A stretch of DNA of 64,000 bases. Origin: Bacillota bacterium. GTDB taxonomy: Bacteria; Bacillota; DSM-12270; Thermacetogeniales; Thermacetogeniaceae. The stretch spans positions 1 to 64,000 of the forward strand of contig JABLXW010000013.1 in assembly GCA_013177945.1 (NCBI GenBank), given 5' to 3'. The translations under genes were made by a program, and so were the position numbers. Positions 1 through 64,000 of the stretch are shown here, in pieces (positions within the stretch are counted from its first letter, which is position 1; each line of letters begins with the position of its first letter). The notes below the pieces were generated by a model that searched no databases, had not been told where the DNA came from, and saw only the letters and a list, made by a program, of their open reading frames with translations.

Positions 1-455
1 GCGCCAAATTGACGCAAAGTGTTTGCCGCATCATTCAGTTTTGGACCGCTGCTCTGAACGGCCACGAGGATCTTGCCCTGCCGGACATCCTCTTCGTAAT
101 GACGCCCTTCTTCTGCCGGAATCCCCCAATCGACAAGGCCGCCTGCCAGCCCCCCTGTTGCGGCTCCCGATAAAAGTCCTGCAATGGGGCCTGCTGCCAC
201 AAGGGGGCCGATGCCGGGAATCACCAGCGCCCCCGCCCCGGCGGCAAGTCCGGCGAGGCCCCCCAGAACCCCGCCTGCGGCAATTCCCTCTGCTGCTGTA
301 TCCGCGTCTCCGCCCATTCGGAGCCCTTCTTCACCTTTTCCTTCGTCTCGGGCAAGGACCGAAATTTCTTTGTGAAAACCTTTGTTGCGGAGCTCCTGAA
401 CCGCCCTTTCCGCCTGGTCGCGGGAATCGAATACCCCCAGGACTACTTTTCCCAT
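1..455 (-). CDS. General-stress-type protein with glycine-rich core (3' part outside window)
   Basis: The minus-strand reading frame opens at ATG 455-453 behind an AGGAGGG site and runs off the window edge, so at least 151 residues are visible. The N-terminus (about residues 1-38, starting MGKVVLGVFDSRDQAERAV) resembles the YflT/GSP17M-type ferredoxin-like domain of general stress proteins. Residues 50-110 are a Gly/Ala-rich glycine-zipper-like stretch that could insert in or lie on the membrane, followed by a charged tail containing EEGRHYEEDVRQGKILVAV. The precise function is unknown. The assignment rests on the N-terminal pattern plus the glycine-rich core. The C-terminus is not in view. 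Confidence 0.75.
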   Translation of the reverse strand, partial: MGKVVLGVFDSRDQAERAVQELRNKGFHKEISVLARDEGKGEEGLRMGGDADTAAEGIAAGGVLGGLAGLAAGAGALVIPGIGPLVAAGPIAGLLSGAATGGLAGGLVDWGIPAEEGRHYEEDVRQGKILVAVQSSGPKLNDAANTLRQFG

Positions 456-597
456 TGTAACAGTCCCTCCTGGTTTGAAGATTTTCTTTTTTATTATTCA
501 ACACCCCCCTGCAAATTATTCTCGATATCTTTGCATGAAAGAGGTTCATTTCGGGTAAAATGAGCTTAGTTAAGAGGATGAAAGGGAGGTGACCAGA

Positions 598-747
598 ATG
601 CCGGAGATCAAGTGTACGGTAACCGAATGTGCTTATAACAGTGACGTGCAGTGCGGCGCTCCCATGATTCAGGTGGACCGCAACGGGGCAGCAAGCGCCG
701 TCAAGTCAGATCAAACCAAGTGTGAAACCTTTAAACGGAAGAGCTAG
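598..747 (+). CDS. DUF1540 domain small cysteine protein
   Basis: A 49-residue protein starting at ATG 598 behind a GGGAGGTGA site. The four cysteines (C6, C11, C19, C42) and the pattern C-x4-C-x7-C-x(n)-C fit DUF1540, a family of small proteins of unknown function common in spore-forming Firmicutes that probably bind metal through the cysteines. It stands alone: a stem-loop with a weak T-run follows about 25 bases after the stop. The metal-binding role is inference from the cysteine spacing. Confidence 0.8.
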   Translation: MPEIKCTVTECAYNSDVQCGAPMIQVDRNGAASAVKSDQTKCETFKRKS

Positions 748-772
748 GAGAATGGTTTGAGCATGCGGAAAA

Positions 773-803
773 AAGCCGGTTGTCAAGGCAACCGGCTTGC
801 TTG
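773..803 (+). terminator. Rho-independent terminator after the DUF1540 gene
   Basis: A 10-bp inverted repeat (773-782 pairs with 789-798, AAGCCGGTTG/CAACCGGCTT) has a six-base loop and is followed by a T-rich but imperfect tail. It separates the DUF1540 gene from mobB. Confidence 0.7.
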
Positions 804-866
804 TTTTGCGGCCCTTTTTCGGGTAAGATTCAAGAAGAGCCGGAAGGAGGGTTGCTAACAGTTCAA

Positions 867-1364
867 ATGATCCCTGTCGTCTCAATTGTAGGTTTTTCCA
901 GCACGGGGAAAACGCGGCTTGTGCGGAAGCTGATCGAGGTTTTAAAAAACAGGGGGTACCGGGTTGCGGCGATCAAGCACGCGGCGCACGGGTATGATCT
1001 TGACAGCACCGGCAAGGATTCCTGGCACTACTACCAGGCAGGCGCCGACCAGGTTCTCATTCTGGGCCCGGAATCTCTGACGGTCCACACCCGGCACCGC
1101 AAGAAGCCGGCGCTGCGAGAAGTCTGCGAACGGATCGAGGGGGTGGATCTCGTTCTTGCGGAAGGGTTTAAGGGGGAGCCGGGCCCCAAGATCGAGGTTT
1201 TTCGAAAAAACTTTTCTCCCGCAAGGCTTTCCCTGGGCGGGGACCTGATCGCTGTTGTAAGCGATCTCCCTCTCCAGGAGGCCGTTCCCTGCTTTTCTCC
1301 GAACGAAGTGGAGAAGCTGGCGGATTTCATCATCAAGCACTTTTTGAATTCTCCCCAATCATGA
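867..1364 (+). CDS. mobB: MobB, molybdopterin-guanine dinucleotide biosynthesis adaptor
   Basis: A 165-residue P-loop GTPase-like protein. The Walker A motif GFSSTGKT lies at residues 9-16, followed by AIKHAAHGYDLDSTGKDSWHY, the typical MobB HGYDxDxxGKDSW signature; LAEGFK follows near residue 95. MobB assists MobA in adding GMP to molybdopterin for molybdoenzymes such as formate dehydrogenase. ATG 867 is chosen because the family begins right before the beta-strand of the P-loop; an SD-like AAGGAGGG lies 15 bases upstream, rather far. No moa/moe/mobA gene is adjacent, so it is an isolated member of the pathway here. Confidence 0.9.
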   Translation: MIPVVSIVGFSSTGKTRLVRKLIEVLKNRGYRVAAIKHAAHGYDLDSTGKDSWHYYQAGADQVLILGPESLTVHTRHRKKPALREVCERIEGVDLVLAEGFKGEPGPKIEVFRKNFSPARLSLGGDLIAVVSDLPLQEAVPCFSPNEVEKLADFIIKHFLNSPQS

Positions 1365-1418
1365 GGCAGCCCCCCTCCTGCTCTGCAATTATTCGGATGC
1401 CCGGCAGAGTGCCGACTG

Positions 1419-2714
1419 TCAGGATCTCAGATCGTTGAGAACGAGGCCGGTAAGCAATTTAGGATAAAAATAAGTGGATTTCTGGGGCATTTTATCTCCT
1501 GCTGCAGCAACCGCCGTTACCTGTTCTATTCTTGTAGGGTTGAGAAAGAATACCAGCTGGCTCTCTCCCTTTAAAAGGGTGTTGAAAGCCTCCTCTTCAT
1601 CCCGGGTGTAAGCCAGGTTCTCCTGACGGGAAATTTTTTCGGGCCCGATTCCGAGCAGTTCCTGAAATATCAGGAGATGGAGTGCTGCTACGTCAAGGCT
1701 GCACCAGGCTGCCGACATGTGGGGAGCCAGCGCCCTCACTTTTTGGTGATTTTTCAGGACCAGAAGGTAAGCGGCGGGTTCCCCCGTTCCCATAATAAAG
1801 GCGGTTTTTCCCTGTTGCTGCTGCACCCTTAAGATCTTCGGGACCGCTTCAGGTTCGGGAAGCGGGATTTTTTCAACGAGAAAGTCCTGCTCCAGCCGCC
1901 CTTTTAAAAGGGGCAGGTCGAGTTCCGGCAGGCTGTGGACAATTCTGTGTGTGGGCAGGATGACAAGGCCGGGGTCCCGGGTGTTCACAAGATACATGAG
2001 GATGTATGCCGCGCCCGGGTATTTTTCTTTTGTTGCCTCGTAAAATGCGAGAGCTGTTTCGTAGCGATGGTGGCCGTCTGCGATGTAGAGCACTCTGCCG
2101 GTGAAGGATGTGGTGATTTTTTTGTGGAATTCTGGATCGGTGCTTACCCAGACCCGGTGTTTTTCTCCGACCTCGTCCGTTAATTCGATTTCAGGGGGTC
2201 TTCTTTTTATCTGATTGAAGTCTTCTTCCAGCTTCAGTTCCGACTCCTCATAAAGGGCAAAAACGGGGCTGAAGTTGGCCCGGCAGGCATGCATCAGGGC
2301 AAGCCGGTCCGCTTTCGGTTTCGCCAGAGTCTCTTCGTGGGGGCGAATCTTTCCGCTCTCATAATTTTCTAGCTGCACGCGGGCAAAAAAGCCGGTTCTC
2401 CGGTGTATCTGCCCGCTCACGGAAAATTCCTGTTCGTAAAGATAAACGGCTTCCCTGGCCTCCTGCACCAGGATTCCTTCTGCCAGCCAGGCCTGGTAAT
2501 CCCTTGCAGCTCTGAGATACCGGTTGTCGAGTTCGTTGTCGGTGGGGAACTGGTAGCCCAGCTCGAGGCGGATCATATTAAAGGGGTGTTTTTCATAATA
2601 TTTTTTCTGGGCTTCAGAATCGATGACATCATACGGGGGTGTTACCACTGCTGCAAGATCCCCGATTTTTGCCAGATTGTAGCGCACCCCCCGGAATGGA
2701 ATCACCTTTGCCAT
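1419..2714 (-). CDS. DUF1015 family protein
   Basis: A 431-residue cytosolic protein of the DUF1015 (COG4198) family. Start ATG 2714-2712 follows a GAGGAGA site and gives MAKVIPFRGVRYN, the usual family N-terminus; an upstream ATG at 2774 would add a Lys/Arg-rich stretch unlikely to be translated. The family hallmark DGHHRYETAL lies near residues 213-222; the GHHR element resembles the ParB/SbnI-type nucleotide-binding motif, so a kinase-like or nucleotide-binding role is possible but unproven. It is transcribed divergently from the PHP gene. In anaerobes DUF1015 genes often lie near central metabolic genes, but the neighbours here give no clear pathway. Confidence 0.9.
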   Translation of the reverse strand: MAKVIPFRGVRYNLAKIGDLAAVVTPPYDVIDSEAQKKYYEKHPFNMIRLELGYQFPTDNELDNRYLRAARDYQAWLAEGILVQEAREAVYLYEQEFSVSGQIHRRTGFFARVQLENYESGKIRPHEETLAKPKADRLALMHACRANFSPVFALYEESELKLEEDFNQIKRRPPEIELTDEVGEKHRVWVSTDPEFHKKITTSFTGRVLYIADGHHRYETALAFYEATKEKYPGAAYILMYLVNTRDPGLVILPTHRIVHSLPELDLPLLKGRLEQDFLVEKIPLPEPEAVPKILRVQQQQGKTAFIMGTGEPAAYLLVLKNHQKVRALAPHMSAAWCSLDVAALHLLIFQELLGIGPEKISRQENLAYTRDEEEAFNTLLKGESQLVFFLNPTRIEQVTAVAAAGDKMPQKSTYFYPKLLTGLVLNDLRS

Positions 2715-2745
2715 TTGTTTTCTCCTCTCCTTTTTTGCTCGTTTT

Positions 2746-2774
2746 ATTTTATTATGTTTCCCGGAAGATGACAA
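2746..2774 (-). promoter_or_regulatory. Sigma-A-type promoter for the DUF1015 gene
   Basis: On the minus strand, TTGTCA (2774-2769) and TAAAAT (2751-2746) are separated by exactly 17 bases, about 30 bases upstream of the start codon at 2714. Confidence 0.55.
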
Positions 2775-2784
2775 GCTGGCCGTA

Positions 2785-2813
2785 TTGAAAAGTCCCGAAA
2801 TTCGTGTTTTAAT
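2785..2813 (+). promoter_or_regulatory. Sigma-A-type promoter for the PHP gene
   Basis: TTGAAA (2785-2790), a 17-base spacer, then TTTAAT (2808-2813). It points toward the gene starting at 2866 and is back-to-back with the DUF1015 promoter. Confidence 0.5.
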
Positions 2814-2865
2814 TCAAAGTGTAGGTTTTTTCAGGACAACCTTTTACGGGGCAGGAGAAACTGCA

Positions 2866-3627
2866 TTGCTGGTTGACTATCACATTCACGTTTTGGGCCA
2901 CCGGGGCGGGTGCTATACCCGGGAGCTCTTGGAAGAATATTTTGCTGCCGCCCGGGCGCAAAAGATCGACGAAATCGGTTTGACCGAACATGATGAGTAC
3001 GCGGCAGGCCTGGATCAAAAGGCGCTTGAAGAAGCGCTGGCCTCTTACCCCCATTTGAGCGTCAGGCTGGGCCTGGAAATCAGCTACTGGCCTGGAAGAG
3101 AAAAAGAAATCGCCGGCCTGGCGCAGAAGTATAACTTTGACTATTTAATCGGTTCCGTCCACCACATTGAAAACTGGATGTTCGACCACCCTGATTTTAG
3201 AGCCGCTTACTCGGAATGGGACTTTGCCCTCCTGTATCAAAGGTATTTCGGGTTGGTAGAAAAACTTGCCTCCTGCGGCTGCTTTGATGTTGTCGGCCAC
3301 TTCGATTTGATTAAAGTCTTTGGTTACCGGCCCCCGGGAGATGTAGTCTCCCTTGCAGCACCTGCGCTCATGGCCATCAGAAAAGCCGGTCTTGCGGTGG
3401 AGGTAAACACTGCCGGGCTCTACAAGCCGTGCGGGGAGATCTATCCGGCAGAGGATTTGCTGGCGAGGTGCTATGAGTTGAATATACCCGTTACCCTCGG
3501 GTCGGATGCCCATCACCCTGGCGAGGTCGGGCGCGATCTGGTGTGCGTCCGGGACCTTCTATACCGGATCGGCTACCGCAAGATTGCAACTTTTTCTCAG
3601 CGCAGGCGGCTTCTCAAGCATTTATAA
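2866..3627 (+). CDS. PHP-domain phosphoesterase (HisJ-like)
   Basis: A 253-residue metal-dependent phosphoesterase of the PHP superfamily. Metal-ligand motifs appear in the family order: DYHIHV at the N-terminus, TEHDEY near residue 45, GLEIS, GSVHH, DVVGHFDLIK, EVNTAG and GSDAHHP. It is of the histidinol-phosphatase (HisJ) type, but no histidine genes are nearby, so the substrate is uncertain. TTG 2866 is preferred because AGGAG sits 8 bases upstream and the metal motif starts four residues in; a longer reading from 2785 would place the -35 hexamer inside the gene. The gene is followed closely by the cation exchanger. Confidence 0.85.
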   Translation: MLVDYHIHVLGHRGGCYTRELLEEYFAAARAQKIDEIGLTEHDEYAAGLDQKALEEALASYPHLSVRLGLEISYWPGREKEIAGLAQKYNFDYLIGSVHHIENWMFDHPDFRAAYSEWDFALLYQRYFGLVEKLASCGCFDVVGHFDLIKVFGYRPPGDVVSLAAPALMAIRKAGLAVEVNTAGLYKPCGEIYPAEDLLARCYELNIPVTLGSDAHHPGEVGRDLVCVRDLLYRIGYRKIATFSQRRRLLKHL

Positions 3628-3648
3628 AAGTGAAGGGTTGGGCGGCTG

Positions 3649-4656
3649 ATGCTTCTCTCTGCCTTGGAGTTGTTCTTCAGTTTGGGGCTTATTCTCTTCG
3701 CGGCAGAAGTATTTACAAACGGGGTTGAATGGCTGGGATTAAGGCTTCGCCTCGCCGAGGGGGCGGTGGGGAGCATTCTGGCTGCGGTGGGTACGGCGCT
3801 GCCGGAATCGCTGATCCCGTTAATTGCCTTTCTCCTGGGAAAGGGCGTGGAGCAGCAGCATATCGGGATCGGCGCCATTATCGGGGCACCTTTTATGCTC
3901 AGCACCCTTGCCTTCTTTATCAGCGGCCTGGTTGTGAGTGTCGATGCCGGCAAACGACCCGATTTTCCCAATTTGAGAATAGATCCCCGCGTGATCCGGC
4001 GCGACCTGGGCTTTTTCTTTGGCGGCTATTCCCTCGGGATCGGGGCCGCCTTTATCCCCGATCTTGCTGCGAAAAAGGTAGTCGCCGGCGGGCTCCTGCT
4101 CTGGTATTCCCTTTATGTTTTCTTGACATTGCGCGGCGGCTCTGCCGGGCAGCCCTCCAGCCTCCGGCCCTTGTTTTTTGGCGTTTCGAAGAAAAAGCCC
4201 GGGCTGGTTTTAATTTTATCCCAGATCGCCTTTGCCCTGGCGGTGCTCATCGGCGGAGCGCAGCTCTTTATCAGAAGTGTTTCTGAAATTGCCCGGATGC
4301 TGGGGGTACCCTCCTTTTTTCTTTCTCTGATCATTGCGCCAATCGCCACAGAGCTTCCAGAAAAATTCAACAGCATCATCTGGTTGAAACAGCAGAAGGA
4401 TACCCTTGCCCTGGGCAACATCACAGGAGCGATGACTTTTCAGAGCACGATCCTCCCGGCTCTTGGAATTATTTTCACGGACTGGCATTTCGTTGCCGGG
4501 TCCTGGGCCCCCATCCTCCTGACCTTTGCTTCTGCCGGATTGGTGCTGATCAGCCTTTCAAATGGGAAAAAACTTACCTCGTATACGCTTCTGATGGGCG
4601 GCCTGTTTTATCTTATTTTTCTGGGAACAACCCTCTGTTCAAAAGGTTGGTTTTAG
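3649..4656 (+). CDS. Sodium/calcium exchanger family (CaCA) membrane protein
   Basis: A 335-residue, roughly ten-helix inner-membrane antiporter. The two inverted alpha-repeats are visible: AAVGTALPES near residues 45-54 with GIGAIIGAPF after it, and IAPIATELPEKFNS near residues 230-243 with LGNITGAMTFQS after it. The acidic residues within PES and PEK correspond to the cation-binding glutamates of the family. It probably exchanges Ca2+ or another divalent cation for Na+ or H+. The start ATG 3649 follows an AAGGG site 11 bases upstream. The 22-base gap after the PHP gene suggests co-transcription. Confidence 0.85.
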   Translation: MLLSALELFFSLGLILFAAEVFTNGVEWLGLRLRLAEGAVGSILAAVGTALPESLIPLIAFLLGKGVEQQHIGIGAIIGAPFMLSTLAFFISGLVVSVDAGKRPDFPNLRIDPRVIRRDLGFFFGGYSLGIGAAFIPDLAAKKVVAGGLLLWYSLYVFLTLRGGSAGQPSSLRPLFFGVSKKKPGLVLILSQIAFALAVLIGGAQLFIRSVSEIARMLGVPSFFLSLIIAPIATELPEKFNSIIWLKQQKDTLALGNITGAMTFQSTILPALGIIFTDWHFVAGSWAPILLTFASAGLVLISLSNGKKLTSYTLLMGGLFYLIFLGTTLCSKGWF

Positions 4657-4687
4657 ATAAATTTTTTCTTATAAGGTGGGGAGAGAC

Positions 4688-5155
4688 ATGGGAAAGAATG
4701 AGCAAAGGCTGCGGGAGCTTGGAATCGAGATTCCGGCTCCGCCTTTGCCGCAGGCGAGCTACCTTCCGGCAGTAAAGGCAAACGGCTTTGTTCAAACCTC
4801 AGGCCAGCTTCCCCTGCAGGATGGAAAGCTCGTTTACCAGGGGAAGGTGGGAAAGGACCTGACGGTTGAAGAAGGGGCGGCGGCGGCCCGGCTCTGTTGC
4901 CTCAACTGTCTTGCGGCAATCAGGAACCTCCTGGGGAGCCTTGACCTGATTGAGCAAATCGTCATGGTGAGAGGTTACGTTAACAGCGCCCCGGACTTTT
5001 CCGGGCAGGCCCTCGTGCTGGAGGGAGCCTCGAAGCTTTTGATTGAGATTTTTGGAGACTCCGGAAAACACGCGCGTCTTGCGGTTGGGGTAAGTGACTT
5101 GCCGGGCGGGGCTGCTGTGGAACTGGAACTTCTTGCTGAAGCAACGTCGCCATGA
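4688..5155 (+). CDS. RidA family enamine/imine deaminase
   Basis: A 155-residue member of the YjgF/YER057c/UK114 (RidA) family, closer to the longer YoaB-like branch. Visible features are the strand FVQTSGQLPL, the central LGSLDLIEQIVMVRGYVNS block and the C-terminal HARLAVGVSDLPGGAAVELE, which corresponds to the R-x-A-V-G-V-x-x-LP-x-x-A-x-VE signature with the substrate-binding arginine. RidA hydrolyses reactive enamines/imines produced by PLP enzymes. ATG 4688 is chosen over GTG 4676 because the AAGGTGGGGAG site spans the latter. The stop overlaps the next start (ATGA), so it is translationally coupled to the LysE-type exporter. Confidence 0.85.
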   Translation: MGKNEQRLRELGIEIPAPPLPQASYLPAVKANGFVQTSGQLPLQDGKLVYQGKVGKDLTVEEGAAAARLCCLNCLAAIRNLLGSLDLIEQIVMVRGYVNSAPDFSGQALVLEGASKLLIEIFGDSGKHARLAVGVSDLPGGAAVELELLAEATSP

Positions 5156-5835
5156 ACTTGCTGCTCATTTTTACCACCTCCTATCTTGTCGCCCTTTCCG
5201 GAGCTCTCATGCCGGGTCCCATGTTCACGGTGACCGTGAAAGAGAGTCTGCTGCGGGGCGGCCGGGCGGGCTTCCTGATCGTGGGGGGCCACGGCCTCGC
5301 CGAAATTTTCTTGCTGGGGTTGTTTGCCCTGGGTTTGAGTCAGGTGCTCCAGGCGTTGTGGATTTCTGCCGTCGTGGGGATCGGAGGGGGAGCAGTCCTC
5401 CTTTTGATGGGTGCCGGCATCCTGCGCAGCGCGCTTTCCGCGCAAGATTATCTAGAGCTCCAGGAAAAAGAGGCTTTTGGCAGCTGGGAAGGCAGCGGGG
5501 GCCGGCGCTTCGGCTCCAGTCTGCGGCCCTTTGGAGAGGGCATCATCGTCAGCCTCGCAAATCCCACCTGGATCCTGTGGTGGTTTTCCATTGGCGTGCT
5601 TTACGTCACCCAGGCCCTGCGGTACGGGTGGCTGGGCCTGTTCGCCTTTTATTCAGGGCACATTCTGGCGGATCTGAGCTGGTACGTGTTTGTATCCTGC
5701 ACGGTGGCGGCAGGCAAAAAGTTTTTAAGCCCCGCCGTCTACCGGGGGATTTTGGCCTGCTGCGGCGCCTTTTTAGTGCTCCTGGCGTTGTTTTTCGGCT
5801 ATCAGGGAGTTCGCGCCGCGCTGAACCTTTTCTGA
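5152..5835 (+). CDS. LysE family amino-acid exporter
   Basis: A 227-residue membrane protein with about six helices. The family signature near the N-terminus, GALMPGPMFTVTVKESL, is clear (PGP motif near residue 23), as is the central glycine-rich GGGAVLLLMGAGIL helix and the NPTWILWW segment. LysE/RhtB proteins export amino acids or related small metabolites. The ATG overlaps the stop of the RidA gene, which suggests a functional pair in which RidA clears reactive imines and the exporter removes a product; that link is inference. Confidence 0.85.
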   Translation: MNLLLIFTTSYLVALSGALMPGPMFTVTVKESLLRGGRAGFLIVGGHGLAEIFLLGLFALGLSQVLQALWISAVVGIGGGAVLLLMGAGILRSALSAQDYLELQEKEAFGSWEGSGGRRFGSSLRPFGEGIIVSLANPTWILWWFSIGVLYVTQALRYGWLGLFAFYSGHILADLSWYVFVSCTVAAGKKFLSPAVYRGILACCGAFLVLLALFFGYQGVRAALNLF

Positions 5836-5850
5836 CAGGGGGGAAGGGAA

Positions 5851-6219
5851 GTGAACGTTTATGACCGCGCCTACGAACTGGCGCGCGCTCTTAAAAAATC
5901 CGACGAGTACCGGGCCCTGCTTGAAGCGCGGGCGCGGGTCGAAGAAGACCCTAAAAATAAGGAAATGCTTCTCGAGTTCAAAAAGCGCCAGTTGAAAATT
6001 CAAAAGGAGCGCCTGCTGGGGAGGGAAGTAGATGAAGCGGAACTGCGGAGACTGGAGCAGCTTTCTGAACTCGTAAACCTGAATCCCACGCTGAAGGAGT
6101 TCCTGAGCGCGGAGTTCAGGTTCACCCGCTTGATGGGGGATATTCAGAAGATTTTGTCCGAACCTCTCTCGGAGTGGCTTCAGATGACGGAGGAAATGTT
6201 TGGCAGCGAAAAGGAATAG
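5851..6219 (+). CDS. YlbF/YmcA family protein
   Basis: A 122-residue all-helical protein starting at GTG 5851 behind GGGGGGAAGGGAA. The pattern AYELARALKKSDEYRAL followed by ARVEEDPKNKEMLLEFKKRQLKIQ and ending in LNPTLKEFLSAEFRFTRLM matches the com_YlbF family. In Bacillus, YlbF and YmcA form the Y-complex (with YaaT) that modulates RNase Y and developmental pathways; a similar RNA-processing role is possible here but a partner gene is not in the window. Confidence 0.8.
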   Translation: MNVYDRAYELARALKKSDEYRALLEARARVEEDPKNKEMLLEFKKRQLKIQKERLLGREVDEAELRRLEQLSELVNLNPTLKEFLSAEFRFTRLMGDIQKILSEPLSEWLQMTEEMFGSEKE

Positions 6220-6291
6220 CAGGTTTTTGCTTTCGAGTGTGGAATTCTTTAATGGAGAGCTCGGGGAGGGGAGGGGATTCCTGTAAAGGCT

Positions 6292-8709
6292 GTGATCACG
6301 GCCGGGGGGAAAGGAGTTGGATTGCGGCCTTTAACCTGCAACAAGCCGAAGCCCTTGCTTCCTGTCCTCAACAAGCCCATCATGGAACATTTGCTGCAGC
6401 ACCTCGCAGCCCAGGGTTTCCTGGAGATAGCCGTAACCCTCCAGTATCTGCCTGAATTGATTAAGGGATGCTTCGGAGAGGGGCAGCTCTACGGGTTAAG
6501 GCTCTACTACTTTGAAGAGATTTCTCCCCTCGGCACCGCAGGGGGGATTAAAAACGCGGAAAGCTTTCTGGATCAAACCTTTCTCGTCATCCCTGGCGAT
6601 AATCTGGTTGATTTTGATTTTCAGCCGGCCCTTGATTTTCACCGGGCGCGGGGGGCCCTTGCCACCCTGATTTTGGCCGGAACCGGGGCAGGTGCCGGCG
6701 CGGGGCGCGGTGTTGTGGTCGATCAGGATGGGCTGGTTCTGGATGTGGAGACTTCCCGGGAGTCCGGTCGGGAAAGAATCGCCCCCAATTTTATCAGTAC
6801 GGGAATATATATTTTCCAGCCTGAAGTCCTTCAGTATTTTCCCCGCGAAGCCATTTTCGACCTCCAGGCCGATTTGTTGCCCCTCCTCCTGCGGGAAAAG
6901 CGGCCCGTATACGGCTTCCCTGCCGGGGGTTACTGGTGCGACATCGGAGAGCTTCTTCAGTACCGCCAGGCCAACAGGGATTTTTTAAATGGCAGGGTGA
7001 AGCTGCCAGTTTCCGGCCGCCAGGTTCTTCCCGGTGTATGGGTAGGGGAAAACACCGAAATTCACCCCACAGCAGAGTTGAAGGCACCGGTTTATTTAGG
7101 CAGCAACTGTTATCTGGAGCAGAACGTATGTTTGGACAGCTTCTGCGTTATCGGGAATAACACGATCATTAAATCAGATTCCTTTCTCAAAGATTCAATT
7201 ATCTGGAATAATGTTTATCTCGACCAGGGGGTTCAGCTGAAAGGCGCCACCATTGCCGACCACGTCCGGATTAAGGCGCGGGCGGTTGTGCATGAGGATG
7301 CCGTGATTGGCTACGACTCGGTAATCGGCCAGCGCAGCGTAATCCGGCCGGGTGTCAGGGTATGGCCCAGTAAAGTGATCGAGGACAACGTGAGTGTCTG
7401 TTCCTCGCTTGTTTGGGGGCAGCGGATGGGCAAGAGCCTTTTTGGCCTTTTTGGGATTAAAGGGCTGATGAACGTGGAAATTACGGCAGACTTCGCGGCA
7501 AAGCTGGCAGCGGCGTACGGGTCAAGCCTGCGGGCCGGGGCAAAGGTAGTGGTGGGTGCAGACGGCCACCAGTTTTCGCAAATCCTTAAGCGGGTTTTTA
7601 CTGCCGGTCTTGTCGGGACCGGGGCGCGGGTTGTTGACCTGGGCCAGGTGACGACACCAGTCACGCGGTACGCCGTGAAGAGTTTGGGGGCGGACGGGGG
7701 GGTTCACATCCGGCAGGGACGCCCCGCACCGACAAATGAGGTTGTGATTGAGTTTTTCGATCAAAACGGGATTAACATCGACCGGAGCATGGAAAGGAAA
7801 GTCGAAAACACCTTTCGCCAGGAAGATTTCCGCCGGGCCGGGCCGGACCAGATAGGAGAAATCACCTTCTTCCCGCAGCTTCCGGAGGCGTACCAGCAGG
7901 CTCTCCTGCGTCTGGTGGACATCGACCTGATCCGCCGGCGCCGCTTTAAGATTGTTGTCGGATACGAGGACCCGGCCCTGGCGATGCTGGTGACCCCCCT
8001 TCTGGAAAAGCTGGGGTGCCAGGTTGCCGCGCTGCACTGGGTGCCGGGCAGCCGGGAAGAGGATCTGGCTCAGGTCGTGGGAAGGGCCCAGGCCCACCTG
8101 GGCGCCGGTCTGGACAGCAACACCGAGGTGCTGACCCTGGTAACCGAAGAGGGAAAGGTGGTAGGCGACGAGCTTTTGCTGGCCTTGGTTGCGCTGATTT
8201 ATTTGGCAGGCGAGAGAGCGGCGACCCTGGGAGTGCCGGTGACGGCGCCGGATGTCCTTGAGCAGCTTGCAGGGGAAAGCGAGGGGCAGGTGGTACGTAC
8301 GAAGGTCAATCCCAGGGCCCTGATGGAGGCTACAAGCGGAGCCTTCCAGCCCCTTTTCGACGCCGTTTATTTACTGGTTCTGGTCCTTGATTATCTTGCC
8401 CGGAAAGGCTGCACCCTTTCAGAAGTGGTCAGGCTGGTTCCTCCCTTCTACATCCACAAAGAATCCGTCTTCTGCCCGTGGGAGGAAAAGGGGAAAGTGA
8501 TGCGCAAGCTTGTCGAAGAGGCGAGGGAGCAGCGGGCCGAAATGATCGACGGCGTGAAGATTTTCCATGAATACGGCTGGGTCGTCGTGCTGCCGGATGC
8601 TGACGAACCTGTCTGCAGGGTTGTTGCGGAGGCGCAGTCCCAGAAAGCGGCGGAGGAGATGGCTGCGAGCTACGTCCTGAAAATTAAGCAGATTCTGGAA
8701 AGTGCCTGA
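6292..8709 (+). CDS. Sugar nucleotidyltransferase / hexapeptide / phosphomannomutase-like fusion with degenerate active sites
   Basis: An 805-residue three-part protein. Residues 1-230 are a GT-A nucleotidyltransferase domain (AGGKGVGLRPLT, KPKPLLPV, PLGTAGG, GDN). Residues about 235-365 are left-handed beta-helix hexapeptide repeats. Residues 380-800 are a phosphoglucomutase/phosphomannomutase fold. The signature GxGTR of the first domain reads GKGVG, losing Thr and Arg. In the mutase domain the phosphoserine loop (normally SASHNP-like, near residues 470-480) reads RQGRPAP, the DxDxDR metal loop near 606 reads DSNTEV, and no GEESGH sugar loop is seen. It is probably not an active mutase. GTG 6292 is the first canonical start, but VKA codons upstream match the family N-terminus, so translation may begin at a non-canonical codon (ATT 6277 or GTA 6283). 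The next gene is a GH15 glycosidase. Confidence 0.85.
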   Translation: MITAGGKGVGLRPLTCNKPKPLLPVLNKPIMEHLLQHLAAQGFLEIAVTLQYLPELIKGCFGEGQLYGLRLYYFEEISPLGTAGGIKNAESFLDQTFLVIPGDNLVDFDFQPALDFHRARGALATLILAGTGAGAGAGRGVVVDQDGLVLDVETSRESGRERIAPNFISTGIYIFQPEVLQYFPREAIFDLQADLLPLLLREKRPVYGFPAGGYWCDIGELLQYRQANRDFLNGRVKLPVSGRQVLPGVWVGENTEIHPTAELKAPVYLGSNCYLEQNVCLDSFCVIGNNTIIKSDSFLKDSIIWNNVYLDQGVQLKGATIADHVRIKARAVVHEDAVIGYDSVIGQRSVIRPGVRVWPSKVIEDNVSVCSSLVWGQRMGKSLFGLFGIKGLMNVEITADFAAKLAAAYGSSLRAGAKVVVGADGHQFSQILKRVFTAGLVGTGARVVDLGQVTTPVTRYAVKSLGADGGVHIRQGRPAPTNEVVIEFFDQNGINIDRSMERKVENTFRQEDFRRAGPDQIGEITFFPQLPEAYQQALLRLVDIDLIRRRRFKIVVGYEDPALAMLVTPLLEKLGCQVAALHWVPGSREEDLAQVVGRAQAHLGAGLDSNTEVLTLVTEEGKVVGDELLLALVALIYLAGERAATLGVPVTAPDVLEQLAGESEGQVVRTKVNPRALMEATSGAFQPLFDAVYLLVLVLDYLARKGCTLSEVVRLVPPFYIHKESVFCPWEEKGKVMRKLVEEAREQRAEMIDGVKIFHEYGWVVVLPDADEPVCRVVAEAQSQKAAEEMAASYVLKIKQILESA

Positions 8710-8743
8710 CGACGCGGCGCGGAAGAGAAAAAGGGGGATGGCA

Positions 8744-10726
8744 GTGCCGCGGGAACTGGTTTTGGGCAACGGGTCTTTTCTTGTTAATTTCGACGGGAAC
8801 TTGAATATGCGGGATTTTTACTATCCCTATGTGGGAGAACTGAATCACATCGGGGGAAGCAAAAACAGCATTGGAATCTGGTCGGAGGGGCAGTTTTCCT
8901 GGCTTGACGAGACGAGCTGGGAGAGGCGCCTTGCATACAAACCTGACTGCCTGATCACCAATGTTACGGCGAAAAATGACGCGATGGGCCTCGCCCTCGT
9001 CATGAACAGTACGGTGCACTACAGCGACAACGTTTATTTGATGAAAATGGCAGTTCATAATCTCCGCAAGGAAGAGCGCGAGGTCCGGATCTTTTTTACG
9101 CATGACTTTTCAATTGATGAGACCGAGGTGGGGGATACTGCCGTCTATAACCCCACACTGAATGCCGTTTACCACTACAAGAGGAATCGCTATATTCTGG
9201 TGAACGGGCGCACGAAGACCGAGGGCATTTTCCAGTACGCGACGGGAACGAAGCGCTTTCAGGGTGCAGAAGGAACCTGGCGCGATGCTGAAGATGGCAT
9301 CTTAGAGGGAAATCCCATTGCGCAGGGTTCGGTGGACAGCACCATCAGTTTTCGCCTTTTTCTTCCTCCGCGAGGGGAGCAGGTTTTATATTACTGGATT
9401 GTTGTGGGGGAAAATTTCACCGAAGTGAGGAATTTGAACAATTATGTTCTTGAGCAAACCCCTCCTACCATTTTTGAGAAAGTCGAAACCTACTGGCAGC
9501 GCTGGGTTAACAGGCACACCTTTAATTTCGGCAACCTCACTCCAGAGATCATCGAGCTTTTCAAGCGCAGCCTCCTGATCATGAGGACGCAGATTGACCG
9601 GAAGGGTGCGATTGTGGCAGCAACCGATTCGGATATTCTGCAATTTAACAGGGATCACTACTGCTACGTCTGGCCCCGGGACGGAGCGCTGGTTGCCCTC
9701 GCCTTGATCAAGGCTGGCTACCCCGAGCTCACAGAGAACTTTTTTCTTTTCTGCCAGCGCGGGCTTACGGAGGAGGGCTACCTGCTGCATAAATACAATC
9801 CCGATGGAACACCTGGTTCCAGCTGGCACCCCTGGATCTGCGGCAGCAAACCCCAGCTTCCCATCCAGGAGGATGAAACGGCTCTCGTCCTCTTTGCCCT
9901 CTGGGAATACTACCAGCGGGTTCGGGATCTTGATTTCCTCCAGAGCCTTTACAGAAATTTAATCCTTCCTGCTGCCGATTTTCTGGTAAGATATATTTAT
10001 CCGGAACTGAATCTGCCGATTGAAAGTTACGATCTTTGGGAGGAAAGAAGGGGGATCTTCACCTTTACGACGGCTGCAGTGTATGGGGGGCTGATGGCTG
10101 CAGCCAACTTTGCCCGCCTTTTTGCCGACGGCAGTAAAACCGAGGAATACGAGAGGACCGCCCAGCAGTTGCGGAAAGGGATGCTCGAACATCTTTACGA
10201 TGACTCCCTGGGCCGTTTTATCAGGGGAGTTTACATAGACCAGGAAGGAAACCTCCACCGGGATTTAACCCTGGAAAGCAGCCTCTTTGGTCTTTTCGAA
10301 TTCGGCGCTTTCGAACCTGCAGACCCGAAGGTAATTGCCACGATGCAGGCAATTGAGGCGGGTCTCAGGGTCAAAACGGAAGTGGGTGGAATCGCCCGCT
10401 ATACCGATGATCACTATTTCCAGAAATCCCGGGACATTGAAAACGTCCCGGGAAATCCCTGGCTCATCTGCACCCTCTGGTTAGGTGAATGGTACATTGC
10501 CTGTGCCACGGCGCCGGAACATTTAAAGCGCCCCCTGCAGATTCTCCAGTGGGTTGCCCGCCACGCTTTAAAAACGGGGATTTTGCCGGAACAGCTCCAC
10601 CCCTACACCGGGGAACCGGTTTCCGTTGCTCCCCTTACGTGGGCTCACGGCACCTTCGTTTTAGCGGTCCTGAAATACCTGGAGAAGTTCCACCAGCTTG
10701 GCTGGTACCACCAGCTGGAGTGGTAA
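8744..10726 (+). CDS. Glycoside hydrolase family 15 (glucoamylase/trehalase-like)
   Basis: About 660 residues. Residues 1-270 form the beta-rich N-terminal domain and the rest the (alpha/alpha)6 barrel. Family motifs visible are YVWPRDGALVALAL near residue 315, QEDETALVLFALWEYY, YDLWEERRGIFTFT carrying the likely general-acid glutamate, and LPEQLHPYTGEPVSVAPLTWAHG carrying the likely catalytic-base glutamate. It lacks a signal peptide, so it acts in the cytosol on alpha-glucans or a disaccharide. GTG 8744 is preferred since AAGGGGG lies six bases upstream; ATG 8738 is in frame but adjacent to the SD. It is nearly contiguous with the fusion gene, suggesting one operon for glucan or sugar-phosphate metabolism. 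Confidence 0.88.
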   Translation: MPRELVLGNGSFLVNFDGNLNMRDFYYPYVGELNHIGGSKNSIGIWSEGQFSWLDETSWERRLAYKPDCLITNVTAKNDAMGLALVMNSTVHYSDNVYLMKMAVHNLRKEEREVRIFFTHDFSIDETEVGDTAVYNPTLNAVYHYKRNRYILVNGRTKTEGIFQYATGTKRFQGAEGTWRDAEDGILEGNPIAQGSVDSTISFRLFLPPRGEQVLYYWIVVGENFTEVRNLNNYVLEQTPPTIFEKVETYWQRWVNRHTFNFGNLTPEIIELFKRSLLIMRTQIDRKGAIVAATDSDILQFNRDHYCYVWPRDGALVALALIKAGYPELTENFFLFCQRGLTEEGYLLHKYNPDGTPGSSWHPWICGSKPQLPIQEDETALVLFALWEYYQRVRDLDFLQSLYRNLILPAADFLVRYIYPELNLPIESYDLWEERRGIFTFTTAAVYGGLMAAANFARLFADGSKTEEYERTAQQLRKGMLEHLYDDSLGRFIRGVYIDQEGNLHRDLTLESSLFGLFEFGAFEPADPKVIATMQAIEAGLRVKTEVGGIARYTDDHYFQKSRDIENVPGNPWLICTLWLGEWYIACATAPEHLKRPLQILQWVARHALKTGILPEQLHPYTGEPVSVAPLTWAHGTFVLAVLKYLEKFHQLGWYHQLEW

Positions 10727-10814
10727 CTTCAGCCCGGTGCCGGCAACTGGTGCGAGCGGGAAGGGGAGATGAAGTCTGGATCAGGCCCACATCCATCTTG
10801 ACGAATTTGCAAGA

Positions 10815-11588
10815 ATGAAAACTTTCTTTCACAGCTTCGACCCCAGGGTGAAACTGATCAGCTGCCTGATTTTCCTGGTTGTTGCGGTTTCCCTCCGCAC
10901 CCTTGCGGGGCTGGCGGCGGCACTTCTGGTGATCGGTTTTTTTATCCTGGGCTCCCGTTTGCCCGTAGGGCGGATTTTTAAGAGGCTTGGTTTGATCGTC
11001 CCGGTGGTCCTGATGCTTGGTCTTTTTCTGCCCCTCCTTAGGCCCGGAACCCCTTTCTTCCAGTTGAAGCTCGGGATCACGACGCTGACCTTTACCTGGG
11101 AGGGTTTGCAGGCGGGGGCCATCTTCATGCTCCGCTTCCTTTGCGGAGCCCTCCTGTTGATCCTGGTTACCTTCACCACTCCTTTTCACGTTTTGCTCCG
11201 CTCCCTGTCTGACTTGAAGATCCCCCAGATTTTTACCCAGCTTATCCAGTTCACGCTGCGCTACTTTTTTGTTTTATACGACGAGGTAATCCGGATGCAG
11301 CGGGCGCGGCGCGCCCGCAATTTCCGGCCGGCACGGTCTTTATGGAACCGCCACACTTTAGCCACGCTGGGGGGATTGGTGGGAGTGCTCTTTATCCGCT
11401 CCTTTGAACGGGGAGAGAGGGTCTACCACGCCATGCTGGCACGCGGCTTTCAGGGGGAGATCCGGACCCTTGACCACTTTGAGGTTTGCCCAAAGGATCT
11501 TTTCCTGGGCGCGGTTATCTTGCTTTTAGGTGGACTAAGCCTGATGATTGACCGGGGAGGATGGGTATGGCTGCACTTATTGAAGTAG
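10815..11588 (+). CDS. ecfT: ECF transporter transmembrane component EcfT (CbiQ family)
   Basis: A 257-residue membrane protein with five or so helices. The FDPRVKL element at the N-terminus and the two coupling-helix signatures (the ARRARNF element near residue 165 and the ARGFQGE element near residue 211) are typical of EcfT/CbiQ, which link the ATPases to the substrate-binding S-component. ATG 10815 has no SD of its own. An in-frame CTG at 10776, seven bases after AAGGGGAG, would add the conserved lead-in HLDEFARMKTFFHSFDPRVKL and is the likelier true start. It overlaps the following ATPase gene by 22 bases. Confidence 0.88.
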   Translation: MKTFFHSFDPRVKLISCLIFLVVAVSLRTLAGLAAALLVIGFFILGSRLPVGRIFKRLGLIVPVVLMLGLFLPLLRPGTPFFQLKLGITTLTFTWEGLQAGAIFMLRFLCGALLLILVTFTTPFHVLLRSLSDLKIPQIFTQLIQFTLRYFFVLYDEVIRMQRARRARNFRPARSLWNRHTLATLGGLVGVLFIRSFERGERVYHAMLARGFQGEIRTLDHFEVCPKDLFLGAVILLLGGLSLMIDRGGWVWLHLLK

Positions 11589-12421
11589 AGGACCTGCATT
11601 TCCGGTACCACGATGGAACACCGGCCTTGCAGGGCATTACTTTAAAGATCGACCAGGGCGAAAAGGTTGCGATTTTGGGCCCCAACGGAGCAGGAAAGTC
11701 CACGCTGCTCCTTCACTTAAACGGAATTTACCACGCCCAGCAGGGGGTAGTCAGGGTAGCAGGGGAGAAAATTACCCGCGCCAACGAAAACTGGGTGCGG
11801 GGAAAGGTTGGTCTTGTTTTTCAGGATCCCGATGACCAGGTTTTTTCACCTACCGTCTGGGATGATGTAGCTTTTGGCCCCTTGAACCAGGGTCTGGACA
11901 GAACAACAGTTGAGGCGCGGGTCATGGAGGCCCTCCGGGCCGTCGGAATGTGGGATTTGCGGGCGAGGGCCCCCCATCATTTGAGCTACGGGCAAAAAAA
12001 GCGGGTTGCAATTGCGGGGATCCTTGCCATGAATCCGGAGATTATCATCCTCGATGAACCTACCGCCTTTCTCGATCCCGCAGGCCAGAGGGCGCTTTTT
12101 GAGATTTTGGAAAAGCTTCATGCGCGGGGAAAGACGATCATCATCGCGACTCACGATGTGGACCTTGCGGCCGAATGGGCCACTTCAGTTATTTTTCTCA
12201 AGGAGGGGAAATTGCTGGCCCAGGGCGACACCAGCCTTCTGGTGGAGGACTCCCTGGTACGGGAGGCGGATTTGAGACATCCCATCGTGAGTCAGGTATT
12301 CCGGCAGGTTCCCGCCCTGGTCATCCGCCCCCTCCCCAAGACGGTTGCAGAAGGCGCTCATCTGATCGCCCAGTTAGTTGGAGAAAAAGAGAGGAGGCGC
12401 GGGTTTTACATAATTTCTTGA
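11567..12421 (+). CDS. ecfA: ECF transporter ATP-binding protein EcfA (CbiO type)
   Basis: A 284-residue ABC ATPase. Walker A GPNGAGKST is near residue 40, the Q-loop FQDPDDQ near 85, the signature LSYGQKKRVAIAG near 140, Walker B IIILDEPTAFLDP near 160 and the H-loop THD near 195. ATG 11567 has a GGGGAGG site six bases upstream; ATG 11561 directly abuts it. Only one ATPase and no S-component (such as CbiM/NikM, BioY or RibU) are adjacent, so the transported micronutrient cannot be named. The stop codon TGA lies inside the -35 hexamer of the next promoter. Confidence 0.92.
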   Translation: MAALIEVEDLHFRYHDGTPALQGITLKIDQGEKVAILGPNGAGKSTLLLHLNGIYHAQQGVVRVAGEKITRANENWVRGKVGLVFQDPDDQVFSPTVWDDVAFGPLNQGLDRTTVEARVMEALRAVGMWDLRARAPHHLSYGQKKRVAIAGILAMNPEIIILDEPTAFLDPAGQRALFEILEKLHARGKTIIIATHDVDLAAEWATSVIFLKEGKLLAQGDTSLLVEDSLVREADLRHPIVSQVFRQVPALVIRPLPKTVAEGAHLIAQLVGEKERRRGFYIIS

Positions 12422-12446
12422 CACTCCAGATCTCCCTTGGTATAAT
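12418..12446 (+). promoter_or_regulatory. Consensus sigma-A promoter of the polyamine operon
   Basis: TTGACA (12418-12423), 17-base spacer, TATAAT (12441-12446): a perfect consensus. The -35 hexamer contains the stop codon of ecfA. The start codon of the arginine decarboxylase gene follows 41 bases downstream. Confidence 0.85.
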
Positions 12447-12487
12447 CTGTCTAGTTTGCATTCATGATATGGGGGAAGGGTTAGAGG

Positions 12488-12946
12488 ATGCTACCAGTGC
12501 CTAACCGTTATACCCTGGTCGCAGCGGCTGCAGAAGGAAAAAAGGAACTGACTGCCTTTGACCAGGCGCTTCTCAAAGCAGGAATTGGGAATGTAAATTT
12601 ACTTCGCGTCAGCAGTATCCTGCCTCCGGGTGCCGAGTATACACCTGCCCTGGCGGTGCCTCCTGGTTCCCTGGTTCCGATTGCCTACGGATCCCTGGTA
12701 AGCGAGGAGAAGGGATCTTTAATTGCCGCCGCTGTTGCGGTGGGAGTTGCTGCGAAGGATTTTGGAGTTATCATGGAATTTGCCGGTTACTGCAGGCAAA
12801 GAGAGGCCGAGGACCGGGTTCGCGAGATGATCGAGGAAGCTTTTGCATACCGCGGGATGAAGCTTCAGGAAATCAAGGTAATCGGGGTCGAACACAGGGT
12901 AATTCACTGCGGGTGCGTTTTTGCAGGCGTCCCCCTCTGGTACTGA
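12488..12946 (+). CDS. Pyruvoyl-dependent arginine decarboxylase
   Basis: A 152-residue proenzyme of the PvlArgDC family. The self-cleavage region LLRVSSILPPGAEY (near residues 39-52) contains the Ser-Ser pair at which the chain breaks to form the beta subunit and a pyruvoyl-capped alpha subunit. The IMEFAG element near residue 98 supplies the family's catalytic glutamate. It converts arginine to agmatine plus CO2. It is the first gene of an operon continuing with an aminopropyltransferase and an agmatinase, so together they make spermidine or an aminopropylated agmatine. A consensus promoter lies 41 bases upstream. Confidence 0.92.
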   Translation: MLPVPNRYTLVAAAAEGKKELTAFDQALLKAGIGNVNLLRVSSILPPGAEYTPALAVPPGSLVPIAYGSLVSEEKGSLIAAAVAVGVAAKDFGVIMEFAGYCRQREAEDRVREMIEEAFAYRGMKLQEIKVIGVEHRVIHCGCVFAGVPLWY

Positions 12947-13003
12947 CCGAACCCAATAAGCTGTCACCAGTCTAATTGAAGTAAGGAGCGCGAGAAGTCG
13001 GCA

Positions 13004-13846
13004 ATGGAATTGTGGTTTACCGAAAGGCAGAAATCCGGTGTGGGAATAACTTGCAAAGTGCTTCGGATTCTTCACCGCGAGATTACACCCTACCAGGAAA
13101 TCGTCGTGCTTGATACCGAACAATTTGGGCGCATGCTGGTTCTTGACGGAATGATTCAAACGACAATCTTCGATGAATTCGTTTACCATGAAATGCTGGC
13201 CCACGTACCCCTGTACACTCATCCTGCGCCTAGAGATGTCCTGATTATCGGAGGCGGAGATGGGGGAACGGCCCGGGAGGTCTTGCGCCACCCCGAGGTG
13301 GAAAAAATTACTCTCGTCGAGATCGATCGCAGGGTTGTGGAAATAAGCTCGCATTTCTTACCGGAACTGGCCTGTGCTTTCGACCACCCCAAGGTCGAGG
13401 TATGTTTTGAGGACGGCGTGGAATACGTGCGGAAAAAGGAAGCAAGTTATGACGTGATTCTGGTGGATTCCCCGGAACCCGTGGGACAGGCTGCCCGCCT
13501 GTTCAGCTCCGAATTTTATCAGGGGATTTTTCAGGCTCTCCGCCCTGATGGTCTTTTTGTTGCCCAAACGGAGTCCCCATTTTACAACAATGATTTAATT
13601 GCTAAAGTTTATCAAGAGGTCCACCGTATTTTTCCCATTGCTAAACTTTACCTGGCCGTGATCCCCACCTACCCGAGCGGACTCTGGAGTTTTACGCTGG
13701 GTTCTAAAAGATTCGATCCTGAAGCGATTTCCGAACATTGCAGCCTCTCCCGGGCATTTCGATACTATTCTCCGGAGATTCACCAGGCCGCTTTCAAGCT
13801 GCCGGCCTTTGTCAGAGCAATTCTTCCTCAGGGGGTAAAATCTTGA
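13004..13846 (+). CDS. speE: Polyamine aminopropyltransferase (spermidine synthase)
   Basis: A 280-residue enzyme with the N-terminal beta domain and a Rossmann methyltransferase-like fold. GGGDGGTAREVLRH (near residue 83) and LVEIDRRVVEISS form the decarboxy-SAM site; the gate-keeping loop reads DSPEP where most family members have DS(T/S)DP, so the second acid is Glu rather than Asp. Downstream FVAQTESP is typical. It transfers aminopropyl from decarboxylated SAM to putrescine or agmatine. No SAM decarboxylase gene is in the window. The stop TGA overlaps the TTG start of the next gene. Confidence 0.92.
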   Translation: MELWFTERQKSGVGITCKVLRILHREITPYQEIVVLDTEQFGRMLVLDGMIQTTIFDEFVYHEMLAHVPLYTHPAPRDVLIIGGGDGGTAREVLRHPEVEKITLVEIDRRVVEISSHFLPELACAFDHPKVEVCFEDGVEYVRKKEASYDVILVDSPEPVGQAARLFSSEFYQGIFQALRPDGLFVAQTESPFYNNDLIAKVYQEVHRIFPIAKLYLAVIPTYPSGLWSFTLGSKRFDPEAISEHCSLSRAFRYYSPEIHQAAFKLPAFVRAILPQGVKS

Positions 13847-14730
13847 GGCTGAGCAGCCTTTGCACCCGGGAGAGGTACTTTCTTGAAGCAAAGGACTCCT
13901 ATGAAGAGGCCAAAATTGTTTTAATCGGCGTTCCTCTTGATCTAACGGTTACCTTCCGCCCCGGGGCGCGTGAGGGGCCCCAGGCGATCCGCAGCGCCTC
14001 TCAGGGGCTGGAGGATTACAGCCCTTATCTCGACCGGACTCTGGTTGAGTGTGATTTCTACGATGGAGGGGATTTAATTTTACCTTTCGGGAACCTTGAA
14101 ATTTCCTTTAAAAGGATCGAGGAAACCTGCCGGGTGCTCCTGGAAGATCAAAAGTTTCCCTTCTTCTTGGGCGGAGAACACCTCCTCAGTTTTCCGGTTG
14201 TTAGGGTCCTTGCGGAGTTTTACCCGAACCTTGCCGTTTTGCATTTCGATGCCCATGCCGATCTGCGTAATGACTATCTCGGTGAAAATTATTCCCATGC
14301 CACGGTGATCAGAAGAATTTGTGAAATTGTGGGGGGCCGGAACGTCTTTCAGTTCGGAATCCGCTCTGGAACAAAAGAGGAGTTTCTCTACGGCCGTTCC
14401 TTCACCAATTTCTATCCTTTTGTTCTGAGCGAGGCCCTGGAGGCCTGCCGGGCGCGCCTCACGGGGCGCCCCCTTTACGTGACGGTAGATCTCGATCTGG
14501 TGGACCCTGCTTTTGCGCCCGGAACCGGTACCCCCGAACCGGGGGGGTTCACCCCTCAGGAGGTCTTTGGGATTTTAGGCATCCTCCAGGACCTTCATGT
14601 GGTTGGCTGCGATTTCGTTGAACTGGCGCCGCCTTACGACACCAACGGAATCACTGCTCTGCTTGCCGCAAAACTGGTGCGGGAAAGCCTGCTGGCCTTC
14701 TCCCGAAGCCTGGCTGTCTTTCCGGGTTAG
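13843..14730 (+). CDS. speB: Agmatinase / arginase family ureohydrolase
   Basis: A 295-residue binuclear manganese enzyme. Metal and active-site motifs are GGEHLLSFP near residue 110, HFDAHADLR near residue 135 and VTVDLDLVDPAFAPGTGTPEPGG near residue 220. It hydrolyses agmatine (or aminopropylagmatine) to putrescine (or spermidine) plus urea. TTG 13843 is chosen because AGGGGG lies seven bases upstream and the codon overlaps the speE stop (TTGA), typical of translational coupling; a longer in-frame reading inside speE has no support. Confidence 0.92.
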   Translation: MRLSSLCTRERYFLEAKDSYEEAKIVLIGVPLDLTVTFRPGAREGPQAIRSASQGLEDYSPYLDRTLVECDFYDGGDLILPFGNLEISFKRIEETCRVLLEDQKFPFFLGGEHLLSFPVVRVLAEFYPNLAVLHFDAHADLRNDYLGENYSHATVIRRICEIVGGRNVFQFGIRSGTKEEFLYGRSFTNFYPFVLSEALEACRARLTGRPLYVTVDLDLVDPAFAPGTGTPEPGGFTPQEVFGILGILQDLHVVGCDFVELAPPYDTNGITALLAAKLVRESLLAFSRSLAVFPG

Positions 14731-14738
14731 AGGTTGAG

Positions 14739-14846
14739 GTGAAACAGGCTCGGGTTTCTCTTTTTGATGAGGTTAGACTGCGGGGGAAGGAAAAAAGTTT
14801 TTCCAGGAGAATAAGTGATATTAACAGGCAAGATTTTAAAACGTGA
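14739..14846 (+). CDS. Possible 35-residue peptide (hypothetical)
   Basis: GTG 14739 follows AGAGGTTGA and opens a 35-codon frame rich in Arg/Lys/Asp that stops at 14844-14846, just before the SD of the next gene. No family is recognised. It fills most of the gap between speB and the small metal-binding protein. It may be only a leader region; confidence is low. Confidence 0.25.
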   Translation: MKQARVSLFDEVRLRGKEKSFSRRISDINRQDFKT

Positions 14847-14862
14847 AAGGAGGCTCTTGGAG

Positions 14863-15093
14863 ATGTGTGAATGCTGTACGCCAAAGGAGCACCTTGGGCA
14901 TCTTCACCTTCACGGAGTTAGGGAAAAAGGGTGGGATCACCTCAACGAAGCAGTGCAGGGGTTGCCCGGCGTTTTTCGGGCCGTGCCAGCAGATCACGGC
15001 GATGCCGAAGCAGTGATTCTCTTCGACCGGCGCGTGATTTCCGAGGAGCGCCTGAAAAATACTCTGAACGAAAAAGGCTTTCGGGTTTCGTGA
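14863..15093 (+). CDS. Small HMA-like protein with Cys/His-rich N-terminus
   Basis: A 76-residue protein starting at ATG 14863, nine bases after AAAGGAGG. Residues 18-76 look like a ferredoxin-like heavy-metal-associated (HMA) fold: an amphipathic helix (HLNEAVQGLPGV), an AEAVILFDRR strand and EERLKNTLNEKGFRV at the end. It lacks the usual GMxCxxC loop; instead the extreme N-terminus carries C2, C4, C5 and H10, H13, H15, H17. This suggests metal binding through an unusual terminal cluster, but the role is unknown. It may be the last gene of the polyamine operon or stand alone. Confidence 0.65.
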   Translation: MCECCTPKEHLGHLHLHGVREKGWDHLNEAVQGLPGVFRAVPADHGDAEAVILFDRRVISEERLKNTLNEKGFRVS

Positions 15094-15117
15094 GCTTTTT
15101 GGCCTGCCGGGTAACTG

Positions 15118-15146
15118 TTGACTTGAGGAAAAAGGGATGCTATAAT
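15118..15146 (+). promoter_or_regulatory. Sigma-A promoter of the tRNA array
   Basis: TTGACT (15118-15123), a 17-base spacer and TATAAT (15141-15146), 45 bases before the first tRNA. Confidence 0.8.
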
Positions 15147-15191
15147 AAAACTGCTCTTGAGAAGAGCATAAGGAAGGACTTGAGAATCAAC

Positions 15192-15267
15192 GGGCGATTA
15201 GCTCAGCTGGGAGAGCACCTGCCTTACAAGCAGGGGGTCGGCAGTTCGAGCCTGTCATCGCCCACCA
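15192..15267 (+). tRNA. tRNA-Val (UAC)
   Basis: A full cloverleaf: acceptor GGGCGAT pairs with ATCGCCC, the anticodon loop CTTACAA is closed by CCTGC/GCAGG, and CCA is encoded. The anticodon is TAC. It is first in a six-tRNA array. Confidence 0.95.
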
Positions 15268-15303
15268 CTGTGGCAACTTCCCGGCATGCTGCCGGAAGAA
15301 TGC

Positions 15304-15380
15304 GGAGCTGTGGTGTAGTGGTTTAACACGCCGGCCTGTCAAGCCGGAGATCGCGGGTTCGAGTCCCGTCAGCTCCGCCA
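15304..15380 (+). tRNA. tRNA-Asp (GUC)
   Basis: Acceptor GGAGCTG pairs with CAGCTCC, discriminator G, encoded CCA. The anticodon loop CTGTCAA is closed by CCGGC/GCCGG, giving GTC. Confidence 0.95.
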
Positions 15381-15403
15381 TAACAAAAAATAGCAAAAGA
15401 TTT

Positions 15404-15479
<76 letters not shown>

Positions 15480-15493
15480 TTTGAGAATTATGG

Positions 15494-15568
15494 GCGGAAG
15501 TAGCTCAGTGGTAGAGCATCGCCTTGCCAAGGCGAGGGCCGCGGGTTCAAATCCCGTCTTCCGCTCCA
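15494..15568 (+). tRNA. tRNA-Gly (GCC)
   Basis: Acceptor GCGGAAG pairs with CTTCCGC, discriminator T, encoded CCA. The anticodon loop TTGCCAA is closed by TCGCC/GGCGA, giving GCC. Confidence 0.95.
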
Positions 15569-15593
15569 TTTTATAAATTAAGGGTCTCCACGA

Positions 15594-15668
15594 GGGCAAG
15601 TGGCGAAGTGGCAACGCTGCGGACTGCAAATCCGCCATGCGCCGGTTCGAATCCGGCCTTGCCCTCCA
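15594..15668 (+). tRNA. tRNA-Cys (GCA)
   Basis: Acceptor GGGCAAG pairs with CTTGCCC, discriminator T, encoded CCA. The anticodon loop CTGCAAA is closed by GCGGA/TCCGC, giving GCA. Confidence 0.95.
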
Positions 15669-15717
15669 TTTTTTCTGTCTTGAAATTTAAAGGTCGCGGA
15701 ATGCTAAACCGGAGGAT

Positions 15718-15806
15718 GCCGGGGTGGCGGAACTGGCAGACGCACGGGACTTAAAATCCCGGGGGCAGCAATGCCCGTACCGGTTCGATTCCGGTCCCCG
15801 GCACCA
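15718..15806 (+). tRNA. tRNA-Leu (UAA)
   Basis: An 89-base class II tRNA with a long variable arm. Acceptor GCCGGGG pairs with CCCCGGC, encoded CCA. The anticodon loop CTTAAAA is closed by CGGGA/TCCCG, giving TAA. It is the last intact tRNA of the array. Confidence 0.95.
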
Positions 15807-15868
15807 GCATTTTTAAGGGTTTCAGGGTTTCTAACCCCCTCTGCAAAAACCCCGACAAAAAGAAATTA

Positions 15869-15888
15869 ACAACAATCTGACAACAATC
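15869..15888 (+). repeat. Two tandem 9-base repeats next to the tRNA fragment
   Basis: ACAACAATC occurs at 15869-15877 and again at 15880-15888, an 11-base period. The pair directly abuts the aberrant tRNA 3' fragment. Such repeats resemble the arm-type sites that tyrosine recombinases bind beside an attachment core; this reading is inference. Confidence 0.5.
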
Positions 15889-15937
15889 AGAGCGCCCTAT
15901 CAAGGTGCCCCAGGTTCGAATCCTGGATAGCTCACCA
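15889..15937 (+). pseudogene. tRNA 3' fragment (likely attachment-site remnant)
   Basis: The end of the D-arm (AGAGC), an anticodon-type hairpin (GCGCC and GGTGC around CTATCAA), a perfect T-arm (CCAGG TTCGAAT CCTGG), the acceptor 3' strand ATAGCTC and an encoded ACCA are present. The 5' acceptor strand (GAGCTAT expected) and most of the D-arm are missing, and the variable region is only about one base. The acceptor sequence resembles clostridial tRNA-Lys (GAGCCAT type), but the anticodon is not Lys. It reads best as the recombined or decayed 3' half of a tRNA used as an integration site. Confidence 0.65.
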
Positions 15938-15950
15938 TCTGGAAATCGGA

Positions 15951-15983
15951 CGACGCAAGGTTTTGCGGCGTTTTTTCTTTTTT
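15951..15983 (+). terminator. Terminator after the tRNA array
   Basis: A stem formed by 15951-15958 (CGACGCAA) and 15963-15970 (TTGCGGCG), with one mismatch and a four-base loop, is followed by a 13-base T-rich tract. Confidence 0.8.
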
Positions 15984-16022
15984 GCTTTCAGTTAACCGGA
16001 GGATCTTTTGCCGCCCAAATAA

Positions 16023-16265
16023 CTTATCGAAGCGCTCTGCCGCTGCTTTCTGCCTGCCCCGGTAAAGCGTGGGAGCAGCATGCGCGGCCTGGGGCCTGTT
16101 TTCATATTCACGAGGCATACCTGGACGGATATTCACCATTTGCTGGCAATAATTTTTTCTTTACTTGTTTTTATTCACATATATCTGCACTGGGAGTGGT
16201 TTGTTTCAACAACGAGAAAGGTTTTCGGCCTGAGAATATGTAGAATATACTGGAAGTGGAAGTAA
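16023..16265 (+). pseudogene. Truncated DUF4405-like membrane protein remnant
   Basis: An open frame of about 80 codons without a clear start ends at 16265. The C-terminal half, FTRHTWTDIHHLLAI, LLVFIHIYLHWEWF and TTRKVFG, matches the histidine-rich last helices of DUF4405 membrane proteins (which resemble haem-binding cytochrome b subunits). The N-terminal transmembrane helices expected for the family are missing, replaced upstream by a terminator and the tRNA fragment. ATG 16080 could start a 61-residue product but has no SD. It is probably a 5'-deleted relic. Confidence 0.55.
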
Positions 16266-16266
16266 A

Positions 16267-16293
16267 TGATACCTGAGAAAAATTCAGGTATCA
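16267..16293 (+). promoter_or_regulatory. Perfect 10-bp inverted repeat at the amidase ribosome-binding site
   Basis: TGATACCTGA (16267-16276) and TCAGGTATCA (16284-16293) flank a seven-base A-rich loop. The right arm ends in the first base of the AGGAGGGG site that serves ATG 16306. There is no T-run, so it is not a terminator; it may be an operator or an mRNA hairpin that controls ribosome access. Confidence 0.5.
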
Positions 16294-16305
16294 GGAGGGG
16301 CGAAA

Positions 16306-17001
16306 ATGCTTGTTGTGATCGATCCGGGTCATGGAGGAAGGGATCCGGGCACCGTTTCTTCAAAGGGAGATCTGGAGAAGGATCAGGTATTGCAAATTGC
16401 CTGCATAGTCAAAGATCTGGAGCCCGGTTTTCAGCATGAAGTAAGGTTTTATTTGACCCGGACCGGCGACTGGGACCTGAGCCTTGAGGCGAGGGCAAGC
16501 CTGGCGAACCGGCTCCGGGCCGATTACTTTATTTCTCTGCATCAGAACAGCGACCCCCTCCGTAAAGGAAGGGGAATTGAAGTGTTTGTCCTGGCGCCGG
16601 GTGGCGAGGGGGAAAGGCTGGGCAGAGTAATCCTCCAGAAGTTGGTTACCCGCACGGGCCTGGTTAACAGGGGCTTGAAGTTTGCGGGATTTACGGTTCT
16701 GCGGCAAACCAGCATGCCCGCTGTCCTGTGTGAATGTGGTTTTTTGGGAACCCCGGAAGAGGCGCAAATCGTGACCAGTCCCCTTTTCCACCAGCAGGCA
16801 GGGTTGGCGATCTGCGAAGGGCTGGCCGAGCATCTCCGCATTTCTTTTCACCCTCCCACTGTTTGGGACCCCGCAGCGGAAATTGAGAAGCTGCACCAAT
16901 CGGGGTTGATTGTCTCCCCTCACAAACCAGATGAGCCTGTTAACTGGGGGGAGTTTGCAACCGTTCTCAACCGCATTCTCGCCAGGCACTCGAAGTCCTG
17001 A
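16306..17001 (+). CDS. N-acetylmuramoyl-L-alanine amidase (Amidase_3)
   Basis: A 231-residue zinc amidase that cleaves the MurNAc-L-Ala bond in peptidoglycan. Zinc-site and catalytic motifs are IDPGHGG (H9), SLHQNSD (H79) and CECGFLG (E143). It has no signal peptide. Residues 180-231 form a short C-terminal extension (IEKLHQSGLI, VNWGEFATVLNRIL) like the repeat found at the end of some spore or phage lysins. The lack of a signal suggests spore mother-cell or phage-type release rather than Sec export. A perfect inverted repeat abuts its SD. Confidence 0.88.
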   Translation: MLVVIDPGHGGRDPGTVSSKGDLEKDQVLQIACIVKDLEPGFQHEVRFYLTRTGDWDLSLEARASLANRLRADYFISLHQNSDPLRKGRGIEVFVLAPGGEGERLGRVILQKLVTRTGLVNRGLKFAGFTVLRQTSMPAVLCECGFLGTPEEAQIVTSPLFHQQAGLAICEGLAEHLRISFHPPTVWDPAAEIEKLHQSGLIVSPHKPDEPVNWGEFATVLNRILARHSKS

Positions 17002-17099
17002 ATGCCGTGTAAATTTTTTTTCTCCCTGGAGATGATATAGCTGAGCAGGAAATGCGGCCGGGAAAGCCAATTAGAGAAAGAGGAACAGGGGGACGGCAA

Positions 17100-18314
17100 A
17101 TGGAGCAGAGGATTTGCGTTGTTGGAGGCGGACCTGCAGGTTTGGCGGCAGCGATTGAAGGGGCAAAGCTTGGGCTGCAGGTTGACCTTTACGAGCGAAA
17201 CCGGATCGGGGACCACATCCGGTGCGCGGAAGGTTTTATTGATTCCCTGCGTTTATTGGGGCAGCCCGAAGCTGGTGTTCGGTTTAAGGTTGATGAAGCG
17301 ATCCTGGAGGTGAAAAGGGAGTTTCGGGTCAACTGCAGGAAAGTAAACCTCTGGATGATCGACCGGGCGGAGTGGCAGCGTTTCCTCGGTGAGCGGGCCC
17401 GGGCGGCGGGTGTTAAAATTTACGAAAAAACAAGGATTACAAGAGAAGCTTTTCGGGAGCTGCAGAAGAATTACCGGTGGGTTATCGACGCCAGCGGTGT
17501 TCCTTCGATCAGTTCTCTCTGCTTTGGATTCCGCGATTATTACCGCCGGTACGGGGCGGTTACTGCCCAGTATGTAATTGAAGGAGACTTCTCCCGCCTG
17601 GGAAGGCGGCTTAAATTCAGGCTTTTTCCCGGCTACAGGGGGTATTACTGGGTTTTTCCAAAAGGCCGCGATGCCCAGGGGCGTGAAACCGCAAATGTGG
17701 GAATTGGCTGGTTCCGGCAGGGGATAAAGAAAAGCGACCCGGAAATTTCTTTGTGGCAAGAACTCAACCGGGTTTTGGTTCGGGAGCAGATTGAGGGGAA
17801 AGTCGTCAGGCGCCACGGGGGAATCGTGCCGATTAGGTTGCGCGAGCAGCTGCAGCACGGAAACGTCTTGCTGGTGGGGGATGCAGCAGGATGTGCTTCC
17901 CCCCTCCACGGAGGCGGGATCGATACCGCTTTCTTAACCGGCCGTCTGGCGGCAAGGTGGATTGCCTCCCGGCAGAATGGCCTGCCCGGGACGGATTTTT
18001 CCAGGTATGTCTGGCATATTTTAAAACCAAAGCTCGAAGTGGAGCAGCGCTTGAGCGAGCTCTGGCTGCAGCTTGATTTTGATACTCTCGACAACCTTGC
18101 CTGTTTTATCACCAGGGACTACAGACAGATCAGGGGGTGGGTTCTGCTCCGCCATTTCTGGATGCTGCTCCGGGACGCGGGAACCGGGATTCGCTTCTGG
18201 TCGGGACTGACCCGGGGAAAATGGGAAAGATTCAGGGTTCCGGGTCGGGCGGAACGGGAATCCCTCCCTGTTTCTGGAGCAGGAGGTAGGTGGCCTCATC
18301 AACCTCGCCGGTAA
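17100..18314 (+). CDS. FAD-dependent oxidoreductase, geranylgeranyl-reductase-like
   Basis: A 404-residue flavoprotein. The dinucleotide-binding GGGPAGLAAA begins at residue 8 and is followed by an acidic strand end (VDLYER); the central VIDASG and the second FAD motif VLLVGDAAGCASPLHGGGIDTAF near residue 270 are typical of the GGR/PHBH-like family that reduces or hydroxylates lipids and quinone precursors. The substrate cannot be deduced. ATG 17100 follows AGGGGGAC. Its last 83 bases overlap the end of the convergent L,D-transpeptidase gene; the final 30 residues are Arg/Gly/Pro-rich and may be a non-conserved tail. Confidence 0.85.
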   Translation: MEQRICVVGGGPAGLAAAIEGAKLGLQVDLYERNRIGDHIRCAEGFIDSLRLLGQPEAGVRFKVDEAILEVKREFRVNCRKVNLWMIDRAEWQRFLGERARAAGVKIYEKTRITREAFRELQKNYRWVIDASGVPSISSLCFGFRDYYRRYGAVTAQYVIEGDFSRLGRRLKFRLFPGYRGYYWVFPKGRDAQGRETANVGIGWFRQGIKKSDPEISLWQELNRVLVREQIEGKVVRRHGGIVPIRLREQLQHGNVLLVGDAAGCASPLHGGGIDTAFLTGRLAARWIASRQNGLPGTDFSRYVWHILKPKLEVEQRLSELWLQLDFDTLDNLACFITRDYRQIRGWVLLRHFWMLLRDAGTGIRFWSGLTRGKWERFRVPGRAERESLPVSGAGGRWPHQPRR

Positions 18315-19221
18315 CAGGAAGTCCTGCGCTTGCTTGAAAGTACCGGACCGCAAGAGCGGTTAAATGATTGTAGCGGCCGTCGCAAAGGGAGGGGTAGAGC
18401 CCCAGTTTTTTCAAGGAAAGCTGAACGTAGACCACATCGGGACCGAAGCATCCCCCGGTGAGAAGACGGCGCCAGATCTTTGTCGTCCAGTGGGGCGGCC
18501 CGATGATTCTGACCGGGGTATGGAGTTGAACCCATTCGAACACCTGGAGCACGTCTTCGTTGAACATGCGGATGCACCCCGCCGAGGTGGGAGTGCCGAT
18601 GGTCCAGGGTTTATTTGTTCCGTGAATTCCGTAAATACCCCACGGCACATCGAGCCCGAGCCAGCGGACTCCAAAACCCCCGCCCCAGTTGTAGCCTTTG
18701 TGGATGATTTTCCAGTCTCCGACCGGGGTAGGGGTTTTTGGTTTGCCGACGGCAACGGGAAACTGCCGGAAAGCCTTGTTGTCGACCATCACCGTTAGGG
18801 TGCGCTTTTCGGTGTCGATGACGATTTCCAGATCCCCCGGCGGGGGGGCTGCAGGCAGGGTATTAGCCGGTTGTCCGGATGCTTTTAGAAGGGATGACCG
18901 GGCCAGCAGGTCCGCTCTTCCCAGGGGAAGCCGGTTTGCTCTCTGGTAAGAGGAAACTGCCGCCGCAGTGCGGGGGCCGTAGATTCCGTCGCAGGGGCCG
19001 GGATCAAACCCCATCTCCTTCAGGCGCAGCTGGAGTTCCAGAACATCAACCCCTTGCAGATAGGGATTTGTGAGGTATAAATCCCGATCGTGATCGCCGC
19101 ATTTAGGCCCGCTTTGAGCAAATGATGCCTGGGGGGACAGAACCAGATTTGAGAAAATAACCGCACCAAGGACTACAATTGTTGTGACAAGAAACCTGAA
19201 AAACTTCTTGCGGGGCGCCAC
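18232..19221 (-). CDS. L,D-transpeptidase (YkuD) with flanking peptidoglycan-binding domains
   Basis: A 329-residue exported wall enzyme. A signal peptide spans residues 1-35 (KKFFRFLVTTIVVLGAV...ASFAQ). A PG_binding_1 repeat lies near 50-100 (LQLRLKEMGFDPGPCDGIYG), the YkuD catalytic domain near 130-250 with HGTNKPWTIGTPTSAGCIRM (catalytic Cys), and a second PG-binding repeat near 265-320. It makes 3-3 crosslinks or attaches proteins to peptidoglycan. Start GTG 19221 follows AAAAGGGAGAA. The 3' end overlaps the convergent oxidoreductase gene by 83 bases. Confidence 0.92.
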   Translation of the reverse strand: MAPRKKFFRFLVTTIVVLGAVIFSNLVLSPQASFAQSGPKCGDHDRDLYLTNPYLQGVDVLELQLRLKEMGFDPGPCDGIYGPRTAAAVSSYQRANRLPLGRADLLARSSLLKASGQPANTLPAAPPPGDLEIVIDTEKRTLTVMVDNKAFRQFPVAVGKPKTPTPVGDWKIIHKGYNWGGGFGVRWLGLDVPWGIYGIHGTNKPWTIGTPTSAGCIRMFNEDVLQVFEWVQLHTPVRIIGPPHWTTKIWRRLLTGGCFGPDVVYVQLSLKKLGLYPSLCDGRYNHLTALAVRYFQASAGLPVTGEVDEATYLLLQKQGGIPVPPDPEP

Positions 19222-19275
19222 TGTTGCCGATTCTCCCTTTTCTTTGTTTTATTAATGTTTTATTAATATTTTTGG

Positions 19276-20271
19276 CTAAATTTTGAGTTTGAATACCGGG
19301 TAATTTTGCTGCAAGTTTCCGGGAGCAAGCTGGCAGGCCTCCGGCGGTTTTCTGACTATTTTTCTGAGAACCGGCTGGCGGAGCTTCAGGTCGGGTGTCC
19401 ACTCTAGAAATTCGATTTCGACCACAACTTCAGGCAGCACCCAGACAACTTCTTCTTTGAAGCGAGGTGCGGGGACAAAAGGGCACCGGTCGGTGCGCAG
19501 AGAATTAAGCAGGGGGAGGAGTTCTGCTTCCCTCGTGAGGCCCGTTCCGACCCGTCCCAGATAATGGAGCTTATTTTCAAAAAATGCCCCTGCAAGGATT
19601 GCACTCAAAGTGCGATGCTTCAGGAGATAGCCGCCGACAACCGCCAGCTGCTGCCGGCGTGCTTTAATCTTCAGCCAGTGCCTGCTTTTCCTCCCGGGCA
19701 GGTAAGGAGCCTTTATTTCTTTTGCAACAATTCCTTCAAGCCCCTCTTTTTTGACGGCATCGAAAAGAGGCTGCCCCTTTTCCAGGAAAACCGGAGACAG
19801 GAAGCAGAAAGGCCCAGTTTCGAAGATTTCTAAAAGAAGTTTTTTTCGTTCACCAAGAGGCATATTGAGCAGTTCTGTTCCGTTGAGGTAAAGGAGGTCG
19901 AAGACGATATAGAGAGCGGGTATTTTTTTGGCGAGAAAGGAGATCCTGCTTTGGGAACCGGCGAGGCAGCGCTTCATGAGGAGCGGAAAGCTGGGCTTCC
20001 GGTCTGCCAGAACAACCATCTCTCCGTCAAGGACGGCCTCGCGCGCCCTGATGTGGCGGAAGAGATCTGCCAGTTCCGGGAATAATTTAGTTCTCTCTTG
20101 GAGATGGCGGTTCTGGAGCCGCACCGTTCGGTTCTCAATAAAGCTCAGCATCCGCATTCCATCCCATTTGATTTCAAAAAGGTGCTGGGGGGAGTTAAAG
20201 GGTTCGGGATATGATTGAGGTTCCATGGGTTTAAGCTGGCCGGGAGACCACTTCACTTTTTCCACCCCCAT
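19276..20271 (-). CDS. ATP-dependent DNA ligase (LigD ligase-domain type)
   Basis: A 331-residue stand-alone ligase. Motif I EIKWDGMR (adenylated Lys near residue 35), DGEMVV (motif III region), EGIVAKE (motif IV) and HWLKIKA (motif V) are in order, followed by an OB-fold domain with VVVEIEFLEWT. It resembles the ligase domain of LigD used in non-homologous end joining and spore DNA repair. No Ku or polymerase-domain gene is adjacent. Start ATG 20271 follows AAGGGGA; an upstream TTG at 20298 would add nine residues. It is transcribed with the L,D-transpeptidase, 54 bases apart. Confidence 0.88.
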   Translation of the reverse strand: MGVEKVKWSPGQLKPMEPQSYPEPFNSPQHLFEIKWDGMRMLSFIENRTVRLQNRHLQERTKLFPELADLFRHIRAREAVLDGEMVVLADRKPSFPLLMKRCLAGSQSRISFLAKKIPALYIVFDLLYLNGTELLNMPLGERKKLLLEIFETGPFCFLSPVFLEKGQPLFDAVKKEGLEGIVAKEIKAPYLPGRKSRHWLKIKARRQQLAVVGGYLLKHRTLSAILAGAFFENKLHYLGRVGTGLTREAELLPLLNSLRTDRCPFVPAPRFKEEVVWVLPEVVVEIEFLEWTPDLKLRQPVLRKIVRKPPEACQLAPGNLQQNYPVFKLKI

Positions 20272-20298
20272 TTTTATTATTCCCCTTATCTCTGACAA

Positions 20299-20327
20299 TT
20301 GACGCGGGGAGGCCCAGGTGCTAGAAT
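20299..20327 (+). promoter_or_regulatory. Sigma-A promoter of the trk operon
   Basis: TTGACG (20299-20304), 17-base spacer, TAGAAT (20322-20327), 38 bases before GTG 20366. Confidence 0.75.
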
Positions 20328-20365
20328 TAGCGGGAGAACAAAGGTTTTAACGGGGGAGTTTATCC

Positions 20366-21010
20366 GTGCACGTAATCATAGTGGGATGCGGGCGCCTGGG
20401 GGCCCTGCTCGCCCAGATTCTTTCTGCCGAAGGCCACGATGTTGTTGTCATTGACCGGGAGAGCAGCGCCTTCGAGCGCCTTGGATCCGGTTTTAACGGA
20501 ACGACCCTTGTGGGGACGGGGATTGACATCGATATTTTGCGCAAGGCCGGAATTGAAACTGCAGACGCCCTTGCTGCCGTGACTACTGACGATAACACCA
20601 ACATCATGGCGGCGCAGGTGGCCCGGGAGCTTTTTCGGGTTCCAAAGGTGATTGCAAGGATTTACGATCCGGAACGGGAGCAGATTTACCACGAGTTCGG
20701 TCTGGAAACGGTATCCCCGATTACTCTTGCCGCGAGTCAAATCAGATACGCTTTCGACACAAAAGGGTTTCGGCACCGCTTCTCGCCGAGTGAAGACCTG
20801 GAACTTGTTGAACTTGAAGTTCCTGCGCAGTATTCCGGAAGGACAATCAAGGACCTGGAAATGGCGGGCCGCTTCCGCGTTGCAGGAATCCTCCGCCACG
20901 GGGAAGGTATTATTCCCCAGGAGAGTTTCGTTTTAGAAGCCGGCGATACAGTGTTGGGGTTGGCGGCCCGCAGCCACATTCCGAAGATCCGGGCGAAGTT
21001 ACACCTTTAG
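20366..21010 (+). CDS. trkA: TrkA-type K+ transport regulatory protein (first copy)
   Basis: A 214-residue RCK protein. Residues 1-130 are the NAD(H)-binding RCK_N domain (IVGCGRLGALLA, then VIDRES) and residues 135-214 the RCK_C domain (LELVELEVPAQYSGRTI...GDTVLGLA). It gates the TrkH channel from the cytosolic side in response to nucleotides. Start GTG 20366 lies downstream of a good promoter. It is followed after 17 bases by a second TrkA, so the channel ring may be hetero-oligomeric. Confidence 0.92.
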   Translation: MHVIIVGCGRLGALLAQILSAEGHDVVVIDRESSAFERLGSGFNGTTLVGTGIDIDILRKAGIETADALAAVTTDDNTNIMAAQVARELFRVPKVIARIYDPEREQIYHEFGLETVSPITLAASQIRYAFDTKGFRHRFSPSEDLELVELEVPAQYSGRTIKDLEMAGRFRVAGILRHGEGIIPQESFVLEAGDTVLGLAARSHIPKIRAKLHL

Positions 21011-21027
21011 GCAGGAGGAGGTCCATC

Positions 21028-21759
21028 ATGAAGGTTCTGGTGGCAGGAGGGGGGAAGGTAGGGTACTACCTTGTGAAAACCCTGCTGGATGAAGGCCATG
21101 AAGTTTCACTGGTGGAGCGAGATGAAGGAGTCTGTCAGAATATTGCTTCAGAGCTGGACGTGCTGGTTATTAACGGCGACGCGACGAGCCTGGATATCCT
21201 CGCGGATGCGGGGGTTCAAGATGCCGATGTCATTGCTGCGGTAACCGGAAAGGATGAAGTTAACCTCGTCATCTGCCAGCTGGCGAGGCGCAGATTCGGC
21301 GTCCCCCGGACGGTGGCGCGGGTCAACAACCCGAAAAATCAGAGGGCTTTGGAATTGCTGGGTGTAGATGTTGCCGTGAGCAGCACTGCGGTGATCGCCC
21401 ACTTCATTGAGGAGAGCCTGGCGCGCTGGCACTGGAAAACTCTCTTGACCTTCCACCGGGGAAACATGCACATTGTGGAGATGGAACTGGATCCTCATTC
21501 CCCGTCCGTGGGGAAAAGAGTGGAAGAACTCGAACTCCCACATGATTGCGTTTTGGTGGCGGTAATCAGGGGGCATGATGTACTGATTCCCAGAGGCAGC
21601 ACTTCGCTTCAGGTGGGTGATGAAATTTTGGCGGTAACCCGCTCCGATACCCAGTTTGAGCTTGTCGAAAAACTTACCGGCAAAAAGCCGCATGGTCTTT
21701 TGCGTAAAGAATTAAACCGGATGGGGGCAGTCTTGCGTGGCAGAAAACCAGTCCGTTAA
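21028..21759 (+). CDS. trkA: TrkA-type K+ transport regulatory protein (second copy)
   Basis: A 243-residue RCK_N plus RCK_C protein (VAGGGKVGYYLVKTL at the N-terminus, LVERDE at the second strand; RCK_C from about residue 145 with VEMELDPHSPSVGKRV and VGDEILAVTR). It is longer than its neighbour by a basic tail. SD GGAGGAGG. The two copies share the architecture but are clearly diverged, consistent with an old duplication. The 3' end overlaps a small membrane-protein frame by 23 bases. Confidence 0.92.
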   Translation: MKVLVAGGGKVGYYLVKTLLDEGHEVSLVERDEGVCQNIASELDVLVINGDATSLDILADAGVQDADVIAAVTGKDEVNLVICQLARRRFGVPRTVARVNNPKNQRALELLGVDVAVSSTAVIAHFIEESLARWHWKTLLTFHRGNMHIVEMELDPHSPSVGKRVEELELPHDCVLVAVIRGHDVLIPRGSTSLQVGDEILAVTRSDTQFELVEKLTGKKPHGLLRKELNRMGAVLRGRKPVR

Positions 21760-21880
21760 AAGGGCCAGGGGAGTTTTTTCTCCTTTTAACATTTTCATTG
21801 GGATTTTAACCGAATTGGGAGGGGTTGCCCTCCTGGTGGGGCTCGGTTTGTTGATCAGCTGGCTGGTGAAGGGCTTGTGA
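21737..21880 (+). CDS. 47-residue single-span membrane protein within the trk operon
   Basis: GTG 21737 opens a 47-codon frame that starts inside the second trkA and ends in TGA 21878-21880, overlapping the GTG of trkH (GTGA). The protein has a basic N-terminus (VKRARG), FSPFNIFIGIL, and a hydrophobic helix at residues 19-43 (ALLVGLGLLISWLVKGL at the end). The stop-start overlaps at both ends point to translational coupling. No family is recognised; a KdpF-like stabilising peptide for TrkH is a possible analogy. The SD is weak (GGGGGCAG). Confidence 0.6.
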   Translation: MAENQSVKRARGVFSPFNIFIGILTELGGVALLVGLGLLISWLVKGL

Positions 21881-23385
21881 GGTTCCGGCGTTTGAAACTG
21901 GATTTACAGGTGATTATTTACTACACTGCCCGGATTCTGATGGGACTGGCAGCCCTCATGGTAATTCCCCTCATCACGGCTTTGTTTTTTCAGGAATGGA
22001 ACATTGCGCTGGACTTTCTGATCGGCATTTTTTTGTCTTTAATTACAGCATATACGCTCACCCTGCTTGCGTCCCCGGAGGCTTACAAATCAAAACTTTC
22101 CTGGGTTGACGGCCTGGTGGCAGTTACCGTGGCCTGGCTGCTCGGGATGATCCTTGCTGCTGTCCCGTACTATTTAAGCGGTTTTTACGGTTCTTTTCTC
22201 GATGCAACCTTTGATGTGATGAGCGGCTTAACAACCACCGGTTTGGTGCTGATTCAGGATCTTGATCACGTGCCTTACGGGATTAACATGTGGCGGCACC
22301 TCCTCACCTTTCTTGGCGGGCAGGGAATGGTCGTCCTCGCCCTTACCTTTCTTTTTCGCGAAATTTCTGGAGCTTTTAAACTGTATGTAGGGGAAGCGAA
22401 AGATGAGCAGCTTCTACCCAATGCAAAAAATACGGCGCGGGTGATCTGGTTCATCAGCATTATTTACCTGCTCGTCGGCACCTTTATCTTCTGGGTGGCC
22501 GGGTTGTTTATTGGATTGTCGCCGCTCAGGTCCTTTTTCCACGGTTTGTGGGTTTTTATGGCGGCCTGGAGCACGGGAGGCTTCGCTCCCCAGAGCCAGA
22601 ATGTTTTGTATTACCACAGCACCCTCTACGAACTGGTGACCGTTTTATTTTTTACGGTAGGGTCGTTTAACTTTGCCCTCCACTATACAATCTGGCGGGG
22701 AAACAGGCGGGAAATCTTCCGGAATCTGGAGATCATTTCCTTCTTTATTACCGTTAATCTTCTTTTCTCCCTCACCGCCGGGGGGTTGGCTCAGTCAGAT
22801 GTTTACACCGGCTTCTGGGACATCTTTCGCAAGGGGTACTATCATCTTATTTCCGGCCATACGACAACAGGGTTTATGACAGTTTATGCTTCTCAATTCC
22901 AGGGGTGGAGCGACCTCGCTCTTATAGGTTTAATTATTTCCATGCTTTTTGGGGCGAGTGCCTGTTCTACGGCGGGTGGTTTTAAGGCCCTCCGGATCGG
23001 GATTATCTGGCATACTTTAATCCGAGAGGTCAAACGGGTGATCAACCCTGAGCGGGCTGTTGTGACCGAGAAGTTTCATCACTTGCGGGATGTTCTTTTG
23101 GAGGAGCGCCACATGCGAAGCGCCCTCCTGATTGTGATTCTTTATATCACTACGTTTACGATTGCCACCGTGGCAGGTGTTGCCTCCGGCTACCCCCTGA
23201 TCCACTCCATGTTTGAAGCTGCTTCTGCAACCGGAAACGTGGGCCTGAGCATCGGGGTTGTCGCGCCTTCGATGCCCGGCTTGCTCAAAGCCCTTTACAT
23301 TTTGGTGATGTGGGTGGGACGCCTGGAATTTATGGCAGTTCTGGCAGGAGTGGCCTTTATCATTGAGGCTTTTAGGAGGAAGTAG
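21877..23385 (+). CDS. trkH: TrkH family potassium uptake protein
   Basis: A 502-residue membrane protein with four M1-P-M2 repeats. The selectivity-filter segments are visible (SGLTTTGL near residue 115, STGGFAP near 230, SGHTTTGFM near 330, SATGNVGLS near 450). It is the K+ conducting subunit regulated by the two TrkA proteins upstream. GTG 21877 overlaps the stop of the small membrane protein. Six bases after its stop comes the next membrane gene, so the operon probably continues. Confidence 0.93.
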   Translation: MRFRRLKLDLQVIIYYTARILMGLAALMVIPLITALFFQEWNIALDFLIGIFLSLITAYTLTLLASPEAYKSKLSWVDGLVAVTVAWLLGMILAAVPYYLSGFYGSFLDATFDVMSGLTTTGLVLIQDLDHVPYGINMWRHLLTFLGGQGMVVLALTFLFREISGAFKLYVGEAKDEQLLPNAKNTARVIWFISIIYLLVGTFIFWVAGLFIGLSPLRSFFHGLWVFMAAWSTGGFAPQSQNVLYYHSTLYELVTVLFFTVGSFNFALHYTIWRGNRREIFRNLEIISFFITVNLLFSLTAGGLAQSDVYTGFWDIFRKGYYHLISGHTTTGFMTVYASQFQGWSDLALIGLIISMLFGASACSTAGGFKALRIGIIWHTLIREVKRVINPERAVVTEKFHHLRDVLLEERHMRSALLIVILYITTFTIATVAGVASGYPLIHSMFEAASATGNVGLSIGVVAPSMPGLLKALYILVMWVGRLEFMAVLAGVAFIIEAFRRK

Positions 23386-23391
23386 AATTTA

Positions 23392-23886
23392 ATGGAACGG
23401 AGACTGGCCTGGTTTGCCCTTGGAGTTGCTTTGTTTTTTATCTTTCCGCGTCAGGTGTCGGCAGCGCCCGTCTCGAGTGCCGACCTCCTCAACTACGGAA
23501 GCAGGTACCAGGGAAAGCTTATTGAATTTGAGGGGGAAGTGATCGGCGATCTGATGAAGCGCGGGGAATATGCCTGGATTCCCGTCAGCGACGGCCTGAA
23601 CACGATCGGTGTTTGGGCCCCTGCTTTATATGTAGAACAGATTAAATATGTCGGGAGCTACCGGTACCGGGGAGACAGGGTTCGGGTAATCGGGATCTTC
23701 CACCAGGCTTGCCGCCAGCACGGGGGGGACCTGGACATTCATGCCAAAAGTCTTGAGATCATCAAGCAGGGTTGCCGGATTTCGCATCCTTTGGACCGGG
23801 CGCGTGTTCTTGGCGCCGGAATTCTGGGCCTCTTTGCAGTTATTCTTTTCTTTGTCAACCGTTTCAGAGTGCGGGACCTTTCTTGA
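23392..23886 (+). CDS. Membrane-anchored OB-fold-like protein (hypothetical)
   Basis: A 164-residue protein. Residues 1-24 are a signal peptide or first helix (LAWFALGVALFFIFPRQVSAA), residues 25-130 a beta-rich extracytoplasmic domain (YQGKLIEFEGEVIGDLM, YAWIPVSDGLNTIGVW, YRGDRVRVIGIFHQACRQHGG, LDIHAKSLEII) with the order of an OB fold, and residues 138-158 a C-terminal helix. A similar design occurs in nucleic-acid-binding-like OB proteins of anaerobes, but the function is unknown. It follows trkH after six bases and may be part of that operon. Confidence 0.7.
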   Translation: MERRLAWFALGVALFFIFPRQVSAAPVSSADLLNYGSRYQGKLIEFEGEVIGDLMKRGEYAWIPVSDGLNTIGVWAPALYVEQIKYVGSYRYRGDRVRVIGIFHQACRQHGGDLDIHAKSLEIIKQGCRISHPLDRARVLGAGILGLFAVILFFVNRFRVRDLS

Positions 23887-23973
23887 TTTGGCTGATGGAA
23901 CCTTGGTTGCCTGGTAGAATCCTTAATGGGGCCCGGGAAGGTGGGGATGCCTCTCAGGACATTTTTCCTGTTC

Positions 23974-24002
23974 TTGACCGGCCGCTTTTTTTAGGATATA
24001 AT
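23974..24002 (+). promoter_or_regulatory. Sigma-A promoter for tRNA-Val(GAC)
   Basis: TTGACC (23974-23979), 17-base spacer, TATAAT (23997-24002), 14 bases before the tRNA. Confidence 0.8.
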
Positions 24003-24016
24003 GAAGAGGCAAGCGT

Positions 24017-24091
24017 GGGCGCGTAGCTCAGTGGGAGAGCACCTCCTTGACGCGGAGGGGGTCGCAGGTTCAATCCCTGCCGCGCCCACCA
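24017..24091 (+). tRNA. tRNA-Val (GAC)
   Basis: Acceptor GGGCGCG pairs with CGCGCCC, encoded CCA. The anticodon loop TTGACGC is closed by CCTCC/GGAGG, giving GAC. It has its own promoter. Confidence 0.94.
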
Positions 24092-24212
24092 TTGTTTTTT
24101 CCCCCAGCATTCATGCGGGTTCTAGCTATTCCTGATTTCGCTTTTCTGGCTTTTGCCTGGATGCAAACACGGGAGTGATGCGGTTTTTCAGGAAGACAGG
24201 GGATGGTCATGA

Positions 24213-24263
24213 AGAGCTGGCGCGCGGTCGCAAATCTCGTCAGGCCAGCTCTTTTTTATTTTT
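24213..24263 (+). terminator. Terminator upstream of the HD-GYP gene
   Basis: A 9-bp stem (24213-24221 AGAGCTGGC with 24244-24252 GCCAGCTCT) and a 22-base loop are followed by a T-rich run. It lies between the tRNA and the HD-GYP gene. Two TATAAT boxes follow (24288-24293 and 24308-24313), without convincing -35 hexamers, and probably belong to the HD-GYP promoter. Confidence 0.75.
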
Positions 24264-24357
24264 TTAAATTTTTCTTAAATACTTTAGTATAATTTAGGAC
24301 TTTCTGGTATAATAAGGCTGGAAAACAGGGAGGAAGGTTTTGTAGGGGGAGGTCAGG

Positions 24358-25422
24358 ATGCGGCGGATACCCGTAGAAAAACTGGAGGCAGGAATGCAGT
24401 TGGCCCGGCCTATCTACAGTAAGGGAGGGCGGGTTCTGCTCGACAAAGGAATCAAATTAAAGGAAAGCTATATCAAACGCCTTGTCGAATTTGGCATCAC
24501 CCATGTTTATGTTTACGATGAGCGGATTGGGGACCTGGATGTCAACGAAATCGTAAACGAAGAGACGCGGCTTCAAGCCGCAGAAATTGTCCGCCAGGCT
24601 GTTGCCAACATCAGGTTTGGCGTCGGTTTGAACGTTCGTGAGATTAAGCGGGTGGTAATGGAAATCATGGACCAGATCCTTTTCAACCGCGAGACCCTTG
24701 CCCACCTTTCCGAAATCAGAATTGTCGGGGAATTCCTTTTTCACCACTCGGTAAATGTGGCGATTTACGCTCTTTTAACGGGAATTGCTATGAGCTACAA
24801 CAGCAGCCAGCTGCTTGATTTGGGGACAGGCGCCCTCCTGCATGATATCGGGAAAAGCAGGATGCCGGCCCGCCTCCTGAACAAATGCGAACCCCTCACG
24901 GGGCCTGAGGCAGAGGAAATGAAAAAACACACCGTTTACGGGTTTGACCTGCTCCGAAAAGAAAACGACTTGAGCCTTCTTTCGGCACACGTGGCCTTTC
25001 AGCATCACGAGCGTTTTGACGGCACCGGATACCCCCGCGGCCTGAAAGGAACGGAAATCCACGAGTATGCCCGCATTGCTGCTGTAGCCAATACGTACGA
25101 CCTTCTCGTAGGCGGGCTTGAAGGGACGCGCCTTCTCCCTTACCAGACGGTAGAATATATCGTGGCACAGGCGGGGCACGCCTTCGACCCCGAAGTTGTG
25201 AAACTGTTTTCGACAAATATTGCCGTTTATCCCCTGGGGAGTCTGGTGCGTTTGAATACCGGAGAAAAGGGGGTCGTCATTCAGATTCCCAGGAATTATC
25301 CCACCCGTCCCGTTGTTAAGCTCCTTTATGATGGAGCAGGCAAACCATATCAGGGGGAGTTTCCTGAAGTCGATCTCCTTAAAGAATTGACTGTTTTCGT
25401 GGAAGAGGTGCTGGAAGAGTAA
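24358..25422 (+). CDS. HD-GYP domain protein (probable c-di-GMP phosphodiesterase)
   Basis: A 354-residue cytosolic protein. The N-terminal 110 residues resemble the DUF3391-like lead-in (IPVEKLEAGMQLARPIYS). The HD motif ALLHDIGKSRMP is near residue 165 and the GYP-type HHERFDGTGYPRGL near residue 220, with the intervening KKHTVYGFDLL and the AVANTYDLL helix. These are the metal ligands of c-di-GMP phosphodiesterases. The gene follows a long AT-rich leader with tandem TATAAT boxes and GGGGGAGGTCAGG as SD. Confidence 0.88.
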   Translation: MRRIPVEKLEAGMQLARPIYSKGGRVLLDKGIKLKESYIKRLVEFGITHVYVYDERIGDLDVNEIVNEETRLQAAEIVRQAVANIRFGVGLNVREIKRVVMEIMDQILFNRETLAHLSEIRIVGEFLFHHSVNVAIYALLTGIAMSYNSSQLLDLGTGALLHDIGKSRMPARLLNKCEPLTGPEAEEMKKHTVYGFDLLRKENDLSLLSAHVAFQHHERFDGTGYPRGLKGTEIHEYARIAAVANTYDLLVGGLEGTRLLPYQTVEYIVAQAGHAFDPEVVKLFSTNIAVYPLGSLVRLNTGEKGVVIQIPRNYPTRPVVKLLYDGAGKPYQGEFPEVDLLKELTVFVEEVLEE

Positions 25423-25497
25423 TTTTTCTTGTATAACGAGAAAACCCCTTCCGTATAATAACATATCATGTATTGAAGAGAGAGGAAGGGGTGAAAG

Positions 25498-26385
25498 TTG
25501 TTGGCCTCTTATCTTACGCTTGGAACGGCTATATATAAAAACGAAGTGCGGGAACGGCTGAAGGCGGAACTCCTCTTTTTGACCCGCGAAGGTCTGTCTG
25601 TGGAACTGGAGGAGAAGGAAAGAGCCCCGTGGACGTTTTTCGTTCTCTGCGACTCCCATGAAAAAAAACGCGGGGAGAAAAGGATTGCCTGTCGTTTTGC
25701 TGTTGCCAAGGCAATTTCAGATCTCCTTGTCAACCATGTAGAAGTCATCTTCGTAAAGAAGCATGTTGACAAATGCTATAAACACTGGCTCTCCCACGAA
25801 CGGGAGGAAGTGGCGAGCCGGGCTCTGGAAGTTCTCGAAAAACTGCGGGTTATCCGGAGAAACAGATTGCTGCAGAATCTCTACGACTACCTGGCCGACC
25901 ATCAGGTTTTAATCATTGAAGGGTACGCCAGTTTCCGCTTGAAGGATTACTGGAACCAGCTTCGAAGAATGGTTAACCGGGTTGGCCAGGAGTTTTTGGC
26001 CGCAAAGGATTACCTTGAGTTTATCCGCCTGCTTCGCTATTTTATAGAGATTCAGGAGCCGAAAATTAAAGAAGTTCACGTTTTGATCAGTCCGGCGGGA
26101 ACCTGCTACCTTTCTGATCAAAAAGGAAACATTATCCGGAAAGAGCTTCTCAAGGCCCCGTCCCTGGCCGTTAATAAAGAAGGGTTCAGCTATGAGGATT
26201 TTTTGCTGAGCATTTTAATTACTCTGGCACCCCAAAGAATTACCTTTCATGTTCCCGACCGGATCTGGCACTGTGAATCCCTTCAGGTAATTCAGCAGGT
26301 CTTTGGTGGTCGGGTGGCGCGCTGCGGCGGTTGCGAGAAATGCCAGCATCTGCCTGCCCTGCCCACGAAAATGCGAACCGATTGA
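25498..26385 (+). CDS. ytxC: YtxC-like putative sporulation protein
   Basis: A 295-residue protein of the YtxC family, which is found in spore formers and expressed during sporulation with no known activity. Recognisable elements are FAVAKAISDLLVNHVE, the IIEGYASFRLKDYWNQL block near residue 140, KEVHVLISPAGTCYLSD and the C-terminal CGGCEKC. TTG 25498 follows AGGAAGGGG with normal spacing. A TATAAT box at 25454-25459 is upstream. The stop codon overlaps the -35 of the thrS promoter. Confidence 0.8.
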   Translation: MLASYLTLGTAIYKNEVRERLKAELLFLTREGLSVELEEKERAPWTFFVLCDSHEKKRGEKRIACRFAVAKAISDLLVNHVEVIFVKKHVDKCYKHWLSHEREEVASRALEVLEKLRVIRRNRLLQNLYDYLADHQVLIIEGYASFRLKDYWNQLRRMVNRVGQEFLAAKDYLEFIRLLRYFIEIQEPKIKEVHVLISPAGTCYLSDQKGNIIRKELLKAPSLAVNKEGFSYEDFLLSILITLAPQRITFHVPDRIWHCESLQVIQQVFGGRVARCGGCEKCQHLPALPTKMRTD

Positions 26386-26410
26386 CAAATTGCTTTATCC
26401 GCCTTATAAT
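26382..26410 (+). promoter_or_regulatory. Consensus sigma-A promoter of thrS
   Basis: TTGACA (26382-26387), 17-base spacer, TATAAT (26405-26410). The -35 hexamer includes the stop codon of the ytxC gene. Confidence 0.88.
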
Positions 26411-26414
26411 TGCT

Positions 26415-26692
26415 CCGTAGGCAAACCTTCCGTAAAGTTAATATGGAAAAACGCACGATGAAGGGAAGAGTACCTTTACACTGGCCCCAGAGAGGAGGTG
26501 CAGCTTGCTGGAAGCACCTCTGGCAAAAGGTAAAGGGAAAACCACCCCGGAGGGTTCTCTGAAAAGCAGCACGCGTTAAGGAGAACGGCGGCACTCCGTT
26601 AGATGTGCAGACGAGAGGGCGGTCAAAAACCGTCAATTGGGGTGGAACCGCGAGGAAAATCTCGTCCCCGGTGGGGGATGAGATTTTTTATT
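26415..26692 (+). ncRNA. T-box leader of thrS
   Basis: Stem I spans about 26430-26550 with CCTTTAC/GTAAAGG pairing and a probable specifier codon ACC (Thr) at 26541-26543, just before the ACCCC of the closing helix. The T-box sequence GGTGGAACCGCG is at 26641-26652. A 13-bp terminator (26657-26669 with 26074-type GGGGATGAG arm at 26674-26686, one G-U pair) ends in a T-run. Uncharged tRNA-Thr should favour the antiterminator and thrS expression. The specifier position is read by eye. Confidence 0.9.
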
Positions 26693-26718
26693 TTAAAAGA
26701 TCATCAGGAGGATGTGGT

Positions 26719-28647
26719 ATGAAGGAGAATCTCGAACAGGGTCTAATCCCGGTTATTCTGAAGGATGGAAGTGTTTGCGAGGTCCCGCCCGGGAGCACCT
26801 GGGGTGATGTTGCTGCCGGGATCAGCAGAAGGCTAGCCAGAGAGGCGGTCGTGGCCAGGGTTGACGGGGAACTCCGGGATCTCCAGAGCCCTGCCCGGGC
26901 CGGGGAGAAGGTAGAGTTTCTCACTTTTGAGGCTGAAGCAGGGAGGGCGGTTTACCGCCACACTTCCGCCCACATTCTCGCCCAGGCAGTGAAGCGCCTT
27001 TTTCCCGAAGCCAGGCTCGCGATAGGTCCTGCCATTGAAGACGGTTTTTATTACGATTTTGACCTCGACCATTCCTTTACACCCGAAGATCTCGTGCGGA
27101 TTGAGGCGGAAATGAAGAAGATTATCCAGGCGGACTACCCTGTGGTAAGAAGGGAAGTATCCCGCGCCGAGGCGGAGGAGTATTTTAAAAATCGGGGAGA
27201 AACGTACAAACTGGAGTTAATTCAGGAATTGCCTCCTGATGCCGGGATTAGTCTTTATCAGCAGGGGGAGTTTACAGATCTTTGTTTGGGGCCCCACCTG
27301 CCCCGGACGGGCATGGTCGGAGCCCTGAAATTGCTCAGCGTCGCCGGGGCCTACTGGCGCGGAAGCGAAAAGAACAAGATGCTCCAGCGGATCTACGGCA
27401 CTTCATTCCCCAGACAGAAGGATCTGGAGGAGTACCTCAACCGTTTGGAGGAGGCAAAACGAAGGGACCACCGGAAGCTGGGGCAGGAGCTGGACCTCTT
27501 CGGCATCGTCGGGGAAGGGCCGGGATTCCCCTTCTTTTACCCGCGGGGGATGATTATCCGGACCGAGCTGGAAAACTTTTGGAGGGAGGAGCACCGGCGC
27601 CGGGGCTACCAGGAAATTAAAAGTCCGGTAATCCTGCACCGTTCGCTCTGGGAAAGGTCAGGCCACTGGGATCTGTATAAAGAAAACATGTACTTTTTAA
27701 AGATCGATGACGAAGACTTTGCCGTCAAGCCGATGAACTGCCCCGGCGCCATTCTTTATTATAAAACAAGGCTTCATTCTTATCGCGAATTCCCGCTCCG
27801 CATCGCTGAACTCGGCCTGGTGCACCGCCATGAACGTTCCGGTGTTCTGCACGGCCTTTTGCGGGTCCGCTGCTTTACCCAGGACGATGCCCACATCTTC
27901 ATGCTTCCCAGTCAGGTGACAGATGAAATCATCGGAGTGATTGACCTTGTTGATTATTTTTACAGAACCTTTAATTTTCCTTACCGCGTAGAGTTGTCAA
28001 CAAGGCCGGAGAAGGCCCTGGGCTCCCAGGAGGTTTGGGATCAGGCAACCCGGAGTTTAAGGGAGGCATTGGATAAAAAAGGAATTTCTTATCGGGTGAA
28101 CGAAGGCGAAGGCGCCTTTTACGGCCCGAAAATCGACTTCCACCTGGAGGACTCGCTCGGACGAAGCTGGCAGTGCGGGACAATTCAGCTGGACTTCGTG
28201 AATCCTGAAAATTTCGATCTCACCTACATTGGAGAAGATGGGCAGAAACACAGACCGGTTATGATTCACCGGGTTGTTTTCGGGAGCATCGAGCGTTTTT
28301 TGGGGATCCTTACAGAGCACTATGGCGGGGCCTTTCCTGTCTGGCTGGCTCCCGTTCAGGTGAAAATAATTTCCGTTGCCTCCCGCCATGCTCCCTATGC
28401 GCATGAAGTCGCAAGATTTCTCGAAACAAGAGGAATCAGAGTGGAAGTGGATGATCGGAACGAGAGGGTGGGTTACAAGATCAGGGAGGGCGAACTCGAA
28501 AAGGTTCCGTATTTACTTGTCGTTGGTGACCAGGAAGTGGAGGCAGGAGTCGTAAGGGTAAGGGCGCGCGGCCTGGGGGATCAGGGTCCTGCCGTTCTGG
28601 AGCAGTTTTTCCGGCAGCTTCGGGAAGAAATCGAACAGAAGCAATGA
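26719..28647 (+). CDS. thrS: Threonine--tRNA ligase
   Basis: A 642-residue class II synthetase. Order: TGS domain (about 5-65), the second additional (editing) domain with HTSAHILAQAVKRLFP, and the catalytic core with KPMNCPGAILYYK and RCFTQDDAHIF; then the anticodon-binding domain from about residue 545 (VWLAPVQVKIISVA). The Cys/His zinc ligands are in MNCPG and the following blocks. ATG 26719 has AGGAGG seven bases upstream; the frame is open through the leader but the longer reading is not used. Regulated by the T-box. Confidence 0.97.
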   Translation: MKENLEQGLIPVILKDGSVCEVPPGSTWGDVAAGISRRLAREAVVARVDGELRDLQSPARAGEKVEFLTFEAEAGRAVYRHTSAHILAQAVKRLFPEARLAIGPAIEDGFYYDFDLDHSFTPEDLVRIEAEMKKIIQADYPVVRREVSRAEAEEYFKNRGETYKLELIQELPPDAGISLYQQGEFTDLCLGPHLPRTGMVGALKLLSVAGAYWRGSEKNKMLQRIYGTSFPRQKDLEEYLNRLEEAKRRDHRKLGQELDLFGIVGEGPGFPFFYPRGMIIRTELENFWREEHRRRGYQEIKSPVILHRSLWERSGHWDLYKENMYFLKIDDEDFAVKPMNCPGAILYYKTRLHSYREFPLRIAELGLVHRHERSGVLHGLLRVRCFTQDDAHIFMLPSQVTDEIIGVIDLVDYFYRTFNFPYRVELSTRPEKALGSQEVWDQATRSLREALDKKGISYRVNEGEGAFYGPKIDFHLEDSLGRSWQCGTIQLDFVNPENFDLTYIGEDGQKHRPVMIHRVVFGSIERFLGILTEHYGGAFPVWLAPVQVKIISVASRHAPYAHEVARFLETRGIRVEVDDRNERVGYKIREGELEKVPYLLVVGDQEVEAGVVRVRARGLGDQGPAVLEQFFRQLREEIEQKQ

Positions 28648-28676
28648 TTGACATGAACAAAACCTCGTGTTATACT
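28648..28676 (+). promoter_or_regulatory. Sigma-A promoter of the infC operon
   Basis: TTGACA (28648-28653), 17-base spacer, TATACT (28671-28676). The -35 begins right after the thrS stop codon. Confidence 0.85.
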
Positions 28677-28682
28677 AAACTC

Positions 28683-28830
28683 GGCTTTATTTCAGGAAGA
28701 TCTGGCATGACAAAGCAGAAGCCACTCGCTTCTCACCTTAGGGCGCGTTGCTGCTAAGGTTCCCGGAGAAAAAAACCGGAAAAAGTTGCCTGGATCAAAA
28801 GCGGGTGGGATGCCCGCTTTTTGTCGTATT
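28683..28830 (+). promoter_or_regulatory. infC-rpmI-rplT leader with attenuator
   Basis: About 190 bases separate the promoter from infC. The leader contains a long imperfect helix region (28700-28790), then a strong 9-bp terminator (28797-28805 AAAAGCGGG with 28813-28821 CCCGCTTTT) with T-runs. Such leaders (L20 leader class) bind ribosomal protein L20 in Firmicutes and attenuate the operon. I recognise position and layout, not the full consensus. Confidence 0.6.
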
Positions 28831-28874
28831 TTTTGCTGCATCTTAAATGTTCCTGCCCAAGGAGGTGACACCTG

Positions 28875-29417
28875 ATTAACAAAGATTTACGGGTTAACGA
28901 AGAAATCCGTGCCCGGGAAGTTCGTTTAGTGAACAGCGACGGTCAGCAACTCGGAATTATGCCCCTCAAAGAGGGACTCCGCGTCGCAATGGAGCAGGGT
29001 CTGGACCTGGTCGAGGTAGCCCCGCACGCCAAACCCCCCGTCTGCCGGATTATGGATTACGGAAAGTACAAGTACGAGCAGAGCAAAAGGGAGCGGGAAG
29101 CCCGCAAGAAGCAGCGCATTATCAATGTAAAAGAGTTGAAGTTGCGGCCCAATATCGAAGAACACGACTTTCGGGTTAAGGTTAAGAACGCCCAGCGCTT
29201 CCTGATGGACGGGGATAAGGTCAAGATTACTTTGATGTTTCGGGGACGCGAGATCTCCCATGCCGAGTTGGGGCACAACCTCTGTCTCAGATTCTACGAG
29301 CAGGTGCGGGACCTGGCGGTTATGGAGAAAGAGCCGAAAATCGAAGGAAGAAACATGATCATGATCCTGGCGCCGAAAAACCAGGAGCAGGTGAAAGGAG
29401 ATTTAAGAGATGCCTAA
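28875..29417 (+). CDS. infC: Translation initiation factor IF-3
   Basis: A 180-residue factor that prevents premature 50S joining and checks start codons. ATT 28875 is taken as start because it follows AAGGAGGTG with nine-base spacing and restores the N-terminus (I/M)[18 protein letters not shown] that all homologs have; the first canonical codon, GTG 28929, would cut off conserved residues. AUU starts are the classical device by which IF-3 represses its own synthesis. N domain 1-80, linker rich in Lys/Arg, C domain 90-180 ([12 protein letters not shown]). Stop overlaps rpmI. Confidence 0.95.
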
Positions 29418-29607
29418 AATGAAAACTCATCGGGGCGCAGCAAAAAGGTTTAAACGGACTGCGAACGGACTCTGGAAGCGGGCAAGAGCATGGAAAAGCC
29501 ACCTTTTGGCGAAGAAATCAAGCAGACGAAAGCGCCGGCTCCGGCACCCTGACCTGATCAGCGCTGCGGACCGGAAGCGGGTAGAGAGGCTTTTGCCTTA
29601 TCTGTAA
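29410..29607 (+). CDS. rpmI: 50S ribosomal protein L35
   Basis: 65 residues, strongly basic, with the family start [19 protein letters not shown]. It overlaps the end of infC by eight bases, consistent with translational coupling. Confidence 0.97.
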
Positions 29608-29629
29608 AAATTTAAGGAGGTTTTTGGTC

Positions 29630-29983
29630 ATGGCGAGAGTAAAAGGCGGTCCGGTAACACGGCGCCGGCATAAAAAAATCCTAAAGCTTGCCCGTGGTTA
29701 CCGGGGGGCAAAGAGCAAGTTATACCGCCCGGCACGCGAGCAGGTAATGAAATCCCTTTTTTATGCTTATGTGCACAGAAGGCTGCGGAAGCGGGATTTC
29801 CGGAAGTTGTGGATTACCAGGATCAACGCCGCTGCTCGTCTAAACGGGCTGTCTTACAGCAGATTTATGAACGGTTTGAAGAAGGCCGGGGTTGCCGTCA
29901 ACCGGAAGATGCTTGCGGAGCTGGCCGTCAACGATGAGGCTGCTTTTGGAAAACTGGTAGATCTTGCGAAAAAGCACCTGTAG
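29630..29983 (+). CDS. rplT: 50S ribosomal protein L20
   Basis: 117 residues, basic, [20 protein letters not shown] at the start and [18 protein letters not shown] near residue 80. ATG 29630 has AAGGAGG nine bases upstream. L20 both assembles early into 50S and represses its own operon in Firmicutes. Confidence 0.97.
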
Positions 29984-30004
29984 TTTGATATTTTTCTCCA
30001 CACG

Positions 30005-30033
30005 AGTATGGTGTCCAGCCATACTTTTTTTAT
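30005..30033 (+). terminator. Terminator after rplT
   Basis: A 7-bp stem (30005-30011 AGTATGG with 30019-30025 CCATACT), seven-base loop and a run of seven T. Confidence 0.8.
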
Positions 30034-30071
30034 GGCCTTAACCAAATCCATCAGAGGAAGGGTGGCTCCTT

Positions 30072-30866
30072 GTGGAGCAGATGTTGAAAAAACAGGTGCT
30101 GCAGTTTGCCCGCAATCTGAAAAAACGAAGTGCACGCGAGGCCGGACGGCGCTTCCTTATCGAAGGGCCGAACTTTGTGGCGGAGGCCTTAAAAGCGGGG
30201 GTGTGCCTCGATTTTATTCTTTATACGGAAAAAATCCTGCGGCGGGAAAAAGGGAGAAATGTTCTCCAGCAGGCCCGCCTGCGCCGGATTCCTTCTTTCC
30301 TGATCGGAGAGCGGGAATTTCAAAGGCTTTCGGAGACAGAAACTCCCCAGGGGATTCTCGCGGTGGGAGCAAAGCCGGTCTGGCGGGAAGAGGAACTGCT
30401 TGCACAGCCCGAAGGAATATTTCTTGCCCTCGACGGCATCCAGGACCCGGGCAATCTGGGGACGATCATCAGGACCGGGGACGGAGTTGGGGTGAGTGCT
30501 GTTTACCTGGGGCGGGGGACGGTTGATCTGTATAACCCCAAGGTCCTCCGGGCAACGATGGGGTCGATTTTCCGCGTCCCTGCATTTTCTAAGGTAGACC
30601 TCTCTGAACTGCTTGAAAAAATGAGACGGCTGAACGTTTTTATTGTTGCCTCTGTTCCTCATGCCGGGGTGGCGTATTTTAGGGCAAACTTGAGGCACTC
30701 CCGCCTTGTCCTGGTCATCGGCAACGAGGCGCGGGGGATTAGCGCGGAACTCAAAACCTTGGCAGATGAAATTGTGAGCATTCCCACCCGACCTGAGGTT
30801 GACTCGCTAAACGCAGCAGTCGCGGCATCCCTGATCCTCTATGAAATTTACCGCCAGAAATCCTGA
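30072..30866 (+). CDS. SpoU-family RNA 2'-O-methyltransferase
   Basis: A 264-residue TrmH/SpoU methyltransferase. The N-terminal substrate-binding domain (EAGRRFLIEGPNFVAEAL) precedes the knotted SPOUT domain with LDGIQDPGNLGTIIRT (motif 1, near residue 119), LVIGNEARGIS (motif 2, near 216) and SLNAAVAASLILYE (motif 3). It probably methylates 23S rRNA, as RlmB-type enzymes do. GTG 30072 follows GGAAGGGTGG; ATG 30081 is an alternative. The gene sits between rplT and pheS as in many Clostridia. Confidence 0.92.
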   Translation: MEQMLKKQVLQFARNLKKRSAREAGRRFLIEGPNFVAEALKAGVCLDFILYTEKILRREKGRNVLQQARLRRIPSFLIGEREFQRLSETETPQGILAVGAKPVWREEELLAQPEGIFLALDGIQDPGNLGTIIRTGDGVGVSAVYLGRGTVDLYNPKVLRATMGSIFRVPAFSKVDLSELLEKMRRLNVFIVASVPHAGVAYFRANLRHSRLVLVIGNEARGISAELKTLADEIVSIPTRPEVDSLNAAVAASLILYEIYRQKS

Positions 30867-30922
30867 AAATTTTTAAAATGTCCAAAACCCCCGCGGCCGG
30901 GGGCGCCCCGGTCAAGTAGCTG

Positions 30923-30952
30923 TTGTGGGGAAGCAGAAGGTTGTGATATAAT
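30923..30952 (+). promoter_or_regulatory. Promoter upstream of the YqzL-like peptide and pheST leader
   Basis: TTGTGG (30923-30928), 18-base spacer, TATAAT (30947-30952). Transcription would start near 30959 and include the small coding frame and then the T-box. Confidence 0.6.
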
Positions 30953-30962
30953 CCTGTCAAGG

Positions 30963-31088
30963 ATGAAAGGAATTTTTCTGAGAGGATGTGGCCTTTTGTC
31001 CCTTCCGGCGCGCTTTTTCTGGCGTTTATTTGAATCAACCGGATCTGTTTATGCTTATATCCTTTACCGCAAGTTTTTGCTTCAATAA
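30963..31088 (+). CDS. YqzL-like small protein
   Basis: A 41-codon frame from ATG 30963 or, with a better SD (AGAGGATG), a 30-codon one from TTG 30996. The core ARFFWRLFESTGSVYAYILY matches the FxWxLFxxTGxxxAYLLY pattern of YqzL-like proteins, small proteins of unknown role in spore-forming Firmicutes. It is between the promoter at 30923 and the pheST T-box, so both share a transcript start. The ATG lies only about four bases after the expected transcription start. Confidence 0.55.
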   Translation: MKGIFLRGCGLLSLPARFFWRLFESTGSVYAYILYRKFLLQ

Positions 31089-31129
31089 CTTGAAATGCAA
31101 AAATCGGGTTGTAAAGAGTTATACCGGAA

Positions 31130-31385
31130 ACGACCATGCCCGGGAGAGTAGGAATTGCCGGGTTCTTTCAGGGAGGTTGCACCCCAGACTGAAAGTGCGG
31201 CCAGAACCCGCATTCTGAAGTTCACCCGGAAGTCGCAGTGCTGAACGTTTTGAAGACCAGTAGGTGCTGCCGGTCTTCCCGTTAAAGAAGCATTGCCCTA
31301 AAGAGGGCCTCAGGGCCAAGAAGGGTGGTACCGCGCGGGCAAGACGAGCCTCCGTCCCTTGTGAACGGAGGTTTCTTTTTTATAT
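31130..31385 (+). ncRNA. T-box leader of pheST
   Basis: Stem I is closed by CCGGGT (31158-31163) pairing with ACCCGG (31224-31229). The specifier TTC (Phe) at 31221-31223 lies in the internal loop directly before the closing strand. The T-box sequence GGGTGGTACCGCG is at 31323-31335. The terminator pairs 31349-31355 (CCTCCGT) with 31365-31371 (ACGGAGG) and ends in a T-run. Uncharged tRNA-Phe should switch it to antitermination. Confidence 0.93.
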
Positions 31386-31413
31386 TTTATTGTTGGGGGT
31401 GGATTTGAAAAAA

Positions 31414-32436
31414 ATGGAGCAGAAGATACGCCAGATTAAGGAAAATGCTCTGTCAGAGCTGGAAAAGGCGCAGACTAAGGACTCGCTTCAAGCCGTAAGA
31501 ATTAAGTATCTCGGCAAGAAAGGAGAGCTGACAGGGGTTTTGAGAGAGATGGGGGGCCTCCCTCCGGAAGAGCGCCCCAGGCTTGGCCAGCTTGCGAACG
31601 AGGTGCGAACCTTTCTCGAAAGCGAAATTGGCCGGAGGCTTTCAATTTTAGCCGAAAGAGAGAAGCAAAAGAAGCTGGAATCCGAAGTGATTGATGTAAC
31701 CCTGCCGGGGCGCCCCCTGCGCCGGGGCCGCAAACACCCTCTAACCCTTGTCCTGGACGAAATCAAGCAGATTTTTACGGCAATGGGATTTGAAATTGCC
31801 GAAGGGCCTGAGGTCGAGTGGGATTATTACAACTTCGAAGCATTAAATATTCCTAAGGGGCACCCCGCCCGGGACATGCAGGATTCCTTTTATATCACCG
31901 GTGAAATCCTGCTGCGGACCCACACCTCACCGGTTCAGGTGCGCACCCTGGAGAAAACGGTTCCCCGTGTTCCGGTGCGGATTATCGCGCCGGGAAAAGT
32001 CTACCGGAGGGATGATGATGCCACCCATTCTCCGATGTTTCACCAGGTGGAGGGCCTGCTGGTTGACAGGCGGTGCACCTTCGGCGACTTGAAGGGAGTC
32101 CTGCTGGCCTTTGCCCGCCAGATGTTCGGAGAGGACCGGGAAATCCGGCTGCGGCCGAGCTTTTTCCCTTTTACCGAACCCAGTGCCGAGGTTGATATCT
32201 CCTGCATCAGGTGCCGGGGAGAGGGGTGCCGGGTGTGCGCGGGAACGGGCTGGCTTGAAATACTGGGGGCAGGAATGGTGCACCCCAAAGTTCTTGAAAA
32301 TGTTGGTTACGATCCGGAAGAGGTGGTGGGTTTTGCCTTCGGCATGGGAGTTGAGCGGATTGCCATGTTAAAGTATGGAATTAGCGACCTGCGCCTCTTT
32401 TTTGAAAATGACATCCGGTTCTTGCACCAGTTTTAA
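31414..32436 (+). CDS. pheS: Phenylalanine--tRNA ligase alpha subunit
   Basis: 340 residues, normal family length. An N-terminal coiled coil (1-85) precedes the class II core with [30 protein letters not shown] (split across motif 1), [19 protein letters not shown] (motif 2) and [15 protein letters not shown] (motif 3). ATG 31414 is in frame with TTG 31405; GGGGGTGG spacing fits ATG. Regulated by the upstream T-box. Confidence 0.97.
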
Positions 32437-32450
32437 GGGGGAATGAAATT

Positions 32451-34865
32451 TTGCGCGTCTCGTATCACTGGCTGAAAGATTACATAGATCTCAATCTTTC
32501 TGCAGAGGAACTGGCGGAAAAGTTGACAATGGCGGGCCTCGCCGTGGAGGGAGTGGCCCCTCCGGTGCCCGGTTTAGAGCAGATTGTTGTGGGTAAAATT
32601 ACTGCGCTTGCTCCCCACCCCAACTCGGAACACCTTTTGATATGCAGAGTGGAAACAGGTGCCGGAGTTTTGCAAATCGTGAGTGGGGCCCCTAACCTGG
32701 AGGTCGGGATTAACGTTGCCGTGGCGCGTCCAGGGACGACTCTGCCCTCCGGGATGCAGGTAACAAGCCGTTTCATTAGAGGAATAGCTTCAGAGGGCCT
32801 CCTCTGTTCTGGTGCCGAGTTGGGCACCCAGGAATGGGGATACGGAGACGAGCGGGGGGTGCTTGTTCTGGACCCCGAGATTCCGCCGGGTACGAGGCTC
32901 GACCGCGCCCTTGGCCTCGATGACCAGATCCTGGAATTTGATTTAACTCCCAACAGGGGAGACTGCCTGGCGGTTGTCAATATCGCCCGGGAGGCCAGTG
33001 CGCTTACGGGCGGGAGGCTGGATTTTCCCGAAATCAGAGTTCACGAGAGCGGAGAGCGCACGGAAAACTTCATCCGGGTGGAAATCGCGGAGCCTGCCCT
33101 GTGCCGGCGCTATGCGGGCCGGATCGTGCGCAACGTGAAAATCGCTCCTTCGCCTCCCTGGCTCCGTTACAGGCTCAGGGCCGCCGGGATCAGGCCGATC
33201 AACAATATTGTTGATGTAACAAACTACGTGATGCTGGAGCTGGGCCAGCCCCTCCATGCCTTCGACTACGACCGCCTGCAGGGGGCTCAAATCATCGTGC
33301 GCCGGGCGCGGCCCGGGGAGAAACTGGTTTCCCTGGATGGAGTTACAAGGGTTTTAAATGAAGAGATGCTGGTGATTGCAGATGCCCGCACACCCGTTGC
33401 CCTGGCGGGCATCATGGGCGGGCTGGCCAGCGAAGTGACGGAGCAAACGCGCACCGTGCTCTTGGAAGCAGCCTACTTCGATCCCTTAAACATCAGGCGT
33501 ACCGCGAAGCTTCTTGACATGCGGACCGAGTCTTCCCTGCGCTTTGAAAAGGGGATTAATCTTGATGGTGTCGTGCGGGCGCTCAACCGGGCGGCGCAGC
33601 TGATTGAACAGCTGGGTGCCGGAACTGTTGCGGCAGGGGTGGTCGACGAGTACATTCGCCCCGCTGCACCCCTTGCAATCCGGCTCAGAACTGCACGGGT
33701 GAACCATGTGCTGGGCACCAGTTTAACCCGGGCCGAGGTCCAGGAAATTTTGAGCAGGCTTGGCTTCATTTGCGAACTCTGCGGCCCGGACAGCCTCCTT
33801 GTAAACATTCCCCCCTATCGGGTTGATATCGGGGAAGAGATCGATCTAATCGAAGAAGTGGCCAGGCTTTACGGCTACGACCGGATCCGGGCGACAATCC
33901 CTGTTGGGGTTCTTTCTCAGGGGGTGCGCCGGCGGGATGAGGAGATAAAGGATTTAGTTGCTGAAGTGATGCTCAGCGCAGGTCTTGATGAAGCCATCAC
34001 CTACAGCTTCATTAATGAGGGTTCCCTGGCAAGACTTGGACTCCCCGAAGAGAGCCCTTACCGGCAGGTAGTTCGCCTTAAAAATCCCCTCCGGGAAGAG
34101 CAGGGGGTTCTGCGCCCCCTCCTCCTGCCCGGTTTACTTGAAACGATTGCTTATAATTACAAGCATAAGCTGACGAATTTGGGTTTCTTTGAGCTGGGGA
34201 AGATTTTCGAGCCGGCCGGGGAGGGAGAACTCCCGCACGAAAAGTTCCATTTGGGGATTGCCGTATGTGGTGAAACTGATCGGGGCTGGCAGGAGCCGGG
34301 ACAGGTGCGCGATTTTTACGAGGTCAAGGGGATCGTGGAGCATCTTCTGGCAACTTTGGGCATTAAAGACTTTGCTTTCCTGCCCTGGCGTGATTTCCCT
34401 CCTCTCCACCCCGGGCGCGCGGCGCAAATTTTTGTCGGTTCCCTGGAGGTGGGTTTCCTCGGGGAGCTGCACCCTGATGTTCTGGAAAATTTGGAAATTT
34501 CTGCCCGGGTTGTTGGATGCGAACTTGATCTGGCAAAAATCTTACCCCTGGCCGATTTGCGGAAGGTTTTTGAACCGCTCCCGCGCTACCCGGGCATCAC
34601 CAGAGACCTTGCGGTTGTGGCTCCGCTTGAGGTGCCGGCCGCACGGATCACCGAGGTGATCAGGAAGGCAGGGGGTTCGCTCTTGAGAGAATGCCGGCTC
34701 TTTGATGTTTACCAGGGTCCTCAGGTGCCTGCAGGATCCCGGAGCCTCGCTTATTCGTTGTTTTTCCAGTCGCCCGACCGCACCCTGACCGACGAAGAAG
34801 TGTCGGCGATTCACCGGCAGATTCTTGAGGCCCTTGCCGCCCAGACGGGTGCAAGGCTCAGGTAA
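32451..34865 (+). CDS. pheT: Phenylalanine--tRNA ligase beta subunit
   Basis: 804 residues: N-terminal EMAP/tRNA-binding domain (40-150), B3/B4 editing domain (about 210-380), B5 helix-turn domain (400-475), core, and the C-terminal ferredoxin-like anticodon-binding domain (RYPGITRDLAVVAP near 710). TTG 32451 follows AAGGGGGAAT and gives MRVSYHWLKDYIDL, the usual N-terminus. Forms an (alpha-beta)2 tetramer with PheS. Confidence 0.97.
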   Translation: MRVSYHWLKDYIDLNLSAEELAEKLTMAGLAVEGVAPPVPGLEQIVVGKITALAPHPNSEHLLICRVETGAGVLQIVSGAPNLEVGINVAVARPGTTLPSGMQVTSRFIRGIASEGLLCSGAELGTQEWGYGDERGVLVLDPEIPPGTRLDRALGLDDQILEFDLTPNRGDCLAVVNIAREASALTGGRLDFPEIRVHESGERTENFIRVEIAEPALCRRYAGRIVRNVKIAPSPPWLRYRLRAAGIRPINNIVDVTNYVMLELGQPLHAFDYDRLQGAQIIVRRARPGEKLVSLDGVTRVLNEEMLVIADARTPVALAGIMGGLASEVTEQTRTVLLEAAYFDPLNIRRTAKLLDMRTESSLRFEKGINLDGVVRALNRAAQLIEQLGAGTVAAGVVDEYIRPAAPLAIRLRTARVNHVLGTSLTRAEVQEILSRLGFICELCGPDSLLVNIPPYRVDIGEEIDLIEEVARLYGYDRIRATIPVGVLSQGVRRRDEEIKDLVAEVMLSAGLDEAITYSFINEGSLARLGLPEESPYRQVVRLKNPLREEQGVLRPLLLPGLLETIAYNYKHKLTNLGFFELGKIFEPAGEGELPHEKFHLGIAVCGETDRGWQEPGQVRDFYEVKGIVEHLLATLGIKDFAFLPWRDFPPLHPGRAAQIFVGSLEVGFLGELHPDVLENLEISARVVGCELDLAKILPLADLRKVFEPLPRYPGITRDLAVVAPLEVPAARITEVIRKAGGSLLRECRLFDVYQGPQVPAGSRSLAYSLFFQSPDRTLTDEEVSAIHRQILEALAAQTGARLR

Positions 34866-34933
34866 AGGCGGCAGGAATTCACTTTTCAAAGGGAGAAACA
34901 TAACATATCAGGCGACCTGAGGGGAGGTTAATC

Positions 34934-35218
34934 ATGGCCGGTAGGGAACAGGAACCCGGAGAAGAAAAAAGCAGGGTGACGGTTAAAATTTATGGAGAAG
35001 AGTATGTGGTGAAGGGATACGCGGAGCCCGAGTACATTGAAGGGATTGCTGCTTACGTTGATAAAAAAATGCGCCTGATCGGGCAAAAAAACCCCCATCT
35101 TTCGGTAAGCAAAGTGGCCGTGTTAGCTGCTTTAAACATCGCCGATGAGCTGACCAGGCTCCAGGAGGACTACGACAGCCTGGTGAGGCTGCTGGAGGAA
35201 GAAAAATCCCTGAAGTAG
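34934..35218 (+). CDS. zapA: Cell-division protein ZapA
   Basis: A 94-residue protein. VTVKIYGEEYVVKGYAEPEYI followed by IAAYVDKKMRLIG and a C-terminal coiled coil (AALNIADELTRLQEDYDSLVRLLEEE) match ZapA, which crosslinks FtsZ filaments at the division site. SD GGGGAGG. It lies between pheT and polX, its common position in Firmicutes. Confidence 0.9.
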   Translation: MAGREQEPGEEKSRVTVKIYGEEYVVKGYAEPEYIEGIAAYVDKKMRLIGQKNPHLSVSKVAVLAALNIADELTRLQEDYDSLVRLLEEEKSLK

Positions 35219-35251
35219 TTTAAACCGAAAAACCGAATTGGGAGACATCCG

Positions 35252-36967
35252 ATGACCAATTGGGAGATAGGCCAGGTTTTTGACGAAATTGCAGATCTTC
35301 TGGAAATCCTCGGGGAGAATCCCTTTAAGGCCCGGGCTTATCGCAGGGCTGCCCGCGTCCTGGAAAACACCTACCTTGACGTAGAGCGGCTGGTGAAGGA
35401 AGACAGGCTTGAAGAGCTTCCCGGAATCGGGTCGGCGCTGGCGGCAAAGATTAAGGAACTTGTGGAAACAGGGGAGCTCCGCTATTACAAGGACCTAAAG
35501 CAGAAGGTGCCTCCGGGCCTCCGGGAAATGCTGCAGATTCCTGGAGTGGGAGCAAAGACCGTTCAGATGTTGTACCAGCACCTCCGCCTCGCTTCACTTG
35601 AAGAACTGGAGGCTGCCGCGAGGGCGCGGCGCCTTCGGGAGTTGCCAGGCATTGGCAAAAAAACCGAGGAGGCGATTTTGCGTGGAATTGAATCCATGCG
35701 GGAGCGCCAGAAACGCTATCCCCTGCATATTGCCACCGCAGTTGCGCGGGAAATCAAGAAATACCTGGAAAAGCAGGTGATGGTCGAAAAGGTGGAAGTT
35801 GCCGGAAGCTACCGGCGGGGGAAGGAAACCGTAGGAGATCTGGATTTCGTTGTGGCTGCCGACCATCCCTCCCTTGTTGTGAAGAAATTCGTTGAGGCTC
35901 CCTGGGTGCAGGAAGTCGTGGCAGAAGGAGAAATGAAGACAACGGTGCTTACCCGTTGGGGGATCCAGGCAGATCTTCTTGCAGTAAAACCGCCTCTTTT
36001 TATTTCGGCTCTTCAGCATTTTACCGGCTCCCCTGCCCATAACATCTCCCTGCGTGAGAGGGCGCGCGAGCAGGGTTGGAAAATCAGCGAATACGGGATT
36101 TTTCAAGGAGGGAAGCCTTGCCATCCGGAGTCAGAGGAGGATTTCTACAAACTTTTGGGAATGTCTTACATTCCTCCGGAATTGAGGGAGGACCAGGGGG
36201 AAATCGAGGCGGCCCAGCTTGATAAGCTCCCCCGTCTGGTTGAAAAAACGGATATCAAAGGGGATCTCCATGTTCACAGCGACTGGAGCGATGGGGTGAA
36301 CACCCTTGAGGAGCTGGCGCTGGCAGCCCGGGCGCGGGGTTACCAGTATCTGGCGATTACCGACCATTCGAAGTCGCTGGGTGTTACCCATGGCCTTACG
36401 GAGGAGAAGCTGCTCCAGCAGCGGGATGCGATCTCCCGGTTGAATCAGGAGCTTAAAGGTTTTCGCCTGCTGGCCGGAATCGAGGTCGACATTCTCTCGA
36501 ACGCGAAGCTGGATTTCGATGATAAAATTTTGGCGGAAATGGACCTCGTGGTTGCCTCCATTCATTCCGGTTTTAAACAGGACCGGGAAAGCTTAACCGA
36601 ACGGATCATTGCGGCCCTGAAAAACGAACATGTGGATATTCTCGGACACCCTACCGGACGCCTGCTGGGGCGCAGAGATCCCTATCCTCTGGATATCACG
36701 CGGGTTTTGGAGGCGGCTGCAAAAACGGGAACAGCACTAGAAATTAACGCCTCTCCCGACCGCCTCGACCTCAAAGACGTTTATATCCGGGAGGGAAAAG
36801 AGTTGGGGGTACTTTTTGCGGTGAACACAGATGCCCACGAAATTTCCTACCTGGATGATATGCAGTACGGCGTTCTTACTGCACGGCGGGGGTGGGCCGA
36901 GGCAAAGGATATCATCAATACCTTTTCTTATCAAAAATTAAAGAGGTGGCTGAAAAAAAGAGGGTAG
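35252..36967 (+). CDS. polX: DNA polymerase/3'-5' exonuclease PolX
   Basis: A 571-residue family X polymerase. Helix-hairpin-helix motifs near 50 (LPGIGSALAAKI), 95 (IPGVGAKTVQML) and 130 (LPGIGKKTEEAI) precede the nucleotidyltransferase palm (AGSYRRGKETVGDLDFV near 190). A C-terminal PHP domain begins near 335 with DLHVHSDWSDG and continues through ITDHSK, GIEVDIL, ILGHPTGR and NTDAHE, giving exonuclease/AP-endonuclease activity. It repairs gaps and abasic sites. Confidence 0.95.
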   Translation: MTNWEIGQVFDEIADLLEILGENPFKARAYRRAARVLENTYLDVERLVKEDRLEELPGIGSALAAKIKELVETGELRYYKDLKQKVPPGLREMLQIPGVGAKTVQMLYQHLRLASLEELEAAARARRLRELPGIGKKTEEAILRGIESMRERQKRYPLHIATAVAREIKKYLEKQVMVEKVEVAGSYRRGKETVGDLDFVVAADHPSLVVKKFVEAPWVQEVVAEGEMKTTVLTRWGIQADLLAVKPPLFISALQHFTGSPAHNISLRERAREQGWKISEYGIFQGGKPCHPESEEDFYKLLGMSYIPPELREDQGEIEAAQLDKLPRLVEKTDIKGDLHVHSDWSDGVNTLEELALAARARGYQYLAITDHSKSLGVTHGLTEEKLLQQRDAISRLNQELKGFRLLAGIEVDILSNAKLDFDDKILAEMDLVVASIHSGFKQDRESLTERIIAALKNEHVDILGHPTGRLLGRRDPYPLDITRVLEAAAKTGTALEINASPDRLDLKDVYIREGKELGVLFAVNTDAHEISYLDDMQYGVLTARRGWAEAKDIINTFSYQKLKRWLKKRG

Positions 36968-36986
36968 CAATGGGGTTGCACAGGCA

Positions 36987-37928
36987 ATGAAGGTGCTCAT
37001 GGTCTTTCTGGACGGTTTTGGTTTAGGGGAGCCGGATGAGATAAAAAATCCCTACGTCACGGCGCATACCCCCTTTCTGGACGAGATTTTAGGCGGACAC
37101 TTCCTTTACCGGAGAGAGGACCCGCTCATAACCCCCCATGCGGCGATGATCCCGACAGAAACCGGGTTGGGAATTCCCGGTCTTCCCCAGAGCGCTTCGG
37201 GGCAGACAACCCTCTGGACGGGGGTCAATGCCGCGGCTCGGGTTGGGTTCCATGTGAACGGTTATCCAACGGGGCCCTTGATTAAAATTTTAGAAGAGGC
37301 CAGCATTTTCAAAAGACTCAAAGATTCTGGAAAAAGGGTGGCCTTCGCCAACGCCTACCGCCCCGAATATTTCGAGCAGGTGGCGCGGCGCCGGCGGCGC
37401 CACTCTACCTCTACGGTGGCTGCGCTGAGCGCCGGTTTAACCCTGCGTACCCTGGACGACCTCCGCTGCGGGAGGGCTGTCTACCAGGATATCACCAACG
37501 AAATTCTCTCCAGTTTGGGTTACGAGGTGCCCGTGATTTCTCCCGAAGAGGCGGGAGCGAGGCTGGCCAGGCTTGCCGCCGGCTACGACTTCACTTTGTT
37601 TGAGTATTTCCAGACCGATATTACCGGACACCGCCAGGATTTTTCCCGGGCCCAGCGCCTTTTTAGCCTGCTGGATGCTTTTCTAAAAGCTGTTGCCGAT
37701 CATCTTGATCCCCGCGAGTTTCTTTTGCTGGTGGTGAGCGACCACGGCAACATCGAAGATTTGTCAGCAGGCGCCCATACTGTCAATCCGGTTCCCACCC
37801 TGATCATCGGCCGGGAAGCGGGGAGGTTCTGCGGTTTGGTGAACTCCCTGGAGGATATTACTCCTCTTGTTTTTGAAATACTAAGCGGGGAACGCAATTG
37901 CGGCAAACAGAGCCTTTTCACCAGTTAA
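36987..37928 (+). CDS. Alkaline-phosphatase-superfamily metalloenzyme
   Basis: A 313-residue protein with the fold of phosphoglycerate mutase/phosphopentomutase. The N-terminal VFLDGFG metal site, the nucleophile region LPQSASGQTTLWTG (Ser near residue 71), FEYFQTDITGHRQD and VVSDHGNIEDLS are in order. The inserted domain of iPGM is lacking, so it is not a standard phosphoglycerate mutase. Substrate unknown. It follows polX by 19 bases and precedes a NIF3-like gene. Confidence 0.8.
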   Translation: MKVLMVFLDGFGLGEPDEIKNPYVTAHTPFLDEILGGHFLYRREDPLITPHAAMIPTETGLGIPGLPQSASGQTTLWTGVNAAARVGFHVNGYPTGPLIKILEEASIFKRLKDSGKRVAFANAYRPEYFEQVARRRRRHSTSTVAALSAGLTLRTLDDLRCGRAVYQDITNEILSSLGYEVPVISPEEAGARLARLAAGYDFTLFEYFQTDITGHRQDFSRAQRLFSLLDAFLKAVADHLDPREFLLLVVSDHGNIEDLSAGAHTVNPVPTLIIGREAGRFCGLVNSLEDITPLVFEILSGERNCGKQSLFTS

Positions 37929-37939
37929 GGGGGGATTTT

Positions 37940-38896
37940 GTGTTAATTCGGGAGATCTACGAACTGGCGCTGCAAAAGGGAATGGCGTCGGATCCGCGCG
38001 GGGAGGCCGAGGTTGCAAGAATTCTGGAAAAGCAGCGCAAGGAGTACGAGGAGCTGAAGGAAAGCGAGAAAAAGGAGTTTGATTTGGAGAAGCTGAAAAA
38101 TCCTTACAGCGACACCCGGATTTTAAACGGCGACGAAGACCGGGAGGTCCGGGGAGTCTTGAGCGGAATCGATATCGAGGTCGGAGAAGTTCTCCTGGCC
38201 GACCGCTTGCGGGAAAAGGGGAGGCAGATCGATCTCATTATCTCTCACCATCCTGAGGGGAAGGCAATGGCCGCCCTCTATGAAGTGATGCACCTCCAGG
38301 AGGATATTTTAAACCGTTTAGGGGTGCCGATTAACGTTGCCGAGGGGATTTTGGCGGGGAGAATCGCCGAGGTCGCCCGCCGGCTGCTGCCCCTCAACCA
38401 CAACCGCGCTGTCGATGTTGCAAGGCTTCTCGATCTCCCTTTGATGTGCGTGCATACCCCGGCCGATAATTTGGTGACAAAGTTTCTGGAGCAGTTTTTT
38501 GCAGAAAAGGCTCCCGAGACTGTGGGAGATATCCTCAAGACCCTCAAGGAGTTGCCCGAGTACCGGGAGGCGGTTAAGGTTAACGCCGGCCCAAAGGTGC
38601 TTGTTGGCAGCGAAAAAAAGCGGGCCGGGAAGATCTTTGTGGACATGACGGGCGGCACCGGCGGGGCCAAAGAGGCATTTGAAAAACTGGCAACAGCAGG
38701 GGTTGGAACGGTTGTCTGCATGCACATCTCTGAAGAGCACCGAAAAGAGGCGGAAAAACACCACATCAACGTGGTTGTGGCAGGCCACATCGCCAGCGAC
38801 TCGCTGGGAATGAACCTTTTCCTGGACGAACTGGACCGGCGGGGAATTGAAATCTTTGCCTGCTCGGGTTTGATCCGGGTAAGCCGGGTCGAGTAA
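37940..38896 (+). CDS. NIF3-like (DUF34) metal-binding protein
   Basis: A 318-residue protein starting at GTG 37940 behind AAGGGGGG. LREKGRQIDLIISHHPEGKA near residue 105 and HHINVVVAGHIASDSLGMN near residue 275 resemble the two metal-ligand blocks of NIF3/DUF34 proteins, and HISEEHRKEAEKHH is compatible with more ligands. The N-terminal 60 residues are charged helices. Function is unknown for the family; metal insertion and cofactor damage repair have been suggested. Confidence 0.75.
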   Translation: MLIREIYELALQKGMASDPRGEAEVARILEKQRKEYEELKESEKKEFDLEKLKNPYSDTRILNGDEDREVRGVLSGIDIEVGEVLLADRLREKGRQIDLIISHHPEGKAMAALYEVMHLQEDILNRLGVPINVAEGILAGRIAEVARRLLPLNHNRAVDVARLLDLPLMCVHTPADNLVTKFLEQFFAEKAPETVGDILKTLKELPEYREAVKVNAGPKVLVGSEKKRAGKIFVDMTGGTGGAKEAFEKLATAGVGTVVCMHISEEHRKEAEKHHINVVVAGHIASDSLGMNLFLDELDRRGIEIFACSGLIRVSRVE

Positions 38897-38971
38897 AACT
38901 CAACTCTGGGGGAAGAATGATTTCAGGAGGAAGCCCTGGAAAGAACCGGGGCTGAACTGGAGGATAGGCGC

Positions 38972-39415
38972 ATGGAATTTTTTTGGGTAGGCCTGGGCGG
39001 CTTTTTTGGGGCCCTGGCCCGTTACGGGGTAGGAGAGGTGTTTCGCTTTTTGGGCAGCGGCTTTCCTTACGGTACGATGGCGGCGAATATTACCGGAAGC
39101 TTCCTTTTGGGTTTTATTCAGGTCCTGGCCCTCGAGAGGTTTTTGCTGAGCCCCCGCCTGCGCCTTCTGCTGGGAGTCGGTTTTTGCGGTGCGTACACCA
39201 CCTTTTCTACCTTTACAAAGGAGACTTTTAAGCTCATCCATAGCAGGCTCCTGTTTGAGGCTCTTTTCTATGTTGGGGGAACGGTTATCCTGTGTTTGCT
39301 GGGGGCGTGGCTGGGTGTGGTTGCAGGAAGGGTTCTCTTTGCTCTGGAAAGCAGGGAGCTTGCGGGTAAGCTGAGTCAAACCCCTGGAGAAAATTTCGGG
39401 AATGGGGAGAAATGA
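38972..39415 (+). CDS. crcB: Fluoride channel FluC/CrcB, copy 1
   Basis: A 147-residue four-helix protein. GALARYGVGE (Gly-Ala-x-x-Arg-Tyr), NITGSFLLG and GFCGAYTTFSTFTKET are the family signatures including the Na+ site and the phenylalanine box. FluC exports F- passively. The stop overlaps the start of copy 2 (ATGA), so the pair may form a heterodimer. No fluoride riboswitch consensus is seen; a short upstream frame and hairpin (38917-38955) occupy the leader. Confidence 0.92.
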   Translation: MEFFWVGLGGFFGALARYGVGEVFRFLGSGFPYGTMAANITGSFLLGFIQVLALERFLLSPRLRLLLGVGFCGAYTTFSTFTKETFKLIHSRLLFEALFYVGGTVILCLLGAWLGVVAGRVLFALESRELAGKLSQTPGENFGNGEK

Positions 39416-39792
39416 TGGCTCTTTTCTTGCTCAGCGTCGGTCTTGGAGGGGTTGCGGGTGCACTGGCACGTTATTACGCGGGACGCACCATCATGGAAAA
39501 GTGGGGCCGCACTTTTCCTCTGGGAACCTTTTTCGTGAACGTGACCGGTTCCTTTCTCCTTTGCATGATTTATGCCTGGACGGTTAAAGGGGGAGCCTTT
39601 CCACCTTTTTTGGAGGCCGCCCTGACAACCGGATTTCTCGGTGCCTATACGACTTTTTCCACTTATGCCTACGAAACTGTTAAGCTCCTGGAGGATCGGG
39701 AAAATTTGACGGCTTTTGCTTATGCAATTGGGAGTGTGCTGCTGGGGCTGGGGGCCGGTTGGCTGGGTTTGCTGGCGGGCTTCTGCTTGTAA
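39412..39792 (+). CDS. crcB: Fluoride channel FluC/CrcB, copy 2
   Basis: A 126-residue paralogue with GALARYYAG, NVTGSFLLC and GFLGAYTTFSTYAYET. It starts within the stop of copy 1. Paired crcB genes in Firmicutes encode oppositely inserted subunits of one heterodimeric channel. Confidence 0.92.
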   Translation: MMALFLLSVGLGGVAGALARYYAGRTIMEKWGRTFPLGTFFVNVTGSFLLCMIYAWTVKGGAFPPFLEAALTTGFLGAYTTFSTYAYETVKLLEDRENLTAFAYAIGSVLLGLGAGWLGLLAGFCL

Positions 39793-39825
39793 CAGAACTT
39801 TACCCTTTGTAGAGGAGGAAAAGGA

Positions 39826-40146
39826 ATGCTGGAAAAGGGTTCGGCTAAGCTTTTAAAAATTTATACCGGGGAAAATGAACACTGGGAGGGCCATGCCCTT
39901 TATCACGCCCTTGTCCTCAAGTTCCGGGAACTCGGCCTGGCCGGAGCAACCGTTTACCGGGGGATGGAGGGGTATGGGCCGGAAAAGAGGCTGCGTACCA
40001 GCAGGATCCTGGACCTGTCGGTTGACCTGCCCATCATTATCGAGGTTGTTGACACCGAAGCGAATATTAACAGGGTTTTGCCTCTCGTGAAGGAGGCGGT
40101 GCAAAAGGGACTGATAATTATCAGCGATGTGGAGGTTGTAAAGTAG
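39826..40146 (+). CDS. DUF190 domain protein
   Basis: A 106-residue protein of the DUF190 family (PII-like ferredoxin fold): LLKIYTGENEHWEGHALYHALVLKFRELG at the start (read in parts), GATVYRGMEGYG and a final strand. The family is regularly encoded beside crcB. The function is unknown; a nucleotide-binding regulatory role is inferred from the PII-like fold. Confidence 0.88.
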   Translation: MLEKGSAKLLKIYTGENEHWEGHALYHALVLKFRELGLAGATVYRGMEGYGPEKRLRTSRILDLSVDLPIIIEVVDTEANINRVLPLVKEAVQKGLIIISDVEVVK

Positions 40147-40150
40147 AATA

Positions 40151-42718
40151 ATGCAAAAAAAGAAGCCGGAACTGCTTGCTCCTGCAGGTGACCCCCAGTC
40201 TCTTCGGGCTGCTGTAGAAAATGGAGCCGATGCCGTTTATTTGGGGGGGAAGTCCTTCGGGGCGCGCGCCTACGCAGAAAACTTTACCCGGGAAGAGCTT
40301 GCTGAAGCCCTCCGGTACGCCCATGTGCGGGGCGTGAAGGTTTACGTTACGGTTAATACCCTGGTTGACAACAGGGAATTCGGGAAGCTGGCCGATTACC
40401 TGTTTTTTTTGTATCAGGCAGGGGTGGATGCCCTGCTCGTCCAGGATTTGGGGGTGGCCAGGTTTGCGAGAAGCCTGCTTCCCGATTTTCCCCTCCACGG
40501 CAGCACTCAGATGACCGTTCACAATGCGGCAGGGGTCAGGTTTCTTGCCGGGCTTGGCTTTGCGCGGGTTGTCCTCGCCCGGGAGACCTCTTTTGCGGAT
40601 TTGCGGGAGATCAGGCGGCAGGCGCCTCTGGAACTGGAGGTCTTCGTCCACGGGGCACTCTGCATTTGCTACTCCGGCCAGTGTCTTTTCAGCAGTCTGG
40701 TGGGGGGGCGGAGCGGAAACCGGGGCCGCTGCGCCCAGCCCTGCAGGCTTCCTTACGCTCTAGTCGACGGGAGAGGGAGGAACCTCGGCGCCGCCTGTTC
40801 CGGTGAACATCTGCTGAGCCCCAAGGACCTCATGCTCCTTCGGGAGCTTCCGGCTCTCGTTCAGCTCGGCATTGATGCCTTGAAGATTGAAGGGCGGATG
40901 AAGCGGCCGGAGTACGTGGCAACAGTAGTGAGAATCTACCGGAACGCCCTTGAGAGGGCCTTCCGGGACCCTGAGCATTACGAAGTGAGCCCGGATGAGG
41001 TTCGGGAACTGGCCCAGATCTTCAACCGGGGGTTCACCACCGGGTATTTTTACGGAAACCCGCGCCAGGCCTTAGTGGGCTACCACAGGCCCAGCAACCG
41101 CGGTCTTTACCTGGGGCGCGTCATTCAGGCAGATCCTAAAGAGGGCAGGGTTGCCTTCCGGACCCGGCTTCCGCTCCGGATCGGAGATGGGGTTGAGTTC
41201 TGGACAGGAGGGGGAAGGGAGGGTATGACGGTTTCCGGCCTTTTCGTCCGGGGAAGCTTTCGCAAAGAAGCGGAGCCGGGAAGCGAAGTGGAGCTTAGCG
41301 TTCCTTTTTCTGTGAGGCCGGGGGACCGGGTCTTTAAGACCCACGATCAGAAGTTGATTCGGCTGGCACGGGAATCTTTTACCGGGCCCTCGCGGCGGAG
41401 GGTGCCGATTGTTGTGAAGGTTCGCGCCCGAAAGGGAGAGCCCTTGCTTCTTGAGGCCTGGGATCCCGAAGGTCTTCACGCTGCGGTAAAGGGTAATCTC
41501 ATCGGGGAGCGCGCCCTCAAGCACCCGCTCACACCGGAGGTGCTAAGGGCCCAGGTGGACCGCCTGGGGAACACTCCCTTTGCCCTTGCCGAACTTGAAT
41601 GCGAAATCGAGCAGGACGTGATTTTTCCTGTGAGCGAAATCAACGCCGTCCGCCGCTCTCTTGTTGCTGCCCTCGCGGAGGCCCGGCTTCGGAGATTTGA
41701 ACGCGTTCTGCCGGAAGAGGTTCGCAGCCGGGAAGCTTCTTTTTGGGACGCGTTGAGGATTCGGGCCAGAACCGCCGGAAAACCCCCTCGAAGGCCCCTG
41801 CTTGCGGTTGCCGTAGGCGACTATGCCGGCCTGGAGGCGGCCCTTGCCGGGGGTGCAGATGTTCTGTATTTTGGCGGTGTTTCTTTCCGGGGAAGGGAAG
41901 CCTGGGACCGGGAACGGATCGCGCGGGGTGCGGCGCTGTGCCGGAATCAGGGAGCTGCTGCCTGCCTGATCCTTCCCCGCATCTGGCAGGAGCGGGACCG
42001 GGCAGCCGTAAACGAATGCCTTGAAAGGGCGCAAGAGTTTAATTTTGACGGGGTGCTTGCAGGTGATCTGGGAGGCCTCTTTCTTGCTCTCCGCAAAAGT
42101 TTCCCGGTTGTGACCGACTTTTCGATCCCGGTTTTTAACGATGCCGCAGTTCTCCTGCTTCTAGAGCTGGGTGGGATGCGGTTTACGCTTTCTCCCGAGC
42201 TGAACCGGGAGCAGCTCCAAAATTTTGTTTTTCGGGAAACGACATTCCTCGAGTTGCTGGTACACGGTACAATTCCTGTCATGATCAGCGAACACTGCGC
42301 AGCGGGGGCGGTGACCTCAGGGGGGAATGGCTGTCATCGGGTTTGTCAGAAAACCCCGTGTTATTTAAAGGACCGCCGGGGATACCTCTTCCCCCTCATC
42401 ATGGATGAAAACTGCCGGATGACCCTTTACAACGCCCGGGAACTCTGCCTGATTGAGCACCTTGATGAAATTTTAAGAGGTGGCTGCGGCGCCATCAGGC
42501 TGGAACTTCGTTTTTACCGGGCGGAACTCGTCCGGGAAATTACCGCGATTTACCGCGAGGCCTGTGATTTGATTCAGGCAGGCCGCTGGGAGAAGGAGCG
42601 GGGGAGGAAAGCCTGGGACCGCCTGGCCCGGCTGGCACCTCTGGGTTTGACCCGGGGCCACTATTTCCGCGGCGTCCTGGATGAAGATGGGGAAGGGGCG
42701 GAAGGTCTGGATGGATAG
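40151..42718 (+). CDS. Peptidase U32 family protein (RlhA-like, with DUF3656)
   Basis: An 855-residue protein. Residues 1-330 are a U32 domain: ELLAPAGDPQSLRAAVENGADAVYLGG, EVFVHGALCICYSGQC and GRCAQPCRLPY carry the cysteines that bind a cofactor or iron in YhbU/RlhA enzymes. Residues about 390-500 resemble DUF3656. Residues 555-830 form a second U32-like barrel ending in CAAGAVTSGGNGCHRVC. Members hydroxylate rRNA or tRNA rather than act as proteases. The stop overlaps mutS2. Confidence 0.85.
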   Translation: MQKKKPELLAPAGDPQSLRAAVENGADAVYLGGKSFGARAYAENFTREELAEALRYAHVRGVKVYVTVNTLVDNREFGKLADYLFFLYQAGVDALLVQDLGVARFARSLLPDFPLHGSTQMTVHNAAGVRFLAGLGFARVVLARETSFADLREIRRQAPLELEVFVHGALCICYSGQCLFSSLVGGRSGNRGRCAQPCRLPYALVDGRGRNLGAACSGEHLLSPKDLMLLRELPALVQLGIDALKIEGRMKRPEYVATVVRIYRNALERAFRDPEHYEVSPDEVRELAQIFNRGFTTGYFYGNPRQALVGYHRPSNRGLYLGRVIQADPKEGRVAFRTRLPLRIGDGVEFWTGGGREGMTVSGLFVRGSFRKEAEPGSEVELSVPFSVRPGDRVFKTHDQKLIRLARESFTGPSRRRVPIVVKVRARKGEPLLLEAWDPEGLHAAVKGNLIGERALKHPLTPEVLRAQVDRLGNTPFALAELECEIEQDVIFPVSEINAVRRSLVAALAEARLRRFERVLPEEVRSREASFWDALRIRARTAGKPPRRPLLAVAVGDYAGLEAALAGGADVLYFGGVSFRGREAWDRERIARGAALCRNQGAAACLILPRIWQERDRAAVNECLERAQEFNFDGVLAGDLGGLFLALRKSFPVVTDFSIPVFNDAAVLLLLELGGMRFTLSPELNREQLQNFVFRETTFLELLVHGTIPVMISEHCAAGAVTSGGNGCHRVCQKTPCYLKDRRGYLFPLIMDENCRMTLYNARELCLIEHLDEILRGGCGAIRLELRFYRAELVREITAIYREACDLIQAGRWEKERGRKAWDRLARLAPLGLTRGHYFRGVLDEDGEGAEGLDG

Positions 42719-45071
42719 GTATACACTCAAAAAACTTGAGTTCCATAAAATAAAGGAAATGCTGGAGGCTGCCTGCAGCACCCCCTTGGGGATTCCCCGC
42801 GTCCAGAATTTGGAACCAACAGGCGAGTCTTTCGAGGAGGTTCTGAGCGGCCAGGCGGAAACTTCAGAAGCAGTTCATGTGCTCCGGTTGCAGCCGGATT
42901 TGAGTTTTGAAGGGGTTCATGACCTGGCCCCTTTTCTGAGGCGCGCCGTGGTCGGTGGAGTTCTCGAACCGCGGGAACTTTTGCTCTGCCGGGATACGCT
43001 GGCGGCGGCGGAAAGAATTAAAAAAGATCTTGCGCGCCTTCAAAAAAGCGCTCCGCACCTTGGCGAGAGAGCCGCAGGTCTGGAAGCGTGCAAGCCCCTT
43101 CAGGAAAAGATTGATCTGTGCCTCCTTCCCGGGGGAGAGATTGCCGATGCGGCTTCTCCCACCCTGGCCCGCCTGCGGAGGCAGATAAAGGATCTGGAGG
43201 CCAGGGCGCGCGCCCAGCTGGACGAAGTCCTCACCAGGCCGGAGTGGAGCAGGTTTCTCCAGGAGCCGATCTTTACCGTCCGGGGGGACCGCTACGTGGT
43301 CCCTGTCAAGCAGGAGTACCGCAACCAGTTCCCCGGTCTCATCCACGATCAATCGGCAAGCGGTGCCACCGTCTTTATGGAACCCCTGCCGCTTGTCAGG
43401 CTGATGAACGAACTGGCAGCTGCGCGGGCGGCTGCCCAGCAGGAGGAATTCCGGATCCTGGAAGAACTGACAAGACTGGTGGCTGCTTACCACGAGGAAA
43501 TACAAAAAAACCTTGAGCTCCTGGGAAAGCTGGACTTTGCCTTTGCTAAAGGGCGCTTGAGCATCAGGCTTAAGGGGCGCGAACCCCAGTTTGCCGGAGA
43601 GGGTTGCCTTGTGCTCCGGGGAGCACGCCACCCGCTGCTGAAGGGGGAAGTGGTTCCCCTGGATATCCGGCTGGGAAAGGACTTTGACTGCCTGGTGATT
43701 ACCGGGCCTAATACGGGGGGGAAGACGGTGGCCTTAAAAACGGTGGGCCTCCTCGTCCTCATGGCCCAGGCGGGGCTTCACATTCCTGCGGAGGAGGGGA
43801 CTGTCCTTCCTTTTCTCCAGAATGTTTTTGCCGATATCGGAGATGAGCAGAGCATCGAGCAATCTCTCAGCACTTTTTCGGGCCACATGAAGAATATCGT
43901 CAGGATCCTTCAGGATGCCGGAAAGGGGTCTCTGGTGCTTTTGGATGAACTCGGGGCGGGAACCGACCCCGAGCAGGGCGCTGCCCTGGGGATGGCGATC
44001 CTGGAATATCTGATGCAGAAGGGCGCTTTGACCATCGCCACTACACACTACAGCGAGCTCAAGATTTTTGCGTATGCAAGGCCGCGCGCCGAGAACGCCT
44101 GTGTTGAGTTCGACAGCAAAACCCTGCAGCCCACCTACCGGCTCTCCATCGGGGTTCCGGGCGAGAGCAATGCCTTTGAAATCGCCCGGCGATTGGGGCT
44201 TTTTCCGGAGGTTGTGGCGCGTGCCCGGGACTTCCTGAAGCCGGAGCAGCGCGAGCTTTCCGAGTTGATCCAGCATCTCAAAGAGGACCAGGCCGCTGCC
44301 TCCGCAGCCCGGTATGAAGCCGAACAATTGCGCCGCGAAGTGGAGCAGCTGCGCAATAAGATTCAGCGGGAAGAAGAAAAAATCCGGGAGAAGGAAAGAG
44401 AGGTCCTGACAAAAGCCGCCTGGGAGGCCCGGGAGCTGGTTCGCACCGCACGCCGGGAGGCGGAGCAGTTGATTCGCACCCTGAGGGAGCAGCAGAGGCT
44501 GGGGGTTCAGGAAAGACTCAAGAGCGCCCAGGCGGTAAGAAGCAAACTTCGGGGCCTCGCAGAAAAAATTGAGGAACAGGCGGGCGAAGGGAGACTTCTC
44601 GCCCCGGGCGAGGTGATCGAAGACTTGAAACCTGGCGAAACCGTAGAAATCCCCCGCTTTAAGCAGCAGGGGGTTGTGCTTGAGAAGCCCACACCCCAGG
44701 GAGAAGTAATGGTCCAGGTTGGTGTTCTTAAATTGAACCTCCCTGTAACAGAACTGCGCAGGGCCCCCAAAACAGAAAAGCCCCGGGACGATACCAGGAG
44801 ATTGCCGGATCTGGAGCAAAGAGCTGCAGTGGCACCAGAGCTGGATTTCCGGGGGCTCAGGGTTGAAGAAGCACTGGAAAAGGTTGATAGATACCTGGAT
44901 GCGGCCTATTTAGCCGGCCTCAGCAAGGTTTCCCTGATCCACGGAAAGGGGACGGGGGCGCTGCGGGAGGCGATCCGCAGCTACCTTGCCAAACACCCCT
45001 TTGTGGCATCCTACCGCTCCGGAGGTTACTATGAAGGAGGGGCCGGGGTTACCATCGTCGAGTTCAAGTAA
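42711..45071 (+). CDS. mutS2: MutS2 / RqcU ATPase-endonuclease
   Basis: A 786-residue protein. The MutS core without the mismatch-recognition domain leads into the ATPase (VITGPNTGGKTVALKT near residue 330, LLDELGAGTDP near 415, ATTHYSELK near 450), a long charged coiled coil (510-620), the KOW-like region and the C-terminal Smr domain (LDFRGLRVEEAL, HGKGTGALR, GGYYEGGAGVT). It acts on recombination intermediates and on collided ribosomes. ATG 42711 overlaps the U32 stop. Confidence 0.94.
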   Translation: MDRYTLKKLEFHKIKEMLEAACSTPLGIPRVQNLEPTGESFEEVLSGQAETSEAVHVLRLQPDLSFEGVHDLAPFLRRAVVGGVLEPRELLLCRDTLAAAERIKKDLARLQKSAPHLGERAAGLEACKPLQEKIDLCLLPGGEIADAASPTLARLRRQIKDLEARARAQLDEVLTRPEWSRFLQEPIFTVRGDRYVVPVKQEYRNQFPGLIHDQSASGATVFMEPLPLVRLMNELAAARAAAQQEEFRILEELTRLVAAYHEEIQKNLELLGKLDFAFAKGRLSIRLKGREPQFAGEGCLVLRGARHPLLKGEVVPLDIRLGKDFDCLVITGPNTGGKTVALKTVGLLVLMAQAGLHIPAEEGTVLPFLQNVFADIGDEQSIEQSLSTFSGHMKNIVRILQDAGKGSLVLLDELGAGTDPEQGAALGMAILEYLMQKGALTIATTHYSELKIFAYARPRAENACVEFDSKTLQPTYRLSIGVPGESNAFEIARRLGLFPEVVARARDFLKPEQRELSELIQHLKEDQAAASAARYEAEQLRREVEQLRNKIQREEEKIREKEREVLTKAAWEARELVRTARREAEQLIRTLREQQRLGVQERLKSAQAVRSKLRGLAEKIEEQAGEGRLLAPGEVIEDLKPGETVEIPRFKQQGVVLEKPTPQGEVMVQVGVLKLNLPVTELRRAPKTEKPRDDTRRLPDLEQRAAVAPELDFRGLRVEEALEKVDRYLDAAYLAGLSKVSLIHGKGTGALREAIRSYLAKHPFVASYRSGGYYEGGAGVTIVEFK

Positions 45072-45142
45072 GCAGTGCCCGGCGGTGCTTTATTCGAATT
45101 CTTCCTGCTATCGCCGTTGGTTTCGGATCCTGCCTGTTTGTT

Positions 45143-47668
45143 TTAGTAATTCGTTGTTAAGTCCTGTGATTCTCTCCTCCGTGCTTCCAGGCCGGGCACC
45201 CACTGCCCGGTATTTGGTTCCCTTTGCTGGGGCTGGCTACCCTGGTTCCGGATGAAGGGAAGATTTAAAAGATCTGTTTTCTTTACCTGGTGATCTGGAA
45301 GCGAGCAGCGCAGCTGCGGAACCTCGCCGGCCGGGTATTCCCGCTCCTCTACAAATTCGGGAGGGCACCCTCCTGTTTCAAGCAGTCCAGGTTGATTCGC
45401 TAAATACGGAATTCCGTTGTGCCGCGGGTCGGTGCAGACTTTAACCCTGACCTTTTGCTCCGGTCCGATTCCGCTCCCATGCACCGTGCAGACCTGGGTG
45501 GGCAACTCCTCCCGCGCGTCTTCCGGTTTTACTTTTCCGTAGGGTTTTGGTCTTTTTAGAAAAACTCCACTGATGCGATTTGGGCAGTAAGGACCCGCCA
45601 GCTGTCCGGAGTCGGGGCAGATTTCTGCCCGGACGTGGACGTTGCAGGTTTGGGTTGGCACCGTCCCCTGCACAAACAGTTCGCTGATCAGGTCGCTTTC
45701 GGGGCAGAAGGCATTTGGGAGAAGCCCGGATTTGCCGCAGACCGTAGCCCGCACAAGGCCGGGGGGCTGCCGGAACTCCCGGATTGGGAGACCCGCGGTT
45801 GCCTTTTGCATCACTGTTTGCCAGATCTGGGCCGGAAAATTCCCTCCGTAAACCCCCTTCATTCCCTCTTCTTTGTCGAATCCCATCCAGACTGCTGCCG
45901 TGAACTCCGGGGTGTAGCCCACGAACCAGGCGTCTACGTCCCCCGAGGTGGTACCTGTTTTTCCTGCGACCGGGCGGTTTAACTGGGCCCTTCTTCCGGT
46001 TCCCGCTCTGACTACAGTGCGGAGCAAATCAGTTATGATGTAGGCTGTTTGCTCCGACATCACGACGCGCTGTTGAGGATGGGCTTCGTAAAGGACGTTC
46101 CCATTCCGGTCCTCGATTTTCCTTACTGCATGGGGGGGGATGTAAATTCCCTGATTTGCAAAGGCCGCGTATGCTCCCGCCATTTCCAGGGGAGAAATCC
46201 CGTAGGTGATCCCTCCCAGGGCCAGGGAGAGGTACCGGTCGCGTACGGGGTCGAGGCTTGTTATTCCCAGTTTTTTAGCAAATTCGTATCCGTAATCAAC
46301 CCCAATGAGGTGAAGGAGATTTACGGCATAGGTGTTGATGGACCACTGGACCGCGACGCGCATCGGAATTAAACCCCGGTATCTGCCGTCATAGTTGTAA
46401 AATGTTTTACTGCCGTAGGTTGCCGGCACGTCGTCAAGAACCAGGGCTGTTGTATATCCCTTTTCCAGGGCGGGAACATAAACCACTATCGGCTTGATGG
46501 CGGAGCCAGGCTGGCGTTTGGCCTGGGTCGCCCGGTTGAAAGAGCGGAGCTGGGAGCCGCCGCGCTTGCGCCCTCCTACAAGAGCCTGAATTTCTCCGTT
46601 GTGGTGATCCAGGAGCACCATTGCTCCCTGCACCTGTTGTCTGTTTTGATCTGGGGGAAAGTAAGAATCGTTTGCGAAAACCTCTTCCATTTTCTGCTGG
46701 ACCTGGGTATTCAGAGATGTATAAATTTTCAGGCCACCCCGGAATACCAGGTTTTGGCTTGCCTCCCGCGTCAGGCCCTGCTGCTGGAGAATCGCTTCTG
46801 TTTCGCTGATGACGTGGTCGGTGAAATAAGGATAGCGGTACGTATTTGTGAGCGCCCCTTCGTTGAGTTTTAACTTTTCGGCTTTCGCGCGTGCAGCTTC
46901 ATGAGGGGTGATCTTGCCGTGCTCGACCATAAGGTCGAGCACAAGTTCCTGGCGCTGTTTTGCCAGTTCCGGGTTGCTGAGGGGGTTGTAATTATTGGGG
47001 CTCTTAACGATCCCTGCCAGCATGGCGCTTTCTGCAAGGGAGAGCTCCTTCGCGTTTTTGCCAAAATACAGCTGGGCTGCTGTCTGGATGCCATAAGCGC
47101 CGTTTCCAAAGTAAATCCGGTTCAAGTAGAATTCGAGAATCTCTTCTTTTGAGTAGCGGCGCTCAACTTCCAGGGCGAGAATCGCCTCCTGGATTTTGCG
47201 CTTGAATGTTTTTTCAGAGCTGAGGAAGGCGTTTTTCACAAGCTGCTGGGTGATCGTGCTCCCCCCCTCTGTTCCGATTCCTCCTTTGATATTGGCAATC
47301 AGGGCGCGTCCGATCGCCTTTATGTCAACTCCAAAGTGTTCATAGAAGCGTTCATCTTCTACCGCGATGAAAGCAGCAGGGAGGTAGGGGGGGAGTTCGG
47401 CAAGGGGAACCGGGGTGCGGTTTTCCTCGGCAAATACCTTGGCAGCAGGACGTCCGTACTTATCGTAAATAACTGTGGATTCGCTGCCGGCCAGCTTTGC
47501 AGGGTCCCAAGCCGGCAGGGTTGCAATTGCCCCGGCAAAGTAGCCGCAGCCTACACCTAAAAGGCTGAGGCCCGTTAACAGCAGGATAAGAAGCGCGACC
47601 CGGGAGAACTTTAATTTCCTCTTTTTGCTTTTTTTTAGCTGGTGAGCTTCTGTCTCTCTGAGCGGCAT
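45143..47668 (-). CDS. Class A penicillin-binding protein (PBP1A type)
   Basis: An 841-residue bifunctional peptidoglycan synthase. A basic cytosolic tail and one membrane helix (28-50) precede the GT51 glycosyltransferase (EDERFYEHFGVD near 105, EGGSTITQQLVKNAF near 138, RRYSKEEILEFYLN) and the transpeptidase (SAIKP near residue 400 with the catalytic Ser, SIN near 450, KTGTTSG near 580). Residues 640-841 are a cysteine-containing tail. Start ATG 47668 with GGAGGAAAG upstream; a TATAAT box at 47741-47736 has no clear -35. Convergent with mutS2. Confidence 0.93.
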   Translation of the reverse strand: MPLRETEAHQLKKSKKRKLKFSRVALLILLLTGLSLLGVGCGYFAGAIATLPAWDPAKLAGSESTVIYDKYGRPAAKVFAEENRTPVPLAELPPYLPAAFIAVEDERFYEHFGVDIKAIGRALIANIKGGIGTEGGSTITQQLVKNAFLSSEKTFKRKIQEAILALEVERRYSKEEILEFYLNRIYFGNGAYGIQTAAQLYFGKNAKELSLAESAMLAGIVKSPNNYNPLSNPELAKQRQELVLDLMVEHGKITPHEAARAKAEKLKLNEGALTNTYRYPYFTDHVISETEAILQQQGLTREASQNLVFRGGLKIYTSLNTQVQQKMEEVFANDSYFPPDQNRQQVQGAMVLLDHHNGEIQALVGGRKRGGSQLRSFNRATQAKRQPGSAIKPIVVYVPALEKGYTTALVLDDVPATYGSKTFYNYDGRYRGLIPMRVAVQWSINTYAVNLLHLIGVDYGYEFAKKLGITSLDPVRDRYLSLALGGITYGISPLEMAGAYAAFANQGIYIPPHAVRKIEDRNGNVLYEAHPQQRVVMSEQTAYIITDLLRTVVRAGTGRRAQLNRPVAGKTGTTSGDVDAWFVGYTPEFTAAVWMGFDKEEGMKGVYGGNFPAQIWQTVMQKATAGLPIREFRQPPGLVRATVCGKSGLLPNAFCPESDLISELFVQGTVPTQTCNVHVRAEICPDSGQLAGPYCPNRISGVFLKRPKPYGKVKPEDAREELPTQVCTVHGSGIGPEQKVRVKVCTDPRHNGIPYLANQPGLLETGGCPPEFVEEREYPAGEVPQLRCSLPDHQVKKTDLLNLPFIRNQGSQPQQREPNTGQWVPGLEARRRESQDLTTNY

Positions 47669-47781
47669 TTTCCTTCCTCCGCAACCCTGGGAAATCTGGT
47701 GGTTTCTAGTCCTATCTATGCAGGCTCTTGCTGTAATTATAACACAAAATAGCCTGCGGACTCCCTTTCCAAAAGAAGCCC

Positions 47782-48519
47782 TTAATCCCGGAAGCTCGAA
47801 TCCCGGGGTTCGGTTAGTGCGGGCGAGAGCCCTGTAACCGGAGTGAGATTCAGTTCTCTGGTATGTTCAATTGCCTCCGGGGGGGCGATGACAATGAGGA
47901 TGTCGCCCGGCTGGATGACTGTATGGGCTTCAGGTGAAACGATTTCTTTGCCGTTGCGCTGGATTGCGAGGACCGTCCCTCCTGTGCGGGCGCGAAACTG
48001 GACATCCTCCAGGCTTTTTCCTGCCAGTGGGGAGTTGTTTTCCACCCGGAACTCCTGAATTCGCTGAAGGCGTGTTGCCATTTTAAAGGTATAATCCAGG
48101 AGTTCGTTTGTAAGGCGGGCGATTTCTAAATCCAGTCTGCTTCTCTCTTCCAGGTATGTGTACAGGCGCTTTTGGATGTCTGCTAGGATCTGGCGCTGGC
48201 CGTATTCCGCCAGGTAGTTTTCTGCAGCTGCCGGGGACCGTACCGTGACCCCGACTCCGGGGTGGAGTTCCACGATTCCTCTTTCTTCTAAAATGGCAAG
48301 GGCGCGGCGGATTGTTTCGGGCGAGACGCTGTACCTTCCCGCAAGAGAGGAACGGCCGAAGATCCGCTGCCCCTCCTGATACTCACCCCTTACGATCCTG
48401 GTGGCAATGTCTACGGCGATGTTAATGTAGCGGGCTGAACGACTTCGATGCAGACTCTCGGGCACTTCCAGGTCATCCTTTCTTGAAGCTTTCTTGCTCT
48501 CTTGTAAAGTATAGCACAT
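47782..48519 (-). CDS. GntR-family regulator with RCK_C domain (BusR-like)
   Basis: A 245-residue regulator. Residues 30-95 are a GntR winged helix (YINIAVDIATRIVRGEY, GRYSVSPETIRRALAILEERGIVELHPGVGV). Residues 100-155 form a helical linker. Residues 157-222 are an RCK_C (TrkA_C) domain (FRVENNSPLAGKSLEDVQF, QPGDILIVIAPPEAI). The same order occurs in BusR, a c-di-AMP-binding repressor of osmolyte uptake in streptococci and lactococci. A perfect palindrome GATTAATTAATC (48537-48548) lies just upstream of the GGGGGAAA site and could be an operator. Confidence 0.85.
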   Translation of the reverse strand: MCYTLQESKKASRKDDLEVPESLHRSRSARYINIAVDIATRIVRGEYQEGQRIFGRSSLAGRYSVSPETIRRALAILEERGIVELHPGVGVTVRSPAAAENYLAEYGQRQILADIQKRLYTYLEERSRLDLEIARLTNELLDYTFKMATRLQRIQEFRVENNSPLAGKSLEDVQFRARTGGTVLAIQRNGKEIVSPEAHTVIQPGDILIVIAPPEAIEHTRELNLTPVTGLSPALTEPRDSSFRD

Positions 48520-48618
48520 CGAATTTCCCCCTGAAAGATTAATTAATCAGAGTTATTTTGTGTTCGCTTTCTGCGCATTCAGAGATCCTTTGAACCGCCT
48601 CCTTCAGGCTGAAAACCC

Positions 48619-48647
48619 TTGAAAAAGAGAGGGGGGTCGGGTATAAT
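48619..48647 (+). promoter_or_regulatory. Sigma-A promoter for tRNA-Leu(CAA)
   Basis: TTGAAA (48619-48624), 17-base spacer, TATAAT (48642-48647), 39 bases before the tRNA. Confidence 0.75.
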
Positions 48648-48686
48648 ATGCTTGACAGCCTTCAAAGGAATATTTTAAGGCTCAGT

Positions 48687-48774
<88 letters not shown>

Positions 48775-48802
48775 GGAAAATCAAGGCTTCAGGGCCTTTT
48801 GT

Positions 48803-48829
48803 GGCGGCGCGGTGTTGCCGCCTTTTTTG
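48803..48829 (+). terminator. Terminator after tRNA-Leu
   Basis: GGCGGC (48803-48808) pairs with GCCGCC (48817-48822); an 8-base loop and a six-T run follow. Confidence 0.75.
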
Positions 48830-49090
48830 TCTCTTTTTGGTGAGTTGCCGCCCGTTTGCCCGCATCGGCGGCTTCCCTCTGTAAATAAAAAAACTCATTG
48901 CCGGCCAGGTGCGAACTGGTCTGGCCTTTAAAATCCTGGTATACTTAGCTTGAAACCTGACAGGGGGCATTCAGGATGAGCAAACTTGAGCGGAGGATTT
49001 TTGACTAGACCTGGGGCGTAGTTGATTACGGCCGCCCGCATCAAGAAACGCCGGAGCAACATCATTACAACGGAAGGGGTGAGTACCAGA

Positions 49091-49513
49091 ATGGGCCCCG
49101 AGTGGGTGATTTCCGGTGTTCTGGCGAAGTCGGCGCGCCCGGGGCGGGAATTGGGTCGAGAGGCAAAGGTCCCCCGGGAGGTTGTTGACCGGTGGCTTGA
49201 AGTGGTGAGGGAAATGGGAGTCCGGTCCATCATCTGTTTGCTGGATGAGGACGATCTTGCCTGCTACTACGAAGATGTGCCCGGGGGGTTGCTGGACTAC
49301 TACCGCCAGAATGCCTTCGGGGTGGCCCATCTCTCGATCGAGGATCCGGAGCACCACCCCGAGGGATGGGAGGCCCTGGAGAAAAGTCTCGAACAAGCCT
49401 GGCAGGTCTTTCAAGCCCTGCCCAAACCCGTTCTTGTCCACTGCAGCGCCGGGAAGACCCGGTCGCGTAAGGTTGCGGAATATATTTGCAAAAAAATTTC
49501 CTCTGAAGTTTAA
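49091..49513 (+). CDS. Dual-specificity-type protein phosphatase
   Basis: A 140-residue cytosolic protein with the signature HCSAGKTRS (C118, R124), the Cx5R loop of the PTP/DSP superfamily, and an upstream acidic element SIEDPEHH that could supply the general acid. The first helix is EVVDRWLEVVREMGV. ATG 49091 is used, 12 bases after GGAAGGGG; in-frame TTG 49022 or GTG 49079 are possible starts. The substrate is unknown. It lies between a tRNA and ruvC without shared promoter evidence. Confidence 0.75.
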   Translation: MGPEWVISGVLAKSARPGRELGREAKVPREVVDRWLEVVREMGVRSIICLLDEDDLACYYEDVPGGLLDYYRQNAFGVAHLSIEDPEHHPEGWEALEKSLEQAWQVFQALPKPVLVHCSAGKTRSRKVAEYICKKISSEV

Positions 49514-49732
49514 GCTGAAGTTTGAGCACGGGCATGATTTTCTTAAACATGGTGTTCCCGGAGGCGAATGATTTTTCATCAGCGCGGAGAACTCCTCAAA
49601 GTGCCTGTACATCTCCTGGTGGTGTCCCTTGAGGGCTTTCCTGTCTCCCCGGTGGTTTTTTCTGGAAGCTTCCAGGACTTAAGCAGGAACAGGCGTTTCA
49701 GGAAAGAATTTAAACAAGAGGGAGGGATTGGC

Positions 49733-50236
49733 ATGGTTATCCTGGGAATCGACCCCGGGGTAGTTTCAACAGGATACGGGGTTTTAAAAATCAAGGGGAG
49801 GCAGATCGAGATGATCGATTATGGTACAATAAAGGTTGACAGCAAAGGTGAATTTCCCTCCCGGCTGGCCGGTGTTTATAAAAGGCTGGAAGAAATTTGT
49901 GCCTGCTATCAACCGGACGCAATGGCGCTTGAAGATGTATTTTTTAACCGGAATACCAGGACGGCCCTTGCGGTCGGCCACATGCGGGGTGTGATTATGC
50001 TTGCTGCTGTTCACAGCGGCCTTGAGGTTTATACCTATACACCCCTGCAGATTAAGCAGGCGATTACGGGCTACGGGCGGGCCGGCAAGGAGCAGGTGCG
50101 GCGGATGCTGAAGATCATCCTGAAGCTTCCAGAACTCCCCCGGCCCGATCACGCCGCCGACGCCCTGGCGGCGGCCCTCTGCCACCATTACCTGCAGCAA
50201 TACCAGGATCGGGTAACACTGGGGGAAGGCCGATGA
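49733..50236 (+). CDS. ruvC: Crossover junction endodeoxyribonuclease RuvC
   Basis: A 167-residue Holliday-junction resolvase. Catalytic acids appear in GIDPG (D7), ALEDVFF (Glu near 66) and RPDHAADALA (Asp pair near 139-142). ATG 49733 follows GGGAGGGATT; the frame is open upstream to 49568 but only the family-conserved part is retained. The stop overlaps ruvA (ATGA). Confidence 0.96.
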   Translation: MVILGIDPGVVSTGYGVLKIKGRQIEMIDYGTIKVDSKGEFPSRLAGVYKRLEEICACYQPDAMALEDVFFNRNTRTALAVGHMRGVIMLAAVHSGLEVYTYTPLQIKQAITGYGRAGKEQVRRMLKIILKLPELPRPDHAADALAAALCHHYLQQYQDRVTLGEGR

Positions 50237-50835
50237 TCTCTTTTCTGCGGGGGAATCTCGTCTGCATCGAGGAAAACCGGATTACCCTTGATGTGCACGG
50301 GATCGGGTATGAAGTCTTCGTTCCTTCGGGTGTAATCGGGAGCCTTCCCTCTCCCGGGCAGGAGGTTGCGGTGCACACACACCTGTACGTCCGGGAGGAG
50401 TGCCTCCAGCTCTACGGTTTCCTCACTCCCCAGGACCGGATGCTTTTTCGTCTCCTGCTGAAGATACCCGGGATCGGCCCCCGTCTTGCCCTGACGATCC
50501 TGGATACCCTGCCGGGGGAAGAGCTTTTTTCCCTGGTCTCCCAGGGTGATCTTGAGGGGCTCCTCCGGGTCCCGGGAGTCGGAAAAAAGTGCGCGCAGCG
50601 GCTCATCCTCGAGCTTAAGGGGAAGCTTCCGGGCCAGCTTGCGCAAGGGGAGCAGGGAGGGCCCTCCTGCGCTCCGCCGGTTTTTGGGGAGGTTTCTCAG
50701 GCTCTTTTGGCTCTTGGCTACAGCCGTCAGGAGACCGACCAGGTATTAAAAAAATTAAAAGAAAGCAGATCAACTGCCTCTGCACCCGAACTTTTACGGG
50801 ATGCCCTCAGGGTATTAGGCAAGGGGGAGGAGTAA
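50233..50835 (+). CDS. ruvA: Holliday junction branch-migration protein RuvA
   Basis: 200 residues: N-terminal OB fold (1-63), HhH domain with [16 protein letters not shown] and [16 protein letters not shown], acidic flexible link, and C-terminal domain III ([19 protein letters not shown]) that binds RuvB. Confidence 0.96.
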
Positions 50836-50842
50836 AGGCGTT

Positions 50843-51898
50843 ATGGAGGAGAGAATTGTTTCCGCGGCGCGCCTGCCGCAGGATGGGGAAGGGGATATTT
50901 CCTTAAGACCTCGCCTGCTCCGGGATTTCATAGGGCAGTCCCAGATCAAAGAAAACCTCGAGGTTTTTATTCGTGCGGCAATCATGCGCGGGGAGGCGCT
51001 GGACCACGTCCTGCTTTATGGGCCGCCTGGTTTGGGCAAGACCACTCTTGCCCACATCATCGCCCAGGAACTGGGGGTGCGTCTTTACCCCACTTCGGGG
51101 CCGGCTCTGGAGCGCCCGGGCGACATGGCAGCACTTCTTACGAATCTTGAACCCAACGAAGTCCTTTTTATAGACGAGATTCACAGGCTGCCCCGGGTTG
51201 TGGAGGAGATCCTTTACCCCGCCCTCGAGGAGTTCCGCCTTGACATCATCATCGGAAAGGGGCCCGGAGCGAAGTCCCTTCGGATCGACCTTCCTCCTTT
51301 CACCCTGGTCGGAGCAACCACGCGGGCGGGACTTGTCAGCCTGCCGCTCCGGGATCGTTTCGGGATTATTTTGAGGCTTGACTACTACCCAAAGGAGGAT
51401 CTCTTTCAGATCGTGACCAGGGCCGCCTCTCTGCTGGGGATCGAATTGGAGGAGGAGGGGGCCTGGGAAATCGCCGGAAGGGCGCGGGGGACCCCCCGGA
51501 TTGCAACCCGCCTCTTGCGCCGGATTCGTGATTTTGCGGAGGTTGCAGGCACCAAACGGATTTCCCTGGATCTTGTAAGGGCGGGCCTGGAGCGGCTGGA
51601 GGTTGATGAGGCGGGGCTCGATAAGGTTGACCGGATTCTGCTGACAACGGTCATCGAGAAATTCCAGGGGGGCCCGGTAGGCCTGGATACCCTGGCCGCC
51701 GCGGCGCGGGAGGAGCCCGGAACCATCGAGGATGTTTATGAACCTTATCTTCTGCAGATGGGTTACCTGCAGCGGACGCCCCGGGGCCGGGTGGCAACTC
51801 CCTCCGCCTACGCCCACCTGGGCATCAGCTACCCGCATTCGGGGGCATCCCCTTCCCTTCGGCAGGCAGCTCTTTTTCCGGAGGAGAATAAAAAATGA
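50843..51898 (+). CDS. ruvB: Holliday junction branch-migration ATPase RuvB
   Basis: A 351-residue AAA+ motor. Walker A is [16 protein letters not shown] near residue 58, Walker [12 protein letters not shown] near 108, sensor 1 VGATTRAG near 155, arginine-finger region LRDRFG, and the C-terminal winged helix with [12 protein letters not shown]. Its stop overlaps the queH start (ATGA). Confidence 0.97.
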
Positions 51899-52437
51899 AG
51901 GTTTTACTGCACGTTTGCTGCGGACCCTGCGCGCTTTACCCTGTTCAGGATCTCCGCAGACGGGGCTATCCAGTTACCGGGTTTTTTGCCAACCCCAATA
52001 TCCATCCCTACCAGGAGTATTTTAGGCGCCGGGAAGCCGCCCGGGAAATGGCCCGGCAGCTTGAACTTCCTCTTTGCTTTGAGGAAGATTACCGGCCTGA
52101 GGTCTATTTCCGGGAAGTCGTTTTTCGCGAAGCGGAGCGTTGCCGTTTTTGCTACCTGTTGCGCCTGAAAGAAGCCGCAAAACGCGCCCGGGAGGAGGGT
52201 TTTGAGGGTTTCACCACAACCCTCCTGGTGAGCCCGTGGCAGAAACATGAGCTGATCCAGGAGGCTGGAGAGGAGGCTGCGCAGGAGTTCAAAGTCCCCT
52301 TTCTTTATTTCGACTGGCGGTCCGGCTACCGGGAGGGCCGGCGCAAGGCGCGCGAGATGGGCCTCTACAGCCAGCAGTACTGCGGGTGCCTTTTCAGCGA
52401 AAGAGAACGGTACGCAGAGGTGAGAAAGAATGGATAA
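51895..52437 (+). CDS. queH: Epoxyqueuosine reductase QueH
   Basis: A 180-residue protein of the DUF208/QueH family: HVCCGPC at residues 6-12, ERCRFCY near residue 82 and YCGCLFS near residue 162 are the cysteine pairs that bind a 4Fe-4S cluster and further iron. It performs the last step of tRNA queuosine synthesis and complements QueA and Tgt encoded at 56-58 kb. Overlaps ruvB and the DUF2905 gene. Confidence 0.93.
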
Positions 52438-52657
52438 CCTCGCGGCAATTGCGAAAATGTTGATGGTCTTCGGAGTTCTCCTTTTTTTGGGCGGAGGCTT
52501 CCTCCTCTTATTGGGCAAGATCGCGCCGCTGGGCAGGCTGCCCGGGGATCTTTTTGTGCAGCGGGGAAATTTTACCTTTTACTTCCCGCTTGTTACCTGT
52601 TTGCTCTTGAGCCTCCTTCTGACCTTGTTCCTCAATTTGTTCTTCTGGCGCCGCTGA
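52430..52657 (+). CDS. DUF2905 small membrane protein
   Basis: A 75-residue two-helix protein (MLMVFGVLLFLGGGFLLLLG, then the loop LGRLPGDLFVQRGNF, then YFPLVTCLLLSLLLTLFLN). The PLGRLPGD element and two-helix layout define DUF2905, often encoded beside ruvB or queA. Function unknown. It starts within queH and its last 150 bases are antisense to the coding 3' end of the rsgI-like gene. Confidence 0.88.
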   Translation: MDNLAAIAKMLMVFGVLLFLGGGFLLLLGKIAPLGRLPGDLFVQRGNFTFYFPLVTCLLLSLLLTLFLNLFFWRR

Positions 52658-53578
52658 AATCCCGGTCGGAGGCGCGACACGTTCCTGCGCGGCGCGCCCG
52701 TTTTCTTCTGAATCTTCTGAATGGGGCAGCAACGGAGTCTTTTCCTTTGAAGGTTTAACCTTCTCCTCCCCCGGCGGGAGTGAAGGGAATTGTTTCCCGG
52801 TATTTCCTGAGGGTTGGCGGCCCGGGGAGTCCGGCTGCCCGGAAGGAACAGCCTGGAGGAGATGGTTGAGAGCATCTTGATGTTTCCGGGTCAGGATTGA
52901 CCACTTTTCTTCCCTCAACTCCGGAAGAGAAATTGTTATCCCTTTTTTTTGAGCTTCCAGGTGCAGGAGGTACCTGCCCGGCGAAATTCTTTTTTGTTGG
53001 GCTTCCACCCGGACCCGGGGGGAAATTGCTTTGACCTGATAGGGCACGGAAACAGGCTGGGCCTCCAGCACCCGGCTGATGGTCTCCATCACTTGAGCCT
53101 GGAATCCGGGAGGGATTTCTTTTGCCCGGCCCGGGGTAAAAGTGCAGAGCACGGGTTCGGGCGACTCGGGTTTCAGCCCTTTTGCGAGGATGAGGGTCAG
53201 CCCCTGTTTGAGATCGCTGCCCCGGAGGGCCAGTTTGGCAATCAGAGCTTCCCCCTCGCGATTTAAAGAACGGGCTTTAATAATTTCACCCTTCTCGTTA
53301 AGAGCAAGCTCAAGGCTGGGCCCGAAATCCAGGGAGACATAAGCGGCAGCCTGAGGAAGAAAAGTCCAGAAAAGCTGCCAGGTGAGCAGAGCAACCAGGA
53401 GGGCCGCTGCAAGGCTTGCCAGGCGGAGGTGCCTGGCCGGCCCGGGTCTGCAGATCACCTCGGCGCCGGGACGGTTCTCCGGAAAAGCATAGGGCACCCG
53501 GATGAATTCCCCGTCCGGCGTCAGAATGATGCTGGAACGGGATTCTTTTTTCACCAGCATTCCTTTAATTTCTCCCAT
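52508..53578 (-). CDS. rsgI: RsgI-like anti-sigma factor
   Basis: A 356-residue membrane protein paired with sigI. The N-terminal 50 residues (GMLVKKESRSSIILTPDGEFIRVP) are the RsgI_N SigI-binding domain; one helix lies at 53-75 (LASLAAALLVALLTWQLFW); an extracytoplasmic domain follows with YVSLDFGPSLELALNEKGEII. Residues 240-356 are Gln/Glu/Pro-rich low complexity with no carbohydrate-binding module. The terminal 50 codons are antisense to the DUF2905 gene. ATG 53578 follows GAGGGAGGAG. Confidence 0.85.
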   Translation of the reverse strand: MGEIKGMLVKKESRSSIILTPDGEFIRVPYAFPENRPGAEVICRPGPARHLRLASLAAALLVALLTWQLFWTFLPQAAAYVSLDFGPSLELALNEKGEIIKARSLNREGEALIAKLALRGSDLKQGLTLILAKGLKPESPEPVLCTFTPGRAKEIPPGFQAQVMETISRVLEAQPVSVPYQVKAISPRVRVEAQQKRISPGRYLLHLEAQKKGITISLPELREEKWSILTRKHQDALNHLLQAVPSGQPDSPGRQPSGNTGKQFPSLPPGEEKVKPSKEKTPLLPHSEDSEENGRAAQERVAPPTGISAAPEEQIEEQGQKEAQEQTGNKREVKGKISPLHKKIPGQPAQRRDLAQ

Positions 53579-53592
53579 AATGAACTCCTCCC

Positions 53593-54309
53593 TCAGGATG
53601 TCGGGGCTTGCGAGGCTTTGAGATAAGAAGCAAGGTAAATGTACTCATCAGACTTACGGTAGATTAAAGCCAGTCCGATAATATATGGACGGTGTTTCTC
53701 CAGGGTTTTCCGGCTGATGTTGCCCAGGTTGCAGAGCGCCTGAACGGGAAGGCGCTTCTGGGCTTGGAGATACCGGAAGAGCTCCCCGTCCCCGGCCAGG
53801 GTTCTGGCAATTTTCTGGAGAAGCGCCCGGGAGTCGCGGTGTTTGGGCGAAGTTCGGACGAGGTCTTTGAGTTCCACCCCATATGTTTTCAGTTCCTCTT
53901 CGTACTGGAGCAGTTCTTCCTCCCGTTCCCTTGCTGCAACCTCCTCCGCGAACTTTTCCCATGCGTTCTCCTTTTCCCCTGGCAGAAGTTCGGCTTCAAA
54001 GTCAAGATTGGTTAAACTCGAAGCGCGCTCCCGAGCTTCGCGCCGGAAGAAATCAACCAGGCGGCTCCTGATGACGAGCCTGGCGTACGCCAGGAAGGGG
54101 ACCCCGTATTTAAGCTTAAAACTGTCAATCGCCTCGTTGAAGGCCAGGAGGGCGATTGAAAGCTCGTCATCTTCTCCCCAGTTCAGGTGTCTCTTGCAGA
54201 TTGAACTGGCGGTTTTATGAATAAAGGGTTGGTGGGCTTCGAGCAATTGATTGCGCATCCGGAGGTCTCCGTTTTTTGCCTGGAGGACCTGTTCGTCAAT
54301 CAGCCCCAT
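53593..54309 (-). CDS. sigI: RNA polymerase sigma factor SigI
   Basis: A 238-residue sigma-I type factor. An N-terminal sigma-70 region 2-like segment contains HQPFIHKTASSICKRHLNWGEDDELSIALLAFNEAID (read in parts) and YARLVIRSRLVDFFRRE; the C-terminal SigI-specific domain carries LPVQALCNLGNISRKTLEKHRPYI, an HTH. It is followed after 14 bases by its anti-sigma partner. SigI controls heat-shock or polysaccharide-related genes elsewhere; the regulon here is unknown. Confidence 0.9.
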   Translation of the reverse strand: MGLIDEQVLQAKNGDLRMRNQLLEAHQPFIHKTASSICKRHLNWGEDDELSIALLAFNEAIDSFKLKYGVPFLAYARLVIRSRLVDFFRREARERASSLTNLDFEAELLPGEKENAWEKFAEEVAAREREEELLQYEEELKTYGVELKDLVRTSPKHRDSRALLQKIARTLAGDGELFRYLQAQKRLPVQALCNLGNISRKTLEKHRPYIIGLALIYRKSDEYIYLASYLKASQAPTS

Positions 54310-54364
54310 GGCTGCACCTCACCCAGGGTTTCTTTGTTTAAAGTATAAACCACGCGAAAAAGGT

Positions 54365-54550
54365 ATGGCTACTGTTTTTGCATACCGGTTGGGGGCAGGG
54401 GGCCTGGCCGGTTGCACCAGAATCGCGAACAGCTCTTTTGTTTTAAATACGAGGAAAGCGGCTTTTTTCGGGGAGGAAAGAGGGGAAGTCTGGGAGCAGG
54501 ATTTTAAAAATCGGTTGCAGAAGTTAAAGGTGAAATTCACCAGCAAATAA
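54365..54550 (+). CDS. Possible 61-residue protein in the sigI-spoIID gap (hypothetical)
   Basis: ATG 54365 (SD-like AAAAAGG only one base away) opens a 61-codon frame with a Lys/Arg-rich C-terminus. No family is recognised. The 254-base gap otherwise holds only a TATACT box for sigI on the minus strand. It may be non-coding. Confidence 0.25.
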   Translation: MATVFAYRLGAGGLAGCTRIANSSFVLNTRKAAFFGEERGEVWEQDFKNRLQKLKVKFTSK

Positions 54551-54563
54551 GGATGGGGTGGAA

Positions 54564-56009
54564 ATGGAGATGCGGAGGGAACACCTGGCCCTGTTCTGTC
54601 TCTTTGTGCTGACTGCCATCTGCATTTTCGCGAATCCCGACCGGGCAGCGGCCGCGGAAGCCCCTCTCATCCGGGTCGCCCTTGATGAGGGGGTTCCGGC
54701 TGCGGTGTTCAATGTGGTGCAGGGGGGTTATGCTCTGGTTGACGGGGCCTCAGGCATTTCCCTGGGCGCTCCTGCGCCGGGCGAGACCTGGTCCGTGACC
54801 GCCTCCGGGACCGCGCTTTTGGTTCAGGGGGGCGGCTTAACGAGGGCCGAGCCCTTTCAGGGACCCCTCCTCTTGCAGGCAAAAGAGAAGGAGCAGCTCA
54901 ATCTCTTTGCATACAAGGGGGTCCAGTACCGGGGGGACCTGGTTGTGCAAAATCTCGGCGGCAGGCTCCTGGTGGTTAACCTGATCGATCTCGAGAGATA
55001 TCTTTACGGTGTGGTGGGAAGAGAGATGGGAGGGGGAGCTGCTCCTGAGGCGTACTGCGCCCAGGCGGTTGTTTCCCGTTCTTATGCCCTTGCTATGAAG
55101 GGCCTCAACCCCTGGTATGATGTGGGGAAGGACGCAGCCACCCAGGTTTACGGTGGATACACCGGGGAGGCTGCATATGCCGTAAACGGGAAAAACCCTG
55201 TCGTGGAAGCGGTGGAGAGAACGAGGGGGGAGGTGCTTGAATATCTTGGTACACTGGTGAGGGCGTTCTTTCATGCCAATGCCGGGGGTCACACCGAAGA
55301 TTCGGAGAACGTCTGGCTGGAGGCCCTTCCCTATTTGAGGGGCGTCCCCAGCCCGGCTGACGCCTACGCGGAAACTTACGGGAGTTGGGCCGCCGGCACC
55401 TACCGCTGGACGAAAACTGTGGAGCGGAAGGATTTGGAGGCAAAGCTGGGTATCGGCAGGATCAGGGAGATTCGGGTCTCCCGCTGCCGCACCACGGTGA
55501 CCCGGGATCCTGTGACGGGCAAGTTGCGCAGGGAGTTTCTCCCGGGAACGCGCACCGTCTCGGGAAGGGTGACCGAAGTTACGATTATCGGGAGTGAAGG
55601 GGTGAAGAGTTTTTACAGAGATGGAATCCGCGCCCCCTTCGGCCTTAAGAGCACCCTGTTTGATCTTTCTTTTGAAGGAGGCCTCCGGGTCTTGAACGCA
55701 CAGGGGGAGGTGCAGGCCCTTGCGGAGCCCGGGGTCTGGATCCTGAGAAAAGGGGACCGGCTGGTTTCTTTCCAGGATCGGGGAGACTTTTGCGTGATCG
55801 GCCGGGGGGGCAGGCTGAACTCTTCAGGCAGCTCGTTTGAAAGGCTGGTCTTTGCCGGGCGGGGGTACGGGCATGGAGTGGGTTTGAGCCAGTGGGGAGC
55901 GCGGGGCCTCGCGGTTCAGGGGTATACTTACCGTGAAATCTTGGAACTTTATTATAATCAGGGAAAAAACAACGGGAACCTCCAAATTGTCGGGAATTAT
56001 GGATTCTGA
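54564..56009 (+). CDS. spoIID: SpoIID/LytB domain protein
   Basis: About 481 residues. A signal helix covers residues 5-28 (LALFCLFVLTAICIFANP). The SpoIID catalytic domain follows a beta-rich N-part: DLERYLYGVVGREM near 145, EAYCAQAVVSRSYAL near 165, TQVYGGY and the C-terminal GRGYGHGVGLSQWGARGLA near 430. SpoIID is a lytic transglycosylase that thins the septum during engulfment, but similar domains occur in vegetative LytB. GGATGGGG lies five bases before ATG 54564. Confidence 0.85.
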   Translation: MEMRREHLALFCLFVLTAICIFANPDRAAAAEAPLIRVALDEGVPAAVFNVVQGGYALVDGASGISLGAPAPGETWSVTASGTALLVQGGGLTRAEPFQGPLLLQAKEKEQLNLFAYKGVQYRGDLVVQNLGGRLLVVNLIDLERYLYGVVGREMGGGAAPEAYCAQAVVSRSYALAMKGLNPWYDVGKDAATQVYGGYTGEAAYAVNGKNPVVEAVERTRGEVLEYLGTLVRAFFHANAGGHTEDSENVWLEALPYLRGVPSPADAYAETYGSWAAGTYRWTKTVERKDLEAKLGIGRIREIRVSRCRTTVTRDPVTGKLRREFLPGTRTVSGRVTEVTIIGSEGVKSFYRDGIRAPFGLKSTLFDLSFEGGLRVLNAQGEVQALAEPGVWILRKGDRLVSFQDRGDFCVIGRGGRLNSSGSSFERLVFAGRGYGHGVGLSQWGARGLAVQGYTYREILELYYNQGKNNGNLQIVGNYGF

Positions 56010-56030
56010 TACCGGGGAGATTTGCTTCTT

Positions 56031-57059
56031 GTGAAGGTAAGCGATTTCGACTACTATCTTCCTCTGGAACTCATTGCCCAGTACCCTGCCCCCGAACGAG
56101 AGGGCTCCCGTCTCCTTGTTTTATTTCGGAACACCGGTGAAATCCTCCACACCGTTTTTTCGGCGGTGCCGGACTATCTCGCGCCCGGCGATGTCCTGGT
56201 GCTTAACGAGACCAAAGTATTTCCCGCGCGCCTGATCGGAAGGAGGGCCGACACCGGGGGGCGGCTGGAAGTTGTGCTGTTAAATGAGAAGGAGCCGGGC
56301 CTCTGGGAAGCGCTGGTGCGGCCCGGGCGCCGCGCCCGTCCGGGTCTGACCCTGGTTTTTGGAGATGGGGAGCTTCAGGCGGAAGTAGGGGAGCGGACGG
56401 AAGCGGGGGGGAGGATGCTGAAATTTTCCGATGCCTCTGCTTTTTGGGAAAAACTGTTCCGAATCGGAGAGGTCCCTCTTCCTCCCTATATCAAGAGAAA
56501 ACCTGAAAAAATAGACCAAGCGCGGTATCAAACTGTTTACGCCCGGGTGCCGGGTTCAGTTGCCGCGCCTACGGCAGGACTCCACTTTACTCCCGAATTG
56601 CTTCACAAGATTGAGCAGAAAGGGGTTCACCTTGTCCGCACGCTGCTCCACGTGGGCTTGGGAACCTTTCGTCCTGTCCGCGTCGAAGAGGTAGAGAGGC
56701 ACCAGATGCACGCGGAATACTGGAAGCTGGAAGAAGGGGCGGCGAGCCTGATCAACGCGGCCCGGAGGCGGGGAAGCCGCGTGATTGCCGTCGGCACCAC
56801 CGTGGTGAGGGTCCTGGAAACCGCCGCTGAGGGTGATTATGTAAAAGCCGGCGAAGGCTGGACGCGCCTGTTCATCTATCCTGGTTACCGTTTTCGCATC
56901 ATCGACGGACTGATTACAAATTTTCACCTCCCCCGTTCTACCCTTTTGATGCTTGTCTGCGCCTTTGCGGGGCGGACGCGCGTCCTGCACGCCTACCAGG
57001 AAGCCGTAGCTCGCAGGTACCGTTTTTTTAGCTACGGTGACGCAATGTTAATTATCTGA
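56031..57059 (+). CDS. queA: S-adenosylmethionine:tRNA ribosyltransferase-isomerase
   Basis: A 342-residue enzyme adding the epoxycyclopentane ring to preQ1-tRNA. Family elements are DFDYYLPLELIAQYP at the start, VLNETKVFPARL near 65, GSVAAPTAGLHFT near 175 and HVGLGTFRPVR near 215. GTG 56031 with GGGGAGA ten bases upstream is preferred over TTG 56022. With tgt it makes queuosine; queH completes it 4 kb upstream. Confidence 0.95.
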   Translation: MKVSDFDYYLPLELIAQYPAPEREGSRLLVLFRNTGEILHTVFSAVPDYLAPGDVLVLNETKVFPARLIGRRADTGGRLEVVLLNEKEPGLWEALVRPGRRARPGLTLVFGDGELQAEVGERTEAGGRMLKFSDASAFWEKLFRIGEVPLPPYIKRKPEKIDQARYQTVYARVPGSVAAPTAGLHFTPELLHKIEQKGVHLVRTLLHVGLGTFRPVRVEEVERHQMHAEYWKLEEGAASLINAARRRGSRVIAVGTTVVRVLETAAEGDYVKAGEGWTRLFIYPGYRFRIIDGLITNFHLPRSTLLMLVCAFAGRTRVLHAYQEAVARRYRFFSYGDAMLII

Positions 57060-58217
<1,158 letters not shown>

Positions 58218-58291
58218 GACAAATGCCGCGGCAGGAACGCCTGAATTCTTGTCCAATATATGGTAAAAAGCCTGCCAAGGAGTTGATCAGG

Positions 58292-58495
58292 GTGGAGATT
58301 GGGTTGAGACCTGGTTGGAAGAAGATCTTAAAAGCCTGGCAGTTCTGGTGCCTGGAGGAGATCCGGAAAAGACGGTTGAAGTCTGATTACTTGAAGATCG
58401 CGCGCTTTTTGAGCGGTGCTCAAGATTGCTGGAAAGATGGAGAAAACAGACTTCTTTTGAAGATTGTCAGGGATGCAGGGGAGGGGCGGCGGTGA
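58292..58495 (+). CDS. Small basic protein upstream of MazF-like toxin (candidate antitoxin)
   Basis: GTG 58292, nine bases after AAGGAG, opens a 67-codon frame whose stop overlaps the toxin start (GTGA). It is Trp/Lys/Arg-rich and matches no antitoxin family I recognise; Gly+Lys content is DNA-binding-like at best. In the toxin's own frame an unspliced stretch with strong coding rhythm is broken by TGA 58384-58386, so a different ancestral reading is possible. The antitoxin role is inferred from position only. Confidence 0.4.
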   Translation: MEIGLRPGWKKILKAWQFWCLEEIRKRRLKSDYLKIARFLSGAQDCWKDGENRLLLKIVRDAGEGRR

Positions 58496-58935
58496 TCGTT
58501 ACCAGGGACGGTTTCTACATCGAACGGGGCGACATTTTCCTGATAGAACTGGGAACCGACGGGAACGGGGAGAAAATCAGGCAGCCCGTTCTCGTAATTC
58601 AGAACGACATCGGCAACCGCTTCTGCAATTCGGTAATCGTTGTCCCCCTTTATCCCAACCTTCAACTGAAGCACCTTTTGCTGGGAGTGGTTTTAGAAGC
58701 AGGAGGGGGCGTCGGTCTGGCGACGGATCATGTGGCCCTGTTTACCCAGATAAGAACTGTAGACAAGGCATGCTTTCGGAGAGATAATTTTTTAGGACAC
58801 CCTGATGCTCAGGTGATGGCTCGGGTTGACGAAGCCATTAAGTTGAGCCTGGGCCTGAGCACGATTCAGCGTTTGCAAACCAGGCAGCAGCTTTTTCAGA
58901 AGTGGCGGATGCAAACGAGAAATAAAGTGTGCTGA
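58492..58935 (+). CDS. MazF/PemK-like toxin-fold protein
   Basis: A 147-residue protein with the MazF hallmarks ERGDIFLIEL, QPVLVIQNDIGNRFCNSVIVVPL and TQIRTVDKACF, ending in a helical tail. R30 aligns with the catalytic Arg of Bacillus MazF; the position of the catalytic Thr appears to be Tyr (VPLYPN). GTG 58492 has GGGGAGGGG five bases upstream and overlaps the stop of the upstream small frame. MazF proteins cleave mRNA at short sequences; activity here is uncertain given the substitution. Confidence 0.85.
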   Translation: MIVTRDGFYIERGDIFLIELGTDGNGEKIRQPVLVIQNDIGNRFCNSVIVVPLYPNLQLKHLLLGVVLEAGGGVGLATDHVALFTQIRTVDKACFRRDNFLGHPDAQVMARVDEAIKLSLGLSTIQRLQTRQQLFQKWRMQTRNKVC

Positions 58936-59004
58936 AGAAAGGATTCTGCTGATAAAGGGCGAATATTATGCTCTGCGATCTTGGGTTCACGAGGAGAAGA
59001 GGAA

Positions 59005-59676
59005 GTGCATAAGCATCTGGTCACATTAGATGATGTTAAAAAGGACAGCTGCGTGGATACCCTGATTCGCGTGGGAAATGAAAATCTGGGAATTATGGGG
59101 TACACCGAGCACGGTTTCCGGCACCTGAATCTGGTGGCCAGCATCGCTTACAACGTTATGAAAAGGTTGGGCTACCCCCAGCGGGAGGCCGAACTGGCTG
59201 CCATTGCGGGGTACCTTCACGATATCGGAAATGTTGTGAACAGGAACGGTCACCACTGGTCGGGAGCCGTTCTTGCTTATTTTATCTTGAACAGGCTGGG
59301 AATGGATCCCGAAGAGGTCAGCACAATTGTTGCTGCCATTGGAAACCATGACGAGCAGACAGGACAGCCCGTCAGCAATGTCGCGGCTGCCCTGATTCTT
59401 GCAGATAAGTCCGACGTCCACCGGACGCGGGTCAGGAATCCGGAGCGCAGCAGCTTCGATATTCACGACCGGGTCAATTTTGCTGTTGAGCGCTCTTTTT
59501 TGCGGGTTGAAGAAGGAAAAAGGGCGATCATTCTGGAATTAGAGATCGATTCCAGGGTCAGCCCTGTAATGGACTACTTTGAAATCTTTCTCACCCGCAT
59601 GCTGATGTGCCGGCGCGCTGCCAATTTTTTAGGTTGCAGGTTTGGCCTTCAAATAAACGGGAACAGACTCCTTTAA
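59005..59676 (+). CDS. HD-domain metal-dependent phosphohydrolase
   Basis: A 223-residue protein. GTG 59005 lies eight bases after AGGAG (TTG 58981 is an in-frame alternative). The HD core is TEHGFRHLNLVASIAYNVM, then AGYLHDIGNVVNRNGHHWSGA and NHDEQTG, with a later LADKSDVHR. Similar HD proteins precede secD in several Peptococcaceae. Substrate unknown; a nucleotide is likely. Confidence 0.85.
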   Translation: MHKHLVTLDDVKKDSCVDTLIRVGNENLGIMGYTEHGFRHLNLVASIAYNVMKRLGYPQREAELAAIAGYLHDIGNVVNRNGHHWSGAVLAYFILNRLGMDPEEVSTIVAAIGNHDEQTGQPVSNVAAALILADKSDVHRTRVRNPERSSFDIHDRVNFAVERSFLRVEEGKRAIILELEIDSRVSPVMDYFEIFLTRMLMCRRAANFLGCRFGLQINGNRLL

Positions 59677-59698
59677 ACTGGGGGAAGGTGAGGAAATT

Positions 59699-60952
59699 GT
59701 GAAAGCAAAAGGAACCGGGGAAAAGGCAGCCCCCATCAACTGGCTGGAAACGGGGAAACTTTTGTTCCTGGTGCTGCTCATCCTCTGTGTTGCTGTTTTT
59801 TCCGCGAGGCCCCTGGCAGCGCAGCTGCAGAGGCGTTTGGGGCTCGATCTCAAGGGAGGCGTTCATGTCGTTTACGAGGCGGTTTCCACCCCTGATGCTC
59901 CTGTGACTTCGGATTCGATCACCAGGCTCATCGGCATCATCAGGAACAGGGTCGATGCCCTGGGTGTTACCGAGCCCCTCATTCAAAAAGAAGGCGCGAG
60001 GCGGGTTGTGGTGGAATTGCCGGGAGTCAGGGATCCGGAGGAGGCAGTTCGCTTGATCGGGCGCACCGCCCATCTGGAATTTAAAACCGAGGACGGGAAA
60101 ACCGTTCTGACGGGAAAGGATCTGAAAGATGCCCGTGCCCAGTTGAACCCTAACACAAACGAACCCGAGGTTCTCCTGAAGTTTAACAAAGAAGGGGCAA
60201 GAATTTTCGGTCAGGTCACAACGGCAAATGTCAAAAAGAGGATCGCCATTTACCTGGATGATAGACTCTTGACTGCTCCTGTTGTGGATGAGCCGATTAC
60301 AACGGGCGATGCGGTGATCAGGGGAGGGTACCAGACCCTGGAGGAGGCCCAGCGGGAGGCGGTTTTATTGCGCTCCGGCGCTCTCCCCGTCAAGGTTAAA
60401 TTGATGGAAAAGCGGAGCATTGGGCCTCTTTTGGGAAAGGATTCTCTGGATCGGAGCCTGCGGGCCGGGATCATCGGGGTTGCGCTCATTTTTATCTTCA
60501 TGGTGCTTTATTACCGGCTCCCGGGTCTGGTCGCCGACCTTTCGCTGATCGTTTACGGCTTGATCGTAATCGGGGTTTTCCTTTTAATTAAAGCAACACT
60601 CACCCTGCCGGGAATTGCCGGTTTCATCCTCTCCGTCGGGATGGCGGTGGATGCCAACATCATTATCTACGAGCGCCTCAAAGAAGAGTTAAGAACGGGA
60701 AAGACTCTCCGTGCTGCGATTGACGCCGGCTTCCACCATGCCTTCCGCACCATTCTGGATGCCAATATTACGACTCTGATTGCGGCGGCAGTGCTGTACT
60801 ACTTTGGTAGCGGTCCCATCCGGGGTTTTGCCGTGACTTTAAGCATTGGTATTTTAACCAGCATGTTTACAGCGATCACATTCACCCGTTTTGTTTTGCA
60901 TTCGATCGCGCGGTCGCGGCTGGTGCTGAATCCTAAGGCTTACGGTGCCTGA
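59699..60952 (+). CDS. secD: Protein translocase subunit SecD
   Basis: A 417-residue membrane protein. The signature RLGLDLKGGVHVVYEA lies after helix 1; the periplasmic P1 domain spans 60-260, and five C-terminal helices include GMAVDANIIIYERLKEEL near residue 320. It uses proton motive force to complete protein export together with SecF. GTG 59699 follows GGGGGAAGGTGAGG. YajC, often between tgt and secD, is missing. Confidence 0.95.
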   Translation: MKAKGTGEKAAPINWLETGKLLFLVLLILCVAVFSARPLAAQLQRRLGLDLKGGVHVVYEAVSTPDAPVTSDSITRLIGIIRNRVDALGVTEPLIQKEGARRVVVELPGVRDPEEAVRLIGRTAHLEFKTEDGKTVLTGKDLKDARAQLNPNTNEPEVLLKFNKEGARIFGQVTTANVKKRIAIYLDDRLLTAPVVDEPITTGDAVIRGGYQTLEEAQREAVLLRSGALPVKVKLMEKRSIGPLLGKDSLDRSLRAGIIGVALIFIFMVLYYRLPGLVADLSLIVYGLIVIGVFLLIKATLTLPGIAGFILSVGMAVDANIIIYERLKEELRTGKTLRAAIDAGFHHAFRTILDANITTLIAAAVLYYFGSGPIRGFAVTLSIGILTSMFTAITFTRFVLHSIARSRLVLNPKAYGA

Positions 60953-60972
60953 TTTGGGGAGGCTCAGATTTT

Positions 60973-61842
60973 ATGAATTTAATCAAACTGCGCAAGTTCT
61001 GGTATCTCCTCTCGCTCCTGGTAATTATTCCAGGGTTGCTCTCTTTTTTTGCAAAGTGGCATGTTCTGGGGAAGCCGCTGAATTACGGGATTGATTTTAC
61101 CGGGGGGAGCCTTATTGAGATCAGGTTCCAGCGCCCCGTGAATTCAGGGGAGGTCCGGGCCGTGCTCTCTGAACTGGGTCTGGCCGAGGGTGGCAGGGTC
61201 CAAACCACTGCCGGAAATGCAGTTCTCATCCGCACCCGTGACCTTACCCAGGAGGAGAGCGACAGGCTGCTCAAAGGCCTGGAACAGAAGGTGGGAGCCC
61301 TGGAGCTGTTGAGGAATGAAAAGGTTGGGCCCGCGATCGGCAAAGAACTCAGAAATAAAGCCATTTTATCTCTGGTAATTGCCTTTGCTTTGATGATCAT
61401 TTACATCACAATCCGGTTCGAGTTTCGTTTTGCCCTGGCAGCAATTGCCGCCCTGCTGCACGATATTCTGGTGACGGTAGGTCTGGTTTCCCTGCTCTGG
61501 CTGGAGGTGGACGGCGCCTTTATTGCCGCCCTTTTGACCATAGTGGGTTATTCCATTAACGATACTATTGTCATCTTCGACCGGATCCGGGAAAACCTGG
61601 CCCAGCGGAAAAAAGAACCCCTTGATGAAGTGATTCACAACAGCATCATCCAAACCCTGGCCCGCTCCATCAACACCGTCCTGACCGTAATCTTCTGTTT
61701 GGTGGTGCTGATCATCTTCGGGGGAGTGACGATCAGGTCCTTTATGGTGACAATGCTGATCGGGGTGATCAGCGGCTGCTACTCATCGATCTTTAACGCC
61801 AGCCCCTTGTGGTACGATCTCCGGCGCCTCACCGGATCTTGA
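60973..61842 (+). CDS. secF: Protein translocase subunit SecF
   Basis: A 289-residue partner of SecD. NYGIDFTGGSLIEIRF near residue 38, and GYSINDTIVIFDRIRENL near 195 are diagnostic. It starts 20 bases after secD with GGGGAGG as SD. Confidence 0.95.
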   Translation: MNLIKLRKFWYLLSLLVIIPGLLSFFAKWHVLGKPLNYGIDFTGGSLIEIRFQRPVNSGEVRAVLSELGLAEGGRVQTTAGNAVLIRTRDLTQEESDRLLKGLEQKVGALELLRNEKVGPAIGKELRNKAILSLVIAFALMIIYITIRFEFRFALAAIAALLHDILVTVGLVSLLWLEVDGAFIAALLTIVGYSINDTIVIFDRIRENLAQRKKEPLDEVIHNSIIQTLARSINTVLTVIFCLVVLIIFGGVTIRSFMVTMLIGVISGCYSSIFNASPLWYDLRRLTGS

Positions 61843-61869
61843 AATTTACTGGTGGTTGTGTTATTCTTA

Positions 61870-62075
61870 CGTGGCAGGGAAAAGTGGAGAGATGAACAGG
61901 GCGACAGGTGCCCGCAAGACGGGAGAATAGGGAATCAGGTGAAAATCCTGAGCGGTCCCGCCACTGTAAGCAGGAACAAACCCAGGGTAGCCACCGGGCC
62001 GGCCCACCGGCCTGGGAAGGGTGGGGGAGGATGAACTGCGAGCCAGGAGACCTGCCTGTCAGCCGGATTTCCCTT
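61870..62075 (+). ncRNA. Cobalamin (B12) riboswitch upstream of cobT
   Basis: The conserved core GGGAATCAGGTGAAAATCC followed by GAGCGGTCCCGCCACTGTAA, and the B12-box-like GCCAGGAGACCTGCC at 62042-62056, are present in the right order. It should shut off cobT expression when adenosylcobalamin is high, through the terminator at 62108-62142. Confidence 0.95.
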
Positions 62076-62107
62076 ACGGGATAAGGGAAAAACTGCGGGA
62101 TGATGGC

Positions 62108-62142
62108 AAAGTCCCCAAACGGAATGGTTGGGGACTTTTTAT
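62108..62142 (+). terminator. Riboswitch-controlled terminator before cobT
   Basis: An 11-bp stem (62108-62118 AAAGTCCCCAA with 62128-62138 TTGGGGACTTT), nine-base loop and T-run lie between the cobalamin riboswitch and cobT. Confidence 0.85.
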
Positions 62143-62186
62143 GATGCTTTTTTATGATTAATTTTTTTAACATGGGAGGGTTTGCT

Positions 62187-63242
62187 TTGCTGCTGGAGAG
62201 CACGATTGGGAAGATCGGAGAAATCTGTGACGAGGCGCGGGCGAAGGCGCGGGAGAGGCTGGATCAGCTCACAAAACCCCGGGGGAGCCTGGGGATGCTG
62301 GAGGATGTGGCAGCCCAAATTGCAGGGATTACGGGGCAAAGCTTGCCCCGGCTTGAAAACAAGGCCGTCATCGTCATGGCGGGGGACCACGGGGTGGTGG
62401 CAGAGGGGGTAAGCGCCTATCCTCAAGAGGTAACTCCTCAGATGGTGCGGAATTTTTTAAGGGGCGGAGCGGCCATCAACGTCCTGGCGCGGCAGGCCGG
62501 CGCCAGGGTTGTTTGTGTGGATATGGGGGTGGCCGCGCCTCTTGACGAACCAGGGCTGATTAACCGTAAGATTGCCCCCGGTACGAAAAACTTTATCTCA
62601 GGTCCTGCCATGACGCGGGAGGAGGCGAGGGCGGCCGTTGAGGCGGGGATTGAGATCGCAAATCAGGCCATTTCAGAAGGGGTGAATTTGCTGGCAACGG
62701 GAGACATGGGGATCGGCAACACAACCCCCAGCACCGCGATTTTGGCCGCCTTTACGGGTTTCCCTGTTCCTTTGATTACCGGGAGAGGAACGGGGTTGGA
62801 TCAGCCTGGGGTGCAGCGGAAGGTGGAAGTGATAGAGCAGGCTTTAAAGGTGAACAACCCCGACCCCCGCGACGGTCTGGATGTTCTGGCAAAAGTAGGG
62901 GGTTTTGAAATCGGGGGGCTGGCCGGGGTGATCCTGGGGGCTGCTGCGGCCCGCGTTCCGGTTGTGATAGATGGTTTCATCTCCGGGGCGGCTGCGATGG
63001 TTGCCCGCTCCCTTGCACCCCGCGCGGTTAATTACGTGATCGCCTCACACCTTTCCGAGGAGCCGGGTCACCGGGTTATGCTGACGTGGTTGGGGATAAA
63101 ACCCATGCTGCAGATGCAGATGCGTCTGGGTGAAGGAACAGGAGCGGTGCTTGCCTTTCACCTGGTGGAGGCGGCCTTGAGAATTCTGCGGGAAATGGCC
63201 ACCTTCGGCGAGGCCGGGGTAACAGGAGAGATGGTTGTTTAA
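62187..63242 (+). CDS. cobT: Nicotinate-nucleotide-dimethylbenzimidazole phosphoribosyltransferase
   Basis: A 351-residue CobT, which activates the lower ligand of cobamides. KPRGSLGMLEDVA near residue 27, VIVMAGDHGVVAEGVSAYP, TGDMGIGNTTPS and GEGTGAVLAFHLVEAAL (catalytic Glu) are seen. TTG 62187 is preferred as GGGAGGG lies six bases upstream and family members begin LLxxTI; ATG 62172 overlaps that SD. Regulated by the B12 riboswitch. Confidence 0.93.
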   Translation: MLLESTIGKIGEICDEARAKARERLDQLTKPRGSLGMLEDVAAQIAGITGQSLPRLENKAVIVMAGDHGVVAEGVSAYPQEVTPQMVRNFLRGGAAINVLARQAGARVVCVDMGVAAPLDEPGLINRKIAPGTKNFISGPAMTREEARAAVEAGIEIANQAISEGVNLLATGDMGIGNTTPSTAILAAFTGFPVPLITGRGTGLDQPGVQRKVEVIEQALKVNNPDPRDGLDVLAKVGGFEIGGLAGVILGAAAARVPVVIDGFISGAAAMVARSLAPRAVNYVIASHLSEEPGHRVMLTWLGIKPMLQMQMRLGEGTGAVLAFHLVEAALRILREMATFGEAGVTGEMVV

Positions 63243-63308
63243 GGGGGGGCCTTGAGAAAAATTTTCATTTAGTTGTGGCGGTCTGGAGGGGTGTGTTAGA
63301 ATTTAAAA

Positions 63309-63390
63309 GACAAAGTCAGGCTGGATTTAGCTTATCCAGCCGGGCTCTTCAGGAGCAGCGGGTTTTCGGAGAACCCCGTGGGACTTCATC
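63309..63390 (+). ncRNA. Candidate NiCo (czcD-type) riboswitch
   Basis: Three consecutive stems can be drawn: GGCTGGAT/ATCCAGCC (63319-63341), GCTC/GAGC (63344-63356) and CGGGTT/AACCCCG (63359-63378). Between them stand CAGGC, GCCGGGC and, after the third, GTGGGAC; these short words resemble the conserved joints of the NiCo riboswitch found before czcD-type exporters in Firmicutes. The 5' P1 strand is weak. The downstream gene is a CDF transporter. Confidence 0.45.
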
Positions 63391-63423
63391 AAGAAAAAAG
63401 GAACTTGGTGAAGTCCCTTTTTA
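63380..63423 (+). terminator. Strong terminator before the CDF gene, overlapping the riboswitch
   Basis: A 14-bp stem with one G-U pair (63380-63393 with 63404-63417) is followed by a six-base T-run. Its left arm begins with the GGGAC of the candidate riboswitch, the layout expected for a metal-controlled expression platform. Confidence 0.85.
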
Positions 63424-63465
63424 TATGAGAAAGATGGCCAAAAGTTTGGAAAGGTGGTCTTGATT

Positions 63466-64000
63466 GTGAATGTATATGAAAAGGTAAGGGTGGCAAGGCT
63501 CTCGGTTTTTTCCAATACCCTGCTCGTTCTTTTTAAGCTGGTAGTAGGATTGATGATTAATTCTGTAAGTGTGCTTTCAGAGGCAATTCATTCCGGGCTG
63601 GATCTCCTTGCCGCCCTCTTCGCCCTCTTTGCCGTGCGTCAGAGCGGGAAGCCGCCTGACGAAGAGCACCAGTTCGGGCACGGCAAGTTTGAAAATGTGG
63701 CGGGAGTTCTGGAGGCGGTTCTGATCTTTCTCGCGGCGGTTTGGATTATCCGGGAGGCAGTTCAGAAGCTTTTCTCAGGGGCGCATGTGGCCGCTCCCCT
63801 CTGGGGTTTGATCGTGATGGGGGTGTCGGGGGGCGTCAATCTCATAGTTTCCTCGGTGCTTATGAAAACCGCACACGCCACGGACTCCGTTGCTTTAGAG
63901 GCAGATGCCTGGCACCTCAGAACAGATGTTTATACCTCTCTGGGAGTGGCTGCAGGGTTATTTCTCCTGTGGCTCACCGGGTTTCAAATATTTGACCCCC
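63466..64000 (+). CDS. Cation diffusion facilitator family transporter (3' end outside window)
   Basis: At least 178 residues of a CDF/CzcD-like metal efflux protein. SEAIHSGLDLLAA (metal site helix 2), EEHQFGHGKFENVAGVLEA and EADAWHLRTDVYTSLG (helix 5, HxxxD) are in order. The GTG 63466 start has GGAAAGGTGG upstream. The product exports divalent metals such as Zn, Co or Ni. The frame is open to the window edge. Confidence 0.9.
   Translation, partial: MNVYEKVRVARLSVFSNTLLVLFKLVVGLMINSVSVLSEAIHSGLDLLAALFALFAVRQSGKPPDEEHQFGHGKFENVAGVLEAVLIFLAAVWIIREAVQKLFSGAHVAAPLWGLIVMGVSGGVNLIVSSVLMKTAHATDSVALEADAWHLRTDVYTSLGVAAGLFLLWLTGFQIFDP

Follow-up and report, generated by a model that had tools for sequence, protein, structure and literature searches.

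The tgt-secDF locus

The window, a stretch of 64,000 nucleotides, carries a cassette of two genes, X and a MazF-like gene, between tgt and secDF. The features of the locus are as follows.

57090..58217, + strand: tgt, encoding tRNA-guanine transglycosylase (TIGR00430, 517.9 bits), the upstream neighbor of the cassette
58216..58266, + strand: conserved non-coding element GAGACA-N11-AGGA...TGTCCAATATATGGTAA, recurrent before X and putatively promoter-like
58292..58495, + strand: small protein X, 67 residues, GTG start behind AAGGAG, homologous to X elsewhere
58492..58935, + strand: SecDF-linked MazF-like protein, 147 residues (PF02452, 69.7 bits), with an extended C-terminal helix
58981..59676, + strand: HD-domain protein (PF01966, E 3.4e-7), the regular downstream neighbor
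59699..60952, + strand: secD (TIGR01129, 425.8 bits)
60973..61842, + strand: secF (TIGR00966, 319.4 bits)

The gene order is thus tgt, X, MazF-like gene, HD gene, secD, and secF, all on the + strand. The stop codon of X overlaps the start codon of the MazF-like gene in the tetranucleotide GTGA (58492-58495), the small gene coming first, as in type II toxin-antitoxin loci. The HD gene, which separates the MazF-like gene from secD in the window and in most relatives, is found at loci with and without the cassette. A preliminary description of this DNA had placed a small frame and a MazF-like gene in this slot. The pair joined by GTGA was correctly recognized, except that the small frame had been over-extended to ATG 58214. 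The frame opened by this ATG runs over the conserved non-coding element, and the matching stretch of the sister genome is broken by stop codons. The start of X is most likely GTG 58292 behind AAGGAG, which yields a 67-residue protein that fits its relatives (52 to 90 residues).

Other features were noted in passing. A cobalamin riboswitch (61889-62073; RF00174, 118.8 bits) is located upstream of a gene at 62154, which we take, from its sequence, to be CobT-like. On the - strand, positions 52508-54309 contain two genes presumably related to those of the anti-sigma factor RsgI and the sigma factor SigI, as recognized from their sequences. A second, partial SecD-like match (G001, C34:10187-10765; 64% identity over 193 residues, one internal TGA) lies beside the main SecD.

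Distribution of the cassette and absence of yajC

Of the 20 genomes of the family, 11 carry the MazF-like gene at high similarity, with 63 to 85% identity for the ten copies other than that of the window. Each of the ten family loci that were read completely has the order tgt-X-MazF-HD-secD. Six genomes (G007, G008, G012, G013, G017, and G019) harbor neither yajC nor the cassette, tgt being directly followed by the HD gene, and in three others (G002, G009, and G014) the contig ends before the slot. Relatives were sought in 398 genomes of the phylum, in which 31 SecDF-linked proteins, including those of the family, were set apart at E values below 1e-35; canonical MazFs begin at about 1e-28 in this sample. 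Outside the family, 17 of the 20 loci have the order tgt-yajC-X-MazF-(HD)-secD, with yajC directly upstream of X. Of the remaining three, two begin at contig ends and one has no yajC match. Downstream of the pair, the HD gene, secD, or both are present in the other families, and the contigs named PH28_bin88 and BP4.bin80 show the same gene order. The gene order recurs in about ten other families, far more often than expected by chance.

The preliminary description had reported that no yajC was seen and had considered that one might lie elsewhere nearby. Its absence was borne out on a larger scale, since PF02699 had no match in the whole genome that contains the window (2.7 Mb, 99.96% complete) or anywhere in the family sample of 20 genomes, which includes a single-contig assembly. 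PF02699 was present in 38 of 41 other genomes of the phylum. Thus, a whole bacterial family, as sampled by 20 genomes, is devoid of YajC. The description had also regarded the cassette as standing in the place of yajC and had proposed to look for both in relatives. The cassette does recur, and it coexists with yajC, which it directly follows, at 17 of the 20 loci outside the family; it is therefore a neighbor of yajC rather than its substitute. Loss of yajC as an event separate from the pair, which would not perform the work of YajC, is the best explanation of these observations.

A conserved element upstream of X

The long exact form of the element preceding X occurs once per genome in eight genomes of the family, always between tgt and X, and each of the 11 family loci with a cassette has at least a looser form. 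In the other families, a GACA...AGGA core precedes X in 16 of 17 loci (shuffled sequences: mean 1.4, maximum 4), and the spacing of the window element, at 58216-58266 between tgt and X, is equal to that of its counterparts. A terminator-like hairpin separates yajC from X in 15 of the 17 loci; that of PH28_bin88 was also detected by scan. No match was obtained in an Rfam search of the element, and no common structure when it was folded as RNA. By eye, its AGGA half and spaced AAT are reminiscent of sigma-H promoters. We infer that the element is promoter-like and belongs to a unit comprising X, the MazF-like gene, the HD gene, and secDF. Two further, looser matches to GACA-N11-AGGA occur elsewhere in the genome.

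The pair had initially been described as lying inside a core export operon. It does lie between tgt and secDF. Its position is at the head of the secDF unit, after yajC in the relatives that have yajC, and usually behind a terminator and the promoter-like element. In this arrangement, the pair does not interrupt a tgt-yajC-secDF operon.

Fold and catalytic residues of the MazF-like protein

The window protein belongs to PF02452 (PemK/MazF; E 3e-19, 69.7 bits for a cut-off of 23.1). In its AlphaFold2 model (mean pLDDT of 80), the MazF fold is retained, the nearest structures found by Foldseek being the MazFs of Bacillus cereus (E 2.4e-9) and Bacillus subtilis (E 3.6e-9).

Catalytic positions were tallied in a single alignment, in Bacillus MazF numbering, of 27 canonical MazFs and the 31 SecDF-linked proteins. 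All 27 canonical proteins have P15, G18, E20, R25, P26, N36, Q79, and T or S at position 48. Among the SecDF-linked proteins, E20 is present in 2/31, G18 in 8/31, R25 in 20/31, and T or S48 in 13/31 (T in 9, S in 4), whereas N36 is present in 31/31 and Q79 in 29/31. In the family, T/S48 is absent from 11/11 members and R25 from 9/11. In the window protein, the equivalents of R25 and T48 are a glutamine (Q31) and a tyrosine (Y54), respectively, and the Gly18/Glu20 loop, which active MazFs need for their substrate, is missing, as it is nearly clade-wide. Changes at R25 or T48 cripple B. cereus MazF (PMC7354611), and the MazF of D. audaxviator requires R25, G18, and E20 (PMC8634880). The window protein has therefore probably lost RNA cleavage and would be non-toxic, or nearly so, although an arginine one position before Q31 may compensate. 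Outside the family, both R25 and T/S48 are present in 11 of the 20 members of the clade, which may still cleave RNA; the protein of PH28_bin88 is one that retains Arg25 and Thr48.

Properties of the small protein X

Window X had no match in Pfam, NCBIfam, or PADLOC, and no domain match to the N-terminal DNA-binding domain of RHH or AbrB type. A search with a profile of X against solved structures returned nothing significant. X is predicted as a single helix, with a low pTM. Its N-terminus is hydrophobic and aromatic, contains no membrane segment, and has a weak amphipathic character (combined p of 0.02 on related sequences). The X proteins of the family are homologous to those of the other families (hhalign probability 95.7, E 1e-8), with a core, RLKxDYLxI...W...ENxLL, often followed by a G-x-GG end.

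The register of this core matches the tail of EndoAI. When the X profile was run against 4510 sequences, mostly decoys, EndoAI antitoxins ranked 1 to 3 (E 7e-4, 0.016, and 0.15). Reciprocal and forward HMM searches and hhalign comparisons of X with EndoAI were not significant, and column-shuffled alignments scored higher in hhalign. The resemblance of the X core to the MazF-binding tail of EndoAI/MazE, with the DNA-binding domain absent, is thus suggestive only. The preliminary description had stated that the small frame fits no antitoxin family; this holds for Pfam and NCBIfam and is qualified by the weak resemblance to the EndoAI/MazE tail.

In G053 (L202, 1078-1905), X and MazF are fused in one frame of 275 residues, and the stretch joining them contains no ATG, GTG, or TTG. 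From this natural fusion, the GTGA overlap, and the tail similarity, we infer that X binds the MazF-like protein. At another locus, L224 (G073), a canonical MazF gene lies behind a 68-residue EndoAI-like frame in which the tail is present and the RHH domain is apparently lacking; an antitoxin may have been shortened independently here.

Inheritance and selection

The 31 SecDF-linked proteins formed one clade relative to 28 canonical MazFs (support of 100/100), one canonical MazF row being on a long branch and of unsure placement. Distances between MazF-like proteins tracked those of tgt (rho of 0.54; 0 of 2000 permutations), also outside the family (rho of 0.44; 0 of 2000 permutations). Comparison of the genome containing the window with its sister, in which synonymous sites are partly saturated, yielded a dN/dS of 0.059 for the MazF-like gene, 0.061 for secD, 0.051 for the HD gene, 0.086 for tgt, and 0.38 for X. 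The values ranged from 0.38 to 0.6 for X and from 0.06 to 0.23 for the MazF-like gene. As judged from these sequence comparisons, the pair is old and vertically inherited. Since the dN/dS of the MazF-like gene is about equal to that of secD, the gene is kept and not decaying.

Probable domestication of a MazEF-derived pair

We propose, with a probability of roughly 0.6, that the cassette is a domesticated pair of MazEF origin heading the secDF unit. Long ago, before the family arose, this transcription unit would have captured a chromosomal EndoAI/EndoA (MazEF) module at its head, and the two would since have been inherited together under selection. X would be a short helical remnant of the antitoxin, devoid of the DNA-binding domain, and would bind a dimer of the MazF-like protein. 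The latter would, in the family, have lost the residues required for RNA cleavage, so that the pair would be a cell component and no longer an addictive toxin-antitoxin. Loss of yajC would be separate from the history of the pair.

The function of such a pair can be envisaged more tentatively. The MazF-like protein might bind RNA with very weak cleavage or none and thereby regulate its own secDF message; regulation of secDF by the pair in this manner is conceivable, if doubtful. It is rather unlikely that a catalytically dead MazF and an antitoxin remnant form an RNA-binding switch setting SecDF expression, or that the secDF message is held near the membrane by the hydrophobic N-terminus of X. 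In that event, a toxin-antitoxin pair would have become a regulator devoted to the Sec export machinery. Domestication itself, if correct, would be a clear example of a housekeeping transcription unit that has captured a type II toxin-antitoxin module. The clade spans apparently intact to catalytically broken members, making the steps of domestication testable one by one.

Alternative explanations

The preliminary description had treated the two genes as a toxin-antitoxin pair. The locus does contain a MazF-like gene overlapped by a small partner, and it could encode a working type II module in which the MazF-like protein is an RNase of altered specificity and X its small antitoxin. Overlapping genes with the antitoxin first, the MazF fold, and the retention of N36 (31/31) and Q79 (29/31) all fit this explanation, as does the presence of both R25 and T/S48 in 11 of the 31 members of the clade. 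Antitoxins often diverge faster than their toxins, and the higher dN/dS of X relative to MazF conforms to this pattern. Arguing against it are glutamine and tyrosine at the two catalytic positions of the window protein (Arg25 and Thr48), the nearly clade-wide loss of the Gly18/Glu20 loop, a slot that is cleanly empty in six genomes of the family, and vertical inheritance at a fixed place, unlike most mobile toxin-antitoxin modules. A working toxin-antitoxin is thus a rather unlikely explanation, and its attribution to the window pair is doubtful. The erosion of catalytic residues and the absence of the pair from several family genomes could be read as the signs of an evolutionary relic drifting without function. 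This is very unlikely in view of a MazF-like dN/dS of 0.06, equal to that of secD, and of frames that are intact in 11 genomes of the family and in 20 outside it.

Replacement of YajC by X, or by X and the MazF-like protein together, as an accessory of SecDF in the family would account for the lack of yajC in 20/20 genomes and for the presence of the cassette in 11/20, where the loci read show it preceding the HD gene and secD. The abundance of F, W, L, I, V, and M in the N-terminal part of X is in keeping with such a role. The cassette and YajC share a genomic slot between tgt and secDF. The cassette has no sequence or membrane-segment similarity to YajC, X itself having no PF02699 match and no transmembrane-like stretch, and the two coexist in 17 loci of other families. 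Six family genomes, moreover, have neither yajC nor the cassette. Replacement is accordingly highly improbable, and domestication of a MazEF-derived pair remains our preferred reading.

Relationship to known systems

The nearest known system is the B. subtilis MazEF pair formed by the MazF EndoA/NdoA (YdcE) and EndoAI (PDB 4ME7 and 4MDX). The window MazF-like protein resembles EndoA in its fold and is about 40% identical to it across the MazF core, where VLVIQNDIGNRF is shared; in both systems a small gene lies just upstream, and the core of X bears a weak, in-register resemblance to the EndoAI tail. In contrast to EndoA, the window protein has replacements at Arg25/Thr48 and Gly18/Glu20 and a longer C-terminal helix. 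X differs from EndoAI by the absence of an RHH domain, and the cassette by its linkage to secDF.

The idea of a recruitment of MazF relatives for other functions has a precedent in a discussion of solo or exapted homologues of toxins and antitoxins (Makarova et al., 2009; PMC2701414). The search in the latter study set aside gene pairs located within longer conserved operons, by which a SecDF-linked pair would be filtered out. A text search of the literature found no paper on a linkage of mazF to secDF or yajC, as judged by title.

The cassette coexists with canonical modules. Nine genomes with the cassette were sampled from other families, and each of them has, in addition, a canonical EndoAI/EndoA pair with its catalytic residues kept. 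The genome containing the window has a second MazEF pair outside the window (C13:122761-123347; L001, 1232-1818), which consists of a small AbrB/MazE-like gene followed by a PF02452 gene whose product is 25% identical to the window protein.
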